DNA from: Gammaproteobacteria bacterium
Lineage (GTDB): Bacteria; Pseudomonadota; Gammaproteobacteria; Burkholderiales; Burkholderiaceae_B
Direction of reading: 5' to 3'
NCBI GenBank assembly: GCA_030832095.1
Contig: JAURJT010000049.1
Coordinates: 1-64,000 of the forward strand
DNA length: 64,000 bases
In this document: positions 1 to 64,000 of the stretch, in pieces
How the letters are laid out: each line of letters begins with the position of its first letter
Numbering within the stretch: position 1 is the first letter of the stretch
Made by a program: the position numbers and the translations under genes
Notes under the pieces: generated by a model
Databases searched by the model: none
The model's input: only the letters and a program-made list of their open reading frames with translations
What the model was told of the DNA's origin: nothing

Positions 1-280
1 CAGGGCCGTGAGGGCACACAAAAAAAGCATCAATCGCACCAGCCAGTTGCCCCAACTCTTTGCGCAGCTTCTGATGAATGGCATTAAGTGCTGTGATGTC
101 GAACAAACCGCGTGCCAAACCCGATTGGTTTGAGGCGACTGCGATGGTGTAGCCAGCTTGATGCAGTCGTGCAATGGCCTGCAGGCTGCCCGGTAACGCA
201 ATCCATTCATCTGGATGCTTGATGTAGTCGGGGCTATCTTGATTGATCACACCGTCGCGATCCAGAATAATCAGCTTCAT
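1..280 (-). CDS. gmhB: D-glycero-beta-D-manno-heptose 1,7-bisphosphate 7-phosphatase, 3' part outside window
   Basis: The first 93 codons are present; the gene runs off the left edge. The protein starts [13 protein letters not shown], the HAD-superfamily motif I with the nucleophile Asp and acid/base Asp (DRD), followed by an SNQSG motif around residue 50 (HAD motif II region) typical of GmhB. GmhB removes the 7-phosphate of heptose bisphosphate in ADP-heptose synthesis for the LPS inner core, in the cytoplasm. Its ATG overlaps the glyS stop codon (ATGA, 4 bp), so it is probably translated from the glyQ-glyS message. The C-terminal motifs, including the zinc-binding cysteines of the family, lie outside the window and cannot be checked. 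Confidence 0.9.
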   Translation of the reverse strand, partial: MKLIILDRDGVINQDSPDYIKHPDEWIALPGSLQAIARLHQAGYTIAVASNQSGLARGLFDITALNAIHQKLRKELGQLAGAIDAFFVCPHGP

Positions 281-2415
281 GCGGCCAGCCTTGAAATGTC
301 GGCCACTTGATTCATCAAGCCGTGAAGCTGAGCCAGTAGCGCTAGCCGGTTGTTGCGCACGGCAAGATCATCAGCCATGACCATGATGTCGTTAAAAAAC
401 GCATCAACCGGCGCGCGTGCCTGCGCGAGTGTCGCCATCGCTCCTTGGTAGTCGCCCGCATCGAGATGCTGTTGTGCAATCGGCTGCAGCTGGGCAATTG
501 TTTTTGCCAGTGCTTGCTCAGCGGGTTCAGTGAGCAGTGCCTGATTCAGAGGCTGAAGACCCGTTTCAGATTTTTTCAGTAGATTACCGATACGCTTATT
601 TGCGGCAGCCAAACTTGCGGCGTCTGGACCTTGCGCAAACGTGGCGGCAGCTTGCACACGTGCCAGTATTTGATGCAGAGGCGGCGCGATCGCCAGCACG
701 GCCTCGACGGCGTTGCGATCAAGCTGCGTGATTAACTGATTGCGCAGTCGCTCAATGATGAAGACTTGGACATCTGCCACTGTTGTCTGGGCGAGCGCTG
801 AGGGTTCAAAGGTGTCTGCGGCAGCTTGTAGCAGACCCTCGAGCGTTAAGGGCCCGTTTTGCTGGATCGGTAAAAAACCACCCGCAGTCAGTTGCTCAAA
901 CGCACTAATCAGACCTAAGGCAGCGCGGCGGAGGCCAAAAGGATCGCGCTCACCTGTCGGGGCTAAGCCGATCCCCCAGATGCCGACGAGTGTTTCAGCG
1001 CGCTCTGCCATAAACAGAATTGCAGCGGTCATATTTGCAGCGGTCACGGGCTGTTCAAGGCGAATTTTGTATTGTTCGACAAGCGCTTGTATCACTTGTT
1101 CGGGCTCGTGATCGGCGCGGGCGTAATACGAGCCCATGATGCCTTGCAGTTCAGGAAACTCGCCAACCATATTGGTGTTGAGATCGGCCTTGGCAAGCAT
1201 CGCCGCACGCACGGCGAGCGCGCTGTCTGCCTGTAAGGCGTTGGCTAACCACGCTGCGATCGTTTGTACGCGTGCCACGCGCTGCAACTGCGTACCGAGC
1301 TTGTTGTGATACACAATCGAAGCAAGCTGCGGCACCCGCTGATATAGAGGCGTTTTGCGGTCGGTATCGAAAAAGAATTGCGCATCTGCCAAACGCGGGC
1401 GCACCACCCGTTCGTTGCCTTGAATGATCGCCACAGGGTTGTCTGTGGGCATATTGCTGACAATCAGAAATTGATTGGTGAGCACGCCCGACGTTGGATT
1501 GAATAATGGAAAGTACTTTTGATTGAGACGCATGGTCAAAATCAGACATTCTTGCGGCACTTGCAAAAAACGCTCTTCAAAGGCACCGACATAGACGACT
1601 GGAGCCTCAACTAAGGCAGTCACTTCATCCAGTAGAGCCTGCACCGCGGGGTCTTGCCCAAGTGTCGCGTTCAGCTTTTGTGCTTCGGTTGCGAGCAACG
1701 CCGCGATTTTCGTGCGGCGCTCTGTGAATGATGCAATCACCTGACCAGTTTGTGCAAGCTGTTGCTCGTAGCTGTCAGCGCTGTCGATGCTGATCGCTGC
1801 AGGATGTAAAAAGCGATGACCGAAGGTGAGGCGCCCAGCTTGCAAGCCAAGCACGGTCGCTGGGATGACCTGCGTGTCAAACAGCGCGATCAAGGCGTGT
1901 GCGGGGCGTACGAACTTTACCGAGGTGACGCCATCGGCCAATTGATATTTCATGACCTTCGGTATCGGCAAGGCTGCGATCGAGGCTTCGATCGCAGTTT
2001 GTAGCACCTCGGTTAAGACGGCACCTGGTGCAGTACCTCGCGCCACCAGATACTCTTGTTTGCCATCTGATTCTCGCTCGAGTGCGCTGATGGGCATGTC
2101 TGCCCAACCCTTGGCTGCCAATTTTTTTTGCAGAGCTGGCGTTGCCAGGCCCTGAGCGTCAAGCCCCACTTTCACTGGCATCAGCTTTTCAACGAAACTT
2201 TGCTCGGGTGCGAGCGCCAGCACCTGTGACAAGCGAACCGCCACGCGGCGCGGTGAAGCGAATGACGTTGTCGTACTGCTGCTCACGACCAGGCCTTGAG
2301 CGTGTAGCGCGTCGTGGATGCCCTGAGCAAAGGCCTGACCCAGTTTGGGCAAGGCTTTTGGTGGAAGCTCTTCGGTAAAGAGCTCGATCAACAGGGGCTT
2401 GCTAGTTTGCGTCAT
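277..2415 (-). CDS. glyS: Glycyl-tRNA synthetase beta subunit
   Basis: 712 residues, close to the usual length of about 690-720. The N-terminus carries the family signature [15 protein letters not shown]. This is the beta chain of the alpha2-beta2 bacterial GlyRS; it supplies tRNA-binding and C-terminal anticodon-binding regions and is needed with GlyQ to charge tRNA-Gly. The gene overlaps glyQ upstream by 4 bp (ATGA) and gmhB downstream by 4 bp, so the three are translationally coupled. A tRNA-Gly(GCC) gene, a substrate, is also in this window near 18.1 kb. Identification is secure from the overall sequence and the gene pair. Confidence 0.97.
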
Positions 2416-3338
2416 GGTTGCACCCCTTTGTCAGTGCTGCGAGGGGTTGCACTGGCACTGCTCAACATGGGAAACCCCAGTTGCTCGCGCGAGTCGTAAT
2501 ACGCTTGCGCGACGGCACGAGACAGGTTGCGGATACGTCCGATATAAGCGGCGCGCTCAGTGACGCTAATGGCGCCACGCGCATCTAACATGTTGAAGGT
2601 GTGCGCGGCCTTGAGCGTCGCCTCATAGGCTGGCAACGCAAGCGGGATGTCAATCAGGCGCTTGGCGTTGGTTTCGTGATCGGTGAAGTGCCTAAACAGC
2701 ATCTCAGCATCAGAATGTTCAAAGTTGTAGGTCGATTGTTCGACCTCATTTTGATGAAAGACGTCGCGGTAGAGTACCGAGCCTTTTGGCCCAGTTGTCC
2801 AGACCAAGTCGTAGACACTTTCAACGCCTTGCAGGTACATAGCTAAGCGTTCTAACCCGTAGGTGATTTCACCCGTAGTGGGCGTGCAGTCTAAACCGCC
2901 AACTTGTTGAAAGTAGGTAAATTGCGTGACTTCCATGCCGTTGAGCCAAACTTCCCAGCCCAGACCCCAAGCCCCCAGTGTTGGATTCTCCCAATCGTCT
3001 TCAACAAAGCGGATGTCATGTTCTGTTGGACGGATACCCAGCGCTTCAAGTGAGCCAATATACAAATCCAGAATATCGGGCGGTGCAGGCTTAAGTACAA
3101 CTTGGTACTGATAGTAGTGCTGTAACCGGTTAGGGTTCTCGCCGTAGCGCCCGTCTTTCGGACGTCGTGACGGTTGCACATAGGCAGCTCGCCAGGGCTC
3201 TGGCCCAATGGCACGCAAAAAGGTCGCCGTGTGTGAGGTGCCTGCGCCTACCTCCATATCGTAGGGTTGGAGCAGGGCACAGCCCTGATGATCCCAGTAC
3301 TCTTGCAGGCGCAGAATAATTTGCTGAAAAGTGAGCAT
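2412..3338 (-). CDS. glyQ: Glycyl-tRNA synthetase alpha subunit
   Basis: 308 residues, normal for the family. It holds the class II aminoacyl-tRNA synthetase catalytic core: [17 protein letters not shown] at residues 4-20, then the conserved [13 protein letters not shown]-like segment (here [13 protein letters not shown]), [20 protein letters not shown] near residue 55-74, and a C-terminal class II motif region. It activates glycine with ATP and, with GlyS, charges tRNA-Gly. It is first in the glyQ-glyS-gmhB run. The 167 bp upstream separates it from the divergently read crotonase; I see no T-box-like leader there. Confidence 0.97.
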
Positions 3339-3505
3339 GTAGGTATGAAGGTGGCGATGGCTATTTAATCAATCATTTTACCGTGGGGCAGGCTCGGTGG
3401 GTGGCGAGGCGCCAGCGGGGGGCATGATTTGGCCCGAAGATCAGGTACCCAACCGAGTTCGGCGAACGAATCGCCTATGATTCAGGGTACGTCAAAGGAG
3501 TCAGT

Positions 3506-4273
3506 ATGTCAGTGTTGGTAGATGTCGAATATCTGGATGGAATTCAAATCATTACGATTAATCGCCCTGAGGCGCGCAACGCGATTAGTGCTGAGACTGC
3601 GCATCAGATGTCGGCAGCCTTCGATGAGCTCGATGCGCGCGACGATATTCGTATCGGGATCTTGACGGGGGCGGGTGCAACCTTTAGTTCGGGCATGGAT
3701 TTAAAAGATTTTGCGCAGACGCGTAAGCGTGCACTGGTTGAGGGCAAGGGTTTTGGCGGCTTGAATGAGGCGCCCCCGAAAAAGCCCCTGATCGCCGCCG
3801 TTGAGGGCTACGCTGTGGCCGGTGGGTTTGAGATGGTACTGGCGTGTGATCTGGTGGTAGCGGCCAATAACGCCATGTTTGGTCTGCCAGAGGTGAAACG
3901 GGGCTTGGTGGCGGGTTCGGGTGGTTTGTTGCGTCTGCCGCGTCAACTCCCGTATCACATTGCAATGGAGATCATTTTGACGGGCGATATGCTGCCAGCG
4001 CCGCGTGCCCACCAATATGGTTTGGTGAACGTGTTGACCGACCCCGGGCAGGCGCTCGCCGAGGCCATTAAACTCGCGCAAAGAATCTGCGAAAATGGTC
4101 CTTTGGCAGTGCAAACCTCTAAAAGTGTAGTCAATCAGGGGGGCGACTTTGCCGCTGATGAAATGTTTGACCTGCAACGCCCGTTGATTCATCACATTTT
4201 CATGTCGGATGACGCCAAAGAGGGTGCAACCGCCTTTGCGCAAAAGCGTAAACCGGTGTGGCAGGGCAAATAA
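3506..4273 (+). CDS. Crotonase / enoyl-CoA hydratase family protein
   Basis: 255 residues, the usual length of a single-domain crotonase. Two glutamates at the positions of the hydratase catalytic pair are present, E109 in GGFEMVLACD and E129 in GLPEVKRG, so a true hydratase activity on an acyl-CoA is plausible. An oxyanion-hole segment SSGMDLKDF lies near residue 61-69. The substrate cannot be read from sequence; members act in fatty-acid or aromatic acyl-CoA breakdown. An AAAGGAG ribosome-binding site lies a few bases upstream of the ATG. No acyl-CoA dehydrogenase, ligase or thiolase gene is adjacent, so the context gives no pathway. Confidence 0.9.
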   Translation: MSVLVDVEYLDGIQIITINRPEARNAISAETAHQMSAAFDELDARDDIRIGILTGAGATFSSGMDLKDFAQTRKRALVEGKGFGGLNEAPPKKPLIAAVEGYAVAGGFEMVLACDLVVAANNAMFGLPEVKRGLVAGSGGLLRLPRQLPYHIAMEIILTGDMLPAPRAHQYGLVNVLTDPGQALAEAIKLAQRICENGPLAVQTSKSVVNQGGDFAADEMFDLQRPLIHHIFMSDDAKEGATAFAQKRKPVWQGK

Positions 4274-4402
4274 GGGTTTTGTAAAAGGTTGTGCAGGCTG
4301 ACTGGGTCGGTACGTTCATCGCATCACCAGTGTTTTTGTATTAGAACGCGTTCAGTGTTTTGTTTAATTTTTGATTAGCTCCTTTTCTTAGCGGGTACCT
4401 CT

Positions 4403-5926
4403 ATGTCAGTCATTATTCAAGAAGAAGATTTCGTCTCGTCTATCGCCGATGCGATTCAGTTCATCAGCTATTACCATCCGGCTGATTACATCAAGCATCT
4501 AGCTCGTGCGTACGAGCGTGAAGAAAGCCCGGCCTCTAAAGATGCGATGGCGCAGATTTTGACGAACTCGCGCATGAGCGCAGAGGGTCGTCGTCCGATT
4601 TGCCAAGACACCGGTATCGTTAATGTCTTCTTAAAAATTGGTATGGATGTTCGTTTCAATACCAAGAAAAATATTCAAGAATTATGTGATGAGGGCGTGC
4701 GTCGCGGCTACCTCAATCCAGAAAATCCTTTGCGCGCCTCGGTTTTGGATGACCCAATCTTTTTGCGCAAAAACACCAAAGACAACACCCCCTGTATTGT
4801 CAGCGTAGAGTTGGTGCAAGGCGATAAGGTAGACGTACAAGTGGCGTCTAAGGGTGGTGGTTCTGAAAATAAGTCCAAGTTAGCGATGTTGAATCCTAAC
4901 GACTCCATCGTTGACTGGGTGTTAAAGACAGTGCCCACGATGGGTGCGGGTTGGTGTCCGCCAGGCATGTTGGGGATTGGTGTTGGCGGTACGGCCGAGA
5001 AGGCTGTGTTGATGGCCAAACAAGCGCTGATGGACGATCTCGATATGTACGAGCTGCTAGAGCGTGGGCCAAGCAACAAAATAGAAGAGTTGCGTATAGA
5101 GCTGTATCAAAAGGTAAACGGCTTAGGCATTGGTGCGCAGGGCTTGGGTGGTTTGACAACAGTCCTTGACGTAAAAATCAAAACGTTTGCCACACACGCA
5201 GCGTCGTTTCCTGTGGCAATGATTCCGAACTGTGCGGCCACACGTCATGCGCACTTTGAGTTAGACGGCTCGGGCCCTGCACACTTGCATCGCCCTTCGT
5301 TGTCTGACTGGCCTGATGTCAACTGGGCACCAAATTACAAATCGTCGCGTCAAGTTGATTTAAACAAACTCACGCCTGAAGAAGTCGCGAGTTGGAAACC
5401 AGGCCAGACCTTATTGCTCAACGGCAAAATGCTGACGGGCCGCGACGCGGCGCACAAGCGTATTCAAGACATGTTGGCGAAAGGTGAAAAATTGCCTGTC
5501 GATTTTCGTGGCAAGGCGATTTACTACGTTGGTCCTGTGGATCCTGTCGGTGATGAAGTGGTTGGCCCCGCAGGTCCAACGACCTCGACACGCATGGACA
5601 AGTTCACCGACATGATGCTCGAGCAAACTGGCTTGGCGGTGATGATTGGTAAATCCGAGCGCGGTGATGCAACGATCGAATCGATTCGTAAGCACAAGTC
5701 TGCGTATTTGATGGCCGTGGGTGGTGCGGCGTATTTGGTGTCAAAAGCGATCAAGGCTGCTAAGGTGGTTGGCTTCGCTGATCTGGGGATGGAAGCCATC
5801 TATGAGTTTGATGTGGTGGATATGCCCGTGACTGTGGCGGTCGATTCAAATGGTGTTTCGGTGCATACGACGGGGCCAAAAGAGTGGTCGGCGCGGATTG
5901 CTGGGATTCCGGTGGTAGTGAAGTAG
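4403..5926 (+). CDS. fumA: Class I fumarate hydratase, [4Fe-4S] type
   Basis: 507 residues, the normal length of iron-sulfur (class I) fumarases, with N-terminal alpha and C-terminal beta domains in one chain. PICQDTG near residue 66-71 provides a cluster cysteine, PNCAATRH near residue 275 another, and GPAGPTTSTRMD in the beta domain is a strong class I signature. It interconverts fumarate and malate in the TCA cycle; the labile cluster makes it oxygen sensitive. It stands alone, 129 bp after the crotonase, and converges on fhs across a repeat-like intergenic element. The tartrate dehydratase subfamily is a relative, but the full fused length and the motifs favour fumarase. Confidence 0.93.
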   Translation: MSVIIQEEDFVSSIADAIQFISYYHPADYIKHLARAYEREESPASKDAMAQILTNSRMSAEGRRPICQDTGIVNVFLKIGMDVRFNTKKNIQELCDEGVRRGYLNPENPLRASVLDDPIFLRKNTKDNTPCIVSVELVQGDKVDVQVASKGGGSENKSKLAMLNPNDSIVDWVLKTVPTMGAGWCPPGMLGIGVGGTAEKAVLMAKQALMDDLDMYELLERGPSNKIEELRIELYQKVNGLGIGAQGLGGLTTVLDVKIKTFATHAASFPVAMIPNCAATRHAHFELDGSGPAHLHRPSLSDWPDVNWAPNYKSSRQVDLNKLTPEEVASWKPGQTLLLNGKMLTGRDAAHKRIQDMLAKGEKLPVDFRGKAIYYVGPVDPVGDEVVGPAGPTTSTRMDKFTDMMLEQTGLAVMIGKSERGDATIESIRKHKSAYLMAVGGAAYLVSKAIKAAKVVGFADLGMEAIYEFDVVDMPVTVAVDSNGVSVHTTGPKEWSARIAGIPVVVK

Positions 5927-5959
5927 GACTTTACTTCGGGGGGCTTCGGGCTCGGTAGC

Positions 5960-6157
5960 CTTTTCTGGCGCTGGGCGGGTGGCTGTGGCCGGCTGACCGA
6001 GTCGGTCTGCTGCGCAGACTCCCCTCCGATTTTTTGTCTTGGCGGCGGCGGCCCAAACTCGCTTCGCTCAAACAAGGGCCGCCTTCATCCGCCAATCCTG
6101 CAAAATCCTCGGCGCCTCAAACATCCGGCCACAGCCACCCGCCCAGCACCAGAAAAG
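5960..6157. repeat. 198-bp repeat-like element with 33-bp inverted ends
   Basis: The ends at 5960-5992 and 6125-6157 are inverted repeats of 33 bp with 32 matches (seen directly). Inside are a second perfect hairpin with arms GGCGGCCC at 6047-6054 and GGGCCGCC at 6076-6083, and a small one with arms GTCTGC/GCAGAC at 6005-6019. The element fills most of the gap between the converging fumarase and fhs genes. No flanking target duplication is visible. It resembles a REP/BIME composite or a small non-autonomous element; it may also terminate both transcripts. Copy number elsewhere in the genome cannot be seen from here. Confidence 0.7.
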
Positions 6158-6183
6158 TCAGGGCACAAAGAACACCCCAAAAC

Positions 6184-7857
6184 TCAAGACAACCCAGTAA
6201 TCTGCCCCGCATCATTCACATCAATCCCATTCGCCGCAGGTACAGCCGGCAGGCCTGGCATGGTCATGATGTCGCCACACACCATCACCACAAAGCCTGC
6301 ACCGGCAGATAGCCTGACTTCGCGAATCGTCAGCACATGACCGCTCGGCGCGCCTCGTAATTTGGCATCAGTCGAAAACGAATATTGCGTCTTCGCAATA
6401 CACACCGGTAGATCACCATAGCCGTCGCTTTGAAGCTGCGCGATTTGCGCGCGCACTTTTGCGTCGGCTGTGATACTTGCCGCGCCGTAGGTCTTGGTTG
6501 CAATGGCTTGCACTTTGTTCCACAGCGAGTCTGAGTCTTGGTACAAAAACTTAAAGTGATTCGGCTGTTCGCAGAGTTTGACGACAGCGTGTGCTAAGTC
6601 AGCTGCGCCTGCGCCGCCCTGTGCCCAATGCTTGGCGAGCACCACTTCAACACCAAGGGCCGCTGTGGTCGCTTGTAGCAGAGCGATTTCGGCGGGGGTG
6701 TCTTCTGTGCGATGGTTGATGGCCACGACGCAAGGTAATCCAAAATTCTGCGTAATGTTATGAATGTGGCGCTCAAGGTTAACGAGCCCAGCGCGCAGTG
6801 CGTCAAGGTTTTCGGTACCCACGTCTTTGACTTCGACGCCACCGTGATACTTCAGCGCTCGCACAGTTGCGACTAAGACGACTGCTGAAGGCGTGAGCCC
6901 AGCTTTGCGGCATTTGATATCAAAGAATTTTTCTGCGCCTAGGTCTGCACCAAAGCCTGCTTCGGTGACGACGTAATCCGCTAGTTTTAAAGCGGTCGCT
7001 GTCGCCAGTACCGTGTTGCAACCATGTGCAATGTTGGCAAAGGGGCCGCCGTGCACGATCGCAGGATTGTTTTCAAGTGTCTGTACAAGGTTTGGAGCGA
7101 GCGCTTCTTTTAAGAGTGCAGTCATTGCTCCTTGCGCTTGCAAATCACGCGCCAAAATTGGTTTGCCGGTCAGCGAGTAGCCGATGACGATATTGCCTAA
7201 GCGCTCTTTCAAATCTTTTAAATTTTTGACCAGGCAAAAGATTGCCATGATCTCTGAGGCTACAACGATATCGAAATGGTCTTCGCGCGGAAATCCGTTC
7301 GCAGTCCCGCCCAAGCCCACCACGATGTTTCGTAGCGCACGGTCATTTAAGTCAACGACGCGCCGCCAGTTCACACGACGGACATCGATGCCGAGTTTAT
7401 TGCCGTGATGAATGTGATTGTCGATCAGCGCAGCCAGCAGGTTGTTAGCCAGAGCGATTGCATTGAAATCGCCCGTGAAATGTAAATTGATGTCTTCCAT
7501 CGGCACGATTTGCGCCATGCCGCCGCCCGCAGCGCCCCCCTTCATGCCAAAGACAGGGCCCAAAGACGGCTCGCGCAAACACATGATGGCGCGCTTGCCA
7601 ATATGATTCAGGGCATCGCCCAGACCAACGGTGGTGGTGGTTTTGCCTTCGCCCGCTGGAGTCGGCGAAATGGCGGTGACCAGCACTAGCTTGCCGTTGG
7701 GTCGTGAGGCGAGCGTGTCAATGTACTCAAGCGAAAGCTTGGCCTTGAAACGCCCGTAGGGTTCTAGCTGCTCTGTGGGGATTCCAAGTCGGTCCGTCGC
7801 GAGTTCGAGAATTGGGCGTTTATTCGCGGCCTGAGCGATTTCAAGGTCACTGCGCAT
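6184..7857 (-). CDS. fhs: Formate-tetrahydrofolate ligase
   Basis: 557 residues, the standard length for bacterial Fhs. The ATP-binding P-loop motif [18 protein letters not shown] lies near residue 66-83, and [18 protein letters not shown] near residue 96-113 is a family signature. It makes 10-formyl-THF from formate, THF and ATP, feeding purine synthesis or running in reverse to dispose of formyl groups. The gene is monocistronic, reading away from the divergent iclR gene (169 bp between starts) and ending at the repeat-like element. It uses the first ATG; the N-terminus [11 protein letters not shown] is typical of the family. Confidence 0.96.
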
Positions 7858-7998
7858 GTCAAAGGGATCCGGCGATGAGTATGAGTTGTCGAGGGCTTGA
7901 TATTACTTGCGCCAAGTCACGCTGTAATCAAAAAGACATGAAAACCCTGAGAATTCAAGCCAGACTTGTTTCAATCGAGATTTTCTATCACCAGGCCA

Positions 7999-8012
7999 TG
8001 AAAAATTTTTCA
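7999..8012. promoter_or_regulatory. Candidate IclR-type operator
   Basis: TGAAAAATTTTTCA is a perfect 14-bp palindrome 14 bp before the iclR start and within the fhs-iclR divergent region. IclR-family regulators such as IclR and KdgR bind short palindromes with TGRAA...TTYCA ends, so this fits autoregulation. The assignment is inferred from position and form. Confidence 0.5.
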
Positions 8013-8026
8013 CGATATGGGATAGA

Positions 8027-8896
8027 ATGAATGTTGCATCGCGCCAAATTGCGTTCGTTCAGGCTATCTTTACCTTCAATATGCTTCGTCACGTTTCATC
8101 TTTGGCCCCAGTGCCCACGCAACCATCGTCTGACTCCATGGAGATGGCGATCCAGGTGCTAGGGCGCGCCACGCAACTGCTAGATGCGTTGGCGGCGCAG
8201 CCCGATCCAGTTGCTTTAAAAGATTTGGCAAAAACAACAGGGCTTCATACATCAACCGCACATCGTATTTTGAGTGATTTGGTGATTGGGCGGTATGTTG
8301 ATCGGGTCGACAACGGGTTGTATCAACTCGGCATGCGCTTGCTTGAGTTGGGGTCTTTGGTGAAAGGGCGTTTGAACGTTCGCGAAGCGGCCCACGAGGC
8401 CATGCACGCCCTACACCGCTTGACTGGGCAAACTGTCAATTTATCGGTACAGCAGGGAGACGAAATTATTTACATCGACCGCGCCTGGAGCGAACGCTCG
8501 GGTATGCAAGTGGTACGAGCAATTGGTGGTCGTGCGCCGTTGCACTTGACCTCAAATGGTAAGTTGTTTCTTTCGGCGGCAGATGTTCGGCAGGTCCGAA
8601 CTTACGCTACGAGAACGAGCCTCGCAGCAAGCACTGCAAATAGCATCACGACACTCGAAAAACTCGAGCAAGAATTATTGTTAGTACGCCAGCTTGGTTA
8701 TGCCCGAGATAACGAAGAACTTGAACTAGGTGTCCGTTGTATCGCCGCCGGAATCTACGACGATACGGGCAAACTAGTCGCAGGGCTATCGATTTCAGCA
8801 CCATCGGGGCGTTTGCAAGACGCCTGGATCCCCCAGTTAGTCGCCACTGCCGGCAGCATTTCTGAGGCGCTTGGCTATGAAGCCAGCGGCGCCTAG
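8027..8896 (+). CDS. IclR family transcriptional regulator
   Basis: 289 residues from the first ATG. An N-terminal winged helix-turn-helix (around residues 40-105, with LKDLAKTTGLHTSTAHRILS as recognition helix) is followed by the IclR effector-binding domain (about 120-285), containing GRAPLHLTSNGK and GVRCIAAGIYD. The first 36 residues before MEMAIQVLGRA are longer than usual, so starts at 8081 or 8138 are possible; a weak GGGA lies 4 bp before 8027 and the other two lack a ribosome-binding site. It converges with a Bug binding-protein gene, a common pairing in Alcaligenaceae, and may control that gene, itself or fhs. Effector unknown. Confidence 0.92.
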   Translation: MNVASRQIAFVQAIFTFNMLRHVSSLAPVPTQPSSDSMEMAIQVLGRATQLLDALAAQPDPVALKDLAKTTGLHTSTAHRILSDLVIGRYVDRVDNGLYQLGMRLLELGSLVKGRLNVREAAHEAMHALHRLTGQTVNLSVQQGDEIIYIDRAWSERSGMQVVRAIGGRAPLHLTSNGKLFLSAADVRQVRTYATRTSLAASTANSITTLEKLEQELLLVRQLGYARDNEELELGVRCIAAGIYDDTGKLVAGLSISAPSGRLQDAWIPQLVATAGSISEALGYEASGA

Positions 8897-8918
8897 GCTA
8901 AGTCAGACTGCAACGCCG

Positions 8919-9941
8919 CTACTTTAACGTGATGCCGCGTTCTTTGACGAGCGCGCCCCAGCGCTTGACCTCGAGTTCGATCAGTTGGGCGAAGGCTTCG
9001 GGTGAATCTTTGGCTGGCGTCAAGCCATCGGTGGCGAGTTGCTCGGCGGTCGCTGGGTCACTGAGCACTTCAATGACGGCTTTGTTTAATTTGTCGACAA
9101 TTCCCTTGGGGATACCCTTGGGGCCAATCAGACCGTGCCAGACGGCAACGTCAAAGTCTGGATACCCCGACTCGATCACTGTCGGCAAGTCGGGCAGAGC
9201 AGCGAGCCGCTCTTTCGTGGTGACCGCCAAGCCTTGCAGTTTGCCTGACTTGACGTGCGGTACTGTTGAGGCCACCGTGCCAAACATAAACTGAACAGTG
9301 CCAGAGATCGTGTCGGTTAAAGCTGGAGAGGTGCCTTTGTAGGGAATATGAAGAGCTTGGACACCGGCAGCGCTTAAGAAATATTCTGTTGCAATGTGAG
9401 TGATGCTGCCGCTACCTGACGAGGCGTAGGCTAGTTTGCCCGGTTCTTGTTTTGCACGCTCAACCAGTTCTTTGAGGGTCTTGATTTGTGTACCGGGGTT
9501 GGTGGCGATCACGAAGGGGCCGCTCGCTAGGCGAGCAACTGCTGTAATGTCTTTAACTGGATCAAAAGGTAACTGATAGAGGTTGGCGTTGACTGTGTAG
9601 CTTGTGGCAGCTAAAAACAGCGTGTAACCATCACCGGCAGAGCGCAGTGCGACTTCAGCGCCCAAATTACCCCCCGCGCCGGGCCGATTTTCAACATAGA
9701 CAGTTTGTCCGAGTTTTGGGGTGAGGCGTTGCGCCACAATTCGCGCAATGAAGTCTGAGCCGCCACCTGGGGCAAAGCCGACAACGATTTTGATTGACTT
9801 GGTTGGGTACTCGGCCGCGCTTTGCGTGGCTTGGGCATGGGCAAGAGGCGCCACGCAGAGCTGTGTGCTCAAAACGGCAGCGGCGCAAAGCAGGCGTCTG
9901 AGATAGGCAGATTGAGAGAGTTTACCGAGATGAGCCATCAT
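8919..9941 (-). CDS. Bug/TctC family tripartite tricarboxylate receptor
   Basis: 340 residues from ATG 9941, chosen over an upstream ATG (10028) because AAGGA lies 6 bp before it and a signal peptide follows directly (RRLLCAAAVLSTQLC...AHA). The mature protein begins YPTKSIKIVVGFAPGGGSDF, the conserved beta1 and GG-x-x-D ligand loop of Bug proteins, and has YKGTSPALTD and a C-terminal WGALVKERG. These are periplasmic binding proteins for carboxylates and other small acids. No TctA/TctB membrane genes are nearby, so it is an orphan receptor that may share a transporter or act in sensing. It converges with the iclR gene. Confidence 0.93.
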   Translation of the reverse strand: MMAHLGKLSQSAYLRRLLCAAAVLSTQLCVAPLAHAQATQSAAEYPTKSIKIVVGFAPGGGSDFIARIVAQRLTPKLGQTVYVENRPGAGGNLGAEVALRSAGDGYTLFLAATSYTVNANLYQLPFDPVKDITAVARLASGPFVIATNPGTQIKTLKELVERAKQEPGKLAYASSGSGSITHIATEYFLSAAGVQALHIPYKGTSPALTDTISGTVQFMFGTVASTVPHVKSGKLQGLAVTTKERLAALPDLPTVIESGYPDFDVAVWHGLIGPKGIPKGIVDKLNKAVIEVLSDPATAEQLATDGLTPAKDSPEAFAQLIELEVKRWGALVKERGITLK

Positions 9942-10035
9942 GTAGATTCCTTGAGTCAATGGTAGGCAGTCTAGGGGAGAAGTGCGCCAAAGTCGATCAA
10001 TTTGTTGTATTTTGGTGCGTTGCAACAAAAAATTG

Positions 10036-10063
10036 TTGACAGATAAGTGGGATTGCTTAAAAT
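10036..10063 (+). promoter_or_regulatory. Probable sigma-70 promoter of the phasin gene
   Basis: TTGACA at 10036-10041 (perfect -35) and TAAAAT at 10058-10063 (-10), separated by 16 bp, stand 62 bp before the phasin ATG. A strong promoter suits an abundant granule protein. Inferred from sequence match only. Confidence 0.65.
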
Positions 10064-10076
10064 GACACTTGTGCAG

Positions 10077-10092
10077 TGCAGCAAATTCTGCA
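10077..10092. promoter_or_regulatory. Inverted repeat downstream of the phasin promoter, operator candidate
   Basis: TGCAG-N6-CTGCA (arms 10077-10081 and 10088-10092) lies about 14 bp past the -10 box, where a repressor would block transcription. Phasin genes are often repressed by PhaR, which binds TGC/GCA-rich sites, so PhaR is a reasonable but unproven candidate. Confidence 0.4.
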
Positions 10093-10124
10093 AAACGCTT
10101 TGATCCTAACCCCAGGAGCCCACC

Positions 10125-10700
10125 ATGTCAGCTATCCCCCAGCAAGTTCTTAACAGCCAAAAAGCTGCGATTGATACCTTTGTCGCCGTTCAAACCAGCA
10201 TGTTCACTGGTTTCGAAAAATTCGTTGACCTGAACCTGAAAGTCATGAAAGCGACTTTAGATGAAGTGTCGCAAAAATCACAACAAGTTGCCGGTATCAA
10301 AGACGCACAAGAGGCTGTTGCTTTGTCGTCAAACCTGGCTCAACCGGCCGCTGAGAAAGCCATGTCTTACAGCAAGCACGTGTATGACATCGTGTCTGGT
10401 GTTCAGGCCGACCTCACCAAGCTCGGTGAGACACATGCTGCTGAAGGTCAAAAGCATGTGCACGACGCGATTGAACAGTTCAGCAAGCATGCTCCTGCTG
10501 GTTCAGAAAGCGCTGTCGCCATGATTAAAAGCGGTCTGGCTCAAGCCACAACTGCTTACGACGCAATGACCAAAGCCGCTAAACAAGCCGCCGAAACCGC
10601 TGAAAAGAACCTGACTGCGGCCGCCGCAGCAACGTTTAAAGCCGCCGGTGATGCAGCTGAAACCGTGAAAGCCACAACACGTGGTCGTAAAGCAGCTTAA
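10125..10700 (+). CDS. phaP: Phasin family protein (PHA granule-associated)
   Basis: 191 residues, all alpha-helical in appearance, Ala/Lys-rich, without Cys or a signal peptide, matching the phasin_2-type proteins of Burkholderiales. The N-terminus MSAIPQQVLNSQKAAIDTF is followed by amphipathic helices (NLKVMKATLDEVSQKSQQV) and a C-terminal lysine/alanine tail ending TRGRKAA. Phasins coat polyhydroxyalkanoate granules, control their size and can activate PHA synthase. No phaC/phaA/phaB is adjacent. An AGGAG ribosome-binding site sits 7 bp before the ATG, behind a strong promoter. Confidence 0.9.
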   Translation: MSAIPQQVLNSQKAAIDTFVAVQTSMFTGFEKFVDLNLKVMKATLDEVSQKSQQVAGIKDAQEAVALSSNLAQPAAEKAMSYSKHVYDIVSGVQADLTKLGETHAAEGQKHVHDAIEQFSKHAPAGSESAVAMIKSGLAQATTAYDAMTKAAKQAAETAEKNLTAAAAATFKAAGDAAETVKATTRGRKAA

Positions 10701-10758
10701 GTGAAAACCTTATTTAAGGGCTGTTTGAACTGAGTCGTGCTGCAGTTCGCTAAGCTTT

Positions 10759-10854
10759 AAAAGCCCTTTTGCCCGCCAGGGTGTCGCATCTAGTCCCGAC
10801 AATTTTTAGTTGTTATGGATCTGGTTGCAACAGCTAGGTGGGCAAAAGGCTTTT
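10759..10854. repeat. Imperfect long-range inverted repeat in phasin 3' region
   Basis: Arms 10759-10777 and 10837-10854 pair over 18 positions with one bulged C and one G-T wobble, enclosing about 59 bases. The left arm can also pair, through AGCCCTT at 10762-10768, with AAGGGCT at 10716-10722, so two exclusive folds exist. The right part also forms a short hairpin (GGCAAAA/TTTTGCC, 10841-10858). It lies between the converging phasin and pyrD genes and probably ends one or both transcripts. Confidence 0.5.
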
Positions 10855-10902
10855 TGCCGTGGGTTTCGAATGTTTGGTAAGTGACGCGTGTCAGCGTGGC
10901 GT

Positions 10903-11952
10903 TTAGCGGCGTGCAGCAGCCATCGCTTTTACACATTCACTCACTAGCGCCGGCCCACGATAGATTAGGCCAGTGTAGACCTGCACCGCATCCGCACCCG
11001 CAGCGATTTTTTCAGCGGCATGTTGGCCAGCAACAATCCCTCCCACCCCAATAATCGCGAGTTCGGCCCCGACGCGCTGACGCAAGCGTGCGATCACTTC
11101 GAGTGACCGCGCGTGTAGGGGGGCGCCTGACAGGCCACCGGCTTCTTCTGCGTGCTGCATACCTTGCACCGCAGAGCGCTCGAGTGTGGTGTTGGTGGCG
11201 ATGACACCGTCAATACCGTGTCGTGGTAACACTTGGGCAATGATATCGATTTGTTCTTCGTTCAAATCGGGTGCTATCTTGACGGCTAAGGGGACACGTC
11301 GACCGTGCTGCTCGGTGAGCTCAAGCCGACGTTGTTGAAGCTGAGATAACAGTTGATCAAGCTCGTGTTCGCCCTGAAGCGCACGTAAGTTTTTTGTATT
11401 TGGCGAAGAGATATTGACTGTAATGTAATCGGCGTGCGGGTACACACCAGCTAAGCCAATCAAATAGTCACTGGCGGCTTGTTCAATTGGGGTATCGGCA
11501 TTTTTTCCGATGTTGAGCCCGACGATTCCACCCTTGCTGCGCCAAGTGCTGCGCGCCACGTTGGCTAAAAACGTATCAAGTCCTAGGTTGTTGAATCCTA
11601 AACGGTTGATTAAGGCCTGGGCTTGTGGGATCCGGAACATGCGGGGCTTTGGGTTGCCAGTCTGCGCTCGAGGTGTCACGGTGCCGACCTCGATAAAACC
11701 GAAACCCAGATTGCCCATCGCATCGATATGCGCCCCGTTTTTATCGAGTCCGGCAGCCAACCCAACGCGATTGAGCAGGGGCAAACCCATTAGCGTGGCG
11801 GGATCGGACACTCTGCTATGCATCATCCCGCGTGTCAGCGAACAATCGTAGGCCTTTTGCAGGGCATGCAGAGTGGTCTCGTGAGCAGCTTCGGCGTCAA
11901 GCGCAAAAAGTGCCTGGCGTGCAAGTGGATAGGCTTGAAAAAGGAATGACAT
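10903..11952 (-). CDS. pyrD: Dihydroorotate dehydrogenase (quinone), class 2
   Basis: 349 residues, the length of membrane-associated class 2 enzymes. The N-terminal amphipathic extension ([19 protein letters not shown]) docks to the membrane and quinone; the FMN-binding barrel has [17 protein letters not shown] near residue 64-80, RLGFNN near 116, and [14 protein letters not shown] near 179, whose Ser is the class 2 catalytic base; GVGGI and a phosphate-binding [15 protein letters not shown] end the protein. It oxidises dihydroorotate to orotate in pyrimidine synthesis, passing electrons to quinone. It is last in a minus-strand run after bpt (85 bp). Confidence 0.96.
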
Positions 11953-12037
11953 AAGCAGTGTAAAAATGTAGAGGTTTAAAAAATCTAGATGTAAAAAATC
12001 GAGAGATCAAACAGCGGACGACTAAGGATTTTAAAAA

Positions 12038-12781
12038 TTACCGTTGGAGAACAGAGGCGGGCGGGTCGTCATGCCAGGCGCCTCGGTAGCGGTATTGCGC
12101 AGGCATGTAATTTGATTTGTAGGCCATCTTGGGGCTCTGTTCGATCCAGTAGCCTAAGTACAACCATTGTAAGTTGAGTTGACGGCACTGCTGTATTTGC
12201 CACAGGATGCTATAGGTGCCCAAGCTGCCTGCTAGTGCAGGATCGTAAAAGGTGTATACCGACGATAAGCCTTGTTCAAGCACGTCGATGATTGACACCA
12301 TGCACAACTTGCCGTCTTCGTCGCGAAACTCAACCAGCCGAGTGTTGACTCGACTCGCTAATAAAAACTGACCATATTGCGCCTGATTGTCTTCATCCAT
12401 GCCCCCGCCAGGGTGGCGCGCGGCCTGATAGCTCGTATAGAGCGAGTAGTGCTCTTGTGACCAAGCTAGCTTGGCGACCAACGGGCGCAGATCTTGGTGT
12501 CGTTTCAGAACACGCCTTTGTGTACGGCCAGGTGTAAAACCGTTGACGTCTACCCGAACCGGTATACACGCCTGACAGTCGTCACAGTGCGGTCGATACG
12601 TAAACAACCCACTGCGCCTAAACCCTTCGTCAACGAGTTGTGAGTAAGTGTCACTGTTGATGAGGTGACTGGGTGCTGCCACCTGCGAGCGCGCTTGGTG
12701 CTCAGGAAGGTAGCTGCAGGCGTAGGGTGCAGTCGCGTAAAACTGAAGCGCAGCGAACGGTAGTTCTTTAATTTGACTCAT
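12038..12781 (-). CDS. bpt: Aspartate/glutamate leucyltransferase
   Basis: 247 residues. It shows the Bpt/Ate1 N-terminal fold with [14 protein letters not shown] near residue 22 and the clustered cysteines [14 protein letters not shown] near residue 65-78, and the C-terminal ATE domain with [15 protein letters not shown] near 207. Bpt transfers Leu from Leu-tRNA to proteins with N-terminal Asp or Glu, creating a primary N-degron read by ClpS-ClpAP. It directly follows aat (52 bp), which leucylates N-terminal Lys/Arg, so both entry branches of the leucine N-degron pathway are co-transcribed here. Confidence 0.94.
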
Positions 12782-12833
12782 GCGAAACGTCTAAAGAGCG
12801 CCTGTGTGATGATTGTAAGAATAGTACAGATCG

Positions 12834-13601
12834 TCACACTTGGCACGAGCGGGGATGGTGTAAAACGCCCGTACCATCCAGCCAGCCAGTTTGCCAGGCA
12901 ATATCTGGGGCAGCCGTGTGCTGTCGCACATGCGCAAGAAATTGTTCGCGTGGCACCGGGCACGCTCCCATGCTCGCTAGATGAGAGGTTTGCATTTGGC
13001 AGTCAATCCAGCTGACCTGCTGTTGCCGTAAAAACCATACTAGGTGTGCCAGCGCAATTTTTGAGGCATCAGTTGCCCGACTAAACATTGACTCACCAAA
13101 AAACATCTTACCGATGCTCACGCCATAGAGGCCACCCATCAAGCGGCCGTTGATCCACGTTTCAATGCTATGTGCTTGCCCCGCAAGATGCCACGCCTGA
13201 TAGGCCAGCTGCATCTCGGCAGTGATCCAAGTACCAGGCTGACCGCCGGCTGCAGCTCGGGCGCAGCCTCGCATCACCGCAGCGAAATCGGTATCGACCT
13301 GTACGACGACCTCAAAGTTTGCAGCACGTTGAGCTGTGGCAATTTGACGCAACCGTTTGCGTAACGAGTGCGACACATGAAGCGCGTCACATTTGAGAAC
13401 CATACGCGGATCAGGCGACCACCATAAGGGCGGCTCGTCGTGTGAAAACCACGGAAAAATACCCTGTGTGTAAGCTGAACGCAAACGTGGGATGGATAAA
13501 TCTGCGCCTACCGCCAGTAAACCTGCAGGTTCGGCTAGCGCTTGAGAGACCGGTGGAAACGGTGAGTCTGGCTCGAGCCAAGTTAGCGGCAAAGACCCCA
13601 A
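12834..13601 (-). CDS. aat: Leucyl/phenylalanyl-tRNA--protein transferase
   Basis: 255 residues from a TTG start. Only TTG at 13601 is possible because the preceding in-frame stop is the NUDIX gene's own TAA, six codons upstream; GAG lies 6 bp before it. The family N-terminus [17 protein letters not shown] follows, then [26 protein letters not shown] near residue 28-53, WWSPDPR, and [19 protein letters not shown] near 155-173. It transfers Leu/Phe to proteins with N-terminal Lys/Arg, marking them for ClpAP. It sits between the NUDIX gene and bpt. Length is a little above the usual 230-245 because of the C-terminus. Confidence 0.95.
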
Positions 13602-13616
13602 GATCGACTCAGATCC

Positions 13617-14198
13617 TTAACGTTTTGTCAGGCCTAGCGAGTAATGATGCGTCTCGAAGTGACCGGTTTCGCGCTCGCGAAGATAGTGCTTCAGCGTAGT
13701 TGAAACAGATTTAAAGGCGAGGTTATCCCAGGGGATGTCATCGAGACTGTACCAGCGCGCCTCGAGTGTTTCAGGGCCTGGGTCAAGTTCGGGGCCTAAA
13801 GCCTTGGCTAAAAAATACACGTGGACCTGATCCACATGCGGAATATTAATCACAGTGTAGAGTTGACCAAGTTCGATGCGAACGCCTGCTTCTTCTTGGG
13901 TTTCTCGAGCAGCGCCTTCATCCATCGCTTCGCCAAGCTCCATAAACCCTGCGGGAAGGGTCCAGGTATTGGCGCGCGGTTCGATCGCGCGCAGGCACAA
14001 TAAGATTTTGTCACCCAAAATTGGCAGCGTGCCCACGACTAAACGTGGGTTTTGATAATGCACGGCACCGCAGGCTTCACAGAGGTCTCGCTCGCGATTG
14101 TCGCCCTCGAGAAGTTTGCGAACGTTCAGCGTACCGCACTGACTGCAAAATTTTTGCTGTCGCGGCGCCGGAAAATAAAACTCAGATGGGTGGCTCAT
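13617..14198 (-). CDS. Zinc-ribbon NUDIX hydrolase
   Basis: 193 residues. A four-cysteine zinc ribbon (FCSQCG near residue 17 and LCEACG near 38) precedes a complete NUDIX box, GFMELGEAMDEGAARETQEEAGV, which fits GX5EX7REUXEEXGU and supplies the Mg-binding glutamates (given here as motif GFMELGE at about residue 82 and RETQEEAGV at about 96). The arrangement resembles ADP-ribose or NADH-type pyrophosphatases but lacks the NudC SQPWPFPxS motif, so the substrate is open. It lies 6 bp after the unknown gene upstream and shares its reading frame with aat across a single TAA. Confidence 0.9.
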   Translation of the reverse strand: MSHPSEFYFPAPRQQKFCSQCGTLNVRKLLEGDNRERDLCEACGAVHYQNPRLVVGTLPILGDKILLCLRAIEPRANTWTLPAGFMELGEAMDEGAARETQEEAGVRIELGQLYTVINIPHVDQVHVYFLAKALGPELDPGPETLEARWYSLDDIPWDNLAFKSVSTTLKHYLRERETGHFETHHYSLGLTKR

Positions 14199-14204
14199 AG
14201 GCCG

Positions 14205-14855
14205 CTATTTTAAGGCCAAAGCGGCTGACTGGGTAGGTGCGTCGGTCGGATTTGCAACGAAATTTAAGATGCTTGGCAGCTCTTTTCTTAGGACGATCAA
14301 AAAAGAAGCGGGTTGCGCGAGTGCAGCAAAGACCTCGGTCTGGTCAAAAAAGCTAAGTCCGTTGGCAGGCGTTTGATTGAGATCGCTTTGTTCAAGCACC
14401 TCTAGCAGGTTGCGTGAGTCTGACGTGCTCAGGCAATTGGCTAAGATCCCTAGGTCGCGGTCATCGATTTTGGCGGCGCCTAGGTTGGTTTGGGCATAGA
14501 GTTGCCCGTCCTCATCCAGCAACCACTGAGTGACGCTTGTGATTGTCTGTCCATTGTGACTGATTAGGGTGCCGAGGCTGGGATCTAGGCGCAGCACGAA
14601 GGGCGCGGCATCGAGGCGTACATACACCCGCTGTGGCCCATTTTGAAAAAACCATTCGCCGTTCGGCTCAGACGCGTAGTTTCTGCCTATGAAGCTCAGG
14701 ATTTGAACGTTACTGATCCCCTGACCTTGGCCGCCTGCGTGGGCATCGCCTAGTGGATGCAGGCGCCACTCACCGCGGGCCGAGAGAGACAGCCAGCCAT
14801 ACGCTGCGGGCACATCTGGCCAGCGAATTTGGGCATCAAGTACGGATTGATCCAT
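14205..14855 (-). CDS. Conserved protein of unknown function, betaproteobacterial type
   Basis: 216 residues, soluble, no signal peptide or membrane segment. The N-terminal half has RWPDVPAAYGWLSLSARGEW (residues 11-30) and FIGRNYASEPNGEWFFQNGPQ from about residue 55, a Trp/Tyr/Asn-rich pattern I recognise as a conserved small family in Burkholderiales without an assigned role. It starts 20 bp inside the 3' end of the MFS permease gene and ends 6 bp before the NUDIX gene, so it is operon-coupled to both. No catalytic motif is visible and I assign no function. Confidence 0.75.
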   Translation of the reverse strand: MDQSVLDAQIRWPDVPAAYGWLSLSARGEWRLHPLGDAHAGGQGQGISNVQILSFIGRNYASEPNGEWFFQNGPQRVYVRLDAAPFVLRLDPSLGTLISHNGQTITSVTQWLLDEDGQLYAQTNLGAAKIDDRDLGILANCLSTSDSRNLLEVLEQSDLNQTPANGLSFFDQTEVFAALAQPASFLIVLRKELPSILNFVANPTDAPTQSAALALK

Positions 14856-16104
14856 GGGGTGTTTTCATCCAGAACCAAAGCAAGCTAGACCACTGCGTTG
14901 CCGCTAAGACAAGCAGTGCGTAAGTCAGTGCCTGCGTGCGATCAAAGCCACCTGAAACAAACATATCAGTGATGACGCCCAGCCCCCATTGCACGATGAA
15001 GGTCCCGGCAAAGATCATTAGATTGAGCGTGGTGAGCACGCGGCCAGCGACCTCGCTGGGAAACTCAAGTGCCGTTTGGGTTTGTAGCAAAAACATTGCG
15101 GGGACTGCTAACGCAATGAGTGGCCAAAGTATCCAAGACGCTTCAGTTTGCCACAGAGGGATTGCGGTGAAACAGAGCGTCAACCAAAGCAAGGCGATCG
15201 AGGACTGTTTGAACAACGAGGCGCCCCGCTTGACCAGCCACGGGCTCAGAATCCCCATCGCAAGGTATGAAGCCAAGATCGTTGCGTTTAGGTAAAGTAA
15301 GACTTGACTGGCCTGCTCGGCCGTCATGTTTAGCGCTTGCGTCAGCCACGGGCCCACCCATAGCGTTTGCAAGGCGACAAAGCCTCCGATGATCAGAATA
15401 GACGGCGGTATCGCGCGCAGCATGATCGGATGCTTGCATAAAGACAAGAAGCTGTCGGCGTCAGTTGAGGCGCTAGTTTGATTGATAGTTTGGCGGTCAT
15501 AGTCACCGGTCAAAAAGAACACCAGACCTGCAGAGACCAGCAGTGCAAAGCTGGCTAAGCTAAATACGTGACGCCAGCCTAAAGCCTCGGCCAGTAACAG
15601 GGCTGGTTGGGCGGCAATCAACGCCCCGCCTGTGCCCGCGATTAACATGCACATCACCAAGCGCGCTTGTTGCTCTGGCCGGTAGCACCGCCTGAAATAC
15701 GAGTACGAGGCCATTAAACAGGCCGACACCCCAATGCCAATCAGGATGCGACCTAAGAACAGCATCCACAGGGATTGCCCGACGGCGACCAAGAGCGAGC
15801 CCAGTGCAGCAACCAGTAAAAGAGCAGCTTCAGTTCGGCGCGCGCCGTAGCGATCAAGCCAGATGCCTACCGGAATCTGCATCACCCCAAAGGCTAAAAA
15901 GTAGGCTGAAGAGAACCACCCCAGGGCGCTATTTGACAGACTCAGGTCATCAGCCAAGAAAGGGGCGATCGCAGCATTGACCGCGCGCAGTGCATAGGAA
16001 AGAAAGTACCCAGAGGCGAAGGCTAAGAAAATTCTGACGCCTAAAAACCCAGTTAAGTAGGAGGGAGAGGGGGGCTGTGAGCCGGGTGCCGCTGTAGTTG
16101 TCAT
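14836..16104 (-). CDS. MFS transporter
   Basis: 422 residues from ATG 16104. The longer reading to 16203 is rejected because it runs through the tRNA-Cys gene. About 12 hydrophobic segments are visible, with the MFS loop 2-3 motif in the form GIWLDRYGARRTEAALL (around residue 78) and a long polar loop in the middle (TGDYDRQTINQTSASTDADSF). It has an acidic/proline N-terminal tail before the first helix. It resembles nitrate/glycerol-3-phosphate-like or sugar-acid permeases of the inner membrane; substrate unknown. It heads the run MFS, unknown, NUDIX, aat, bpt, pyrD, 31 bp after tRNA-Cys. Confidence 0.88.
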   Translation of the reverse strand: MTTTAAPGSQPPSPSYLTGFLGVRIFLAFASGYFLSYALRAVNAAIAPFLADDLSLSNSALGWFSSAYFLAFGVMQIPVGIWLDRYGARRTEAALLLVAALGSLLVAVGQSLWMLFLGRILIGIGVSACLMASYSYFRRCYRPEQQARLVMCMLIAGTGGALIAAQPALLLAEALGWRHVFSLASFALLVSAGLVFFLTGDYDRQTINQTSASTDADSFLSLCKHPIMLRAIPPSILIIGGFVALQTLWVGPWLTQALNMTAEQASQVLLYLNATILASYLAMGILSPWLVKRGASLFKQSSIALLWLTLCFTAIPLWQTEASWILWPLIALAVPAMFLLQTQTALEFPSEVAGRVLTTLNLMIFAGTFIVQWGLGVITDMFVSGGFDRTQALTYALLVLAATQWSSLLWFWMKTPHGSIRT

Positions 16105-16135
16105 AATTTTGAGTCGACAGGGCGTGACCGCTTTT

Positions 16136-16209
16136 TGGAGGCGCAACCCGGAATCGAACCGAGCTTGACGGATTTGCAATCCGCTACATAACCACTCTGC
16201 CATTGCGCC
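16136..16209 (-). tRNA. tRNA-Cys (GCA)
   Basis: 74 bases including an encoded 3' CCA. Acceptor GGCGCAA pairs with TTGCGCC, discriminator U, D-arm with AGAGTGG, anticodon loop TTGCAAA giving GCA, and T-arm GGTTCGATTCC. It decodes UGU/UGC. It lies just upstream of the MFS gene on the same strand and may share its promoter. Confidence 0.95.
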
Positions 16210-16472
16210 GTCAATGCTGAGCTTGCCGGAGGGCGATCATACTACAAAAGGAGGTTTTCCTTTTCTGGCATTTGCATTACAGTAGAAGAATAAACAAAAA
16301 ACCAGACGATTTGGGTTGTGTCTGAATAAGACCGACCCGGCTTGGGTTGCATACAAATGCAGCCAAGGCGATTTCGGATATGTTGGGTGAGTGTTTGACA
16401 AGAACAACGGTTTGCCCTTCCCGGACGTGTAGTTCATTGAAGGGCTAAGCATAAAAATATCGAGGCATTGTG

Positions 16473-17453
16473 ATGATCAACAACAAGCGCAGGGCGCTTT
16501 TGCAAGTAGGCGTGGGGTCGGTTGGGCTAGCCGCCTTGCCAGTGTGGGCTCAGGCCGATTGGCCCTCAAAAGCAATTGTGGTGATTGTGCCTTTTCCGGC
16601 AGGCGGCGGCACCGACGCCTTTGCGCGACCGATTTCGGCAGTGATGTCAAAATCGCTTGGTAAGCAGTGGGTGATTGATAACCGCGGCGGCGCAGGTGGT
16701 AATTTGGGGGCGGCGTTGGCCGCGCGTGCGGCACCCGATGGTTACAACTGGTTTATGGGTGCGGTGCATCACGCGATCGCACCGTCGATGTACCCAAATC
16801 TTGATTACAGTATCGAAAATGACTTCATACCCATTGCGATGGTGGCGCGGGTACCACAAGTGTTGGTCGTTAATCCTAAAAAGGTGACCGGTGACTTCAA
16901 GGCATTTCTTGAAATGGCAAAGGCCAATCCAGGCAAACTGAATTACGGTTCTGCCGGTAGCGGCACTTCGCACCATTTGGCCGGTGAGCTTTTTAAAATC
17001 CAGTCAAAAACTGACCTCACGCATATTCCCTACAAAGGCGCGGGCCCAGCCTTGCAAGGCTTGCTAGCCGGTGACGTTGATCTGATGTTTGACGGTTTAG
17101 GCTCGTCTGCACAACATATCAAAAGTGGCAGGCTCAATGCCTTGATGGTGGCTGGCAGCGTGCGCAATCCTGCTATCCCTGATGTGCCGAGCGCAGCCGA
17201 GTTAGGCTTTCCTAACTATACCGTTACGACGTGGTACGGTCTTTGGGCGCCAAAGGGCACGCCTCCAGAAGCGCAGGCTCGGATGTTGGCCGAAATTAAA
17301 AAGCTACCGTTGGATGCATTGATAAAAGACGGTTGGGCTGCAAATGGTGCCGAGTTTCCAGATTTAACAGGCGCGCAATTTGGTGCGTTTGTCAGTGCTG
17401 AAATCAAACGCTGGGCCGAAGTGGTCAAAACGTCAGGCGCAAAGTTGGATTAG
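16473..17453 (+). CDS. Bug/TctC family tripartite tricarboxylate receptor
   Basis: 326 residues from ATG 16473; GTG at 16470 is closer to the CGAGG ribosome-binding site than is usual (4 bp against 7). The signal peptide has an RR pair (NNKRRALLQVGVGSVGLAALPVWAQA), so Tat export is possible. The mature part starts WPSKAIVVIVPFPAGGGTDAFARP, the Bug ligand loop, with AGGNLGAALAARAAPDG and IPYKGAGPALQGLLAGDVDLMFDG downstream. It is a periplasmic carboxylate-type receptor with no TctAB genes beside it, the second orphan of this kind in the window. It shares the family but differs clearly from the one at 9 kb. Confidence 0.93.
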   Translation: MINNKRRALLQVGVGSVGLAALPVWAQADWPSKAIVVIVPFPAGGGTDAFARPISAVMSKSLGKQWVIDNRGGAGGNLGAALAARAAPDGYNWFMGAVHHAIAPSMYPNLDYSIENDFIPIAMVARVPQVLVVNPKKVTGDFKAFLEMAKANPGKLNYGSAGSGTSHHLAGELFKIQSKTDLTHIPYKGAGPALQGLLAGDVDLMFDGLGSSAQHIKSGRLNALMVAGSVRNPAIPDVPSAAELGFPNYTVTTWYGLWAPKGTPPEAQARMLAEIKKLPLDALIKDGWAANGAEFPDLTGAQFGAFVSAEIKRWAEVVKTSGAKLD

Positions 17454-17463
17454 GCCGTTACCA

Positions 17464-17880
17464 CTAGTCTTTTGAGCAGGCCGCCTGAATGAGTGCCTGT
17501 GACAAGGTCACCTTGTAAATCGCCTCGGCGACGGTCGCGGGGTTGATCGGCACCCAGTTGGTGTCGATCGAACTGCCAACTTCTATGCCCGTGCCCTTAG
17601 GGCCTTCATAAAACGTTCTGCGCATTGACTGTTGCCACGAGATGCTGCAATCCACTTGATATTCGTGAATCGAAGACAGAGAGGGTTTGTTGTTAATTAA
17701 CTGGGGCTTGGCGTCGTCGTACATTGCCCAGATTGTGACGAATTTTTTATTCTTTTTTTTGCTGGAGGGGTCGATATATAAGGTTTTGTTGACCGTGGCA
17801 TTTGAAGCGATTTCAACCCATTCAGCCTGAACCGCCTTTGAGCTCAGCAAGCCCAATGCGACGAATAGCGAAGTCTTCAA
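17464..17880 (-). CDS. Exported surface-adhesin-E-like protein
   Basis: The open frame extends to 18114, but that part overlaps tRNA-Gly and has no good start. A TTG at 17880 gives 138 residues starting MKTSLFVALGLLSSKAVQA, a convincing signal peptide cleaved before EWVEI. The mature part (W-V-x-I, YIDPSSKKK, FVTIWAMYDD, YQVDCS, W-P-I-N-P near the end) matches the pattern of the small adhesin-E domain: an aromatic start, a YID turn and a cysteine pair. No strong ribosome-binding site supports the TTG, so the exact start is uncertain. It converges tail to tail with the Bug gene (10 bp). Likely periplasmic or surface located. Confidence 0.6.
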   Translation of the reverse strand: MKTSLFVALGLLSSKAVQAEWVEIASNATVNKTLYIDPSSKKKNKKFVTIWAMYDDAKPQLINNKPSLSSIHEYQVDCSISWQQSMRRTFYEGPKGTGIEVGSSIDTNWVPINPATVAEAIYKVTLSQALIQAACSKD

Positions 17881-18053
17881 GGCGCACTGTAGAAGCGAGC
17901 TCTTTTGAGGCTTTTTATATTGGGTAGTGTGCTTGTAGGAGGGCTTGGGCAAGGGACTCAACTCAATCGCCTCTGTGCAGTGACGTGCCGTTTTGTACAA
18001 ATAATTTTTGCGACTAACGGAAAACTGCTGCTGACCTGATTCCAGAAAACATC

Positions 18054-18129
18054 TGGAGCGGGAGAAGAGTCTCGAACTCTCGACCTCAACCTTGGCAAGG
18101 TTGCGCTCTACCAACTGAGCTACTCCCGC
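18054..18129 (-). tRNA. tRNA-Gly (GCC)
   Basis: 76 bases with encoded CCA. Acceptor GCGGGAG pairs with CTCCCGC, discriminator U, D-arm GCTCAGTTGGTAGAGC, anticodon loop TTGCCAA giving GCC, T-arm GAGTTCGAGACTC. It decodes GGC/GGU. It is read divergently from murB. Confidence 0.96.
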
Positions 18130-18186
18130 TTGTGTACTGCTGTATCATTCACAACGTCAGCGACTATAGCATACCTATCCCCCATC

Positions 18187-19236
18187 ATGTCAAATCGATT
18201 CTTACAAAAGGGGCAACATTTGTTGATCGCGCAGGCTCAAGACTTGTCTTCATGCAATACCCTGCGGTTGCAGTGTCAGGCCGAGCAGGTTGTCGACCTG
18301 CAAAGTCTCGAGCAAATGAACGAACTGGGTCGCCAACTTCTTGACGCTCCTGAGTTTGTGGTGCTGGGCGGTGGCAGCAATGTGATTTTGCCAAGCACGC
18401 TGCCGTCTTTAGTGGTGCGTGTTGCGCTCAAAGGTATCGAGCTTGTTCAGAGCACTACTGATCATTGGTTGATTGATGTGGCTGCCGGTGAAAACTGGCA
18501 CGACTGGGTTGTCACCGCTACGGGGAGAGCTTGGTGGGGCCTTGAAAACCTTGGGTTGATTCCGGGCACGGTGGGGGGCGCTCCAGTGCAAAATATTGGT
18601 GCCTATGGCGTTGAGTTATGTCAGTTCATTGAGTCGGTAACGGCTTGGCGCGTCGCCGAACAAAAGTATGTGACTCTGTCGCGCGCAGAGTGTGACTTTG
18701 GCTACCGCGATAGTATTTTCAAGCGCGCTAAGCGTGGTCAATGGCTAATCGTTTCGGTGCGCTTTGCCTTGCCCAAAGCTTGGCAACCTGTACTGACTTA
18801 TCCTGATCTGGCGGGCCATCCGCAGCTTGTGCTGGGCTCACAATCCGTGACAGCACAGGCTGTGCTAGACGCCGTGTGCGATATTCGACGCCGCAAACTA
18901 CCAGACCCTGCAGTGCTGGGCAACGCTGGCAGCTTTTTTAAAAATCCAGTGGTGCCTGTCACGCAATATCAAGCGCTGCAAGCGCGCTTTGCTAAGCTTG
19001 TCGCCTACCCGCAACCAGACGGGAGCTTTAAGCTCGCTGCAGGTTGGCTGATCGAATACTGTGGCTTCAAAGGCTTGCGGTTAGGCGCGGTCGGGGTGCA
19101 CGCTCAACAGGCCCTGGTGCTAGTGAATTATGGTCATGCCCAAGCAGAAGAGTTGCTCGCTTTCGCAAGCACTATTAGTCAGGCAGTGCAGACAACCTTT
19201 GGTGTCCGGCTCGAGATTGAGCCGGTGATCGTTTGA
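18187..19236 (+). CDS. murB: UDP-N-acetylenolpyruvoylglucosamine reductase
   Basis: 349 residues from ATG 18187; the upstream frame to 18130 is only promoter space next to tRNA-Gly. FAD-binding GGGSNVIL near residue 60, GLENLGLIPGTVGGAPVQNIGAYG near residue 118-141, the GSFFKNP motif near residue 256 with the proton-donating Ser, and a C-terminal EPVIV with the catalytic Glu identify a class I (E. coli type) MurB. It reduces the enolpyruvyl group with NADPH to give UDP-MurNAc for peptidoglycan. Monocistronic here. No clear ribosome-binding site precedes the ATG. Confidence 0.96.
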   Translation: MSNRFLQKGQHLLIAQAQDLSSCNTLRLQCQAEQVVDLQSLEQMNELGRQLLDAPEFVVLGGGSNVILPSTLPSLVVRVALKGIELVQSTTDHWLIDVAAGENWHDWVVTATGRAWWGLENLGLIPGTVGGAPVQNIGAYGVELCQFIESVTAWRVAEQKYVTLSRAECDFGYRDSIFKRAKRGQWLIVSVRFALPKAWQPVLTYPDLAGHPQLVLGSQSVTAQAVLDAVCDIRRRKLPDPAVLGNAGSFFKNPVVPVTQYQALQARFAKLVAYPQPDGSFKLAAGWLIEYCGFKGLRLGAVGVHAQQALVLVNYGHAQAEELLAFASTISQAVQTTFGVRLEIEPVIV

Positions 19237-19392
19237 GTGACTGAAATATCACCGTCTAGCGCTCAGCCTATGCTGTGCCTAGCCCGTCTTTTCGCGTAAG
19301 CGTTAGTCAGTCACTGAGGGCGGGCAGGAGGTCAATCTCTGGAAGGCTCTCGTTAGGCTACCGCGCCGTCGCTGAGTGTTGAACGCAGCTGT

Positions 19393-20187
19393 TTAGAGCC
19401 CAAGGACGGTCTGCATATCAAATAAGCCCGTTTTTTTGTCTTTCAAAAACCGAGCCGCACGTAAGCTGCCCTCAGCGTAGCCAGCGCGGCTGCTCGAACG
19501 ATGACTGATCTCGATACGTTCACCGATGCCGCAAAAGTACACTGTGTGGTCGCCGACGATATCGCCGCCGCGCACCACTGAAAATCCGATCGTGCCAGTC
19601 TCACGTGGCCCCGTGTGACCCTCGCGCGTCCAGGTGGCGATGTCGTCAAGGGGCTTGCCCCAAGCCTGTGCAATGGTTTCGCCCATTTTGAGCGCAGTGC
19701 CTGACGGAGCGTCAACTTTATGGTGATGGTGTGCTTCAAACACTTCGACGTCATAGCCCGAGTTGAGAATACGCGCTGCCATATCTAATAACTTAAGCGT
19801 TGCGTTGACGCCAACGCTCATGTTTGGCGCAAACACCACGCCGATTGTTTTTGCAGCCTCAGCGATTGCGGCTTTACCGGCCTCGTCAAACCCTGTGGTG
19901 CCAATCACCATATTGATCCCGTACTGCGCGCAGGCTGCCAAGTGCTGCAGCGAACCTTCGGGGCGAGTGAAATCAATCAGACAGTCGGCGCCTTTGAGGA
20001 CTGACAGATGCTCTGTGATGAGCACGCCGCTTGGTTTGCCTAAAAAGGCGCAGGCGTCTTGGCCAATCATGGGAGAGCTGGCCACATCAAGAGCCGCAGC
20101 CAACGTGAGATCGGTTGACTGAGAAACCGACTCAATCAACATACGGCCCATACGGCCACTGGCACCAGCAATTGCAATTCGCATCAT
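19393..20187 (-). CDS. dapB: 4-hydroxy-tetrahydrodipicolinate reductase
   Basis: 264 residues, normal length. The N-terminal nucleotide-binding motif is [12 protein letters not shown] (residues 5-16) and the catalytic/substrate loop [16 protein letters not shown] lies near residue 153-168 with the His pair and the Lys. It reduces the HTPA-derived intermediate with NAD(P)H in lysine and diaminopimelate synthesis. It follows bamE by 24 bp on the same strand, so the two are likely co-transcribed; bamE-dapB is a common pairing in Burkholderiales. It converges with murB across 156 bp where I see no clear terminator. Confidence 0.96.
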
Positions 20188-20211
20188 ATCGAGCTTACCT
20201 AAATTCGTTGA

Positions 20212-20784
20212 TTAGCGCAGCTGCACTGGCGCATCTTCGGGCGCGCCAGGCAAAGCTTGTGGATCGCTCAGGGGCGGCCCGCTTGTTTGCATCTGATCGA
20301 TACTGACCCCGGGGATGAGTTGAACGGCTGCACTGCCATCGTTGTTCATGCGTTCGTTATCAAGTTTAATTTGCTTGTCTTCGCGAACAACGGTGCGCAC
20401 TTCTTCGCGTGCAATTTGAAACGGTTGTATCTCGGGTTGCTCTTCGCCACGCCAGCTTTCAAGCTGAGCGCCGTCAAAAAAAATCGTGAGAGTGCGTTCT
20501 TCGATCTTGCCGGTGCCAGCACGAAAATAGTAGGGATAATCCCAACGATTACCGTGCAGGGCGCTTGTTAGCATGGGTGTGCCCAAGGCGTAGCGAACTT
20601 GTTCGCGTGTCATGCCAGGACGCAGCAGGCTCACCTGATCTTTGGTGATCCAGTTGCCTTGTTGAACGCTGGCTTTGTACGGAAAGCCCCAGCGGTTTGA
20701 ACTGCAGCCGGCTGCGGCCGTCACCAGTAGGGCGAGCGCCAAGCCAGTGCGCAGATGCAAAGCGAAAGTATGAAACTTGATCAC
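20212..20784 (-). CDS. bamE: Outer membrane assembly lipoprotein BamE
   Basis: 190 residues, longer than E. coli BamE (113) because of a proline/glutamine-rich C-terminal tail from about residue 125, as in other betaproteobacteria. A lipoprotein signal peptide ends in the lipobox VTAAAGC with C27. The SmpA/OmlA domain follows with GMTREQVRYALGTPML near residue 56-71 and WDYPYYFRAG near 81. BamE stabilises the BAM complex that inserts outer-membrane beta-barrels. It reads divergently from fur (145 bp between starts), a neighbour often seen in proteobacteria. Confidence 0.95.
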   Translation of the reverse strand: MIKFHTFALHLRTGLALALLVTAAAGCSSNRWGFPYKASVQQGNWITKDQVSLLRPGMTREQVRYALGTPMLTSALHGNRWDYPYYFRAGTGKIEERTLTIFFDGAQLESWRGEEQPEIQPFQIAREEVRTVVREDKQIKLDNERMNNDGSAAVQLIPGVSIDQMQTSGPPLSDPQALPGAPEDAPVQLR

Positions 20785-20875
20785 TGCGAACCTCTATCGG
20801 ATAAACAGCCAAAGACGTTATCATAAAGGTTTACGCGGTCAAACGTTGGTCTCTCATACGATCTTGCAGATTTTT

Positions 20876-20889
20876 TGGCGATTTCGCCA
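20876..20889. promoter_or_regulatory. Palindrome TGGCGA-TT-TCGCCA in the bamE-fur divergent region
   Basis: Perfect 6-bp arms with a 2-bp centre, 41 bp before the fur ATG. It does not look like a Fur box. It could be an operator or part of a leader hairpin; function unknown. Confidence 0.3.
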
Positions 20890-20929
20890 TAAACGCTGAG
20901 TGATTCAGAGCCAAAACGAGGAATTGCCG

Positions 20930-21361
20930 ATGTACACCGAAAACGACCCGAACGATCTTAAAAACGTGGGCTTAAAGGCGACGTTTCCACGTCTGAAAAT
21001 ACTCGATATTTTTCGTAAATCCGGCGCGCGTCACCTGAGTGCCGAGGACGTCTACCGGGCGTTAATTGGCGAGAGTATCGACATTGGTCTGGCCACCGTG
21101 TACCGGGTATTGACGCAGTTTGAGCAGGCCGGCATTTTGGCGCGAAGCCAGTTCGACGGCGGCAAGGCGATTTTTGAGCTCAATGATGGGGATCATCACG
21201 ATCATTTGATTTGCACGCATTGCGGCAAGGTGGCTGAATTTACTGATTCTGATATTGAAAAACGGCAACATAAGGTCGCGCGTGACAATGGCTTTATTTT
21301 AGAAAGCCATGCGATGGTGTTGTATGGGGTCTGTACGACCTGCCACGGGACGGGTCGATAG
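20930..21361 (+). CDS. fur: Ferric uptake regulator
   Basis: 143 residues from ATG 20930, preferred over 20900 because GAGGA lies 7 bp upstream and the sequence starts like other Fur proteins ([18 protein letters not shown]). The winged-helix domain includes [11 protein letters not shown] and [14 protein letters not shown]; the metal sites are visible as [13 protein letters not shown] near residue 86-98 and a second CTTC near the C-terminus. Fur binds Fe2+ and represses iron-uptake genes. No Fur box is evident in its own upstream region. It converges with recN. Confidence 0.96.
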
Positions 21362-21440
21362 TTGCCCGATTGGGATTCGTGCGTCCTGATGAAGCCGAGC
21401 GTTGGCTGAGACTCTGGCGCTCTGATGAGCGAGGCGTTGA

Positions 21441-23084
21441 CTAAGGCTGCAATAGTTCTTTAGCGTGTTCGCGCGTGGTACTGGTAATCTTGATACCGCC
21501 TAACATGCGGGCAACTTCTTCGATGCGTTCTGGCGGTTGCAGCAAAGCAATACTAGATTGCGTTTTACCTTTGACATTTTGCTTGCTGACTTGAAAGTGG
21601 TGTTGCCCACGCGCAGCGACCTGAGGCAAATGCGTCACGCACAGGACTTGATGGCGTGCACCGAGTTCACGCAGCAAATTACCGACCACCTCAGCGACAG
21701 CGCCGCCAATGCCACTATCCACCTCGTCAAAAATCAGGGTCGGGACACGTGCTGCACGGCTAGCGATGACAGAGAGCGCCAGTGAAATACGGGCGAGCTC
21801 ACCACCAGACGCCACTTTTGCCAAAGGGCGCGGGGTACTGCCCGCATGCCCCGCGACCAAAAACTCAACTTGATCTTGCCCGTGGCTGGCGGCTGGGCCC
21901 AGGTGCATGGCGATACTGAATTGCCCGCCCTCCATCGCCAGTGTTTGCATAGCCTTGCTAACGTGTTTGCCAAGGTCGGTTGCAGCCTTGGTGCGCGCCG
22001 CAGACAAGGCTTTGGCCGCAGCTTCGTACTCTGACTGTCGCGCGACAACCTGTGCCCGCAGCACTTGGATATCGCTTGAGATTTGCAGGGCGGCGAGATC
22101 GGCTTTGAGCGTTTGCTCAAGGGCGTACAGGTCATCAGGCTCGGTTTTGAATTTGCGTGCCAATTCAAAAATTGCGCGCAGTCTGTTGTCAAGTACAGCC
22201 AAGCGGGCCGGATCGAGTTCGGCGCGTGAGACATAGTTGTTGAGGTCCGACACAGCCTCTCCTACCGCGATATGGGCCGAATCGATTGCGTCGTACACTG
22301 TTTTTAAATTTGAGTCGTGACGCAATAACTGACCAATTCGTTGCACGGCTGCACCTAACTGCTGCTGCACCGAGGCTTCATCTTCAGCGAGTGAAGCGAG
22401 CGTTTGCGCCGCGCCATCCAAGAGCGACTGACCATTGGCTAAGCGGGTGTGCTCGGCCGAAATATCGCCCCATTCTGTGGCCCCAAGTGACAAACGCGCA
22501 AGCTCGCCGGTTTGCCATTCAAGTCGCTCGCGTGCCTGCGCTAAGCTGCTTGCGTCTTGCTCGGATAACGCTAATTGCTTTTCAACAGCTCGCCAGGCTT
22601 TAAAGGCGGCTGCGGTGGTTTGCCGCAATGACTGAAGGTTGCCGTGTGCGTCAAGTAATTCGCGTTGATTATCGGCACGCAACAGGCTTTGATGAGCGTG
22701 CTGGCCGTGTATGTCAATCAGTTGCTCGCCAATTTCGCGCAGCTGCGTGATTGTGACAACCGACCCATTGACATAGGCTCGACTGCGGCCCTGCGCGTCA
22801 ATGACGCGACGCAAGACTAGTTCATGATCGGGGTGTAAATCATGCTCGGTTAGCCACGGGGTGAGCGCGTCGGGCGTCTCAAACACCGCGCTGATTTCAG
22901 CGCGACTGGCACCCTCGCGCAGCACTGATGAATCGGCTCGTTCGCCCAGCGTCAACGCTAAGGCATCAATCAGAATCGATTTTCCAGCGCCGGTTTCGCC
23001 TGAAAAAACGGTAAAACCCGCGTCAAAGCTAATATCGGCTTCGGTGACGATGACGAAGTCTCGGATGTGCAAGCCACGTAGCAT
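21441..23084 (-). CDS. recN: DNA repair protein RecN
   Basis: 547 residues, the usual 550. It is an SMC-like ATPase: Walker A SGETGAGKSILIDAL near residue 28-42, long coiled-coil arms between about 160 and 370, ABC signature VASGGELARISLAL near residue 427, and Walker B TLIFDEVDSGIGG near 455. RecN acts early in double-strand-break repair, holding DNA ends. It starts 3 bp after the nadK stop, a conserved nadK-recN arrangement. No LexA box is visible in the short gap; SOS control, if any, would come from further upstream. Confidence 0.97.
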   Translation of the reverse strand: MLRGLHIRDFVIVTEADISFDAGFTVFSGETGAGKSILIDALALTLGERADSSVLREGASRAEISAVFETPDALTPWLTEHDLHPDHELVLRRVIDAQGRSRAYVNGSVVTITQLREIGEQLIDIHGQHAHQSLLRADNQRELLDAHGNLQSLRQTTAAAFKAWRAVEKQLALSEQDASSLAQARERLEWQTGELARLSLGATEWGDISAEHTRLANGQSLLDGAAQTLASLAEDEASVQQQLGAAVQRIGQLLRHDSNLKTVYDAIDSAHIAVGEAVSDLNNYVSRAELDPARLAVLDNRLRAIFELARKFKTEPDDLYALEQTLKADLAALQISSDIQVLRAQVVARQSEYEAAAKALSAARTKAATDLGKHVSKAMQTLAMEGGQFSIAMHLGPAASHGQDQVEFLVAGHAGSTPRPLAKVASGGELARISLALSVIASRAARVPTLIFDEVDSGIGGAVAEVVGNLLRELGARHQVLCVTHLPQVAARGQHHFQVSKQNVKGKTQSSIALLQPPERIEEVARMLGGIKITSTTREHAKELLQP

Positions 23085-23087
23085 GGG

Positions 23088-23996
23088 CTATTCGGCCTCA
23101 GTGCCCGAGCGGGGCATGCGGTTCCAGTCGAGTTTGCGACGCAGCGTTGAGAAAAAACTATAGCCTGCGGGATGCAAAAACCGAATGTTGTGCGGGGCAC
23201 GCTGCACCACGATGCGATCGCCCGGCGTCAGGTCAGACCAAGTTTGCATATCAAAGTGCACGCTCGCACCCCCTTCGCTGCGACCCATGGCAGTTAGTGT
23301 CATGTTCAACACCCCGTCGGCGGGGATCACAATCGGGCGATTCGACAGCGTTTGTGGCGCCACAGGTACCAAGACAATGGCGCTGACTTCAGGGTGCAGG
23401 ATTGGGCCTGCCGAAGATAGGGCGTAGGCGGTTGAGCCTGTTGGGGTGGCCACAATTAAACCGTCGGCTCGTTGTGTATACATGTAGGTATCGTTGACTT
23501 CGACGCGCACTTCAATCATGCCGCCACGCCCCGAGCGATTGAGTACCACGTCATTGAGCGCGGTTGCGGCAAACATTTGCTCGGTGCCGCGCCAAACGGT
23601 TGCGCTGAGCAGCATGCGGGTTTCGGTTTCGTAGCGGCCCTGCAGTAGATCAGTGAGCGCTTCAGTCGAATTTTGCAGTGGAATATCAGTGATAAAGCCC
23701 AATCGTCCGTGATTGATCCCCACCACAGGTACGTCAAAGGGTGCCAAATGGCGAGCGGCACCCAACATAGTGCCGTCGCCCCCCATCACAATGGCAAGGC
23801 TGGCCTGTTGTCCAATTTCGGCAAAGCTGGCGGCTGGGTACTCGGTCACGCCCGTTTGGCGAGCCGTATCGGCCTCGACCAAGACTTGCGAGCCCTCTCG
23901 CACTAACAACTTTGCCAAGGCACGCAGCGGCGCGTGCAGGTCTGAATCCTGATAGCGACCAACTAGAGCAATAATAGGAAAATGCATAGGTTTCAT
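23088..23996 (-). CDS. nadK: NAD kinase
   Basis: 302 residues. GGDGTMLGAAR near residue 72-82 is the diacylglycerol-kinase-like catalytic loop with the GGDGT motif; LNDVVLNR near 147 and TPTGSTAYALSSAGP near 184-198 complete the NAD-kinase signature. It phosphorylates NAD to NADP. It reads divergently from hrcA with only 51 bp between starts, and leads directly into recN. Same-strand spacing of 3 bp shows translational proximity to recN. Confidence 0.97.
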   Translation of the reverse strand: MKPMHFPIIALVGRYQDSDLHAPLRALAKLLVREGSQVLVEADTARQTGVTEYPAASFAEIGQQASLAIVMGGDGTMLGAARHLAPFDVPVVGINHGRLGFITDIPLQNSTEALTDLLQGRYETETRMLLSATVWRGTEQMFAATALNDVVLNRSGRGGMIEVRVEVNDTYMYTQRADGLIVATPTGSTAYALSSAGPILHPEVSAIVLVPVAPQTLSNRPIVIPADGVLNMTLTAMGRSEGGASVHFDMQTWSDLTPGDRIVVQRAPHNIRFLHPAGYSFFSTLRRKLDWNRMPRSGTEAE

Positions 23997-24047
23997 AATC
24001 CGCGAAAATCTAACCGATTATAGGGTCGACAAAGGTAAAATAGGGCA

Positions 24048-25067
24048 ATGATGGATGATCGTGCGCGCGCGCTGCTCAAAGCGCTTATTGAACGTTATAT
24101 CGACGATGGCCAGCCGGTCGGCTCGCGCACGCTCTCAAAAATGTTTGAGTTGTCGCCGGCGACCATCCGCAATGTGATGGCCGATCTCGAAGAGCTCGGC
24201 CTGATTCATAGCCCGCATACTTCGGCGGGCCGTATACCCACCCCGCGCGGCTATCGGGTGTTTGTCGACACGATGCTCACAGCGCAACCCGTGGATTTGC
24301 ATCCGGTGTCGACCGTGCGCGACTTGCAAAGCGGCTCTGACCCTGCCCGTGCCGTACAGGCCGCTGCGGCAATGTTGTCAAGCCTGAGCCAATTCGCAGG
24401 GGTGGTATTGTCGCCACGTCGCGCCCAAGTGTTTCATCAGATTGAGTTCATTCGTCTCTCTGAGAAACGCATTTTGCTCATTATCGTGACGCCTGATGGC
24501 GATGTACAAAATCGCATTTTGTTGACGCCGCGCGACTACACCGCCACGTCTCTCATTGAGGCGGCCAACTTTTTTAATCACAATTTTGCCGGTAAATCGT
24601 TTGCTGCTGTGCGGCAAACACTGGCTCACGATTTAGCACGACTGCAAGTCGATATGTCGCGCTTGATGCAAGCGGCAGTTGAGGCCGGAGCGCAAGCCGC
24701 CGACGAGGTTGAAACCGTGGTGATTTCGGGCGAGCGCAAGCTGCTAGATGTCAACGAGCTAGCGTCCGATATGGATCGCTTGCGTAAAACTTTTTCGATG
24801 TTTGAGAAAAAAACCGATTTGTTGCAATTGCTCGAAGTCTCGAGCCAGGCTCAAGGCGTGCAGATTTATATTGGTGGCGATTCGCAGTTGGTGCCCACTG
24901 AAGATTTATCTGTCGTGACGGCGCCTTACAGCATTGATGGCCATGTGATCGGCACGCTTGGCGTGATTGGCCCCACCCGGATGGCCTACGAGCGTGTGAT
25001 TCCCATCGTCGATATTACGGCGCGCCTGCTTTCAAGCGCGCTTAGCCACCCCCCTTACGAGCGTTAA
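24048..25067 (+). CDS. hrcA: Heat-inducible transcription repressor HrcA
   Basis: 339 residues. N-terminal winged helix (about 1-75) with [24 protein letters not shown] and [21 protein letters not shown] as family signatures (cited as parts), then a GAF-like regulatory domain. HrcA binds CIRCE elements and is reset by GroEL. It precedes hemH by 4 bp. I see no CIRCE inverted repeat before hrcA, grpE or dnaK in this window, so its target is probably groESL elsewhere, while the local chaperone genes carry sigma-32 promoters. ATG 24051, 3 bp in, fits the AGGG box slightly better. Confidence 0.95.
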
Positions 25068-25071
25068 CAGC

Positions 25072-26136
25072 ATGCGTTTTTGGCCTGAACCCAAGCGCGA
25101 TCTTGATCGCACCTCCCGCTTCATCTCTTGGCCCAAGCCCTTTAAAACGGGCGGTGTTGGGGTCATTCTTGTCAATTTAGGTACGCCCGACGAGCCCACC
25201 GCGCCAGCGATCCGCAGGTATTTGCGCGAGTTTTTGTCCGATCCGCGTGTCATTGAAATCCCCAAGTTGCTGTGGTGGCCGATCTTGAATGGTCCGATTT
25301 TGATGGCGCGGCCGCGCAAGTTGGTACCGCGCTACAAAAGCGTCTGGATGGAAGGTGGGTCGCCTTTGATGGTTTACACCCAACGTCAAACTGAGGGGCT
25401 GCGGCAACTGTTTGCGCAACGCGGGCTTGCCATCGAGGTTGAGACTGGCATGCGCTATGGTCAGCCCTCCATCAAAGACGCCATGCTGCGTTTGCGCGAG
25501 CGTGGCTGTGAGCATATGCTTGTGGTGCCGCTTTATCCGCAGTACGCCTCAAGCACCACCGCGACGGTGGTCGACGAGGTGGCTCGGGTTGCCAGCCACA
25601 TGCGCGATCAGCCTGCCTTGCGTTTCATCAAGCGCTTTCATACCGATCTCGCCTTCATCCGCCCGTTGGGCGACAAAATTGCAGCCTTTTGGCAACAGCA
25701 TGGCAAGCCGCAAAAGCTGGTCATGAGTTTTCATGGCTTGCCTAGGCAGTGTGTCGATCTTGGCGACCCCTACTGTCGTGATTGCTACGAAACGGCACGC
25801 GCCTTAGCTCAGTATTTGGGCTTGTCTGATGAAGCCTATCAGGTGACCTTTCAAAGTCGGTTTGGCCCCGCCAAATGGCTTGAACCCTACACCGAACCAA
25901 CGCTACAAAAGCTTGCGCAACAAGGGGTCACTGACATTGATGTGGTGTGCCCCGGCTTTTTGGCCGACTGCCTTGAGACGCTTGAAGAAATTCAGGTCGA
26001 GGTCTGCGAGGCCTTTATGCATGCGGGCGGCAAACGGTTTAGGTATATCCCAGCCCTAAACGACGACCAAGCCTGGGTCACCTCGCTGGGCGATATGGTG
26101 CTGAGTCATCTGCAGGGCTGGCCAATCGAGCCTTAG
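25072..26136 (+). CDS. hemH: Ferrochelatase
   Basis: 354 residues. VGVILVNLGTPDEPTAPAIRRYLREFLSDPRVIE (parts) near residue 28-60, SFHGLPRQCVDLGDPYCRDC near 218 with the catalytic His, and GFLADCLETLEEI near 298 with the metal-site Glu identify HemH. It inserts Fe2+ into protoporphyrin IX at the membrane as the last step of protoheme synthesis. It is 4 bp after hrcA and probably co-transcribed; the hrcA-hemH pair before grpE is typical of Burkholderiales. The cysteines in DPYCRDC follow the pattern of some proteobacterial homologues. Confidence 0.96.
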   Translation: MRFWPEPKRDLDRTSRFISWPKPFKTGGVGVILVNLGTPDEPTAPAIRRYLREFLSDPRVIEIPKLLWWPILNGPILMARPRKLVPRYKSVWMEGGSPLMVYTQRQTEGLRQLFAQRGLAIEVETGMRYGQPSIKDAMLRLRERGCEHMLVVPLYPQYASSTTATVVDEVARVASHMRDQPALRFIKRFHTDLAFIRPLGDKIAAFWQQHGKPQKLVMSFHGLPRQCVDLGDPYCRDCYETARALAQYLGLSDEAYQVTFQSRFGPAKWLEPYTEPTLQKLAQQGVTDIDVVCPGFLADCLETLEEIQVEVCEAFMHAGGKRFRYIPALNDDQAWVTSLGDMVLSHLQGWPIEP

Positions 26137-26254
26137 TCAGACGCTGCTAGCTGCCTGCGTCGTGGCCGCTCTGTCGAGCCACGCCTTTTCGACAATCTAT
26201 GGTCTTAGCCTCGACTCACACTGTAAGATCCGGGCACTTTTTTCGTGGTTAACC

Positions 26255-26281
26255 CTTGAATTATTGGATTTAGCCCCAATT
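26255..26281 (+). promoter_or_regulatory. Sigma-32 (RpoH) promoter candidate for grpE
   Basis: CCCTTGAA with CTTGAA at 26255-26260 and CCCCAATT at 26274-26281, 13 bp apart, match the heat-shock consensus (CNCTTGAA, 13-17 bp, CCCCATNT). It stands 36 bp before the grpE ATG. Confidence 0.75.
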
Positions 26282-26316
26282 GGTACTTCAGATCAAGCAT
26301 TTTTCTGGAGAAGTAC

Positions 26317-26883
26317 ATGGCATCCCCCCAAGACTCGACTGATGGCAACAAGCACGACCCCGTAATGGCCGAAGCACCCGCAGAGGGAGCAGCTGAGGTC
26401 GTTCAAGAGGCGGTTGTCCTAGACCCCATCGAGCAATTGCAAGCTGAACTCGCTGCTGCGTTGGCCCAAGTTGCAGAGCAAAAAGATCAAGCCTTGCGCG
26501 CCCACGCAGAGATGGAAAACGTTCGCCGTCGCGCCCAAGAAGAGGTCTCTAAGGCACGGAAGTTTGGCATTGAGTCGTTCGCTGAAGGCTTAGTTCCGGT
26601 TAAAGATAGTTTAGAAGCCGCCCTAGCGCAGGCTGAACAAACTGCCGAAACCATGCGTACGGGGATTGAAGTCACCCTTAAACAGTTGGTCAGTGCGTTC
26701 GACCGCAATCATCTTAAAGAAATTGCGCCTGAAGCCGGTGCCAAGTTTGATCCACACCAACACCAGGCGATCGCGACGATTCCGGCTGAACAGGCGGCCA
26801 ATACTGTGGTGCAAACGTTGCAAAAGGGCTATCTGATTGCAGACCGCGTGTTGCGCCCAGCTCTGGTCACTGTCGCGGCTTAA
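26317..26883 (+). CDS. grpE: Nucleotide exchange factor GrpE
   Basis: 188 residues. An acidic N-terminal tail is followed by a long coiled coil (about 40-110: [33 protein letters not shown]) and a C-terminal beta domain with the family end pattern [12 protein letters not shown] and [20 protein letters not shown]. GrpE releases ADP from DnaK. GGAGA lies 6 bp before the ATG. It has its own heat-shock promoter candidate and lies 142 bp upstream of dnaK. Confidence 0.97.
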
Positions 26884-26942
26884 TCTTTGGACTTGAAGAC
26901 TTAAGTTTTTTGTGGTTTTGGGCAATAAAAGAGGGTTTTAGT

Positions 26943-26970
26943 CTTGAAATTGCCCAATTCCCCCCCAATT
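26943..26970 (+). promoter_or_regulatory. Sigma-32 (RpoH) promoter candidate for dnaK
   Basis: CTTGAAA at 26943-26949 and CCCCAATT at 26963-26970, with the same -10 octamer as the grpE site; 14 bp separate CTTGAA from CCCC. It lies 55 bp before the dnaK ATG. Confidence 0.75.
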
Positions 26971-27025
26971 ACCACTCATCGAAGCAGTAACTCCTAATTC
27001 TGATTTTTAAAAAGGTAGTTTGACC

Positions 27026-28984
27026 ATGAGCAAGATTATCGGTATCGACCTTGGCACCACCAATAGCTGCGTGGCAGTGATGGATGGCGGGAAAGTAAAA
27101 ATTCTTGAAAACGCAGAGGGCACCCGCACTACGCCTTCAATCGTCGCCTATATGGAAGACGGTGAAACACTCGTTGGCGCACCCGCCAAGCGCCAAGCTG
27201 TGACCAACCCCACGAACACGCTGTACGCCGTGAAACGTCTGATCGGTCGCAAGTTTACCGAAGACGCAGTTCAAAAGGACATCAATTTGATGCCCTACAA
27301 AATTGTCAAGGCTGACAATGGTGACGCCTGGGTTGAAGCGCAGGGTAAAAAACTCGCGCCCTCACAGGTTGCTGCAGATGTCTTGCGCAAAATGAAAAAG
27401 ACCGCCGAAGACTTTCTGGGTGAGACCGTCACCGAGGCCGTGATTACTGTGCCTGCGTACTTCAACGACAGCCAGCGTCAAGCCACTAAAGATGCTGGTC
27501 GTATCGCCGGTTTGGACGTTAAGCGCATCATCAACGAGCCGACTGCAGCTGCGCTTGCGTTTGGTATGGACAAGTCTGAAAAAGGTGATCGTAAGATCGC
27601 CGTGTTTGACTTGGGCGGTGGCACGTTCGACATCTCGATTATCGAAATCGCTGATGTGGATGGCGAAAAGCAATTTGAAGTGCTGTCAACCAACGGCGAT
27701 ACGTTTTTGGGTGGCGAAGACTTTGACCAACGCATCATTGAGTATGTCATTGCTGAATTCAAGAAAGAGCAGGGTGTTGATCTGTCAAAAGACGTATTGG
27801 CTTTGCAGCGCTTAAAAGAAGCTGCTGAAAAGGCCAAGATCGAGTTGTCGTCAGCGCAGCAAACTGAGATCAACTTGCCTTACATTACTGCAGATGCCTC
27901 AGGCCCTAAGCACTTGAACCTGAAAATGACGCGTGCCAAGCTCGAGTCGCTGGTTGAAGAGTTGATTTCGCGCACGATGGACCCATGCAAAATCGCGATT
28001 AAAGACGCAGGCGTCAAGATCAGCGAGATTGATGATGTCATCCTGGTGGGTGGTATGACCCGCATGCCTAAGGTTCAAGAAAAGGTCAAAGAGCTATTTG
28101 GTCGCGAGCCACGTAAAGACGTCAACCCCGATGAGGCGGTTGCGGCGGGTGCTGCGATTCAAGGTTCGGTGTTGTCGGGCGATCGTAAAGACGTCTTGCT
28201 ACTTGACGTGACACCTTTGTCGTTGGGTATCGAGACGCTTGGTGGTGTGATGACCAAGATGATTACTAAGAACACGACGATCCCGACACGCCATTCACAA
28301 GTGTTTTCAACGGCCGATGACAATCAGCCTGCTGTGACGATTAAGGTGTTTCAGGGCGAACGCGAAATCGCTGCGGGTAACAAGACCTTGGGTGAGTTTA
28401 ATCTTGAAGGGATCCCACCTGCTGCTCGTGGTACTCCACAGATTGAAGTGACGTTTGATATTGATGCTAACGGTATCGTGCACGTGTCTGCGAAAGACAA
28501 GGGTACTGGCAAAGAAAACAAAATCACAATTCAAGCGAACTCAGGCTTGACCGAAGAAGAGATTCAACGGATGGTGAAAGACGCCGAAGCAAACGCTGAG
28601 GAAGATCACCGTATGGCCGAGTTGGCCCTGGCTCGCAATAGTGCGGATGGTTTAGTGCATTCGACTCGTAAGTCAATGACTGAGTACGGGGATAAGCTCG
28701 AAGAGGCAGATAAAACAGCGATTGAAGCGGCCTTAAAAGATGTTGAAGACGCCTTGAAAGATAACGCGGATAAAGCCACAATTGATGCCAAAGTCGAAGC
28801 CTTAGGGACGGCGTCGCAAAAGCTAGGCGAAAAGATGTATGCCGAAGCACAAGCGGCACAAGCGGCGGCCGGGGGTGGCGCTGATGGTGCAGGTGCAGGT
28901 GCCGGTGCGGCAGGCGGCAGCAAGCCAGCGGATGATAATGTGGTTGACGCCGACTTCAAAGAAGTTAAGCGCGACGCAAAATGA
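27026..28984 (+). CDS. dnaK: Chaperone protein DnaK (Hsp70)
   Basis: 652 residues from ATG 27026; the in-frame TTG at 27020 is not needed. Nucleotide-binding domain with [19 protein letters not shown] at residues 4-22, [17 protein letters not shown] near 195, and [11 protein letters not shown] near 341; substrate-binding beta domain from about 390 ([13 protein letters not shown]); alpha lid and a flexible Gly/Ala-rich tail before the conserved [12 protein letters not shown] end. It folds and protects proteins with DnaJ and GrpE. An AAAGG box is 10 bp upstream. A hairpin separates it from dnaJ. Confidence 0.98.
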
Positions 28985-29006
28985 TCGCTGCGTAGTAAAT
29001 CGTATC

Positions 29007-29036
29007 CGCCCGGAACGCTTTTTAGCCTTCCGGGCG
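29007..29036 (+). terminator. Hairpin between dnaK and dnaJ, attenuator candidate
   Basis: Perfect 9-bp arms CGCCCGGAA (29007-29015) and TTCCGGGCG (29028-29036) with a 12-base loop, followed by TGTTGTTTA. It could partly terminate transcription or protect the dnaK mRNA 3' end, giving less DnaJ than DnaK. Confidence 0.6.
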
Positions 29037-29068
29037 TGTTGTTTAGTTTCACTTACTGAGCTTAGAGC

Positions 29069-30190
29069 ATGGCAAAGCGCGACTTTTACGAAATCCTTGG
29101 CGTTGCCAAAAACGCATCAGATGACGAGCTGAAAAAGGCTTATCGCAAACTTGCGATGAAATATCATCCTGACCGCAACCCTGATAGCAAAGAAGCCGAA
29201 GAAAAATTCAAACAGGCCAAAGAGGCTTACGAGATTCTTTCTGATGACAGCAAGCGTGCTGCCTATGATCGTTATGGTCATGCGGGTGTAGACCCCAACG
29301 CTGCGGGTGCTGCAGGTGGTGCCGGTTTTGGTGATGCCTTCGGCGATATTTTTGGCGAGATTTTTGGTGGCGCGCGGCGTGGCGGTGGTGGCGGTGGCCC
29401 ACAGGTCTATCGCGGTGCTGACCTGAAGTACGCGATGGACATTACGCTCGAGCAAGCGGCCAACGGTTTTGATACTGAAATTCGGGTGCCAAGCTGGGAA
29501 AACTGCGAAGTGTGCAAAGGTTCAGGTGCCAAGGTTGGTACTAAGCCTAAAACTTGTCACACCTGCGGTGGCGCCGGTGCAGTGCGGATGCAGCAGGGTT
29601 TTTTCAGTGTGCAGCAAACGTGCCCGACGTGTCACGGTAATGGCAAAGAAATTACCGACCCTTGCGTGTCGTGTGATGGCGTGGGTCGCACTCGCCGCAA
29701 TAAAACCTTGCAGGTCAAGATCCCCGCAGGGATTGATGACAGCATGCGGATTCGTTCGTCGGGTAACGGCGAGCCTGGTATTAACGGTGGCCCCTCCGGT
29801 GACTTGTTTGTTGAAATTCACATTAAAGAGCACAAGATTTTTCAGCGCGATAATGATGACTTGCACTGCGAGCTAACGATTCCGTTCACCAGCGCAGCGT
29901 TGGGGGGCGACATTCAAGTGCCAACCCTGAACGGCAAAGCCGAGATTTCGATCCCCGAGGGCACGCAATCCGGTAAAACGTTCAGGCTGCGTGGTAAAGG
30001 CATCAAAGGGGTACGCGCGTCTTACCCCGGCGACCTGTACTGTCATGTTGTGGTTGAAACACCTGTGCGCTTAACGGATGAACAAAAGGGTTTGCTACGA
30101 CAGTTTGAGGCCTCGCTTGGCGAGGGCAGTGACAAGCATTCGCCACAAAGCAAGTCTTGGACAGATCGGGTCAAAGACTTCTTTTCTTAG
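29069..30190 (+). CDS. dnaJ: Chaperone protein DnaJ (Hsp40)
   Basis: 373 residues. J domain at 1-70 with the HPD motif in [11 protein letters not shown]; Gly/Phe-rich linker about 75-115; zinc domain about 135-210 with four CXXCXGXG repeats ([32 protein letters not shown]); C-terminal client-binding domain. It stimulates DnaK ATPase and delivers clients. It is the last gene of the heat-shock block and converges with the M16 protease gene at a strong hairpin. Confidence 0.98.
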
Positions 30191-30223
30191 TCGTTGTGTG
30201 CTGTTCGAACGTTGTTTGTGTTC

Positions 30224-30246
30224 GCCTCGGAGTGGTCCTCCGAGGC
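30224..30246. terminator. Hairpin between convergent dnaJ and M16 protease genes
   Basis: Perfect 9-bp arms GCCTCGGAG (30224-30232) and CTCCGAGGC (30238-30246) with a 5-base loop. No strong T-run follows on either strand, so it may act as a mRNA 3' end rather than a classic terminator. Confidence 0.5.
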
Positions 30247-30256
30247 TAGGGCGTGG

Positions 30257-33007
30257 CTATTTCTTTTTCTCAAAGTCACCTGCGGCGACGCTGCTGAACT
30301 GGGCTGGCTGTAGATACTTGCGTACCGCTGCGTTCAGTTGCTCAGGCGTGAGTGCTGCGATTTTTTTATCTAAGTCTGCGGCCCAAGCGAAGCTGCGCTC
30401 AGTCTCCATATAACTCACCCAAGCCGAAGCTAGACTGCCTTGTTGCGCGCGTGAAAGTTTGCGGTAATTCAGCAGCGCCGTGACACCGTCTTTCACTTCA
30501 GTGGCCTCAAAGCCGTCCTTGACCAAGCGATCGAGTTCTTGGCGAATCGCGTCTTGAACTTTGGTGCGATTTTCGGGGGCGAAGATTGCGTAAACCCCCC
30601 AACTGGCCGTGGATTCAAAGGATGAGACCGATAAGCGACTGCGTACGTTATATGACAGACCTTCTTTTTCACGCACGCGCATCCACAGTCGAGATGTCTC
30701 AGACGAGCCCAGCAGAAAGTTTGCTAAATAAAGCGCAGGGTAATCTGGATCAGTGTCTTGCAGTTTTAACGCCAGGTTGGCCGTGTAAAAGGCGTTGGCT
30801 TTGTCAGGTGTCAACGCCTGCATTTGCTCTGGCTTAACCTCACGATAGGGGTTGCTGATGCGGGTATAAGGCGCGCCAGACCCCCAGGTGCTCAAGGACT
30901 TGGTCACGGTTTGCTCAAAACTTGTCGGGTTAAAGTGCCCGACGATACCGATTGATACCTTGCTGGCTCCGTAGAACGTCTTATGAAAGTTCACCAGGTC
31001 GCTGCGTTTAAGACTTGTGATGGCCGCCAAAGACTCTTCGAAACTTGGCGTATAACGAATATCGTCTTTGGCCCACGGATTGTCGTGACGCGCGAGCATC
31101 CGTGAGGCAATCGCGGTTGGCTCAGTCATCGAGCTTTTAAGGCTTGTGATGAGTTTGCTGGTGTATTCGTCAAGTTGCTCTTGCGCAAAGTTAGCGTTCT
31201 GCACCACCTCGAAGACCAACGCCACAAGCGCGTCGATATTGGCATGCGTGGTCGATACGCTAATCGTCAAATCGGTTGCTGAGCCTGAAATGCCAACTTC
31301 GCCACCGAGCGCGTCAATGCGATCATCAATTTGCGCACGTGTCAGGGTGCTGGTGCCCTTGAACAGAAGATCTGCCGTCACGATCGCGTTTGAGCGCTGC
31401 CCTTTTAAAGCTTCGACGCTACCGAACTGTAAGGCGATGGTGGCATTGACCCGATCGCCGCGCGCTTCTTTGGGTAGCATGGCGAGCTTGACAGAGCCGT
31501 TGGGTACTTTAAGCGTTTTGCGTTGAGTGAGAGCGTCAATGTTTGCGGGGTCTGGGTCAAAGGCTTCGGCCTGTTTGAGCTGCACATTACCGGTGTAGCC
31601 TGCCAAGTCTTTTTGTAAATTAGGGATGGCCACTAACGGTGCGCGCACAGGCTTGTCTGTGGGAATGTATTGACCCTGAGTACGATTGGCCTGCGTCAAG
31701 TACTCTTGCCCGACCCGCTGCGCCTGCTCAAGCGTGACAGCACGAATTCGGTCGCGCGAGACGAACAACATGCGCCAGTCCCCCACGGCGATCGCCTCAG
31801 AGAGCCCTGAGCTGATTCGTTGTGCGTCACTAAACATCAGGTCCCAGCTTTTCAGCCACTGGTTGCGAACCCGCTCAAGCTCTTCAGAGGTGAACGGTTG
31901 CTTGGACAACGATTCAATGGTGCTGGTGAGTGTTTCAAGCGCTTTCGGTTGATCCATGCCCGGTTCGAGCGAGGCGCCAAACATCACGATGCCTGGTGCA
32001 TATTGGTCCATCGTGAAGCCCAAGACGCTTGCCGCTTGTTTGGTTGGGACTAAGGCCTTGTACAGTCGGCCTGAAGGAGTATCCGCAATCATCATACTGG
32101 CGAGATCGAGCGCCGAGAAATCAATGTGCGAGGCAGGAGGCACGTGGTACATCGCGGCAACGAGTGGCGAGCCACCGGTGCGACGCAGCGTGATCGCGCG
32201 CTCGCCATCTTGGACTGGTTCGACGGTGTACTCGGGTGGCAACTTGCGGGTCGGCTTTGGAATACCGCCAAAGGCACCGATGACATCCTTGAGCGCGGCT
32301 TGAGGATCGAATTTTCCGGCAATGATCAAGATGGCGTTATCGGGTTGATAGTGCGCACGATAGAACGCCTGCAACTGAGCGATGTCGACATTTTCAACAT
32401 CAGAGCGAGCACCGATGGGGGTTTTGCCGTAGTTGTGCCACTGAAATGCCATGCCAAGCATTTTTTGCCAAAGCATTCGGAAGGGATTGTTTTCACCACT
32501 CTCCATTTCATTGCGTACCACCGTCATTTCGGTATCGAGGTCTTCGCGCTTGATCGTTGAGTTGATCATGGCATCGGCTTGCCAACCGATATACCATTTA
32601 AGGGTGTCAGGATTGGCAGCAAAACTCGCGTAATAGTTGGTGCGGTCAGTCGAGGTTGAGCCGTTTGCTTGTAAGCCGCGTTTTGAAAACTCACCTAGCG
32701 CGTTTGGAGTGTTTGGTGTGCCCTTAAAAAGCATGTGCTCAAGCAGGTGCGCCATGCCGGTTTCGCCATAGTTCTCATGTCGCGAACCGACAAGGTAGGT
32801 CATGTTGACGGTAGTGGTCGGTTTAGAGTCGTCGGGCGCAAGCAAAATGCGCAAGCCGTTGGCCTCAAGTCTGTACTCAGTGATGCCCTCAACGCTCGTG
32901 ACCTGCACCACCCCTGCAGGTAGGGTGAGCCCCGTACTTTGAGCCACCGCGATAAAAAAGAAAGAACTCAGTAGAGCGCACTTCAAGGCACGGGTGAGCA
33001 GCCACAT
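30257..33007 (-). CDS. Periplasmic M16 family zinc peptidase, two-domain
   Basis: 916 residues with an N-terminal signal peptide (LLTRALKCALLSSFFFIAVAQS). The first M16 half has the inverted zinc motif HLLEHMLF (HxxEH, near residue 83) with the distal Glu region further on; the second half (from about 490) is an M16C-like domain lacking the motif, as expected for pitrilysin-type fused proteins. Such enzymes degrade short peptides in the periplasm. It is downstream of the MoxR-GNAT-VWA genes on the same strand, after a long hairpin. The roughly 900-residue fused form resembles PqqL-like peptidases, but there is no pqq gene here. Confidence 0.93.
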   Translation of the reverse strand: MWLLTRALKCALLSSFFFIAVAQSTGLTLPAGVVQVTSVEGITEYRLEANGLRILLAPDDSKPTTTVNMTYLVGSRHENYGETGMAHLLEHMLFKGTPNTPNALGEFSKRGLQANGSTSTDRTNYYASFAANPDTLKWYIGWQADAMINSTIKREDLDTEMTVVRNEMESGENNPFRMLWQKMLGMAFQWHNYGKTPIGARSDVENVDIAQLQAFYRAHYQPDNAILIIAGKFDPQAALKDVIGAFGGIPKPTRKLPPEYTVEPVQDGERAITLRRTGGSPLVAAMYHVPPASHIDFSALDLASMMIADTPSGRLYKALVPTKQAASVLGFTMDQYAPGIVMFGASLEPGMDQPKALETLTSTIESLSKQPFTSEELERVRNQWLKSWDLMFSDAQRISSGLSEAIAVGDWRMLFVSRDRIRAVTLEQAQRVGQEYLTQANRTQGQYIPTDKPVRAPLVAIPNLQKDLAGYTGNVQLKQAEAFDPDPANIDALTQRKTLKVPNGSVKLAMLPKEARGDRVNATIALQFGSVEALKGQRSNAIVTADLLFKGTSTLTRAQIDDRIDALGGEVGISGSATDLTISVSTTHANIDALVALVFEVVQNANFAQEQLDEYTSKLITSLKSSMTEPTAIASRMLARHDNPWAKDDIRYTPSFEESLAAITSLKRSDLVNFHKTFYGASKVSIGIVGHFNPTSFEQTVTKSLSTWGSGAPYTRISNPYREVKPEQMQALTPDKANAFYTANLALKLQDTDPDYPALYLANFLLGSSETSRLWMRVREKEGLSYNVRSRLSVSSFESTASWGVYAIFAPENRTKVQDAIRQELDRLVKDGFEATEVKDGVTALLNYRKLSRAQQGSLASAWVSYMETERSFAWAADLDKKIAALTPEQLNAAVRKYLQPAQFSSVAAGDFEKKK

Positions 33008-33028
33008 AGAAGAAATCCAAAAAGATGT

Positions 33029-33070
33029 GAATGAACCTCTTTGAGCGTAAGCGCTCGAAAAGGTTCATTC
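33029..33070 (-). terminator. Long hairpin between VWA and M16 genes
   Basis: Arms of 19 bases (33029-33047 and 33052-33070) pair with two mismatched positions around a TAAG loop. On the minus strand it is followed by ACATCTTTTT, so it may terminate the VWA transcript before the protease gene. Confidence 0.6.
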
Positions 33071-33080
33071 GCGAGGTGAG

Positions 33081-34253
33081 TTACTTAGAAAGCAGACGCA
33101 TCGCCTGTTCAATCCCCGAAACCGTCACTGGAAACATCTTGTCTTGTACGATGTTGCGAATCAGGGCGATGGATTGCCGGTATTGCCACGACGCCTGTGG
33201 TTCAGGGTTGAGCCAAACAGCCTTGGGCCAAGTTGTGATCATGCGCTGCAACCATTCGGCGCCTGGTTCTTTGTTGTAGTGCTCGACTGAGCCGCCCGGC
33301 TGTAAGATTTCGTAAGGGCTCATCGTAGCGTCGCCTACAAAAATCAATCGCCAGTCAGCATTGAACTTGCGCAACACATCTTGTGTTTCAAAACGTTCCA
33401 TTTGCCTGCGCCGATTTGACTTCCAGAGGTGTTCGTAGGGGCAGTTATGAAAATAATAGACTTCAAGGTGCTTGAATTCGCTGCTTGCCGCAGAGAATAA
33501 TTCTTCAACGCGTGCGATATGGTCATCCATACTGCCACCCACATCGAGCAACATCAAAACCTTGACGTTGTTATGGCGCTCGGGCACCATTTTGATGTCA
33601 AGATACCCTGCATTGCGCGCGGTGCTGGTGATGGTGTCGTCTAGATCAAGTTCAAAGTCTGAGCCCTCACGTGCAAAGCGGCGCAAGCGTCGCAAGGCGA
33701 CTTTGAAATTGCGGGTGCCAAGCTCAATTGAATCGTCGTAGTCTCTAAAGTTGCGCTCGTCCCAGACCTTAACGGCCGTGCGGTTGCCTCCAGAGGCGCC
33801 GCCCACTCGAATCCCTTCTGGGTTAAAGCCGCCATTGCCAAACGGCGAGGTTCCACCAGTACCGATCCATTTGCTGCCACCTTCGTGGCGCTCTTTTTGC
33901 TCTTCGAGCCGCTCTTTGAATATTTCTAAAAGCTTGTCGAGTCCGTGCTTTTCAAGTTCAGCTTTTTGTTCGGGTGTGAGGTGCTTTTGTAGCTCTTTGA
34001 CCAACCAGTCGAGCGGGATTTTTTTGCCAGGTGGCAAAATTTGCTCAAGACTGCGGTAATAGCCAGCGAAGGCGCGATCAAATCGATCGAAAAGGGTTTC
34101 GTCTTTAATAAGCGTAGTGCGGGCTAAAAAATAAAAGTCTTCTAGCGTGGGGGGCATCAACGGCGTTGAAAGCGCCTCAAGTAATGTCAAATACTCTTTG
34201 ACAGAGACTTTGAGCTTTTGCGTGCGTAGGTGGTAGAAGAAATCAACGAGCAT
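33081..34253 (-). CDS. VWA domain-containing protein, CoxE-like
   Basis: 390 residues, soluble, rich in charged residues. The C-terminal half is a von Willebrand A fold whose metal-site loop reads LLDVGGSMDDH (around residue 235), a DxGGS variant of the usual DxSxS MIDAS motif. The N-terminal half has a Leu/Lys/Glu-rich helical region (about 90-125). Proteins of this type pair with MoxR ATPases as chaperone complexes that mature or insert cofactors into other proteins. The MoxR gene is two genes upstream; a GNAT gene lies between, overlapping this one by 11 bp. Client unknown. Confidence 0.88.
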   Translation of the reverse strand: MLVDFFYHLRTQKLKVSVKEYLTLLEALSTPLMPPTLEDFYFLARTTLIKDETLFDRFDRAFAGYYRSLEQILPPGKKIPLDWLVKELQKHLTPEQKAELEKHGLDKLLEIFKERLEEQKERHEGGSKWIGTGGTSPFGNGGFNPEGIRVGGASGGNRTAVKVWDERNFRDYDDSIELGTRNFKVALRRLRRFAREGSDFELDLDDTITSTARNAGYLDIKMVPERHNNVKVLMLLDVGGSMDDHIARVEELFSAASSEFKHLEVYYFHNCPYEHLWKSNRRRQMERFETQDVLRKFNADWRLIFVGDATMSPYEILQPGGSVEHYNKEPGAEWLQRMITTWPKAVWLNPEPQASWQYRQSIALIRNIVQDKMFPVTVSGIEQAMRLLSK

Positions 34254-34860
34254 GGCGTTTGAGCTGATAGGTTAGGTGGTCGCGAACCTCAGGCCATTCG
34301 CCTGCGATGACGCTGTACATGACAGTGTCGCGCACTGTGCCATCGCGGCGCAAGGCATGGTGACGAATCGCACCGTCCCGCTTTGCGCCAAGTCTTTCAA
34401 TCGCTCGTTGCGAGGCATAGTTAAAGTTGTCGGTACGCCAACCGACAACGCCGGCGCCCAGCGTATCAAACGCGTGAGTGAGCAACAGTAGTTTGCAGGC
34501 GGTATTGACGTGCGTGCGTTGCAGGCTTTTACCGTACCAGGTGTAGCCGATTTCGAGACGCGCAACAGGGGCAATGATGTCGTGGTAGCGGGTGGTGCCG
34601 AGGATTTTGCCAGAGGCTTCATCTTTGACCACGAAGGGCAGCATGTGCCCGGCTGCCAAGCCATCAAGCGCCATCTGAATATAGCTAGACGTTTGATCGG
34701 GCTCGGGTACTGAAGTTACCCGCAGGTTCCAAAGTTCTCCGTCGCGTGCCGCGGCCGTCAAACCTTCGGCGTGCGCTTGCGAAAGCGGCTCGAGGCGTAC
34801 ACCCCAGCCTTGCAAGGTACAGGGCGAGGGGGCCTGTTGAAACCCTTGATTCTTAACCAT
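34243..34860 (-). CDS. GNAT family N-acetyltransferase (RimJ/RimL type)
   Basis: 205 residues from ATG 34860, which lies 8 bp inside the end of the MoxR gene; the longer reading to 34992 is only the MoxR gene in another frame. The pattern LQGWGVRLEPLSQAHAEGL, then GTTRYHDI, RLEIGYTWYGKSLQRTHVNTACKLLLL and NFASQRAIERLGAKRDG-like segment (here NYASQRAIERLGAKRDG) is that of RimJ/RimL-type acetyltransferases. The acceptor could be a protein N-terminus, amino acid or antibiotic. Its tight placement between MoxR and VWA genes is unusual and may only reflect operon packing. Confidence 0.85.
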   Translation of the reverse strand: MVKNQGFQQAPSPCTLQGWGVRLEPLSQAHAEGLTAAARDGELWNLRVTSVPEPDQTSSYIQMALDGLAAGHMLPFVVKDEASGKILGTTRYHDIIAPVARLEIGYTWYGKSLQRTHVNTACKLLLLTHAFDTLGAGVVGWRTDNFNYASQRAIERLGAKRDGAIRHHALRRDGTVRDTVMYSVIAGEWPEVRDHLTYQLKRHAR

Positions 34861-35752
34861 TGCTTGGGCCAGATGGACGACGGGTGCTGCTGCGTGTGAC
34901 AGCAGCAAGGCGTTCGAGTAATTGCAAATCTTGCTCGTTTTTGAGCAGCGCACCAGCAAGCATTGGCACTGAGGTGGCTGCGTGAGCGTCAATCTCTGCA
35001 GGGCTGACGTCTTCAGCGATCAGCAGACGTAACCAATCAAGAAACTCAGAGGTCGAAGGCTTTTTCTTTAAGCCAGGCGCTTCGCGTAGCGCAAAAAACG
35101 TATCAAGTGCTGCGCGCAAGACTTCTGCGTGCAGGTTAGGAAAATGTACGTCGACAATGCTGCGTAAAGTATCGCGATCAGGAAATCGAATGTAATGAAA
35201 GAAGCAGCGGCGCAGAAACGCGTCAGGCAGGTCTTTTTCGTTGTTTGAGGTGATGATCACAAGCGGGCGGTGCAGCGCGCTAATCGTTTCACGTGTCTCG
35301 TAGACGTGAAATTGCATTTGATCAAGCTCACGTAATAAGTCATTGGGAAACTCGATATCGGCTTTATCGATCTCGTCGATCAGAAGCACAACGGGGCTAG
35401 GTGCCGTAAAAGCCTGCCACAGAACACCTTGCATGATGTAGTTGCGAATATCTTTAACTTTTTCTTCGCCTAGCTGCGAGTCACGCAAACGCGACACAGC
35501 ATCATATTCGTAGAGGCCTTGGTGTGCTTTGGTGGTTGATTTGATGTGCCATTGCAACAGGGGGCGATCGAGCGCGGCGGCAACCTCTTCGGCCAGCATG
35601 GTCTTACCAGTGCCGGGTTCGCCCTTAATGAGCAAGGGGCGCTGAAGTGTCAGGGCAGCATTGACCGCTAGTTTGAGGTCGTCGGTGGCGACGTAGCGTT
35701 CGGTACCGTCAAAACGTTTGGTTTGCTCGGGATTCGGGGTTGAAGAGGTCAT
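34853..35752 (-). CDS. MoxR family AAA+ ATPase
   Basis: 299 residues from ATG 35752; the reading to 35815 adds a non-conserved leader. Walker A IKGEPGTGKTMLAEEV near residue 41-56, Walker B VVLLIDEIDKAD near 121-132, sensor 1 VIITSNNEKDLPDAFLRRC near 160-178 with the arginine finger pair. MoxR ATPases act with VWA proteins in maturation of enzymes and complexes. It heads the minus-strand set with the acetyltransferase and CoxE-like VWA genes. Confidence 0.92.
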   Translation of the reverse strand: MTSSTPNPEQTKRFDGTERYVATDDLKLAVNAALTLQRPLLIKGEPGTGKTMLAEEVAAALDRPLLQWHIKSTTKAHQGLYEYDAVSRLRDSQLGEEKVKDIRNYIMQGVLWQAFTAPSPVVLLIDEIDKADIEFPNDLLRELDQMQFHVYETRETISALHRPLVIITSNNEKDLPDAFLRRCFFHYIRFPDRDTLRSIVDVHFPNLHAEVLRAALDTFFALREAPGLKKKPSTSEFLDWLRLLIAEDVSPAEIDAHAATSVPMLAGALLKNEQDLQLLERLAAVTRSSTRRPSGPSNG

Positions 35753-35842
35753 GAAGGGGCCGCAAAGTAAAGGTTCAGTGGTAAAAGTTCGGGTGTAGAA
35801 ATTTAATTTCGTCAATTATCGTACAATCTTAACGTTTTGCGG

Positions 35843-35858
35843 CCGAGAGCATTCTCGG
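35843..35858 (+). promoter_or_regulatory. Leader hairpin before cytochrome c gene
   Basis: CCGAGA (35843-35848) and TCTCGG (35853-35858) pair around GCAT, 34 bp before the cytochrome start. A TACAAT at 35822-35827 could be its -10 box, but no matching -35 is evident. Confidence 0.35.
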
Positions 35859-35891
35859 GATGTTGTTCTGGTGTAGCCAGAGCTCTTTTAG

Positions 35892-36290
35892 ATGAAGTTG
35901 TCCAAAATTATGTCTCCAAATCTGATGCGTTCGGGCAGTGCGTCGATTGCTCGACGACTCCCCCAAATTTTTGCTGGCTTAGCGATGGCAGCCTCCTGTG
36001 CCTTTGCATCAATCGGCTTTGCTGCAGAGCCCGCTGTGGGTAACGCTGAGGCCGCTAAAGCGAAAGTCTCAATGTGTATTGGTTGCCACGGTATCCCTGG
36101 TTATCGTGCAAGTTTTCCTGAGGTGTACTCGGTGCCGATGATTGCCGGTCAAAACGCGGCCTATCTGCAGGTGGCCTTGCGCGCCTATGCCTCGGGCGAG
36201 CGAACCCATCCGACCATGGATGCGATCGCAAAAAGTCTGTCAGATCAAGATATTGCTGATCTGTCCGCCTACTATGCCAAACTTAAGTAA
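35892..36290 (+). CDS. Periplasmic monohaem cytochrome c (c553/c4-like)
   Basis: 132 residues with a signal peptide (RRLPQIFAGLAMAASCAFASIGFAAEP; starts at 35892, 35910 or 35925 all possible). One haem site, CIGCH, near residue 58, with a Met axial-ligand candidate in HPTMDAIAKSL. The rest, MIAGQNAAYLQVALRAYASG and LSDQDIADLSAYYAKLK, matches one lobe of the dihaem cytochrome c4 family. It carries electrons in the periplasm. A second such gene follows after 12 bp, so together they look like a c4 split into two proteins. Confidence 0.9.
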   Translation: MKLSKIMSPNLMRSGSASIARRLPQIFAGLAMAASCAFASIGFAAEPAVGNAEAAKAKVSMCIGCHGIPGYRASFPEVYSVPMIAGQNAAYLQVALRAYASGERTHPTMDAIAKSLSDQDIADLSAYYAKLK

Positions 36291-36302
36291 CCGGGGGCTA
36301 CT

Positions 36303-36665
36303 ATGAAACATCTAAAGCTTGCCCTCTGTGGCGTTGTATTGATAATTGGTTCGAGTCTGGCTCATGCAGCCGATCTTAAGGCCGGCAAAGTCACCTGGGA
36401 AAAACTCAACTGTGCCTCTTGCCATGGTGCAGATGCTAAATCACCGATTATGCCCGCTTACCCTATTTTGGCTGGTCAGCATGCCGACTTTTTGGCTCAT
36501 GCCTTGAAGGCGTATCAACGTGGTGCAGCGGGCGCGCCTGCCTCGGCCAATGTGCGTAAAAATGCCGTGATGGGTGCTTTTGCTGTACAAATGTCTAAGC
36601 AAGATGTCGAAAACGTTTCTGCATGGTTGGCCTCGCAGCCTGGTCCGTTGTCGGTACGCAGGTGA
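36303..36665 (+). CDS. Periplasmic monohaem cytochrome c
   Basis: 120 residues, signal peptide LKLALCGVVLIIGSSLAHA. One haem site CASCH near residue 38, ILAGQHADFLAHALKAYQRG near 56-75, Met ligand candidates in NAVMGAFAVQM. It shares the c4-lobe pattern with the gene before it and is followed by a clear intrinsic terminator. The pair stand as a two-gene operon; the redox partners are not shown by context, though a cytochrome bd oxidase operon is about 10 kb away. Confidence 0.9.
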   Translation: MKHLKLALCGVVLIIGSSLAHAADLKAGKVTWEKLNCASCHGADAKSPIMPAYPILAGQHADFLAHALKAYQRGAAGAPASANVRKNAVMGAFAVQMSKQDVENVSAWLASQPGPLSVRR

Positions 36666-36685
36666 ACTGGCGGTTTGCTTAATAA

Positions 36686-36710
36686 AAAAACCGCCTAAAT
36701 GGCGGTTTTT
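36686..36710 (+). terminator. Intrinsic terminator after the cytochrome c pair
   Basis: AAAAACCGCC (36686-36695), loop TAAAT, GGCGGTTTTT (36701-36710). The A- and T-runs on both sides allow termination in both directions, so it can also serve the convergent DUF1841 gene. Confidence 0.9.
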
Positions 36711-36811
36711 TACTGCCTAGCGCTAAGATTGGGAAAGAGCTGCCAGTCAAGGCATGCGCGCACTAACACGTTGTGCGACCGCTTTTAATGCACCAGTATG
36801 GTGCATCGCTA

Positions 36812-37240
36812 TCAATCACGACTAGCCCGTTGCCTAATTAATTCGATATAAGTATCGCTGTCTAGTGGGGTGCCCAAGCGTTGGGATTCCCAGACGACCT
36901 GTCCGAGGCATTCCATGATCTGATGTACCGCATCGTGCCCACTCGAGACTCTTGCCATGGTTTCGAACGCTTGTTTGATCCCGCGCGGATGGTCAATCGA
37001 GAGTTGCTCGGCAATCGCCAAATGCATCGAGAGGTGCAAAAAGGGGTTGCTGCGACCATCTTCGACTTTGAACTCTTGCGTCAGCGCGTCTGGGCTTTCA
37101 AGGGCCTCATGGTATTCGGGGTGTTGCGTGATCCAGTCTAAGGCCATGGCTTCGAGCGGGGTTAACAGTTCATGGGCACGGTCTTTACGCCAGGTATTGA
37201 CAAAAAATTCTCGGACTTGGTCGCGCGACGGGTTAAACAT
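36812..37240 (-). CDS. DUF1841 family protein
   Basis: 142 residues from ATG 37240, chosen because GGAG lies 4-5 bp upstream and the family starts MFNPSRDQVREFF. The protein is helical and soluble, with LLTPLEAMALDWITQHPEYH near residue 25-44 and HLSMHLAIAEQLSIDHPRGI near residue 70-89, two His-containing conserved segments. The family is confined largely to beta/gammaproteobacteria and has no known function. An orphan strong minus-strand terminator lies 209 bp upstream of it. Confidence 0.88.
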   Translation of the reverse strand: MFNPSRDQVREFFVNTWRKDRAHELLTPLEAMALDWITQHPEYHEALESPDALTQEFKVEDGRSNPFLHLSMHLAIAEQLSIDHPRGIKQAFETMARVSSGHDAVHQIMECLGQVVWESQRLGTPLDSDTYIELIRQRASRD

Positions 37241-37367
37241 GTGGCTCCGTGACAGAAATTCGTATGCAAGCACATAATTTTGTCCATATAGTGAAACAGC
37301 AGATCAGAAATGCCCGAATATAGGGCATACCCCAATGTAACAATACCCTTGACAGTGCAGAATCTTT

Positions 37368-37401
37368 CTCATGCAGGTGAGGGGACAAGGCTCTGCATGA
37401 G
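37368..37401. repeat. Inverted repeat in the DUF1841-symporter divergent region
   Basis: Perfect 9-bp arms CTCATGCAG (37368-37376) and CTGCATGAG (37393-37401) around 16 bases. No T-run follows, so it is more likely an operator or RNA fold than a terminator. It shares the 289-bp gap 37241-37529 with the terminator below; nothing else is recognisable there. Confidence 0.5.
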
Positions 37402-37448
37402 CAAGCTGGCAGTATCGGCTACATAACAAAAATAAGCAGGACTCTAAT

Positions 37449-37493
37449 AAAAAAAAATCGCACAACGGCTGGCACTTTGGTGTCGGCCGTTGT
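37449..37493 (-). terminator. Orphan intrinsic terminator, minus strand
   Basis: Arms 37462-37475 and 37480-37493 form a 14-bp stem with two G-T wobbles and a TTTG loop; on the minus strand it is followed after four bases by nine T (37457-37449). This is a textbook rho-independent terminator, yet the next minus-strand gene upstream is more than 2.4 kb away. It would end a transcript antisense to the symporter genes or a short RNA. Confidence 0.85.
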
Positions 37494-37529
37494 CGCTTAT
37501 ACCCACCAAGCTGTATATTTTAGGCGATC

Positions 37530-37802
37530 ATGCGCTCTGCTCAAGCCTACTCTCGAACTCGTTACTGGCGTCACAATATCTTGCTGATTGTGGGTCTGTT
37601 GTGCCTTTGGTGCTTGGTAACCTTCGTGCCAGCTTATTACGCGCTTGACTTAAGCCAATACTTAATTTTCGGTTGGCCGTTTTCGTTTTGGATGGCAGCC
37701 TTCGGTGCGCCGCTCTTCTTTTTGTCGATAGTTGGGTTCTATGCGTGGTGGATGGGTAGCTGCGACCAACGCGCTCGGCGCGCCTCTCAAGCAGGCGACT
37801 GA
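37530..37802 (+). CDS. Sodium/solute symporter small subunit (DUF4212)
   Basis: 90 residues with two membrane segments (ILLIVGLLCLWCLVTFVPAYYA and FWMAAFGAPLFFLSIVGFYAWW in parts) and the family pattern RYWRHN near residue 12 and FGWPFSFWMAA near 47. Such small subunits precede large SSS-family permeases and are thought to associate with them. Its TGA is followed directly by the GTG of the large subunit, so translation is coupled. The few known pairs of this type are linked to acetate or other short organic acids, which is inference here. Confidence 0.88.
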   Translation: MRSAQAYSRTRYWRHNILLIVGLLCLWCLVTFVPAYYALDLSQYLIFGWPFSFWMAAFGAPLFFLSIVGFYAWWMGSCDQRARRASQAGD

Positions 37803-39863
37803 GTGTCTCAAGAGCCTCTCTCGCAGCGCAGCTTGAATGCCCAACTGTTTCGCGGCTATGCCGCGTACACCTTAGGATTTTGTTTGCTGGTGCTGCTGCT
37901 AGCCCTGTTTGAAATCATGGGGTTGGCGCGGCAGTGGATCGGCTATGCCTTTTTGCTCGTGACTGTGGCGTTGTATGCAGGCATTGGCATCATGTGTCGC
38001 ACCTCGGATCCAGTTGAATACTACGTCGCGGGTCGGCGAGTGCCTGCCGTCTTTAACGGGATGGCAACTGCTGCCGACTGGATGTCAGTTGCCTCGTTTA
38101 TTGGTGTTGCCGGCACCTTGTACCTTACGGGCTATAACGGGCTAGCTTACATTTTGGGTTGGACTGGTGGCTACGTGTTGGTCGCACTTTTTTTAGCACC
38201 CTATTTGCGAAAGTTTGGGCGCTACACCATCCCAGATTTTTTAGGGGCCCGTTTTGGCGGCAACTGGCCCAGACTGCTGGGGGTGCTGTGCGCCGTACTG
38301 TGTTCGTTTACCTATCTGGTCGCCCAAATTTATGGGGTCGGGATCATCACCACGCGTATGACCGGGATCTCGTTTGAGCTTGGGATTTTCATCGCCTTGG
38401 GCGGCGTATTGGTATGTTCTTTTTTGGGTGGTATGCGCGCAGTCACCTGGACGCAAGTCGGCCAGTACATCATTTTGCTGATTGCTTACTTGGTACCCGT
38501 CGTGTGGCTTGCTGTGAAGCAAACCGGCGAACCATTGCCACAAGTGGCGGCAAGTTCTGTCTTGCAGCAAGTCAGCGAGCGTGAGCACGAACTGACTCAC
38601 GACCAAAGTGAGCTGGCCGTTCGTGCCTTGTGGCAGGCTCGCGCTGAAATGATGCAGACGCGAGTCTCTGGCTTGCCCGAGACCTACGAAACAGAACAAC
38701 AAAAACTTCGCCTTCAATTGTTGCGCGCACGCGCCAATGATGCCCCGATGGGCGAGGTGCGTAACCTTGAGCGTGAGTTAGCGGCTTATCCTAAATCGGT
38801 TGAGGACGCTCGCATGGCTTGGTCCAAGGCGCGCGACGATTATGCTGTGCGCGCGACCGCACCTCAGCCCCATGCTGCCCCCTTTGCGAGTCGAACCTTC
38901 GAGTTAACTGACGCTGTGAGAAATAATTTTCTGGCGATCGTGTTGTGTCTGATGATGGGGACCGCGGGCTTGCCACATATTTTGATGCGTTCGTTTACGA
39001 CGCCCTCGGTCGATGCCGCGCGTAAGTCGGTTTTTTGGTCTTTGTTTTTTATTCTGCTGCTGTATCTGACAGCGCCGGCATTGGCGATCTTGGTCAAGTT
39101 TGAGATTTATACAGATTTAGTTGGGAGTCGGTTTGCGGATTTGCCGGCTTGGGTGCACGCGTGGTCGGCCGTTGACCGCTCGTTACTCAATATCGTAGAT
39201 TTAAACCGAGATGGCATTGTGCAGTTAGCTGAGATTCACATGGGAGCCGATGTTGTCGTGTTGGCCGGTCCTGAAATTGGTGGCTTACCCTATGTCGTAT
39301 CGGGCCTTGTGGCCGCTGGAGCGTTGGCCGCAGCCTTGTCAACGGCTGATGGCTTATTGTTGACCCTGTCAAGCGCACTATCGCATGACACGTTGTTTAG
39401 AGTGCTGTCACCCAAGATGGGTCCGGGGCGGCGTGTGCTGTTATCCAAAATATTATTGCTGATCGTTGCCTTCGCTGCGGCTTGGGCCGCGACACGAACG
39501 CCCGCCGATATTTTATTTTTAGTGGGTGCAGCGTTTTCGTTTGCGGCATCGACCTTTTTTCCGGTACTCGTGCTGGGGATTTTTTGGAAAGGCGCGAATA
39601 AGTGGGGTGCCTGCTGTGGGATGCTGACGGGTTTGTCTGTCACTGTGGTCTACATGATCCAAGCCCAGCCATGGTTACGTCATTGGATCTTGGGGATACC
39701 AACCAGCGAGCCTGTTACGTTATGGTGGGACATTCAACCGATCGCTGCCGGCGTCTTTGGGGCACCCGCAGCATTTGGGGCGATCATCCTGGTGTCATTG
39801 CTGACTCGACGAATCAATCCTGTGACGGACGCGTTGGTTGACGATTTGCGGTTGCCGGATTAG
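37803..39863 (+). CDS. Sodium:solute symporter large subunit (VC_2705 subfamily)
   Basis: 686 residues from a GTG abutting the small-subunit stop. It is an SSS-family permease with about 13 membrane segments: the sodium-site region YYVAGRRVPAVFNGMATAADWMS near residue 75, GYNGLAYILGWTGGYV near 109, and SAALSTADGLLLTLSSALSHD near 510. A charged, helical insert of about 110 residues (roughly 250-360) between helices is the hallmark of this subfamily and makes it longer than ActP (about 550). It imports a carboxylate, possibly acetate, with Na+. No acetyl-CoA synthetase gene is adjacent to confirm this. Confidence 0.9.
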   Translation: MSQEPLSQRSLNAQLFRGYAAYTLGFCLLVLLLALFEIMGLARQWIGYAFLLVTVALYAGIGIMCRTSDPVEYYVAGRRVPAVFNGMATAADWMSVASFIGVAGTLYLTGYNGLAYILGWTGGYVLVALFLAPYLRKFGRYTIPDFLGARFGGNWPRLLGVLCAVLCSFTYLVAQIYGVGIITTRMTGISFELGIFIALGGVLVCSFLGGMRAVTWTQVGQYIILLIAYLVPVVWLAVKQTGEPLPQVAASSVLQQVSEREHELTHDQSELAVRALWQARAEMMQTRVSGLPETYETEQQKLRLQLLRARANDAPMGEVRNLERELAAYPKSVEDARMAWSKARDDYAVRATAPQPHAAPFASRTFELTDAVRNNFLAIVLCLMMGTAGLPHILMRSFTTPSVDAARKSVFWSLFFILLLYLTAPALAILVKFEIYTDLVGSRFADLPAWVHAWSAVDRSLLNIVDLNRDGIVQLAEIHMGADVVVLAGPEIGGLPYVVSGLVAAGALAAALSTADGLLLTLSSALSHDTLFRVLSPKMGPGRRVLLSKILLLIVAFAAAWAATRTPADILFLVGAAFSFAASTFFPVLVLGIFWKGANKWGACCGMLTGLSVTVVYMIQAQPWLRHWILGIPTSEPVTLWWDIQPIAAGVFGAPAAFGAIILVSLLTRRINPVTDALVDDLRLPD

Positions 39864-39923
39864 CTCGCAGCACCATTGGTCTCTGAGCCGAGCTGACATC
39901 TAAACTGGGCGCTGCGCGCTGCC

Positions 39924-44065
<4,142 letters not shown>

Positions 44066-44070
44066 CGACT

Positions 44071-44712
44071 ATGTTTCTTAGCACTTGGACAAGAGGGTTG
44101 TTCAGTTCGGTGCTTTGTGCAATGTGCCTACTTTGTAGTGAGGCCTGGGCGGCCTCGGCACGAGAGCAATTGCAAAGCTTTGTGTCGCAGGTGCAAGCTG
44201 CAACGGGTAAGTTTTCTCAGTACACGGTAGGCACGCAAGGGCAAACTAAACCGGCACAAACTGGACAGTTTGCTTTTCAGCGCCCGGGCCGGTTTAAGTG
44301 GGATGTGGTGAAGCCCTATGCGCAGCAAATTGTCTCTGACGGACAGCAATTGTTTCAGTTTGACCCGGATCTAAACCAAGTGACGGTGCGTAAGGTCGAT
44401 CAGGCCATTGGCGCCTCGCCTGCTGCGATTCTTTTTGGTTCTGGGTCGCTCGAACAGTCGTTCACGGTCGTCGCGCTACCAGATAAAGACGGGCTCTCGT
44501 GGTTGCGTGCCACGCCACGCAGTGGTGAGGCGGGTTTTGTGCACGTTGAGCTCGGCTTTTCGAGCGGCTTACCCGCCCGTATCGTCTTATTAGACGCCTT
44601 CGGGCAACGGACCCATATCGAGCTTTCGGGCTTAGTGCCTAATCCACCGCTGGCCGCAGAGGTGTTTCGCTTTGTGGCGCCCCCTGGCGCCGATGTTGTG
44701 CGCATGCAGTGA
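44071..44712 (+). CDS. lolA: Outer-membrane lipoprotein carrier protein LolA
   Basis: 213 residues with a signal peptide ([20 protein letters not shown]). The mature protein has [14 protein letters not shown] near residue 47, [25 protein letters not shown] near 69-93 and [11 protein letters not shown]-like [16 protein letters not shown] near 98, matching the half-open beta-barrel of LolA. It shuttles lipoproteins across the periplasm from LolCDE to LolB. It lies 5 bp after ftsK and 9 bp before rarA, the common ftsK-lolA-rarA cluster. Confidence 0.95.
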
Positions 44713-44721
44713 GCATGCGGG

Positions 44722-46035
44722 ATGACTGATCTTTTCAAAACGTCTCCTCTGCCACCACTCGCCGAGGCCTTACGCCCAAGTACGCTTGACGAGGTGATCG
44801 GTCAGCGCCACCTGCTCGGGCCCGGTAAACCGCTACGCGTTGCCTTCGAATCTGGGCGGCCGCACTCGATGATCTTATGGGGTCCACCGGGTGTGGGTAA
44901 AACAACTCTGGCTCGGCTGACCGCCAATGCGTTTGATTGTGCGTTTATCGCGCTGTCAGCGGTATTTGCTGGGGTTAAAGAGATTCGTGCCGCGATGGAG
45001 TCTGCGCAACTGACCCTTGATCAACATCAGCAGCGCACGCTTTTGTTTGTTGACGAGATTCATCGGTTTAACAAGTCGCAGCAAGACGCCTTGTTGCCGT
45101 TTGTTGAGTCGGGCTTGGTGACTTTCATTGGCGCGACCACTGAAAATCCGTCTTTCGAAGTGAATTCTGCGTTGTTGTCGCGCGCGCAAGTCTATGTGCT
45201 TGAATCGCTCAACGATGCTGAATTGCACGAGTTACTGCAGCGTGCGCAACAAACGGTCTTGAGTGAACTGAGCTTTGAAGAGGCCGCCATCAACACTCTG
45301 ATTGGTTACGCCGACGGTGATGCGCGTCGTTTTTTGAATCTGCTTGAGCAGGCCGCAACTGCGGCACACAACGCTCATGTCACTTGCGTCGATTCGTCGC
45401 TGGTGCAAAACGCCTTGAGTATGAACGCGCGTCGGTTCGATAAAGGCGGTGATAATTTTTACGATCAGATTTCAGCTCTGCATAAGTCGGTGCGTGGCTC
45501 GAATCCCGATGCGGCGCTTTACTGGTTGACACGCATGTTAGACGGCGGTGCTGATCCTAAGTATTTGGCGAGACGCATTGTCAGGATGGCTTGGGAAGAC
45601 ATCGGTTTGGCCGATCCGCGCGCGATGCAAATTGCCAACGATGCCGCTCAAACCTTCGAGCGCCTGGGTTCGCCTGAAGGCGAATTGGCGCTTGCGCAAG
45701 CTACTATTTACTTAGCCGTAGCGGCAAAAAGTAATGCGGGTTATAACGCCTACAATCAAGCGATGGCGTTCGTGAAACGCGATCAATCCCGCCCGGTGCC
45801 CGTGCACCTGCGTAATGCGCCCACCAAGCTGATGAAAGAGCTTGGATATGGACACGCCTATCGCTACGCTCACGACGAGCCTGAGGCCTATGCTGCCGGA
45901 GAAACGTATCTGCCCGACGGGATGCCTGACCCCTCTTGGTACCAACCTGTCGCCCGCGGTCTTGAAACGAAGATCGCTGAAAAAATGGCGCACCTGCGAG
46001 AGCTAGACCGGCAAGCAAAAAAAAGTAAAGGATGA
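44722..46035 (+). CDS. rarA: Replication-associated recombination protein A (MgsA)
   Basis: 437 residues. AAA+ clamp-loader-like ATPase: [17 protein letters not shown] near residue 18-34, Walker [14 protein letters not shown] near 54-66, Walker [21 protein letters not shown] near 106-125, sensor [18 protein letters not shown] near 137-154, and the C-terminal tetramerisation part with [13 protein letters not shown] near 364. It acts at stalled replication forks. It overlaps the cydA-like gene by 4 bp (ATGA). Confidence 0.96.
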
Positions 46036-47501
46036 ATGTGATGGAATGGCTCGATGCACTGACGCTGGCGCGAATCCAATTCGCGTTTACAGTCAGTTTT
46101 CATATTATTTTTCCGGCCTTCTCGATTGGCTTGGCCAGTTACCTCGCGGTGCTCAACGGCTTGCACTTGGCAACAGGGCGCGCGGTTTATTTAGATCTGT
46201 TTAATTACTGGAAAAAAATCTTCGCATTAGCCTTCGGTATGGGGGTGGTGTCGGGCTTGGTGATGAGTTACGAGTTTGGCACCAACTGGAGTGTCTTTGC
46301 TGACAAAACGGGCCCGGTGCTTGGGCCTCTAATGGGTTACGAGGTGATGTCTGCGTTCTTTCTTGAAGCAGGCTTCTTGGGTGTCATGCTGTTTGGGCGT
46401 GCGCGTGTTGGCCCGCGCCTGCATTGTTTCGCCACCGCGATGGTGGCGCTCGGTACCTTCATGTCTGCGTTTTGGATTTTGTCGGTCAATAGCTGGATGC
46501 ACACCCCTGCGGGGTTTAGTCAGAATGCGGCCGGACAGTTTGTGGTCGAAAGCTGGTTTGAGGTGATTTTTAATCCTTCTTTTCCTTATCGCTTAGTGCA
46601 TACGGTCTTGGCGGCGTATTTGACGACTGCTTTTGTGGTCGGCGGTGTGGCAGCGTTGCACTTGTTGAAAATGCACTTGCAAAAAGTCGCGCTTGCCACG
46701 CCCGAGCGCTTAGCTTCGCAGTTGGCTGTGCGTACGATGTTTTCGATGGCGATGTGGATGGCCGCCTGCGTGGCGCCGTTACAAATTTTGGCCGGTGATC
46801 AGCATGGGTTGAATACCGTTGAGCATCAGCCACGCAAAATTGCTGCCATCGAAGGGCACTACGAAACACAGGCGCGTGCGCCGCTTATTTTGTTTGGTAT
46901 CCCCAACAGCAAAGAAGAGCGGATGGATTATGTCGTTGAAATCCCCTATTTGGGTAGTTTGATTTTGACGCACACCTTAGACGGTGTCATTCAAGGCATG
47001 AAAGAATGGCCGCCCTCAGAGCGCCCTCCAATGGGCATCGTGTTTTACGCGTTTCGAATCATGGTGGGTATCGGTATGCTGATGCTCGGTCTGGGGGTCT
47101 GGAGCCTGTGGCTGCGGCATCGAGGCAAGCTGTATGACAATGTGTGGATGTTGCGCGCAGCGCTGTGGATGGGACCCTCGGGTTTTGTGGCAGTCCTGGC
47201 TGGTTGGGTGGTGACTGAGGTCGGACGCCAACCGTATACGGTCTACAACCTTTTACGCACGGCTGATTCGGCCTCGCCCATCGATGCGGCGGCTGTGGCA
47301 GGTTCGCTGATCGCGTTTGTCGTGGTGTATTTCGCACTTTTCGGGGCGGGTACGTTGTACATCTTGCGGCTCATGCGCCAGGCACCTGATGCCGGGCATG
47401 CTGAGTTGTCTGTCAACGAACCTGTTCGCGCAGGCGGCATTGTGTCGCCTTCTGCCCTGACAGGTGCTTCAGGTGCGGATACGTTAAAGGGGCAGCCATG
47501 A
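46032..47501 (+). CDS. cydA: Cytochrome bd-type quinol oxidase subunit I (CIO type)
   Basis: 489 residues; ATG 46041 has a better-spaced AAAGG (9 bp) than 46032. About nine membrane helices, with the haem-ligand His in TVSFHIIFPAFS near residue 24 and another in YRLVHTVLAAY near 187, and GWVVTEVGRQPYTVYNLLRT near 395-414, which matches the conserved GRQPW block. The periplasmic Q loop is short, as in the cyanide-insensitive CioA class rather than E. coli CydA. It oxidises quinol and reduces O2 with high affinity. Coupled to rarA (4-bp overlap) and to cydB (4-bp overlap). Confidence 0.95.
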   Translation: MNVMEWLDALTLARIQFAFTVSFHIIFPAFSIGLASYLAVLNGLHLATGRAVYLDLFNYWKKIFALAFGMGVVSGLVMSYEFGTNWSVFADKTGPVLGPLMGYEVMSAFFLEAGFLGVMLFGRARVGPRLHCFATAMVALGTFMSAFWILSVNSWMHTPAGFSQNAAGQFVVESWFEVIFNPSFPYRLVHTVLAAYLTTAFVVGGVAALHLLKMHLQKVALATPERLASQLAVRTMFSMAMWMAACVAPLQILAGDQHGLNTVEHQPRKIAAIEGHYETQARAPLILFGIPNSKEERMDYVVEIPYLGSLILTHTLDGVIQGMKEWPPSERPPMGIVFYAFRIMVGIGMLMLGLGVWSLWLRHRGKLYDNVWMLRAALWMGPSGFVAVLAGWVVTEVGRQPYTVYNLLRTADSASPIDAAAVAGSLIAFVVVYFALFGAGTLYILRLMRQAPDAGHAELSVNEPVRAGGIVSPSALTGASGADTLKGQP

Positions 47502-48505
47502 CAATCGACTACGCCTTGATTTGGGCCGGCCTGATTGCGTTCGCAGTCTTGGCCTATATCGTGCTCGATGGCTTTGACCTTGGCGTCGGAATCTTGTTTC
47601 CGTGGGTCAAGGGCCAAGCGCATCGCGATCAGATGATGAACTCGGTTGTACCGGTGTGGGATGGCAATGAGACTTGGCTGGTGCTAGGGGGAGGCGGCTT
47701 ATTCGCGGTGTTTCCGCTCGCTTACTCGATCATCATGCCGGCCTTATATGCCCCGTTTATTGTGATGCTACTGGCCTTGGTGTTCAGAGGTGTGGCGTTT
47801 GAGTTTCGCTTCAAAAGTCGCAATAACCAGTGGTTTTGGGATCTTGCTTTCGCTGGTGGGTCAATTGTCGCAGCGTTTGCGCAGGGTGTTGCGATGGGCG
47901 CGCTCGTGCAGGGCATACCGGTCGTGGGCCGCGCCTACTCTGGGGGCTGGTGGGATTGGTTGTCACCCTTTAGTTTGCTGACGGGCTTGGCCTTGGTTGT
48001 GGGCTACGCCCTGCTCGGGGCGACCTGGTTGATGCTAAAAACTGAAGGCCACGTAGCACAGCAGGCGTTGCGTGCCGCGCGCGTGTTGGGGGTGGCGCTA
48101 TTGGGCTTGATCGTGGTGGTGAGTCTTTGGACGCCTTTTTTGCATGAGCACTTTATGCGCAAGTGGTTTGCCTGGCCAGCGATGGTGTTTGTGGCGCCCG
48201 TACCGATCTTAGTATTGGTGTGCGGGGTCCTATTTTTTAAAGGCATCTCACAAGACAAACCGTTAACGGCATTTTTGTCTGTACAAGGCTTGTTTGTCTT
48301 GTCTTATATGGGGTTGTTGATCAGCTTTTTTCCGTACATTGTGCCGTCAGCGGTCACGCTATGGCAGGCGGCAGCGCCCGACAAGAGTTTGAAGTTTTTA
48401 CTAGTGGGCGCAGTCGTGTTGTTACCGATGATTCTGGCCTATACCGTCTACGCCTACTGGGTGTTTCGAGGCAAAGTGCGCCCCACCCATCACTATCACG
48501 CCTAA
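47498..48505 (+). CDS. cydB: Cytochrome bd-type quinol oxidase subunit II
   Basis: 335 residues, about eight helices. YIVLDGFDLGVGILFPWV near residue 21-38 and PVWDGNETWLVLGGGGLFAVFPLAYS near residue 51-76 are the CydB/CioB signatures. It supports haem assembly with subunit I. Its ATG overlaps the subunit I stop (ATGA). The short third-subunit candidate begins 71 bp downstream. Confidence 0.95.
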   Translation: MTIDYALIWAGLIAFAVLAYIVLDGFDLGVGILFPWVKGQAHRDQMMNSVVPVWDGNETWLVLGGGGLFAVFPLAYSIIMPALYAPFIVMLLALVFRGVAFEFRFKSRNNQWFWDLAFAGGSIVAAFAQGVAMGALVQGIPVVGRAYSGGWWDWLSPFSLLTGLALVVGYALLGATWLMLKTEGHVAQQALRAARVLGVALLGLIVVVSLWTPFLHEHFMRKWFAWPAMVFVAPVPILVLVCGVLFFKGISQDKPLTAFLSVQGLFVLSYMGLLISFFPYIVPSAVTLWQAAAPDKSLKFLLVGAVVLLPMILAYTVYAYWVFRGKVRPTHHYHA

Positions 48506-48576
48506 AGCGGGTCATAGAGGCTTAGGTTTTTTGCCCCTTTGTCCCCAGTAAGCGGTTAGGTTTTTTTGAGAAAGCG

Positions 48577-48678
48577 ATGAAACGTTGGCTGTGGTTGCTA
48601 CTGATCTGGCTGTTAAGTGTGGGGGCGCTTGGAATCGTGGCGTGGTTGTTGCGGCGTTTACAATACTGGCTCCGTTAG
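48577..48678 (+). CDS. Small membrane subunit of cytochrome bd (DUF2474/CydX-like)
   Basis: 33 residues, MKRWLWLLLIWLLSVGALGI followed by VAWLLRRLQYWLR: one Trp/Leu-rich membrane helix flanked by basic residues. Size, the WLLLIW-SVGALG-VAWLLR pattern and position right after cydB match the single-helix third subunits (DUF2474, CydX-like) found behind CIO-type oxidases, which stabilise the complex. It is too short for ordinary gene calling. A GAG lies 6 bp before the ATG, with AAAG in the spacer. serS begins 20 bp downstream. Confidence 0.82.
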   Translation: MKRWLWLLLIWLLSVGALGIVAWLLRRLQYWLR

Positions 48679-48686
48679 CTTTTTGA

Positions 48687-50042
<1,356 letters not shown>

Positions 50043-50168
50043 GACGCGAGCGTTTGCTAGCCAGTCGACCTCGGCCTGGTTTAAGCGTTGTTGTCGCGTC
50101 TGGGTGATGTCGCCCTGTTCGAAAGCGTGCGGCACTTAGTGGCTGAGTACGTTAGGTCAGCGAAGTTG

Positions 50169-50519
50169 TCACCGCCCGTAATAGCCCCGATTGTAATAGC
50201 CGTGCCCGTGCCCGCGATGGCCACCGTAATAGCCAGGCGCTACAACAACTGGCGCGTAATAGACTGGCGGGGGCCTGATCACCACTGGAGGGGCGACGTA
50301 CACCGGTGCATAAACAGGTGCCGGTGCGTAGTAGGGCTGTGGCGCTCGATAAGCCATTTGGGCTGGGGGGTAATAAACAGGCGCTGGGCGATAAACCGGG
50401 CCCCCAATGACAATTGGAGGCACACCAATGGCAATGCTCACGCTCGGCCCTGCCAAAACGGCGTTTGCGCTGCAAAGCCCAACCAAAGTCGCCGCTAGCG
50501 TAAACAGAATTTGTTTCAT
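50169..50519 (-). CDS. Exported Pro/Tyr/Val-rich low-complexity protein
   Basis: 116 residues from ATG 50519, chosen because GGAG is 8 bp upstream (only 2 bp from the ATG at 50525). Signal peptide MKQILFTLAATLVGLCSANA, cleaved near VLA-GP. The mature part is built of repeating Tyr-Pro-Ala-Val blocks (PVYRPAPVYYPP, PQPYYAPAPVYAPVYVAPP, PPPVYYAPVVVAPGYYG) and ends in a Gly/His/Tyr/Arg tail (HRGHGHGYYNRGYYGR). Similar short proteins are common in Burkholderiales and unassigned; a surface or periplasmic role is likely. Overlapping reading frames of the repeats are shadows. Confidence 0.78.
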   Translation of the reverse strand: MKQILFTLAATLVGLCSANAVLAGPSVSIAIGVPPIVIGGPVYRPAPVYYPPAQMAYRAPQPYYAPAPVYAPVYVAPPVVIRPPPVYYAPVVVAPGYYGGHRGHGHGYYNRGYYGR

Positions 50520-50809
50520 TTTCATCGCTCCATTAAGTTGGGATACCACTGTTAGCACCCCCATCGCTCACAATTCATATTCTAGGTGGGCTGTTGTCAA
50601 AGTCTAGGGCTCTGTCACCGACACGTGTTTCAAGTGATTTCAGTTGATGTCTTGGTTTTTCTGGCTGGGTGCCAGGCCTCGAGTGCGAGCCTGCGCCTAA
50701 CAGACAATAGGATGAACGTGTATTGTTAAACTAGTGCCTGCTTAAGTTTCCGATCCTTTTCGTGCCGCACCCAGTCTGGCGGCGTGACTCACCCGATTCC
50801 TCTGCCCAG

Positions 50810-51703
50810 ATGCGACCCTCTACATTGCTGTTCTTGGTTGTGCCGCCGCTCATGTGGGCGAGTAACGCCATCGTCGGCCGGATGGCTGCAGGGGCAATCC
50901 CCCCGATTACTCTAAACTTCTTACGCTGGGTTGTTGCAATAATGGTGTTGCTGCCGTTCGTATGGCAACGCTTGAAGCAAGATTGGCCTCTTGCGCGAAA
51001 ATCTTGGGTGGTCCTGGCGGCTACCGGGTTTTTAAGCACCACCATGTACAACGCCTTGCAGTATTTAGCGCTGACGACGTCAAGTCCGATCAACATTGCG
51101 TTAATCACCGCCGCCGGCCCGATCTTTACGCTGCTGATGGGCTATTCCTTGTTTCAGGCGCCGATTAGTCGTGCTGCCACCCTAGGGGCGGTGGTGTCGA
51201 TGCTTGGCGTGGCCTGGGTGTTGATCCGCGGTGATGTGCTGAACGCGACACGTATTTCTTTTGTGCCCGGTGATTTGTTTATGCTGCTTGCCATCGCGCT
51301 GTGGGCACTTTATACGTGGCTGTTGCGTAGTCGACCTGCCGAAATGTCTGGGTATAGCGTTTTAGTGATGCAGATGGCCTGGGGCTTACTATTTGCCTTG
51401 CCGATGGTGTTGGCAGAGTTGCTGTGGGGCAATTACGCTGCGATCGAATGGTCGCCCAAGATTTACGGCATGGTGGTGTATGTCGCCTTGGGGCCCGCGC
51501 TACTGGCTTACCTGTGCTATCAGCAAGCAGTGTTACGAACAGGCTCGCAATTGCCAATGTTTTTCTTGAATCTCACCCCGGTTTTTGCGGCGTTGATGTC
51601 CGTCATGTTGCTAGGCGAGTTTCCTGAGCTTTATCATGTGGTGGGATTGGTGTTGATTGTGTTGGGAATCGTCCTGGCGAATCCTCCTAAAAAATCTGTT
51701 TGA
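50810..51703 (+). CDS. EamA/DMT family transporter
   Basis: 297 residues from ATG 50810 (a GTG at 50762 would add 16 polar residues; neither start has a good ribosome-binding site). Ten hydrophobic segments in two EamA repeats: LLFLVVPPLMWASNAIVGRM at the start and, in the second half, GDLFMLLAIALWALYTWLLR near residue 154. It ends with PPKKSV after LVLIVLGIVLANP. These inner-membrane carriers export or import metabolites such as amino acids. Substrate unknown. The next gene starts 32 bp after its stop, so the two may be co-transcribed. Confidence 0.88.
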   Translation: MRPSTLLFLVVPPLMWASNAIVGRMAAGAIPPITLNFLRWVVAIMVLLPFVWQRLKQDWPLARKSWVVLAATGFLSTTMYNALQYLALTTSSPINIALITAAGPIFTLLMGYSLFQAPISRAATLGAVVSMLGVAWVLIRGDVLNATRISFVPGDLFMLLAIALWALYTWLLRSRPAEMSGYSVLVMQMAWGLLFALPMVLAELLWGNYAAIEWSPKIYGMVVYVALGPALLAYLCYQQAVLRTGSQLPMFFLNLTPVFAALMSVMLLGEFPELYHVVGLVLIVLGIVLANPPKKSV

Positions 51704-51735
51704 TTCGTACGATATTTTTGACTTTGAGGTGTTCG

Positions 51736-52812
51736 ATGATGTCTTTGTTTCTTATGTCGCTTAAACGCGCTGCGACTGGCGTGCTGTTTGGTTGCGTGTG
51801 CCTAACCGCCGCGATGCCTGCACTTGCAAGCGAACAACAAGGCAAATACTTGCCCGCGGGCGCGCAAGGTAATCCCCCGTTCCCTTTTTTGCAAGGGGCG
51901 AATCTAGTGCAAGCCGATGGGGCGTGGCAGTTCTATCAGCAGAATATGGGCCGGGCCATGTCAGAGTGGGCGCATACTGAGATTAACCAACCCGCAGGCA
52001 CAACCCTGTTTTATCCTTTTTCTGGCCCAGACTTTGTCACCGCCGCGCATTTGTTTCCACAGGCGAATCGTTTTGTGATGGTGGCGATGCAGGCTGCAGG
52101 TGAACCAGCGGTGTTAAGCAACATGTCGAGTACTCGGGCACAAAATTTTCAGGCAAAATTTTTGCGCGAATGGATGAAATTTAGTCGTCTGGCATTTTTT
52201 CGTACTGATGATTTAAACGAAGATTTACGCGACAAACACGCGCAAATTGGTGTGACAACGATTTTGATTACGTTTGCGTTATACATGGGCTATGACGTGA
52301 CTGACGTTTACCCCATCGCGCTTGACGCTAAAAGCGGTCAGTTCATTCAAACAACGGGTGACTGGAAATCTGTGCGGCTAGTGATGAGCAAGGGTGGTAA
52401 GCCTGTGATGCTTGATTATGTCAGTCTTGATTTATCTGATTCACATCTGAGCCAAACTGAACCCATGCGCGCATGGCTTGAGCGAGAGTCGCGCAACCCA
52501 GTGTTGCTCAAAGCCGCTTCGCATCTGCTGCAAGAAACTTATTTCTCAGTGTTTCGCGACATTTTGGTGGCAAATGCAAAAATGGTTGTTCAAGACGAAA
52601 CTGGTTTGAACTACACGCACTTGTCGCAGATTGGTCCGGTTGCTTTATATGGTGGTTTTTTGTATCCCCACGAATTGTTCAATCGTAAAAAGCAAGAGTC
52701 CCTAGCGCAAGCCTATAAAGACTCTAAAAATGTAAAGCCCTTACCGTTTGCGTTTAGTTACAACAAAACGACTGAGCGTCGTAGTGTGCAAATTGTGCGG
52801 CGTGCAGATTGA
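51736..52812 (+). CDS. Exported protein of unknown function
   Basis: 358 residues from ATG 51736, which has GAGG 6 bp upstream. Signal peptide SLKRAATGVLFGCVCLTAAMPALA. The mature protein is soluble with FYPFSGPDFVTAAHLFPQA near residue 92-110, FVMVAMQAAGEP near 112-123, and a C-terminal HLSQIGPVALYGGFLYPHELF. The FYPFSGPD segment is the most striking conserved-looking feature. I recognise no catalytic motif or named domain. It lies directly after the EamA gene. Periplasmic or outer-membrane-facing location is inferred from the signal peptide. Confidence 0.75.
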   Translation: MMSLFLMSLKRAATGVLFGCVCLTAAMPALASEQQGKYLPAGAQGNPPFPFLQGANLVQADGAWQFYQQNMGRAMSEWAHTEINQPAGTTLFYPFSGPDFVTAAHLFPQANRFVMVAMQAAGEPAVLSNMSSTRAQNFQAKFLREWMKFSRLAFFRTDDLNEDLRDKHAQIGVTTILITFALYMGYDVTDVYPIALDAKSGQFIQTTGDWKSVRLVMSKGGKPVMLDYVSLDLSDSHLSQTEPMRAWLERESRNPVLLKAASHLLQETYFSVFRDILVANAKMVVQDETGLNYTHLSQIGPVALYGGFLYPHELFNRKKQESLAQAYKDSKNVKPLPFAFSYNKTTERRSVQIVRRAD

Positions 52813-52903
52813 GCACAACGTCTAGTGCTTTGGCACAGCTTGAGTATTTAGGCAACAAGTGGGCGCTCGTCGTACAAGTTTTGCGGGTGGCTAGCGTTGC
52901 GGA

Positions 52904-53797
52904 TTAGGGCTGAACTTTGCGTGCAAAGGCTGCCAAGCTAAAACTGCGGGCGGCGTCATTAAACCCTCTGGGATCATCTACAAATAAAGCATGCCCGGGT
53001 TTTTCCATGATGTTGACAGTGATCAGGTCAGTTGGGCGCTTGGCGAGCAAGGCCGCGCCTTGCTCTTTCAGCCACGGTCGTGCAATGTAAAGCACAGGTA
53101 CGTTTTGTTTTTCAAGCGTTTCGCGCCAATAGTCACGCGGGTAAGGTTGTTGCATAAGTTGGATCGCAATCTTGGGTGGTACGCGCATGGCCGAATCAAG
53201 TACCGCTTGCGCGACTAAGGGTGGTGGGGGTTCGCGATAGATATCTTTGCAAAAAGCACGCAGGTAAGCCTCGCGCTTTTTTGGATCATTCATGGTTTGC
53301 TGAAAATTTGACGAACGTGCTCCAGGCGGTCGACCTTCGCCCACAGAGTTATCGATCAGGATCAGACCGCGTAAACCTTTCGGGTTGTAGTTGGCAAGGT
53401 AGTCGAGCGACTCAAGCACGCCAAGCGACCAACCAGCAAGAATAAAGTTTTTGACTTGAGCGGCTTTCAAAAATTCGTCCATATCCCGCATCCGTCGCTG
53501 TGGAGCGTGAGATTGGGTCGTGAGTGCAGAGAGTCCCTGCGAGCGAGGATCAAAAGCTAAGACTCTGAACTGATTTGAAAGCGCAAGTAGTTGTTGTTCG
53601 AACACCGCAGCGGGCATGACCCAGCCTGGAATAAAGACAAGCGTTCGTTCACCTTTACCTGCCTCAAGGTAGTGCAGACGTACTCCGTCTGAGGACGTGA
53701 AGTACCGGTGATGAATAGGGTTTGCTTGCGCCAAACAGGTGGTGAGTAGGGCGAGCAGCAAGTAAAGTTTGCTAGATAGCGCGGCAAGACAGCTCAT
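52904..53797 (-). CDS. Exported alpha/beta hydrolase
   Basis: 297 residues from ATG 53797, after a GAGGGATAAAG ribosome-binding region; the reading to 53872 adds a leader in promoter space. A signal peptide (LAALSSKLYLLLALLTTCLAQA) precedes the hydrolase fold: VFIPGWVMPAAVFEQQL near residue 50, nucleophile elbow LAGWSLGVLES near 117-127 (GxSxG), and a C-terminal His in KPGHALFVDDP. It probably hydrolyses an ester or similar bond in the periplasm. It reads divergently from the shikimate-dehydrogenase-like/GMC pair (89 bp), which may share its regulation. Confidence 0.88.
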   Translation of the reverse strand: MSCLAALSSKLYLLLALLTTCLAQANPIHHRYFTSSDGVRLHYLEAGKGERTLVFIPGWVMPAAVFEQQLLALSNQFRVLAFDPRSQGLSALTTQSHAPQRRMRDMDEFLKAAQVKNFILAGWSLGVLESLDYLANYNPKGLRGLILIDNSVGEGRPPGARSSNFQQTMNDPKKREAYLRAFCKDIYREPPPPLVAQAVLDSAMRVPPKIAIQLMQQPYPRDYWRETLEKQNVPVLYIARPWLKEQGAALLAKRPTDLITVNIMEKPGHALFVDDPRGFNDAARSFSLAAFARKVQP

Positions 53798-53886
53798 CTC
53801 TTTATCCCTCGGTAAACTGTATGATAGTGCAGGACTAGATCGACGAGGATGCCTTTGAAGGCGCTCAAACAATTAAAGAGAAGCAA

Positions 53887-54681
53887 ATGATAGACGTCAG
53901 TGGCAAGACCAAACTTTACGGCATTGTGGCCGATCCGATTGGGCAGGTAAAAGCTCCCGAAATGATGCGCAAGGTGTTTGAGCAGCGTGGCATTGATGGC
54001 GTGCTGATGCCTATGCATGTCGCGCCCAAAGATTTACCTGTCTTTACGCAAGCCTTGCGAGGCATTCAGAACTTTGGTGGCATGGTGGTGACGGTGCCCC
54101 ATAAAACGACGATTGGTGCACTGCTTGATGAGATCACTGCTGCCGCGCGCACGGTGGGTGCAGTCAATATTGTGAGGCGTGACCCCGATGGGCGCTTGTT
54201 TGGCGACATTCTGGATGGCCGTGGTTTTGTGGCGGGCTTAAGGTTGCATGGCATTGAACCCAAGGGTAAAAAAATCTTGTTAGCGGGGGCCGGCGGGGCC
54301 GCGAACGCCATCGCCTTCGCCTTGGCTGAGGCGGGTGCCACGCAATTGGCGGTCTATAACCGCTCAGCCGATAAAGTGCGCGCCATGTTTGCGCGGTTGG
54401 CTCCTGTTTATCCGCAAACTGAGCTGTTGCTTGGTACCCGCGATCCACAAGGGTATGACTTAATCGTTAACGCAACCTCTTTGGGGATGGCGAGCACAGA
54501 TCCTTTGCCGCTTGATGCCAATTTATTACACGCAGAGCAAACAGTGGCTGAGATCATCATGGCCCCTGCGTTGACGCCGCTGCTTGCCGCGGCACAGGCG
54601 AAAGGCTGTCGTATCCAGTATGGCGCGCCCATGCTGGCCTCTCAGATCGAATTGATGGCCGATTTTATGGGGGCAAAATAA
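53887..54681 (+). CDS. Shikimate dehydrogenase-like oxidoreductase, AroE paralogue
   Basis: 264 residues. Catalytic Lys in VTVPHKTT (K73) and Asp in GDILDGRGF (D110) of the AroE family are kept, as is the NADP motif AGAGGAANAIAFAL near residue 133. The shikimate-carboxylate-binding Ser pair (S-x-S in E. coli) is replaced by Q-V-K-A in PIGQVKAPEM, so the substrate is unlikely to be shikimate; quinate or another hydroxy acid is possible. It overlaps the GMC oxidoreductase by 1 bp (TAATG). A true aroE should lie elsewhere in the genome. Confidence 0.85.
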   Translation: MIDVSGKTKLYGIVADPIGQVKAPEMMRKVFEQRGIDGVLMPMHVAPKDLPVFTQALRGIQNFGGMVVTVPHKTTIGALLDEITAAARTVGAVNIVRRDPDGRLFGDILDGRGFVAGLRLHGIEPKGKKILLAGAGGAANAIAFALAEAGATQLAVYNRSADKVRAMFARLAPVYPQTELLLGTRDPQGYDLIVNATSLGMASTDPLPLDANLLHAEQTVAEIIMAPALTPLLAAAQAKGCRIQYGAPMLASQIELMADFMGAK

Positions 54682-56279
54682 TGCAAACCTACGATTATGT
54701 CATCGTTGGCGGTGGCACCGCTGCCTGTATTTTGGCTAACCGTTTGACTGCTGATGGGCATCATACCGTATTGATGCTCGAAGCCGGTGGCGAACCTAAA
54801 AGTATGTGGATCAATATCCCGGCTGGGTTTACTAAGTTGCTCAATGATCCCGCCTATAACTGGCGCTTTGAAACTCAACCTGAAAAAAATACCTATGATC
54901 GTACGATTGCCATCCCTCGCGGCAAGGGGTTGGGTGGCTCGAGCTTGATCAATGGCATGATCTACGTGCACGGCCAGCGCGAAGATTACGATCACTGGGC
55001 AGACTTGGGGGCGACCGGTTGGTCGTCTAAAGAGTTGATGCCTTACTTTGCGAAGCTTGAAACCTATTTAATGGGTGATGCGCAACGAGGCAAAAGCGGC
55101 CCCATGCATATTCATCAAGTGACCGAGCGCTATCCGTTGGTGGATGCGTTATTGAAAGCTGCGGTGCAAGATGGACAGCCTTTGAATGAAGACTACAACG
55201 GTAAAGGGCAAGAGGGCTTTGGTTATTATCAGGTCGAACAAAAAGACGGTAGACGCTGGAGTGCGTATGACGGCTATTTGAAACCTGTTCGACACAGAAA
55301 AAATCTCACGGTTCATACGCGTGCCCACGTGACGAAAGTTAATGTTGACGCTGGGGTGTGCACCGGCGTCACCTATCAACAGAAAGGTGAAGTATTCACG
55401 GTGCGCGCCGCGTGCGAGGTCATTCTGTCGGCCGGCGCGGTCCAAACCCCTCAGATTTTAGAGTTGTCAGGGATTGGTGATCCAGCTGTTTTGCAGCGCT
55501 TTGATATCCCTGTCGTGCATGCGGCCAAGCGAGTAGGTGAAAACTATATCGATCACTACGCAACGCGTATGAACTGGCGTGTCAAGAACACGCAGACGCT
55601 TAACGAGTTGGCGCAAGGCTGGCGTGTTGGCCTCGCGGCGTTGCAATATTTTGCGACACGCAAGGGGATTTTATCGTTGGGTACGGGCTTAGCCCACGGC
55701 TTTGTGAAAACGCGTGCTGCGTTGCCAACACCAGATGTGCAATATTTTTTCATGCATGCGACCTATGCCAATGCTGCCATTCGTAAATTGGATAATTTTC
55801 CAGGGATGACCATGGCGGTGTCGGGATTACGCCCAACCTCGCAGGGCAGTATTCATATCCAGTCTAAGGATTCGCTTGTTGGGCCCGCGATTAAGCCGAA
55901 CTTTTTAGCTAATACTGAAGATCAGCAGGCGCTGATTGACGGTATGAAAATCGCCCGCCGGATTGTCGAACGCCCGGCGCTGGCAAACTACATTGAGTCA
56001 GAAATGAGCCCAGGCGCTAGTGTGCTCACCGACGAGCAGTGGCTGCATTTCGCGCGCGATAACGGTCAAACGACATATCACCCCATCGCTACGTGCCGGA
56101 TGGGTTCTGATGATGAGGCGGTGGTCGATACTCGCCTGCGTTTTAAAGGTTTGCGTGGCTTGCGTGTGGTCGATGCCTCGGTGTTTAGAGCCATGGTGTC
56201 GGGTAATACCCAGGCGGCCGTGATGATGGTGGCCGAGCGCGGTGCAGATTTAATACTTGAAGATGCCGCGAAGAATTAG
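54681..56279 (+). CDS. GMC family FAD oxidoreductase (choline dehydrogenase-like)
   Basis: 532 residues. N-terminal FAD motif YDYVIVGGGTAACILANRL (residues 4-22), the GMC signature RGKGLGGSSLINGMIYVHGQ near residue 80-99, SAGAVQTPQILELSGIG near 252-268 and the C-terminal HPIATCRMG with the catalytic His near 469. These enzymes oxidise alcohols or sugars at a CH-OH group. It is translationally coupled to the AroE-like gene and lies next to a divergent exported hydrolase, suggesting one pathway for an unknown hydroxy compound. No betaine aldehyde dehydrogenase gene is nearby. Confidence 0.92.
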   Translation: MQTYDYVIVGGGTAACILANRLTADGHHTVLMLEAGGEPKSMWINIPAGFTKLLNDPAYNWRFETQPEKNTYDRTIAIPRGKGLGGSSLINGMIYVHGQREDYDHWADLGATGWSSKELMPYFAKLETYLMGDAQRGKSGPMHIHQVTERYPLVDALLKAAVQDGQPLNEDYNGKGQEGFGYYQVEQKDGRRWSAYDGYLKPVRHRKNLTVHTRAHVTKVNVDAGVCTGVTYQQKGEVFTVRAACEVILSAGAVQTPQILELSGIGDPAVLQRFDIPVVHAAKRVGENYIDHYATRMNWRVKNTQTLNELAQGWRVGLAALQYFATRKGILSLGTGLAHGFVKTRAALPTPDVQYFFMHATYANAAIRKLDNFPGMTMAVSGLRPTSQGSIHIQSKDSLVGPAIKPNFLANTEDQQALIDGMKIARRIVERPALANYIESEMSPGASVLTDEQWLHFARDNGQTTYHPIATCRMGSDDEAVVDTRLRFKGLRGLRVVDASVFRAMVSGNTQAAVMMVAERGADLILEDAAKN

Positions 56280-56338
56280 GGCAGTACAACAAGAGCGTAC
56301 GCGATTGTTTCAAAACGCATCGAAAAACTAAGACCAAA

Positions 56339-56356
56339 GACCAAAGATCTTTGGCC
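56339..56356 (-). terminator. Terminator candidate after glpD
   Basis: On the minus strand GGCCAAA-GATC-TTTGGTC forms a 7-bp stem with one G-T wobble, followed by TTTGGTCTTAGTTTTT. It lies 4 bp past the glpD stop and contains the perfect palindrome CCAAAGATCTTTGG at 56341-56354. Confidence 0.6.
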
Positions 56357-56360
56357 AGCG

Positions 56361-58004
56361 CTAGGCAGGTAAAGTGAGATAGTGCAGAGCTAAGTTTTTA
56401 AAGGCTTCGACGCCAGGATCTTTGTTTGGCAATTCTTGCACAATGATCTGACCCACACTGTCGGCGAGTGCGTGGGCAAGCTTTGCATCTAAAAACAATA
56501 AACGCGAGCGCCGTGCAAGTACGTCTTCGACTGTGCGTGCGTATTCGTGGCGCACGGCAAAGCGCACCATGGCCACGGTGAGGCCGCCACCTAGGTGACG
56601 TTCGGCTCCAGGTAACTGAGTGACCTCCTCTGCCTCGTCGCCATAAGCTTTTAAACCGGGCGCTTCGTACATAGGGTGATCGACCTTGCTGCCCGTTTGA
56701 GCACCGACTAAGGCTAGGTTGGCTGTCACGCAGGCTTGGCGCTCGGGTAAAAGTTTGGCGTCCACACAGTGCTTTAACACGTCTTGTGCCATGGCACGAT
56801 AGGTGGTCCATTTGCCGCCGGTCACGGTCACCATCTTGCTTTTGCTAATGAGTACAGTGTGCTCGCGGCTAATGGCCTTGGTATTACCGTGTTCATCTTT
56901 TGGCGGTTTGACCAAGGGACGCAGGCCCACCCAGATACTTTTTATATCTGCGCGCGTCGGTGCGCGTGTGAGGTAGCGGGCAGATTCGCGCAAAATAAAT
57001 TCGAGTTCTTCTGCATAAGGCTCTGGTTCACGGCTCAAATCGTGACGTGGGGTATCGGTCGTGCCGATAATGACTTTGCCTAACCACGGTACTGCAAACA
57101 GTACGCGTCCATCCGAGGTGTGCGGCACAATGATAGCGTGCTCGCCCGCTAAAAATTCGCGATCGACCACCACGTGTACGCCTTGGCTTGGCGCGACCAT
57201 CGCCACGCTTTGAAGACTCGCCGCGGCGTCATCTTTTTGTCGTAGCGCATCGACCCAGACTCCGGCGGCATTGACAACGCAGTTGGCTTTAATTGGGTAG
57301 ATTTGTTGAGTTTCGTGATCTTGTGCAAGTAAGCCCGTGATTTGACCCTGGTAATCTGGTGCAGATGAGCTGGTGTCTAGACCATCGCTGTGTGTCAGTT
57401 CTAGTGCGCTGCAATAGTTAATCAGTAAGGCACCGCGCTGTGCGGCGGTGCGTGCCAGTGCTAAGGCCAAGCGCGCATCGTCAAATTGGCCATCCCAGTA
57501 TTTGACTGAACCTTTTAAGCCCTTAGTATGAAGATTAGGAACGTGTTTGAGCGTCTCGTGTGCACCCCAAAAACGCGTGCGGCCTAAACTGCGTTTGCCT
57601 GAGAGCGCGTCATACAACAGCAAACCCGCACCATAAAACGGGATCTCCCAAAACTTGTAGCAAGGCAAAATAAAGGCAAGCGGTTGCGCTAGGTGCGCCG
57701 CGTTATGTAACAAGGTTGTACGTTCGTGTAATGCTTCGTACACCAAGGACACGTTGCCTTGTGCAAGATAACGCACGCCGCCATGTACGAGCTTGGTTGA
57801 GCGTGACGAGGTGCCTTTTGCAAAATCGGTCGCGTCAATCAGAACGACCGAATAGCCACGCGAGGCCGCATCCAGTGCCAAGCCTAAGCCCGTGGCGCCA
57901 CCTCCAATGATGGCAAGATCGTAGGTTCTGTTTTCAGCCAAACGCGCTAGCAGTTGTGCGCGATCAGTCCGAAGTGGTGCGCGTGATGCTTGGTCGGTAT
58001 GCAT
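56361..58004 (-). CDS. glpD: Glycerol-3-phosphate dehydrogenase
   Basis: 547 residues from ATG 58004, which overlaps the glpK stop (TGATG). The reading to 58046 lies inside glpK. FAD motif LAIIGGGATGLGLALDAASRGY near residue 30-51, GTSSRSTKLVHGGVRYL near 63-79, and the C-terminal DAO_C region with ARRSRLLFLDAKLA near 495. It is the aerobic quinone-linked enzyme that oxidises glycerol-3-phosphate to DHAP at the inner membrane. It is last in the operon with glpK, FGE, sulfatase and ABC genes and is followed by a terminator candidate. Confidence 0.96.
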   Translation of the reverse strand: MHTDQASRAPLRTDRAQLLARLAENRTYDLAIIGGGATGLGLALDAASRGYSVVLIDATDFAKGTSSRSTKLVHGGVRYLAQGNVSLVYEALHERTTLLHNAAHLAQPLAFILPCYKFWEIPFYGAGLLLYDALSGKRSLGRTRFWGAHETLKHVPNLHTKGLKGSVKYWDGQFDDARLALALARTAAQRGALLINYCSALELTHSDGLDTSSSAPDYQGQITGLLAQDHETQQIYPIKANCVVNAAGVWVDALRQKDDAAASLQSVAMVAPSQGVHVVVDREFLAGEHAIIVPHTSDGRVLFAVPWLGKVIIGTTDTPRHDLSREPEPYAEELEFILRESARYLTRAPTRADIKSIWVGLRPLVKPPKDEHGNTKAISREHTVLISKSKMVTVTGGKWTTYRAMAQDVLKHCVDAKLLPERQACVTANLALVGAQTGSKVDHPMYEAPGLKAYGDEAEEVTQLPGAERHLGGGLTVAMVRFAVRHEYARTVEDVLARRSRLLFLDAKLAHALADSVGQIIVQELPNKDPGVEAFKNLALHYLTLPA

Positions 58005-59506
58005 CAAGAGGCCCAGCCTTTTGCGCGTTCGAGTGCTTGATGCCATCTTGCCAGTTTTGCATCGCGGTCGGCAGACGCCATGCTAGGTTCGAATCTACGA
58101 TCAACCGACCACTGCGTGGCAATGTCTTTTGTGCTTGACCACAGGCCAACGGCAAGGCCAGCCAGATAGGCGGCACCGAGTGCTGTGGTTTCGGTGACGT
58201 TCGGGCGTACCACCGGGACCCCTAGAAAATCTGCCTGCATTTGCATCAGCAGATCATTTTTTGACGCCCCGCCGTCGACACGTAATTCGGCCAGGGCGAT
58301 GCCAGAGTCTTTTGCCATTGCATCAAACACATCCGCCACCTGTAGTGCAATCGCTTCAAGCGCTGCACGCGCGATATGGGCTTTGGTGGTGCCTCGTGTC
58401 ATACCGATTAATGTGCCACGGGCATTGCCGTCCCAGATCGGTGCGCCTAAGCCGGTAAAGGCGGGCACCAAGTAGGTGTCAGCGACATCTGGCACGCTGG
58501 CGGCGAGTGCTTCGACTTCGGCGGCTGACGAGATAATATTTAAACCGTCGCGTAGCCACTGAATTGTGGCGCCACCCATAAAGACCGAGGCCTCAAGGCA
58601 GTAGGTGGTGGCGAGTGGCTGTGCCGACGCTTCAAGGCGCTGCCAGCCCACGGTGGTGAGTAATTTATTTTGGCTGACGACCGGTTGATGTCCAGTATTG
58701 AGCAGCATGAAGCACCCGGTGCCATAGGTGTTCTTGGCCATACCAGGTTCAAAACAGGCTTGGCCGAAGGTTGCCGCCTGTTGATCCCCGATCATCGAGG
58801 CGATCGGGATGGCACGCCCAAAGAGGCTTGGATCGGTGTGCGCCACAATGCCTGAACTTGGCATCACTGTCGGTAAGACCGAGCGCGGAATCCTGAGTAA
58901 GGCAAGCAGCTCGTCATCCCAGGCGAGGGTGTGTAAATTGAACAGGAGTGTGCGCGAGGCATTGCTGGGGTCTGTGACGTGCGCCTGGCCCTTGGTCAGG
59001 TTCCAGACAAGCCAGCTATCCACTGTGCCAAAGGCGAGTTCACCACGCTCAGCGCGGGTACGTGCGCCTGGGATGTTATCGAGTAGCCAAGCTAGTTTGG
59101 TGCCTGAAAAATAAGCGTCTAACACTAAACCGGTTTTTTCTTGGATGAAGGTCTGATGGCCTTGTTGCCTCAACGCGTTGCAGTGTTCAACCGTACGACG
59201 GTCTTGCCAAACAATCGCGTTGGCCAAGGGTAGACCGGTTTGACGATCCCACAGCACAGTGGTTTCGCGTTGATTGGTGATGGCGATTGCCGCGACGCTG
59301 TCGGTCGTTGCGGCAGGAGTCAGTACGTCTTTGAGGACCCGCAACTGGGTTTGCCAGATTTCAAGCGCGTCATGTTCAACCCAACCGGGCTGTGGAAAAA
59401 TTTGTTTGAATTCGCTTTGAGCGGTGCGCACGCTTTGGCCTTGCGCATTGAACAAAATCGCGCGAGAGCTTGTGGTGCCTTGATCGAGTGCGAGGATATG
59501 GGTCAT
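58004..59506 (-). CDS. glpK: Glycerol kinase
   Basis: 500 residues. FGGY-family kinase: N-terminal phosphate motif [19 protein letters not shown] near residue 5-23, [10 protein letters not shown] near 101, and C-terminal [36 protein letters not shown] (parts) near residue 391 matching FGGY signature 2. It phosphorylates glycerol to glycerol-3-phosphate. It starts 18 bp after the formylglycine-generating enzyme gene, within one operon, and runs into glpD with a 1-bp overlap. No glpF or glpR is visible; the adjoining ABC genes may provide uptake. Confidence 0.97.
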
Positions 59507-59524
59507 AGATCGTATTTGTTGTAA

Positions 59525-60514
59525 CTAAACATTACCCGCCACCCGGAAGCCGCAATTGCTAGACGTGGTTGAGGGTGTGTTCGCACCTCGTGCTGCAAGT
59601 CGGTAGCGATTGCAATAAGAGTCGTGGCATAAAAAAGATCCACCTCGCATTGAACGTTTGCCCGTTGAAATGGAGTACAGAGGGTTTTCGCGACTGGTGC
59701 TGACATGATAGTCCGAACTAAACCAGTCGGCGCACCATTCCCAGACATTGCCGACGGTATTGAAAAGCCCAAAGCCATTTGGCTCATAGCTCTGCGCCGC
59801 CTGTGGCTCTGGCTGCCATCCTTCGCGCGGTGCATTTGGAAACTCCCCCTGCCAGATATTGCAGGGCAAGGATTGGTTCATCTGAAGCGTGTCACCCCAG
59901 GCATAGCGTTTCTCAGGTAGCCCGCCGCGTGCCGCGCACTCCCATTGAGCCTCAGTCGGCAGGCTGACCCCGGCCCACTCGCAGTAGGCTTGGGCGTCAT
60001 GCCAGGAAATGTGTACAACAGGGTGCTCAGGAATGGTCAGGTGACTCGAGCCTGGTCCAGACGGGCGTTGCCAACACGCGTCTGGAAGATCGACCCACCA
60101 TACGAGATCGTTTGAAACTGGAGTGACAGTTTTTTTTAGAGCCTGAGACAGTTGCAAATAAAAAACAAAGGATGAGCCTAGCCGCTCTGCTTCAGTGACA
60201 TATTGCGTATCGCGAACAAACTGATTGAATTGACGATTGGTGACTGTTGTGGGGGCGATCCGAAAGGCGTCCAGTTTGACTAAGCGCGCCGGACCTTCGC
60301 CGTCGTCTTGAAAACCGATGTTTTCATTGGTGCCCATCACAAAAGAGTTGCCGGCGATTGCGATTAAGTCGCTGTGCTGTTGTGCGTGAGCGGCTGTCGT
60401 GCCGGCGTTGGTTGCCGTGCCGACAAGCGCGTTAGATGCAAGTTGCTCGGCAGTTGGCAATACTTCTGCTTGCGGTAAAGACCGCTGCGCCGAGCAGCAG
60501 GCTTTATGTTGCAT
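59525..60514 (-). CDS. Formylglycine-generating enzyme (SUMF1 family)
   Basis: 329 residues without signal peptide. The FGE-sulfatase fold starts near residue 45 (LIAIAGNSFVMGTNE) with LPTEAQWECAARGG near 190 and NVWEWCADWFSSDYH near 253. The C-terminus has GGSFLCHDSYCNRYRLAARG: both redox-active Cys of true FGE, C296 and C301 spaced C-x4-C, so this should be a genuine formylglycine former rather than a generic SUMF1 protein. It oxidises the sulfatase C-x-P-S-R Cys to formylglycine. It starts directly on the base after the sulfatase stop (0-bp gap) and precedes glpK by 18 bp. Confidence 0.93.
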   Translation of the reverse strand: MQHKACCSAQRSLPQAEVLPTAEQLASNALVGTATNAGTTAAHAQQHSDLIAIAGNSFVMGTNENIGFQDDGEGPARLVKLDAFRIAPTTVTNRQFNQFVRDTQYVTEAERLGSSFVFYLQLSQALKKTVTPVSNDLVWWVDLPDACWQRPSGPGSSHLTIPEHPVVHISWHDAQAYCEWAGVSLPTEAQWECAARGGLPEKRYAWGDTLQMNQSLPCNIWQGEFPNAPREGWQPEPQAAQSYEPNGFGLFNTVGNVWEWCADWFSSDYHVSTSRENPLYSISTGKRSMRGGSFLCHDSYCNRYRLAARGANTPSTTSSNCGFRVAGNV

Positions 60515-62134
60515 TTAGTCTTTTTCCCAAAACGCGCGAGTGACACCTTGGCTGCGCATGAGTTCGACAATTTTTTCACGCGGCAACACGCCGCAGCGCT
60601 TGGCCCAGGCGTCGTATTGCAGCGTCATCTCTGCGACGCGCTCAGGATGTATCGCCGACAAATCATTGAGCTCGGTACGGTCGGCCTCCATGTCGTACAG
60701 CTCCCAGTCGCAAGGGTAACGCTTCACCAATTTCCATTTGCCGACTCGGATGGCCGCGTTGCCTTCGTGCTCCCAAAACATCGGTGGCCGTTCAGTGGTG
60801 TCACCCTTGAAAGCGCTGGTTAATGAGTGTCCTTCGAGCGCGGCAATTTGATGCCCTGCATGCTGTTCAGGGTAAGGTGTCTGGGTGATGTCAAGAATCG
60901 TTGCCATAATGTCAGGCAAGTACCCTGGCGAATGTCTGACAGCACCTCGGTCTGAGATGCCTGTTGGCCAATGCATAATGAGCGGCGTGGCAACGCCGCC
61001 CTCGTGAATCCAGTGTTTGTAAAGCCTGAAAGGTGTGTTTGACAGGTTGGCCCATGCGGGGCCGTAACTTTGATAGGTGTCTTCGGGGCCGGGCATCCGC
61101 GAGGTGTCATTGCCAAAATGCACTGGCTTACCGTCGCGTGTTTTAGCGCGGGCGATCATGAGCTTGTCGACAAGCTCATCAATTGATACGCCTTCAGGGA
61201 TGTCTTCTGCGCAAGCGCCATTATCAGACATAAAGATCACAAGCGTATTGTCAAGTTCACCGGCCTCTTCGATGGCTTGCAAAATACGGCCGATGCCTTG
61301 ATCCATTCTGTCGATCTGCGCGGCATAGACTTCCATACAGCGTAGTAACCAGGCTTTTTGTTCGGCATCTTCCCAGCTCGGTTGGGTCGGGTCGCGGTCG
61401 GTCAGCGGCCATGAGTCTTTTAGGATGCCAGACTTGACCAACCGCTCGAGTCGCTCTTTGCGCAGGGTATCCCAGCCGCTATCAAACCGCCCTTTATATT
61501 TTTTGATGTCTTCTTCGTGGGCATGTAACGGCCAATGCGGTGCGGTGTAAGCCACGTAAGTAAAAAATGGTTGAGCAGGGGACGAAGCGTAGTGTTGCTT
61601 AATGTAAGTGACAGCTTGGTCGCTGATCGCGTCGGTATAAAAGAAATTTTTATCATCGCGAGCCTCGTGCTCGGCATTTTTATTGTCGCGAGTCAGCGTG
61701 TTGGGATCGTAAAAACTGCCTGCGCCGATGATCGTGCCAAAAAATTCATCAAAGCCTCGTTGTTTAGGCCACGAATTGGTAGGTTCGCGCAAATTGCTTG
61801 ACACGTGCCACTTACCGCTCATGTAGGTTTTGTAATGGCTCGCCTTTAAGGCTTCTGGAATCGTGACACAGCGCTGATTCAGGTTGCCTGCGTACCCTTC
61901 GGGGCCGCTGTCATAGGTCAAGATTCCGATGCCGGTCTGATGCGGATGCAAGCCCGTCATGAGCGAGGCGCGTGAGGGACTGCAGCGAGCCGTATTGTAG
62001 AACTGTGAAAAGCGTAAACCGCCAGCGGCCAGGCGATCCAAGTTGGGTGTTTCAATCTCGCCGCCATAGCAGCCGATATCAGAAAAACCCATGTCATCAT
62101 TTAGGATCAAGACAATATTTGGTTTCTTACTCAT
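60515..62134 (-). CDS. Formylglycine-dependent sulfatase (AtsA-like, cytoplasmic type)
   Basis: 539 residues, starting MSKKPNIVLILNDDMGFSDI with metal-binding DD at 13-14 and no signal peptide. CSPSRASLMTG has the formylglycine precursor C51 (same position as in P. aeruginosa AtsA); MSGKWHV near residue 109 and IFMSDNGACAED near 303 hold the Lys/His and Asp-Asn metal residues. It hydrolyses a sulfate ester; AtsA-type enzymes also act on aryl sulfates. AGGA lies 6 bp before the ATG. It is in a single operon with ABC transport, FGE and glycerol genes. The natural substrate cannot be told from sequence. Confidence 0.93.
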   Translation of the reverse strand: MSKKPNIVLILNDDMGFSDIGCYGGEIETPNLDRLAAGGLRFSQFYNTARCSPSRASLMTGLHPHQTGIGILTYDSGPEGYAGNLNQRCVTIPEALKASHYKTYMSGKWHVSSNLREPTNSWPKQRGFDEFFGTIIGAGSFYDPNTLTRDNKNAEHEARDDKNFFYTDAISDQAVTYIKQHYASSPAQPFFTYVAYTAPHWPLHAHEEDIKKYKGRFDSGWDTLRKERLERLVKSGILKDSWPLTDRDPTQPSWEDAEQKAWLLRCMEVYAAQIDRMDQGIGRILQAIEEAGELDNTLVIFMSDNGACAEDIPEGVSIDELVDKLMIARAKTRDGKPVHFGNDTSRMPGPEDTYQSYGPAWANLSNTPFRLYKHWIHEGGVATPLIMHWPTGISDRGAVRHSPGYLPDIMATILDITQTPYPEQHAGHQIAALEGHSLTSAFKGDTTERPPMFWEHEGNAAIRVGKWKLVKRYPCDWELYDMEADRTELNDLSAIHPERVAEMTLQYDAWAKRCGVLPREKIVELMRSQGVTRAFWEKD

Positions 62135-62156
62135 AGCAATCCTGTATGTAAAAAGG

Positions 62157-63212
62157 CTAAAGACGCTGACCTGTCAGAGGGTCAAACAAATGCACGGTTG
62201 CGGGCTGACAACTGACTTTAATCGTTTCATTTTCTTTAATCAGCTGAGTGTGCGGTAGCTTCATTTTGATAGGTTGTTGGTCTATCAACAACGCGACAGT
62301 GATGCTGTCACCTAAATCTTCAATGAGTTCAACTGTTGCGCTCACGCCCTCGGCGCTGGGCGCTAAATCAGAAGGTCGAACCCCAAAGATCACTTCGCGT
62401 GATGCAGCCGTGCTCTGTTCAATTTGAAGGCTATCACCATTCTTAAAGGTGATGGTTGAGCCTTGCCATTGGGCGGCAAGCAGGTTCATGGGTGGGCTGC
62501 CAATAAAGCTGGCTACGGTCAACGTGGCAGGGCGAGCAAAGATATTTCTAGGGGTATCAATTTGTACGATTTTCCCTTCCATAAAAACTGCAACACGGTC
62601 GGCCAGCGTCATCGCCTCTTCTTGATCGTGAGTGACATATACCGTTGTGACGTTCAAAGACCGCTGTAGTTTACGTAATTCGATTCGGGTTTCTAAGCGT
62701 AGTTTGGCGTCAAGATTAGATAAGGGCTCATCGAGTAAAAATAGGCGAGGTTGGCGCACAATTGCGCGTGCCAGTGCAACGCGTTGTTGTTGACCGCCCG
62801 ACAGTTGCCCGGGCTTGCGATCCATCAGATGCTCGATATTGACTTTGGTTGCCGCCTCTCGTGCAGCAAGATTTCTAGACGACTGATTTTGTCCAATCAT
62901 CTTTAACGGAAAGGCGATGTTTTCTTCAACCGACATGTGCGGATACAGCGCATAGCTTTGAAAGACCATCGCGACATCACGTTCTCCGGGCTCTTTGCTC
63001 GTGACGTCTTCGTCATCCATAAAAACCTTGCCAGCACTGAGTGACTCAAGCCCGGCAAGCACTCTGAGAGTGGTTGTTTTGCCCGAGCCTGAGGGCCCTA
63101 ACAGCACAAAGAATTCACCCGCTTTGATGTCGAGATCAATACCGTGCAAGACCGTTAGCTGATCGTGTTTTTTGACCGCACCCTCGATGCGAATGCTGCC
63201 GCGCTGAGTCAT
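62157..63212 (-). CDS. ABC transporter ATP-binding protein, carbohydrate/glycerol type
   Basis: 351 residues from ATG 63212, which overlaps the permease stop (ATGA); the reading to 63335 is a shadow of the permease. Walker A LLGPSGSGKTTTLRVL near residue 37-52, Q-loop QSYALYPHMSVEENIAFPLKM near 84-104, signature LSGGQQQRVALARA near 137-150, Walker B LFLLDEPLSNLDAKLR near 157-172, and a C-terminal TOBE/MalK-like domain from about 235. It is of the MalK/UgpC class that powers sugar, glycerol or G3P importers. The sulfatase gene follows after 22 bp. Confidence 0.95.
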   Translation of the reverse strand: MTQRGSIRIEGAVKKHDQLTVLHGIDLDIKAGEFFVLLGPSGSGKTTTLRVLAGLESLSAGKVFMDDEDVTSKEPGERDVAMVFQSYALYPHMSVEENIAFPLKMIGQNQSSRNLAAREAATKVNIEHLMDRKPGQLSGGQQQRVALARAIVRQPRLFLLDEPLSNLDAKLRLETRIELRKLQRSLNVTTVYVTHDQEEAMTLADRVAVFMEGKIVQIDTPRNIFARPATLTVASFIGSPPMNLLAAQWQGSTITFKNGDSLQIEQSTAASREVIFGVRPSDLAPSAEGVSATVELIEDLGDSITVALLIDQQPIKMKLPHTQLIKENETIKVSCQPATVHLFDPLTGQRL

Positions 63213-64000
63213 CGTCGCCCTCCGCCTTTGACTGCGCCAACGGTTAAGCCCTTCACGATATGACGTTGTGCAGCTAAACCTATCAGGATCACAGGGGCCA
63301 TCGCGACGATGGCGGCTGCGGCCAGGCGCGCCCATTGAGTCTGCTCAACAGAAATAAAGTTGAACATCGCAACAGTGACGGGCCGCACGCGGTTACCGCC
63401 GAGCAACACAGAAAACATGAATTCATTCCATGAGTTGAGAAAGACAAAAATAGTTGTTACAGCGATGCCACCGCGCACTTGAGGCAAGATCACGTACCAA
63501 AGTGCGCGCAGCCGGCCGGCGCGATCAAGCAGGGCGGCTTCCTCCATCTCGAGCGGAATATCCTCAAAGTAAGACACCATTAGCCAGATGGCAAAGGGCA
63601 ACGAAAACGTCAGAAAGATCAGAATTAAACCCGAGTAGGTGTCTAGCCCTCCGATGCGTTGCAGCACCAGGTAATAGGGAATCACCAATCCCACTGGCGG
63701 TAGCATTTGCGTCACCAGTACATAAAAGCCACTGGTTTGCTTACCTGGGTATTTGAGGCGGGCAATCGCGTACGCGGCCGGTACCGAAAATAGCATTGTC
63801 AGTAGTGTGGCGGTGCTTGAAACGACGATGCTCGACCAGAGGTTGGGCAGGATTGAATCCGCACCGCTGAGTACGGCACGATAATTATCGAGCGTTGGCG
63901 TGAAAATCCAGACTGGCGGGTAGGCCAGCACGTCGCGTTCGGTCTTAAAGGATGTGAGGATTCCCCAAATCACCGGAAACGCCCAGACGGTAAGTAGCAG
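63209..64000 (-). CDS. ABC transporter permease, MalG/UgpE type, 5' end outside window
   Basis: 263 codons are present and the frame is open to the right edge, where LLLTVWAFPVIWGILTSFK is the first membrane helix; an internal GTG at 63973 is not the true start. It has about six helices and the EAA loop MEEAALLDRAGRLRALWYVILPQ near the middle of the visible part (EAALLDRAG...LP), which docks the ATPase. It overlaps the ATP-binding gene by 4 bp. The partner permease and the solute-binding protein are expected just beyond the window. Confidence 0.92.
   Translation of the reverse strand: MLLTVWAFPVIWGILTSFKTERDVLAYPPVWIFTPTLDNYRAVLSGADSILPNLWSSIVVSSTATLLTMLFSVPAAYAIARLKYPGKQTSGFYVLVTQMLPPVGLVIPYYLVLQRIGGLDTYSGLILIFLTFSLPFAIWLMVSYFEDIPLEMEEAALLDRAGRLRALWYVILPQVRGGIAVTTIFVFLNSWNEFMFSVLLGGNRVRPVTVAMFNFISVEQTQWARLAAAAIVAMAPVILIGLAAQRHIVKGLTVGAVKGGGRR

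Follow-up and report, generated by a model that had tools for sequence, protein, structure and literature searches.

A LacI-associated sulfatase and importer module beside glpK and glpD in a Burkholderiaceae_B bacterium, with a sulfated glycerol compound as candidate substrate

Gene order at the locus

The end of the window (the whole stretch of 64,000 nucleotides analyzed here) carries six genes head to tail on the minus strand, encoding a permease, a MalK/UgpC-class ATPase, an S1 sulfatase, a formylglycine-generating enzyme (FGE), GlpK, and a GlpD-like protein. An earlier note had described this row, and both the order and the gaps of −4, 22, 0, and 18 bp from the permease to glpK are confirmed by the sequence. 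The gene for the CUT1 permease, which is MalG/UgpE-like by frame and profile match, occupies positions 63209–64000, where it is open at the window end, and runs on to 64048. The CUT1 ATPase gene (62157–63212, likewise from frame and profile match) is assigned a start at an internal ATG, position 63212, of a frame listed as 62157–63335; this start fits a 4-bp overlap with the permease gene. The genes for the 539-residue sulfatase (60515–62134) and FGE (59525–60514) follow, and then glpK (58004–59506), 18 bp after FGE, and the glpD-like gene (56361–58046). The −1 bp gap that the earlier note had given between the last two holds when glpD starts at its second ATG (residue 15), whereas a start at the first ATG would make the two genes overlap by 43 bp.

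Extending the sequence beyond 64 kb, a check that had been proposed, reveals a second permease gene and then a binding-protein gene on the minus strand, together with a LacI-family regulator gene that diverges from the binding-protein gene. Beyond LacI lies a genuine ugpBAEC operon. The single transcript previously claimed is well supported by the gene spacing, from which we infer that the genes are cotranscribed. A promoter and terminator scan of the module gave one promoter-like site, on the plus strand, versus a mean of 5.6 in shuffled sequence, and the same scan misses the expected module promoter.

GlpK scores 716 bits against TIGR01311 (cut-off 590), identifying it as a glycerol kinase. 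The glpD product contains DAO and DAO_C domains, and its best model, NF008899, gives 299 bits, below the cut-off of 360; since it is paired with glpK in this genus, it is predicted to work like GlpD and is classed here as GlpD-like. The genome assembly, which is 94% complete, contains one glpK and one full-length glpD-like gene.

The sulfatase, FGE, and importer

The sulfatase scores 210.8 bits against PF00884 (cut-off 25), placing it among the S1, formylglycine-dependent sulfatases. Its C-S-P-S-R motif starts at residue 51, and C51, P53, and R55 are the same in all 48 homologues aligned. Of the 80 sulfatase loci kept as the best of 581, the structure alignments took in 48, the window's among them, together with 26 binding proteins. 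The structure models show the expected folds. The nearest solved structures to the sulfatase are 7all and Pseudomonas aeruginosa AtsA (PaAtsA, PDB 1hdh), which its model resembles in fold (TM by query of 0.80–0.83) at 33–36% identity. The module enzyme shares its start, its length, and the aligned catalytic positions with AtsA. Aligned by eye, residues D13, D14, C51, R55, K108, H110, H200, D304, and N305 match D13, D14, C51, R55, K113, H115, H211, D317, and N318 of PaAtsA, which we take to be its catalytic and metal-binding positions; the aligned PaAtsA chain is mutant at Cys51. Unlike AtsA and 7all, the module sulfatases form their own group, with 52–98% identity to the window protein among the best 80 of 581 loci, and are tied to their own FGE and importer in most lineages. 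The 7all arylsulfatase is presumably a member of SulfAtlas S1_4, and aryl sulfates are presumably the substrates of the nearest characterized sulfatases, among which 3-sulfo-galactose is also a substrate.

Choline-sulfatase BetC is similar to the module enzyme in that we take both to be S1 sulfatases for a small cytoplasmic sulfate ester. However, the window sulfatase scores only 102.8 bits against the BetC model TIGR03417 (cut-off 433), and choline sulfate was rejected as the substrate on this basis. A sulfated glycoside that needs a glycosidase was also rejected, as no glycosidase was recognized among the families recurring in at least two lineages, part of which were checked against Pfam.

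FGE scores 238 bits against PF03781 (cut-off 23.3), and its C-H-D-S-Y-C aligns with C-H-E-S-Y-C of the solved structure 5nxl. The description of this protein as a true FGE with both catalytic cysteines is therefore borne out. No signal peptide was seen on the sulfatase, FGE is adjacent to it, and three kinds of carrier are linked to the sulfatase in relatives. Desulfation in the cytoplasm after import, as the earlier note proposed, is well supported by this arrangement and would be the likely order of events.

The module transporter belongs to the CUT1 sugar importers, with an SBP_bac_1 binding protein, a MalK-type ATPase that has OB/TOBE domains, and a pair of BPD permeases. It probably works in the direction of uptake. 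The Ugp sn-glycerol-3-phosphate importer is also of the CUT1 class, and the module ATPase scores best against UgpC (410 bits; cut-off 432). However, no module subunit reaches a Ugp equivalog cut-off: permease G scores 77 versus 297 bits, permease F scores 110 versus 335 bits, and the binding protein has no NCBIfam match at E ≤ 1e-20, whereas the neighboring ugpBAEC passes all four. The closest solved relatives of the binding protein are sugar and polyol binders at 26–27% identity. A distant relative is SmoF, the sulfoquinovosyl-glycerol binding protein, which likewise serves CUT1 import of a sulfur-bearing glycerol compound. In contrast to a sulfate ester, SmoF substrates presumably carry a C–S sulfonate that a sulfatase cannot cleave, and we know of no sulfatase or FGE in SmoF clusters.

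All 24 intergenic regions between LacI and binding-protein genes contain a candidate LacI operator, TGYAAWCGWTTRCA, with at most one mismatch; the pattern was derived from these same regions. As an independent check, its sole exact match in the whole genome lies at the module promoter. The LacI gene is reduced to a remnant in a close relative (L065), and a GntR-UTRA regulator takes its place at some module loci.

Insertion and pairing with glycerol genes

In 9 of 16 relatives without the module at this site, glpK and ugpB are divergent and lie 150–340 bp apart. In the window organism, the two genes are separated by an 8.3-kb module (FGE to LacI), which has taken the place of the glpK 5′ region. 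Homology to the empty sites ends at 59506–59507 and resumes at 67837, each in three of four sites. The left junction lies at the glpK start codon, and the module spans 59507–64000 in the window and runs on to about 67836; repeats at its ends are weak and short. Two genomes of the same genus (G245 and G241) contain a 75% identical module away from the glpKD-ugp locus. The empty site in relatives rules out that glpKD belonged to the module from the start, and the two genes are vertically inherited in this genus and older than the module. An insertion between divergent glpK and ugpBAEC probably captured the organism's only glycerol genes. Because the native glpK 5′ region is replaced, the only glpK and glpD are probably under the module's LacI promoter.

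Vertical inheritance of glpKD in this genus meant that the glycerol reading needed a test. Genome-wide presence of glpK is uninformative as a pairing test, because most genomes of the family (231 of 268) carry it. The best 80 of 581 confirmed places in the sulfatase homologue scan were kept, and single-linkage grouping at 85% sulfatase identity yielded 28 lineages, with neighbor genes called by a simple codon-usage gene caller. A tblastn recount gave ABC genes in 19 lineages, FGE in 22, and glpK in 5, the last in three arrangements. Besides the 19 with ABC, TRAP carriers occur beside the sulfatase in L105 and L111 and MFS carriers in L084/L085 and L107 (seen in L084 and L107); none of the three was found there in five lineages (L068, L074, L112, L119, and L120), among which the contigs of L074 and L120 begin at or immediately before the sulfatase. 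FGE was not seen nearby in six lineages.

Chance predicts glpK near the sulfatase in 0.11 lineages (4.5 Mb, one glpK), giving P(≥5) = 1.4e-7 and P(≥4) = 6e-6. When the calculation was repeated under six settings, P(≥5) ranged from 3e-8 to 1.3e-5. Chance adjacency is therefore rejected, and the co-occurrence survey proposed in the earlier note finds glpK far more often than expected. In a family-blind ranking of neighbors, only a TctC-type binding protein (six lineages) outranks glpK beyond the module's own genes. On the sulfatase tree, a quick one with some long branches, 12 of the 87 loci have glpK next to the sulfatase, requiring a minimum of five changes. All five GlpKs tested from other loci score above the TIGR01311 cut-off. 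GlpK sequences from L081, L087, and the L100 group form one cluster (86, not starred), and the number of independent recruitments may therefore be below five.

In Xanthobacter aminoxidans (L104), genes for a GlpR-like protein, glpD, glpK, ABC, GntR, sulfatase, and FGE run in one direction. In L084, an MFS–sulfatase–FGE set adjoins a GlpR-like gene, glpD, and glpK; since the GlpR-like gene stands on the opposite strand, between FGE and glpD, these glycerol genes are neighbors rather than one operon with the sulfatase. Two further cases fall outside these counts. In genus g4, a sulfatase of another group and an FGE-like gene lie beside glpK in seven genomes, which were kept out of all statistics, and in G071 (L062) glpK lies about 2 kb upstream of LacI but was left uncounted because the sulfatase is split over two contigs.

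The claim that glpKD belong with the sulfatase fails as a general statement, since the genes are older than the module in this genus and glpK was not seen in the DNA stretch examined, on some contigs a short one, in 23 of 28 lineages. However, the repeated pairing with glpK, glpD, and GlpR-like genes stands.

Substrate and proposed pathway

This recurrence in unrelated bacteria suggests that a sulfated glycerol compound serves as a food source not yet described. The substrate named in the earlier note is thereby kept as the best inference, on pairing evidence beyond what that note had. The simplest candidate is glyceryl sulfate, and on the best reading the released alcohol would be glycerol or feed into it.

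It is unlikely, but worth weighing, that the substrate is the sulfate of some other small polyol or of a sugar, or that several esters are cleaved, with the glycerol genes present through shared polyol loci or a tolerated insertion. The lineages lacking glpK in the stretch examined, the LacI and GntR-UTRA regulators, the sugar/polyol-type binding protein, and the breadth of substrate common in AtsA-like enzymes are all consistent with such a role. Bradyrhizobium, L078, and L095 have MR_MLE near the module instead of glpK, and all but L095 also have GMC. However, glpK recurs far above chance, and no catabolic enzyme family besides glpK/glpD appears in more than 3 of 28 lineages.

General sulfur scavenging, as by P. 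aeruginosa atsA, would make the ester carbon irrelevant and glpKD passengers. The closeness of the sulfatase to 7all and PaAtsA fits this role, as does its scattered occurrence (among 399 genomes sampled from the order, 3, the window's own included, have the sulfatase at E ≤ 1e-180). We consider it improbable, however, given the recurring glpK, glpD, and GlpR-like neighbors and control by a local LacI with its candidate operator, or by GntR-UTRA, rather than by a CysB/Cbl-type regulator.

Cleavage of a glycerophosphodiester after Ugp-like import, with products passing to GlpK and GlpD, would suit the adjacent ugpBAEC, the use of formylglycine by PMH/PehA enzymes, and the GDPD, metallophosphoesterase, and type I phosphodiesterase genes upstream of the sulfatase gene in Devosia (L112), but it is very improbable and was rejected on a PehA model (NF045661) score of 62.7 bits versus a cut-off of 900 and a D-N metal site (D304, N305) as in PaAtsA rather than the D-H of PMHs, and ugp is moreover an old neighbor of glpK outside the module.

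Our preferred mechanism thus begins with intact import of a small sulfate monoester by the LacI-controlled module of binding protein, two permeases, ATPase, sulfatase, and FGE. FGE would convert Cys51 of the cytoplasmic sulfatase to formylglycine, and the sulfatase would then split the ester into sulfate and its alcohol. Glycerol is the likeliest alcohol, in which case the ester would be glyceryl sulfate or closely related to it, and GlpK and GlpD would take the glycerol to dihydroxyacetone phosphate. In the window organism, the module would have landed between glpK and ugpBAEC, with glpK and glpD probably now read from the LacI promoter. We put this mechanism as a whole, with its horizontally spread module and the capture of glpKD, at about even. 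More tentative, and somewhat short of even, is a dedicated, horizontally spread glycerol monosulfate pathway, with ABC, TRAP, or MFS uptake, an S1 sulfatase of new specificity with a module-encoded FGE, and entry through GlpK/GlpD.

Organic sulfate esters are a major sulfur pool, and to our knowledge few small ones have a known uptake-and-use pathway. Within the literature portions that our searches returned, we found no described pathway for bacterial use of glyceryl sulfate; in one search, the matches listed dealt mostly with phosphatidylglycerol sulfate of haloarchaea. Sulfated glycerol has been obtained by chemical synthesis with tributylsulfoammonium betaine (PMC11625868, Table 3). The module offers a defined, testable gene set of one binding protein, one sulfatase, one FGE, and one LacI with its operator, and cultured strains carry it in genera that include Ramlibacter, Parapusillimonas, Pollutimonas, Xanthobacter, and Bradyrhizobium. 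In Xanthobacter aminoxidans ATCC BAA-299 it stands with glpKD, whereas in Parapusillimonas granuli LMG 24012 it stands without them. It also illustrates how insertion into a promoter region can capture an organism's only glycerol genes. If the glycerol monosulfate pathway is real, glyceryl sulfate would be a genuine environmental metabolite for soil and freshwater bacteria.

Genes of the predicted operon and sequence beyond the window

The six genes that the earlier note had listed (ABC permease, ABC ATPase, sulfatase, FGE, glpK and glpD) all lie where it placed them and belong to the families it named, as judged by reading frames and profile searches. The sulfatase (539 aa, N-terminus MSKKPNIVLILNDD) has no signal peptide recognizable by eye, carries the motif C51-S-P-S-R, and aligns at its metal and catalytic positions with Pseudomonas aeruginosa AtsA, which we take to be an S1_4 enzyme. 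The FGE contains the C-H-D-S-Y-C pair and can be aligned to solved FGEs. GlpK scores 716 bits against a cut-off of 590, identifying it as a true GlpK, and its gene is single copy in the genome assembly. The glpD product, at 299 bits, falls below the GlpD equivalog cut-off of 360; its gene is the only full-length GlpD-like gene of the genome.

The contig spans 125.5 kb, of which the window covers bases 1–64000. Past 64 kb, where the earlier note had expected a binding protein and perhaps a regulator, the minus-strand unit goes on to include another permease and a binding protein whose N-terminus (R-R-K-V-L-K) looks Tat-like. A divergent LacI-family gene (Pfam) faces away from the binding protein and is followed by ugpBAEC and, as read by eye, by amidohydrolase and TRAP component genes. 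Each of the four ugpBAEC products scores above its Ugp model threshold (601/411, 404/335, 410/297, and 514/432 bits); none of the four subunits of the module ABC does so. At the level of sequence, these features establish a predicted cytoplasmic-type S1 sulfatase with its own FGE and importer. Upstream of ugpB, a AACTGTCA stretch (contig 67837–67871; L006:12837–12871), which presumably resembles half a Pho box, is kept in the window's contig and in three relatives lacking the module.

Insertion between glpK and ugpB and the LacI operator

A search for GlpK across 32 genomes of the genus was positive in 28 (E <= 1e-120), and 16 glpK regions were fetched from relatives in which this locus lacks the module. 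In nine (L175–L178, L180, L185, whose contig stops within ugpB, and L188–L190), glpK and ugpB are divergent and 150–338 bp apart; in the other seven, ugp is absent there or the contig ends. The module lies between glpK and ugpB in the window's genome, in L066, and in L065, whose contig stops within ugpB, while the contigs of L048 and L067 stop within the module. When four such empty sites were compared with the window's contig by BLASTN, homology ran to the glpK start codon, breaking at 59506–59507 in three and at 59497 in the fourth, and resumed at 67837 in three, ~160 bp ahead of the start of ugpB; in the fourth it came back only inside ugpB. These breaks point to an insert of ~8.3 kb in place of the native glpK 5′ region, with 18 bp now separating the FGE end from glpK. 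Two genomes of the same genus, G245 and G241, have glpK still beside ugpB and a module of 75% identity at another place. The window's GlpK is nested within the genus's GlpKs in a tree, so glpKD were not brought along by the module and, in this genus, predate it. In G245 and G241, a further sulfatase gene from a different group (38%) directly precedes the module's binding-protein gene in the same orientation (L057:14538–16106, L058:14546–16114, and L083:3506–5074, L083 being the named record like G245).

Among 29 LacI/binding-protein intergenic regions, five second copies from the same genome were dropped, leaving 24. The pattern TGYAAWCGWTTRCA occurs at one mismatch or fewer in all 24 and exactly in 17, with 40 sites in total and none elsewhere in those loci. 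Because it was derived from the same regions in which it was counted, the whole-genome match serves as the independent check: the 3.87-Mb genome holds a single exact match, at 66502 of the contig, within the LacI/binding-protein interval. One-mismatch matches occur at 12 further places, and a reversed control pattern gives 7 in all. Next to glpK or ugpB there is no site at up to two mismatches. With the operator at the module promoter and none by glpK, the organism's only glpK and glpD would be controlled by the module LacI, provided that there is no internal promoter. In the close relative TE-Jun18-5, all that is left of the LacI gene between ugpB and the binding-protein gene is a set of short matching fragments (L065:1037–1282), suggesting that repression has probably been lost there.

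Recurrence of glycerol genes beside the module

Neighbours were ranked from genes called in 59 loci (sulfatase identity >=64%; 28 lineages at 85%), with no family preselected. The sulfatase is present in 28 lineages, FGE in 21 (22 by tblastn), and the ATPase, two permeases, and binding protein in 19 each; regulators are LacI in 13 and GntR-UTRA in 7. The co-occurrence survey that the earlier note had proposed finds glpK near the module in 5 of the 28, beyond chance. A model with one glpK per 4.5-Mb genome and a mean of 19.6 kb per lineage predicts 0.11 lineages (P(>=5) = 1.4e-7; P(>=4) = 6e-6, a stand-in for dropping the window's lineage). Six settings, combining genome sizes of 3.5–6 Mb with a single glpK or two, give P(>=5) between 3e-8 and 1.3e-5 and P(>=4) between 2e-6 and 2.3e-4; with few exceptions, GlpK is single copy in the genomes surveyed for it. 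Other neighbours are glpD (three lineages, plus two in a second cluster), GlpR/DeoR-like (three), GMC (three), and TctC-type binding proteins (six; Pfam), and no further family occurs in more than two of the 28 lineages. TctC-type binding proteins are a many-copy family in these bacteria. Among loci below 64% sulfatase identity, drawn from the best 80 of 581, glpK was seen by tblastn in 0 of 28.

The arrangements vary. FGE-glpK-glpD occurs in L081 and L087 and, with a different GlpD, in L100, L101, and L115; in L084, MFS-sulfatase-FGE is followed by an opposite-strand GlpR-like gene and then by glpD and glpK; in Xanthobacter aminoxidans (L104), GlpR-like, glpD, glpK, ABC, GntR, sulfatase, and FGE all run in one direction. 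All five GlpKs tested (L081, L104, L100, L084, and L062) pass the cut-off. NF008899 (cut-off 360) accepts the GlpDs of L104 and L084 (720 and 745 bits) and rejects those of L081 and L100 (300 and 261 bits), so the glycerol genes beside the module have differing origins. Among models, DeoR/GlpR is the best match of the GlpR-like genes (282 and 233 bits, under the cut-off of 331), and a further one (211 bits) lies directly upstream of the binding protein in Bradyrhizobium L090. A quick tree of the sulfatases has 87 rows, of which 12 are glpK-positive, and requires at least five changes of that state. Independent recruitments may be fewer, since a moderately supported cluster unites the GlpKs of L081, L087, and the L100 group; GlpK groups give at least three, and the window, the L081/L087/L100 group, L084, and L104 (the last two far apart) make four.

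Several further neighbours were observed. In one lineage, a second, distant sulfatase (23–24% identity) follows glpK-glpD (L100:15801–18768, L101:8854–11839, and L115:6778–8205), itself followed by an AMP-binding ligase in L101 and, by similarity, L100. In seven genomes of one genus (L063, L191–L196), glpD is divergent from glpK, and ~0.7–1.2 kb downstream of the latter are genes for a sulfatase from a different group, whose N-terminus looks secretion-type by eye, and for an FGE-like protein; this protein has C-A-A-N-F-C in place of C-H-x-x-Y-C, as seen in L063 and L196. Devosia oryzisoli (L112:425–9986) has GDPD, metallophosphoesterase, and type I phosphodiesterase genes upstream of its sulfatase orthologue, a glycerophosphate-flavoured context, along with dipeptide-type ABC importer-like genes (by eye). 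MR_MLE (enolase-superfamily) genes occur near the module in L089, L090, other Bradyrhizobium loci, L078, and L095, with a GMC oxidoreductase beside them in Bradyrhizobium and L078 and an NMT1-type ABC (by eye) in Bradyrhizobium and L095; these possibly mark another linked pathway.

Carriers and candidate substrate

Sulfatase orthologues (>=71% identity) occur in 16 of 268 genomes of the family, one split over two contigs, and matches at E <= 1e-180 in 3 of 399 sampled genomes of the order, the window's own counted in both. The scan of genome contigs by sulfatase alignment kept the best 80 of 581 confirmed loci. Among the matches listed, the closest sulfatases of named records (97–98% identical) are from MAGs called Alcaligenaceae or Burkholderiaceae, which by homology makes the organism a bacterium of Alcaligenaceae type. 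The module set, comprising a regulator (LacI or GntR), the binding protein, both permeases, the ATPase, the sulfatase, and the FGE, is also present in Bordetella petrii, Variovorax, Achromobacter, Ramlibacter, Parapusillimonas, Pollutimonas, Bradyrhizobium, Xanthobacter, and others; as an exception, no FGE was seen by tblastn near the sulfatase of Variovorax dokdonensis (L073). The ABC importer accompanies the sulfatase in 19 of 28 lineages, whereas the same sulfatase and FGE flank a DctPQM TRAP transporter in Rhodobacteraceae (L105 and L111), and an MFS carrier adjoins the sulfatase in Paenibacillus (L107) and L084. No ABC, TRAP, or MFS carrier was seen beside the sulfatase in L068, L074, L112, L119, or L120, of which L074 and L120 are cut at the contig end. 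That carriers of three unrelated types accompany a single cytoplasmic-type sulfatase would be expected from uptake of the intact ester and its cleavage within the cell.

The best structural matches of the binding protein are 5iai and 4rya, the latter annotated as a sorbitol binder; we take the two to have been solved with ribitol and mannitol. For the sulfatase, the nearest solved structures are AtsA and 7all, the latter presumably BT4683. The S1_4 enzyme BT4683 is described in PMC10154612 as a 3-sulfo-galactose sulfatase.

We infer a small ester whose alcohol either is glycerol or is turned into it. The simplest such ester would be glyceryl sulfate, since no other enzyme family accompanies the module often enough to handle a larger aglycone. 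The phosphatidylglycerol sulfate of haloarchaea is a natural example of a head group made of glycerol sulfate; among the literature matches listed, no description of bacterial use of glyceryl sulfate was found. The earlier proposal of a sulfated glycerol compound, imported, desulfated in the cell, and used through GlpK and GlpD, was thus a good guess, but its original reason gives way: glpKD appear to be captured neighbours here, and the support comes instead from the glpK pairing repeated elsewhere. The parts belong to known families; what is new is their combination, with a sulfated glycerol compound as the probable substrate.
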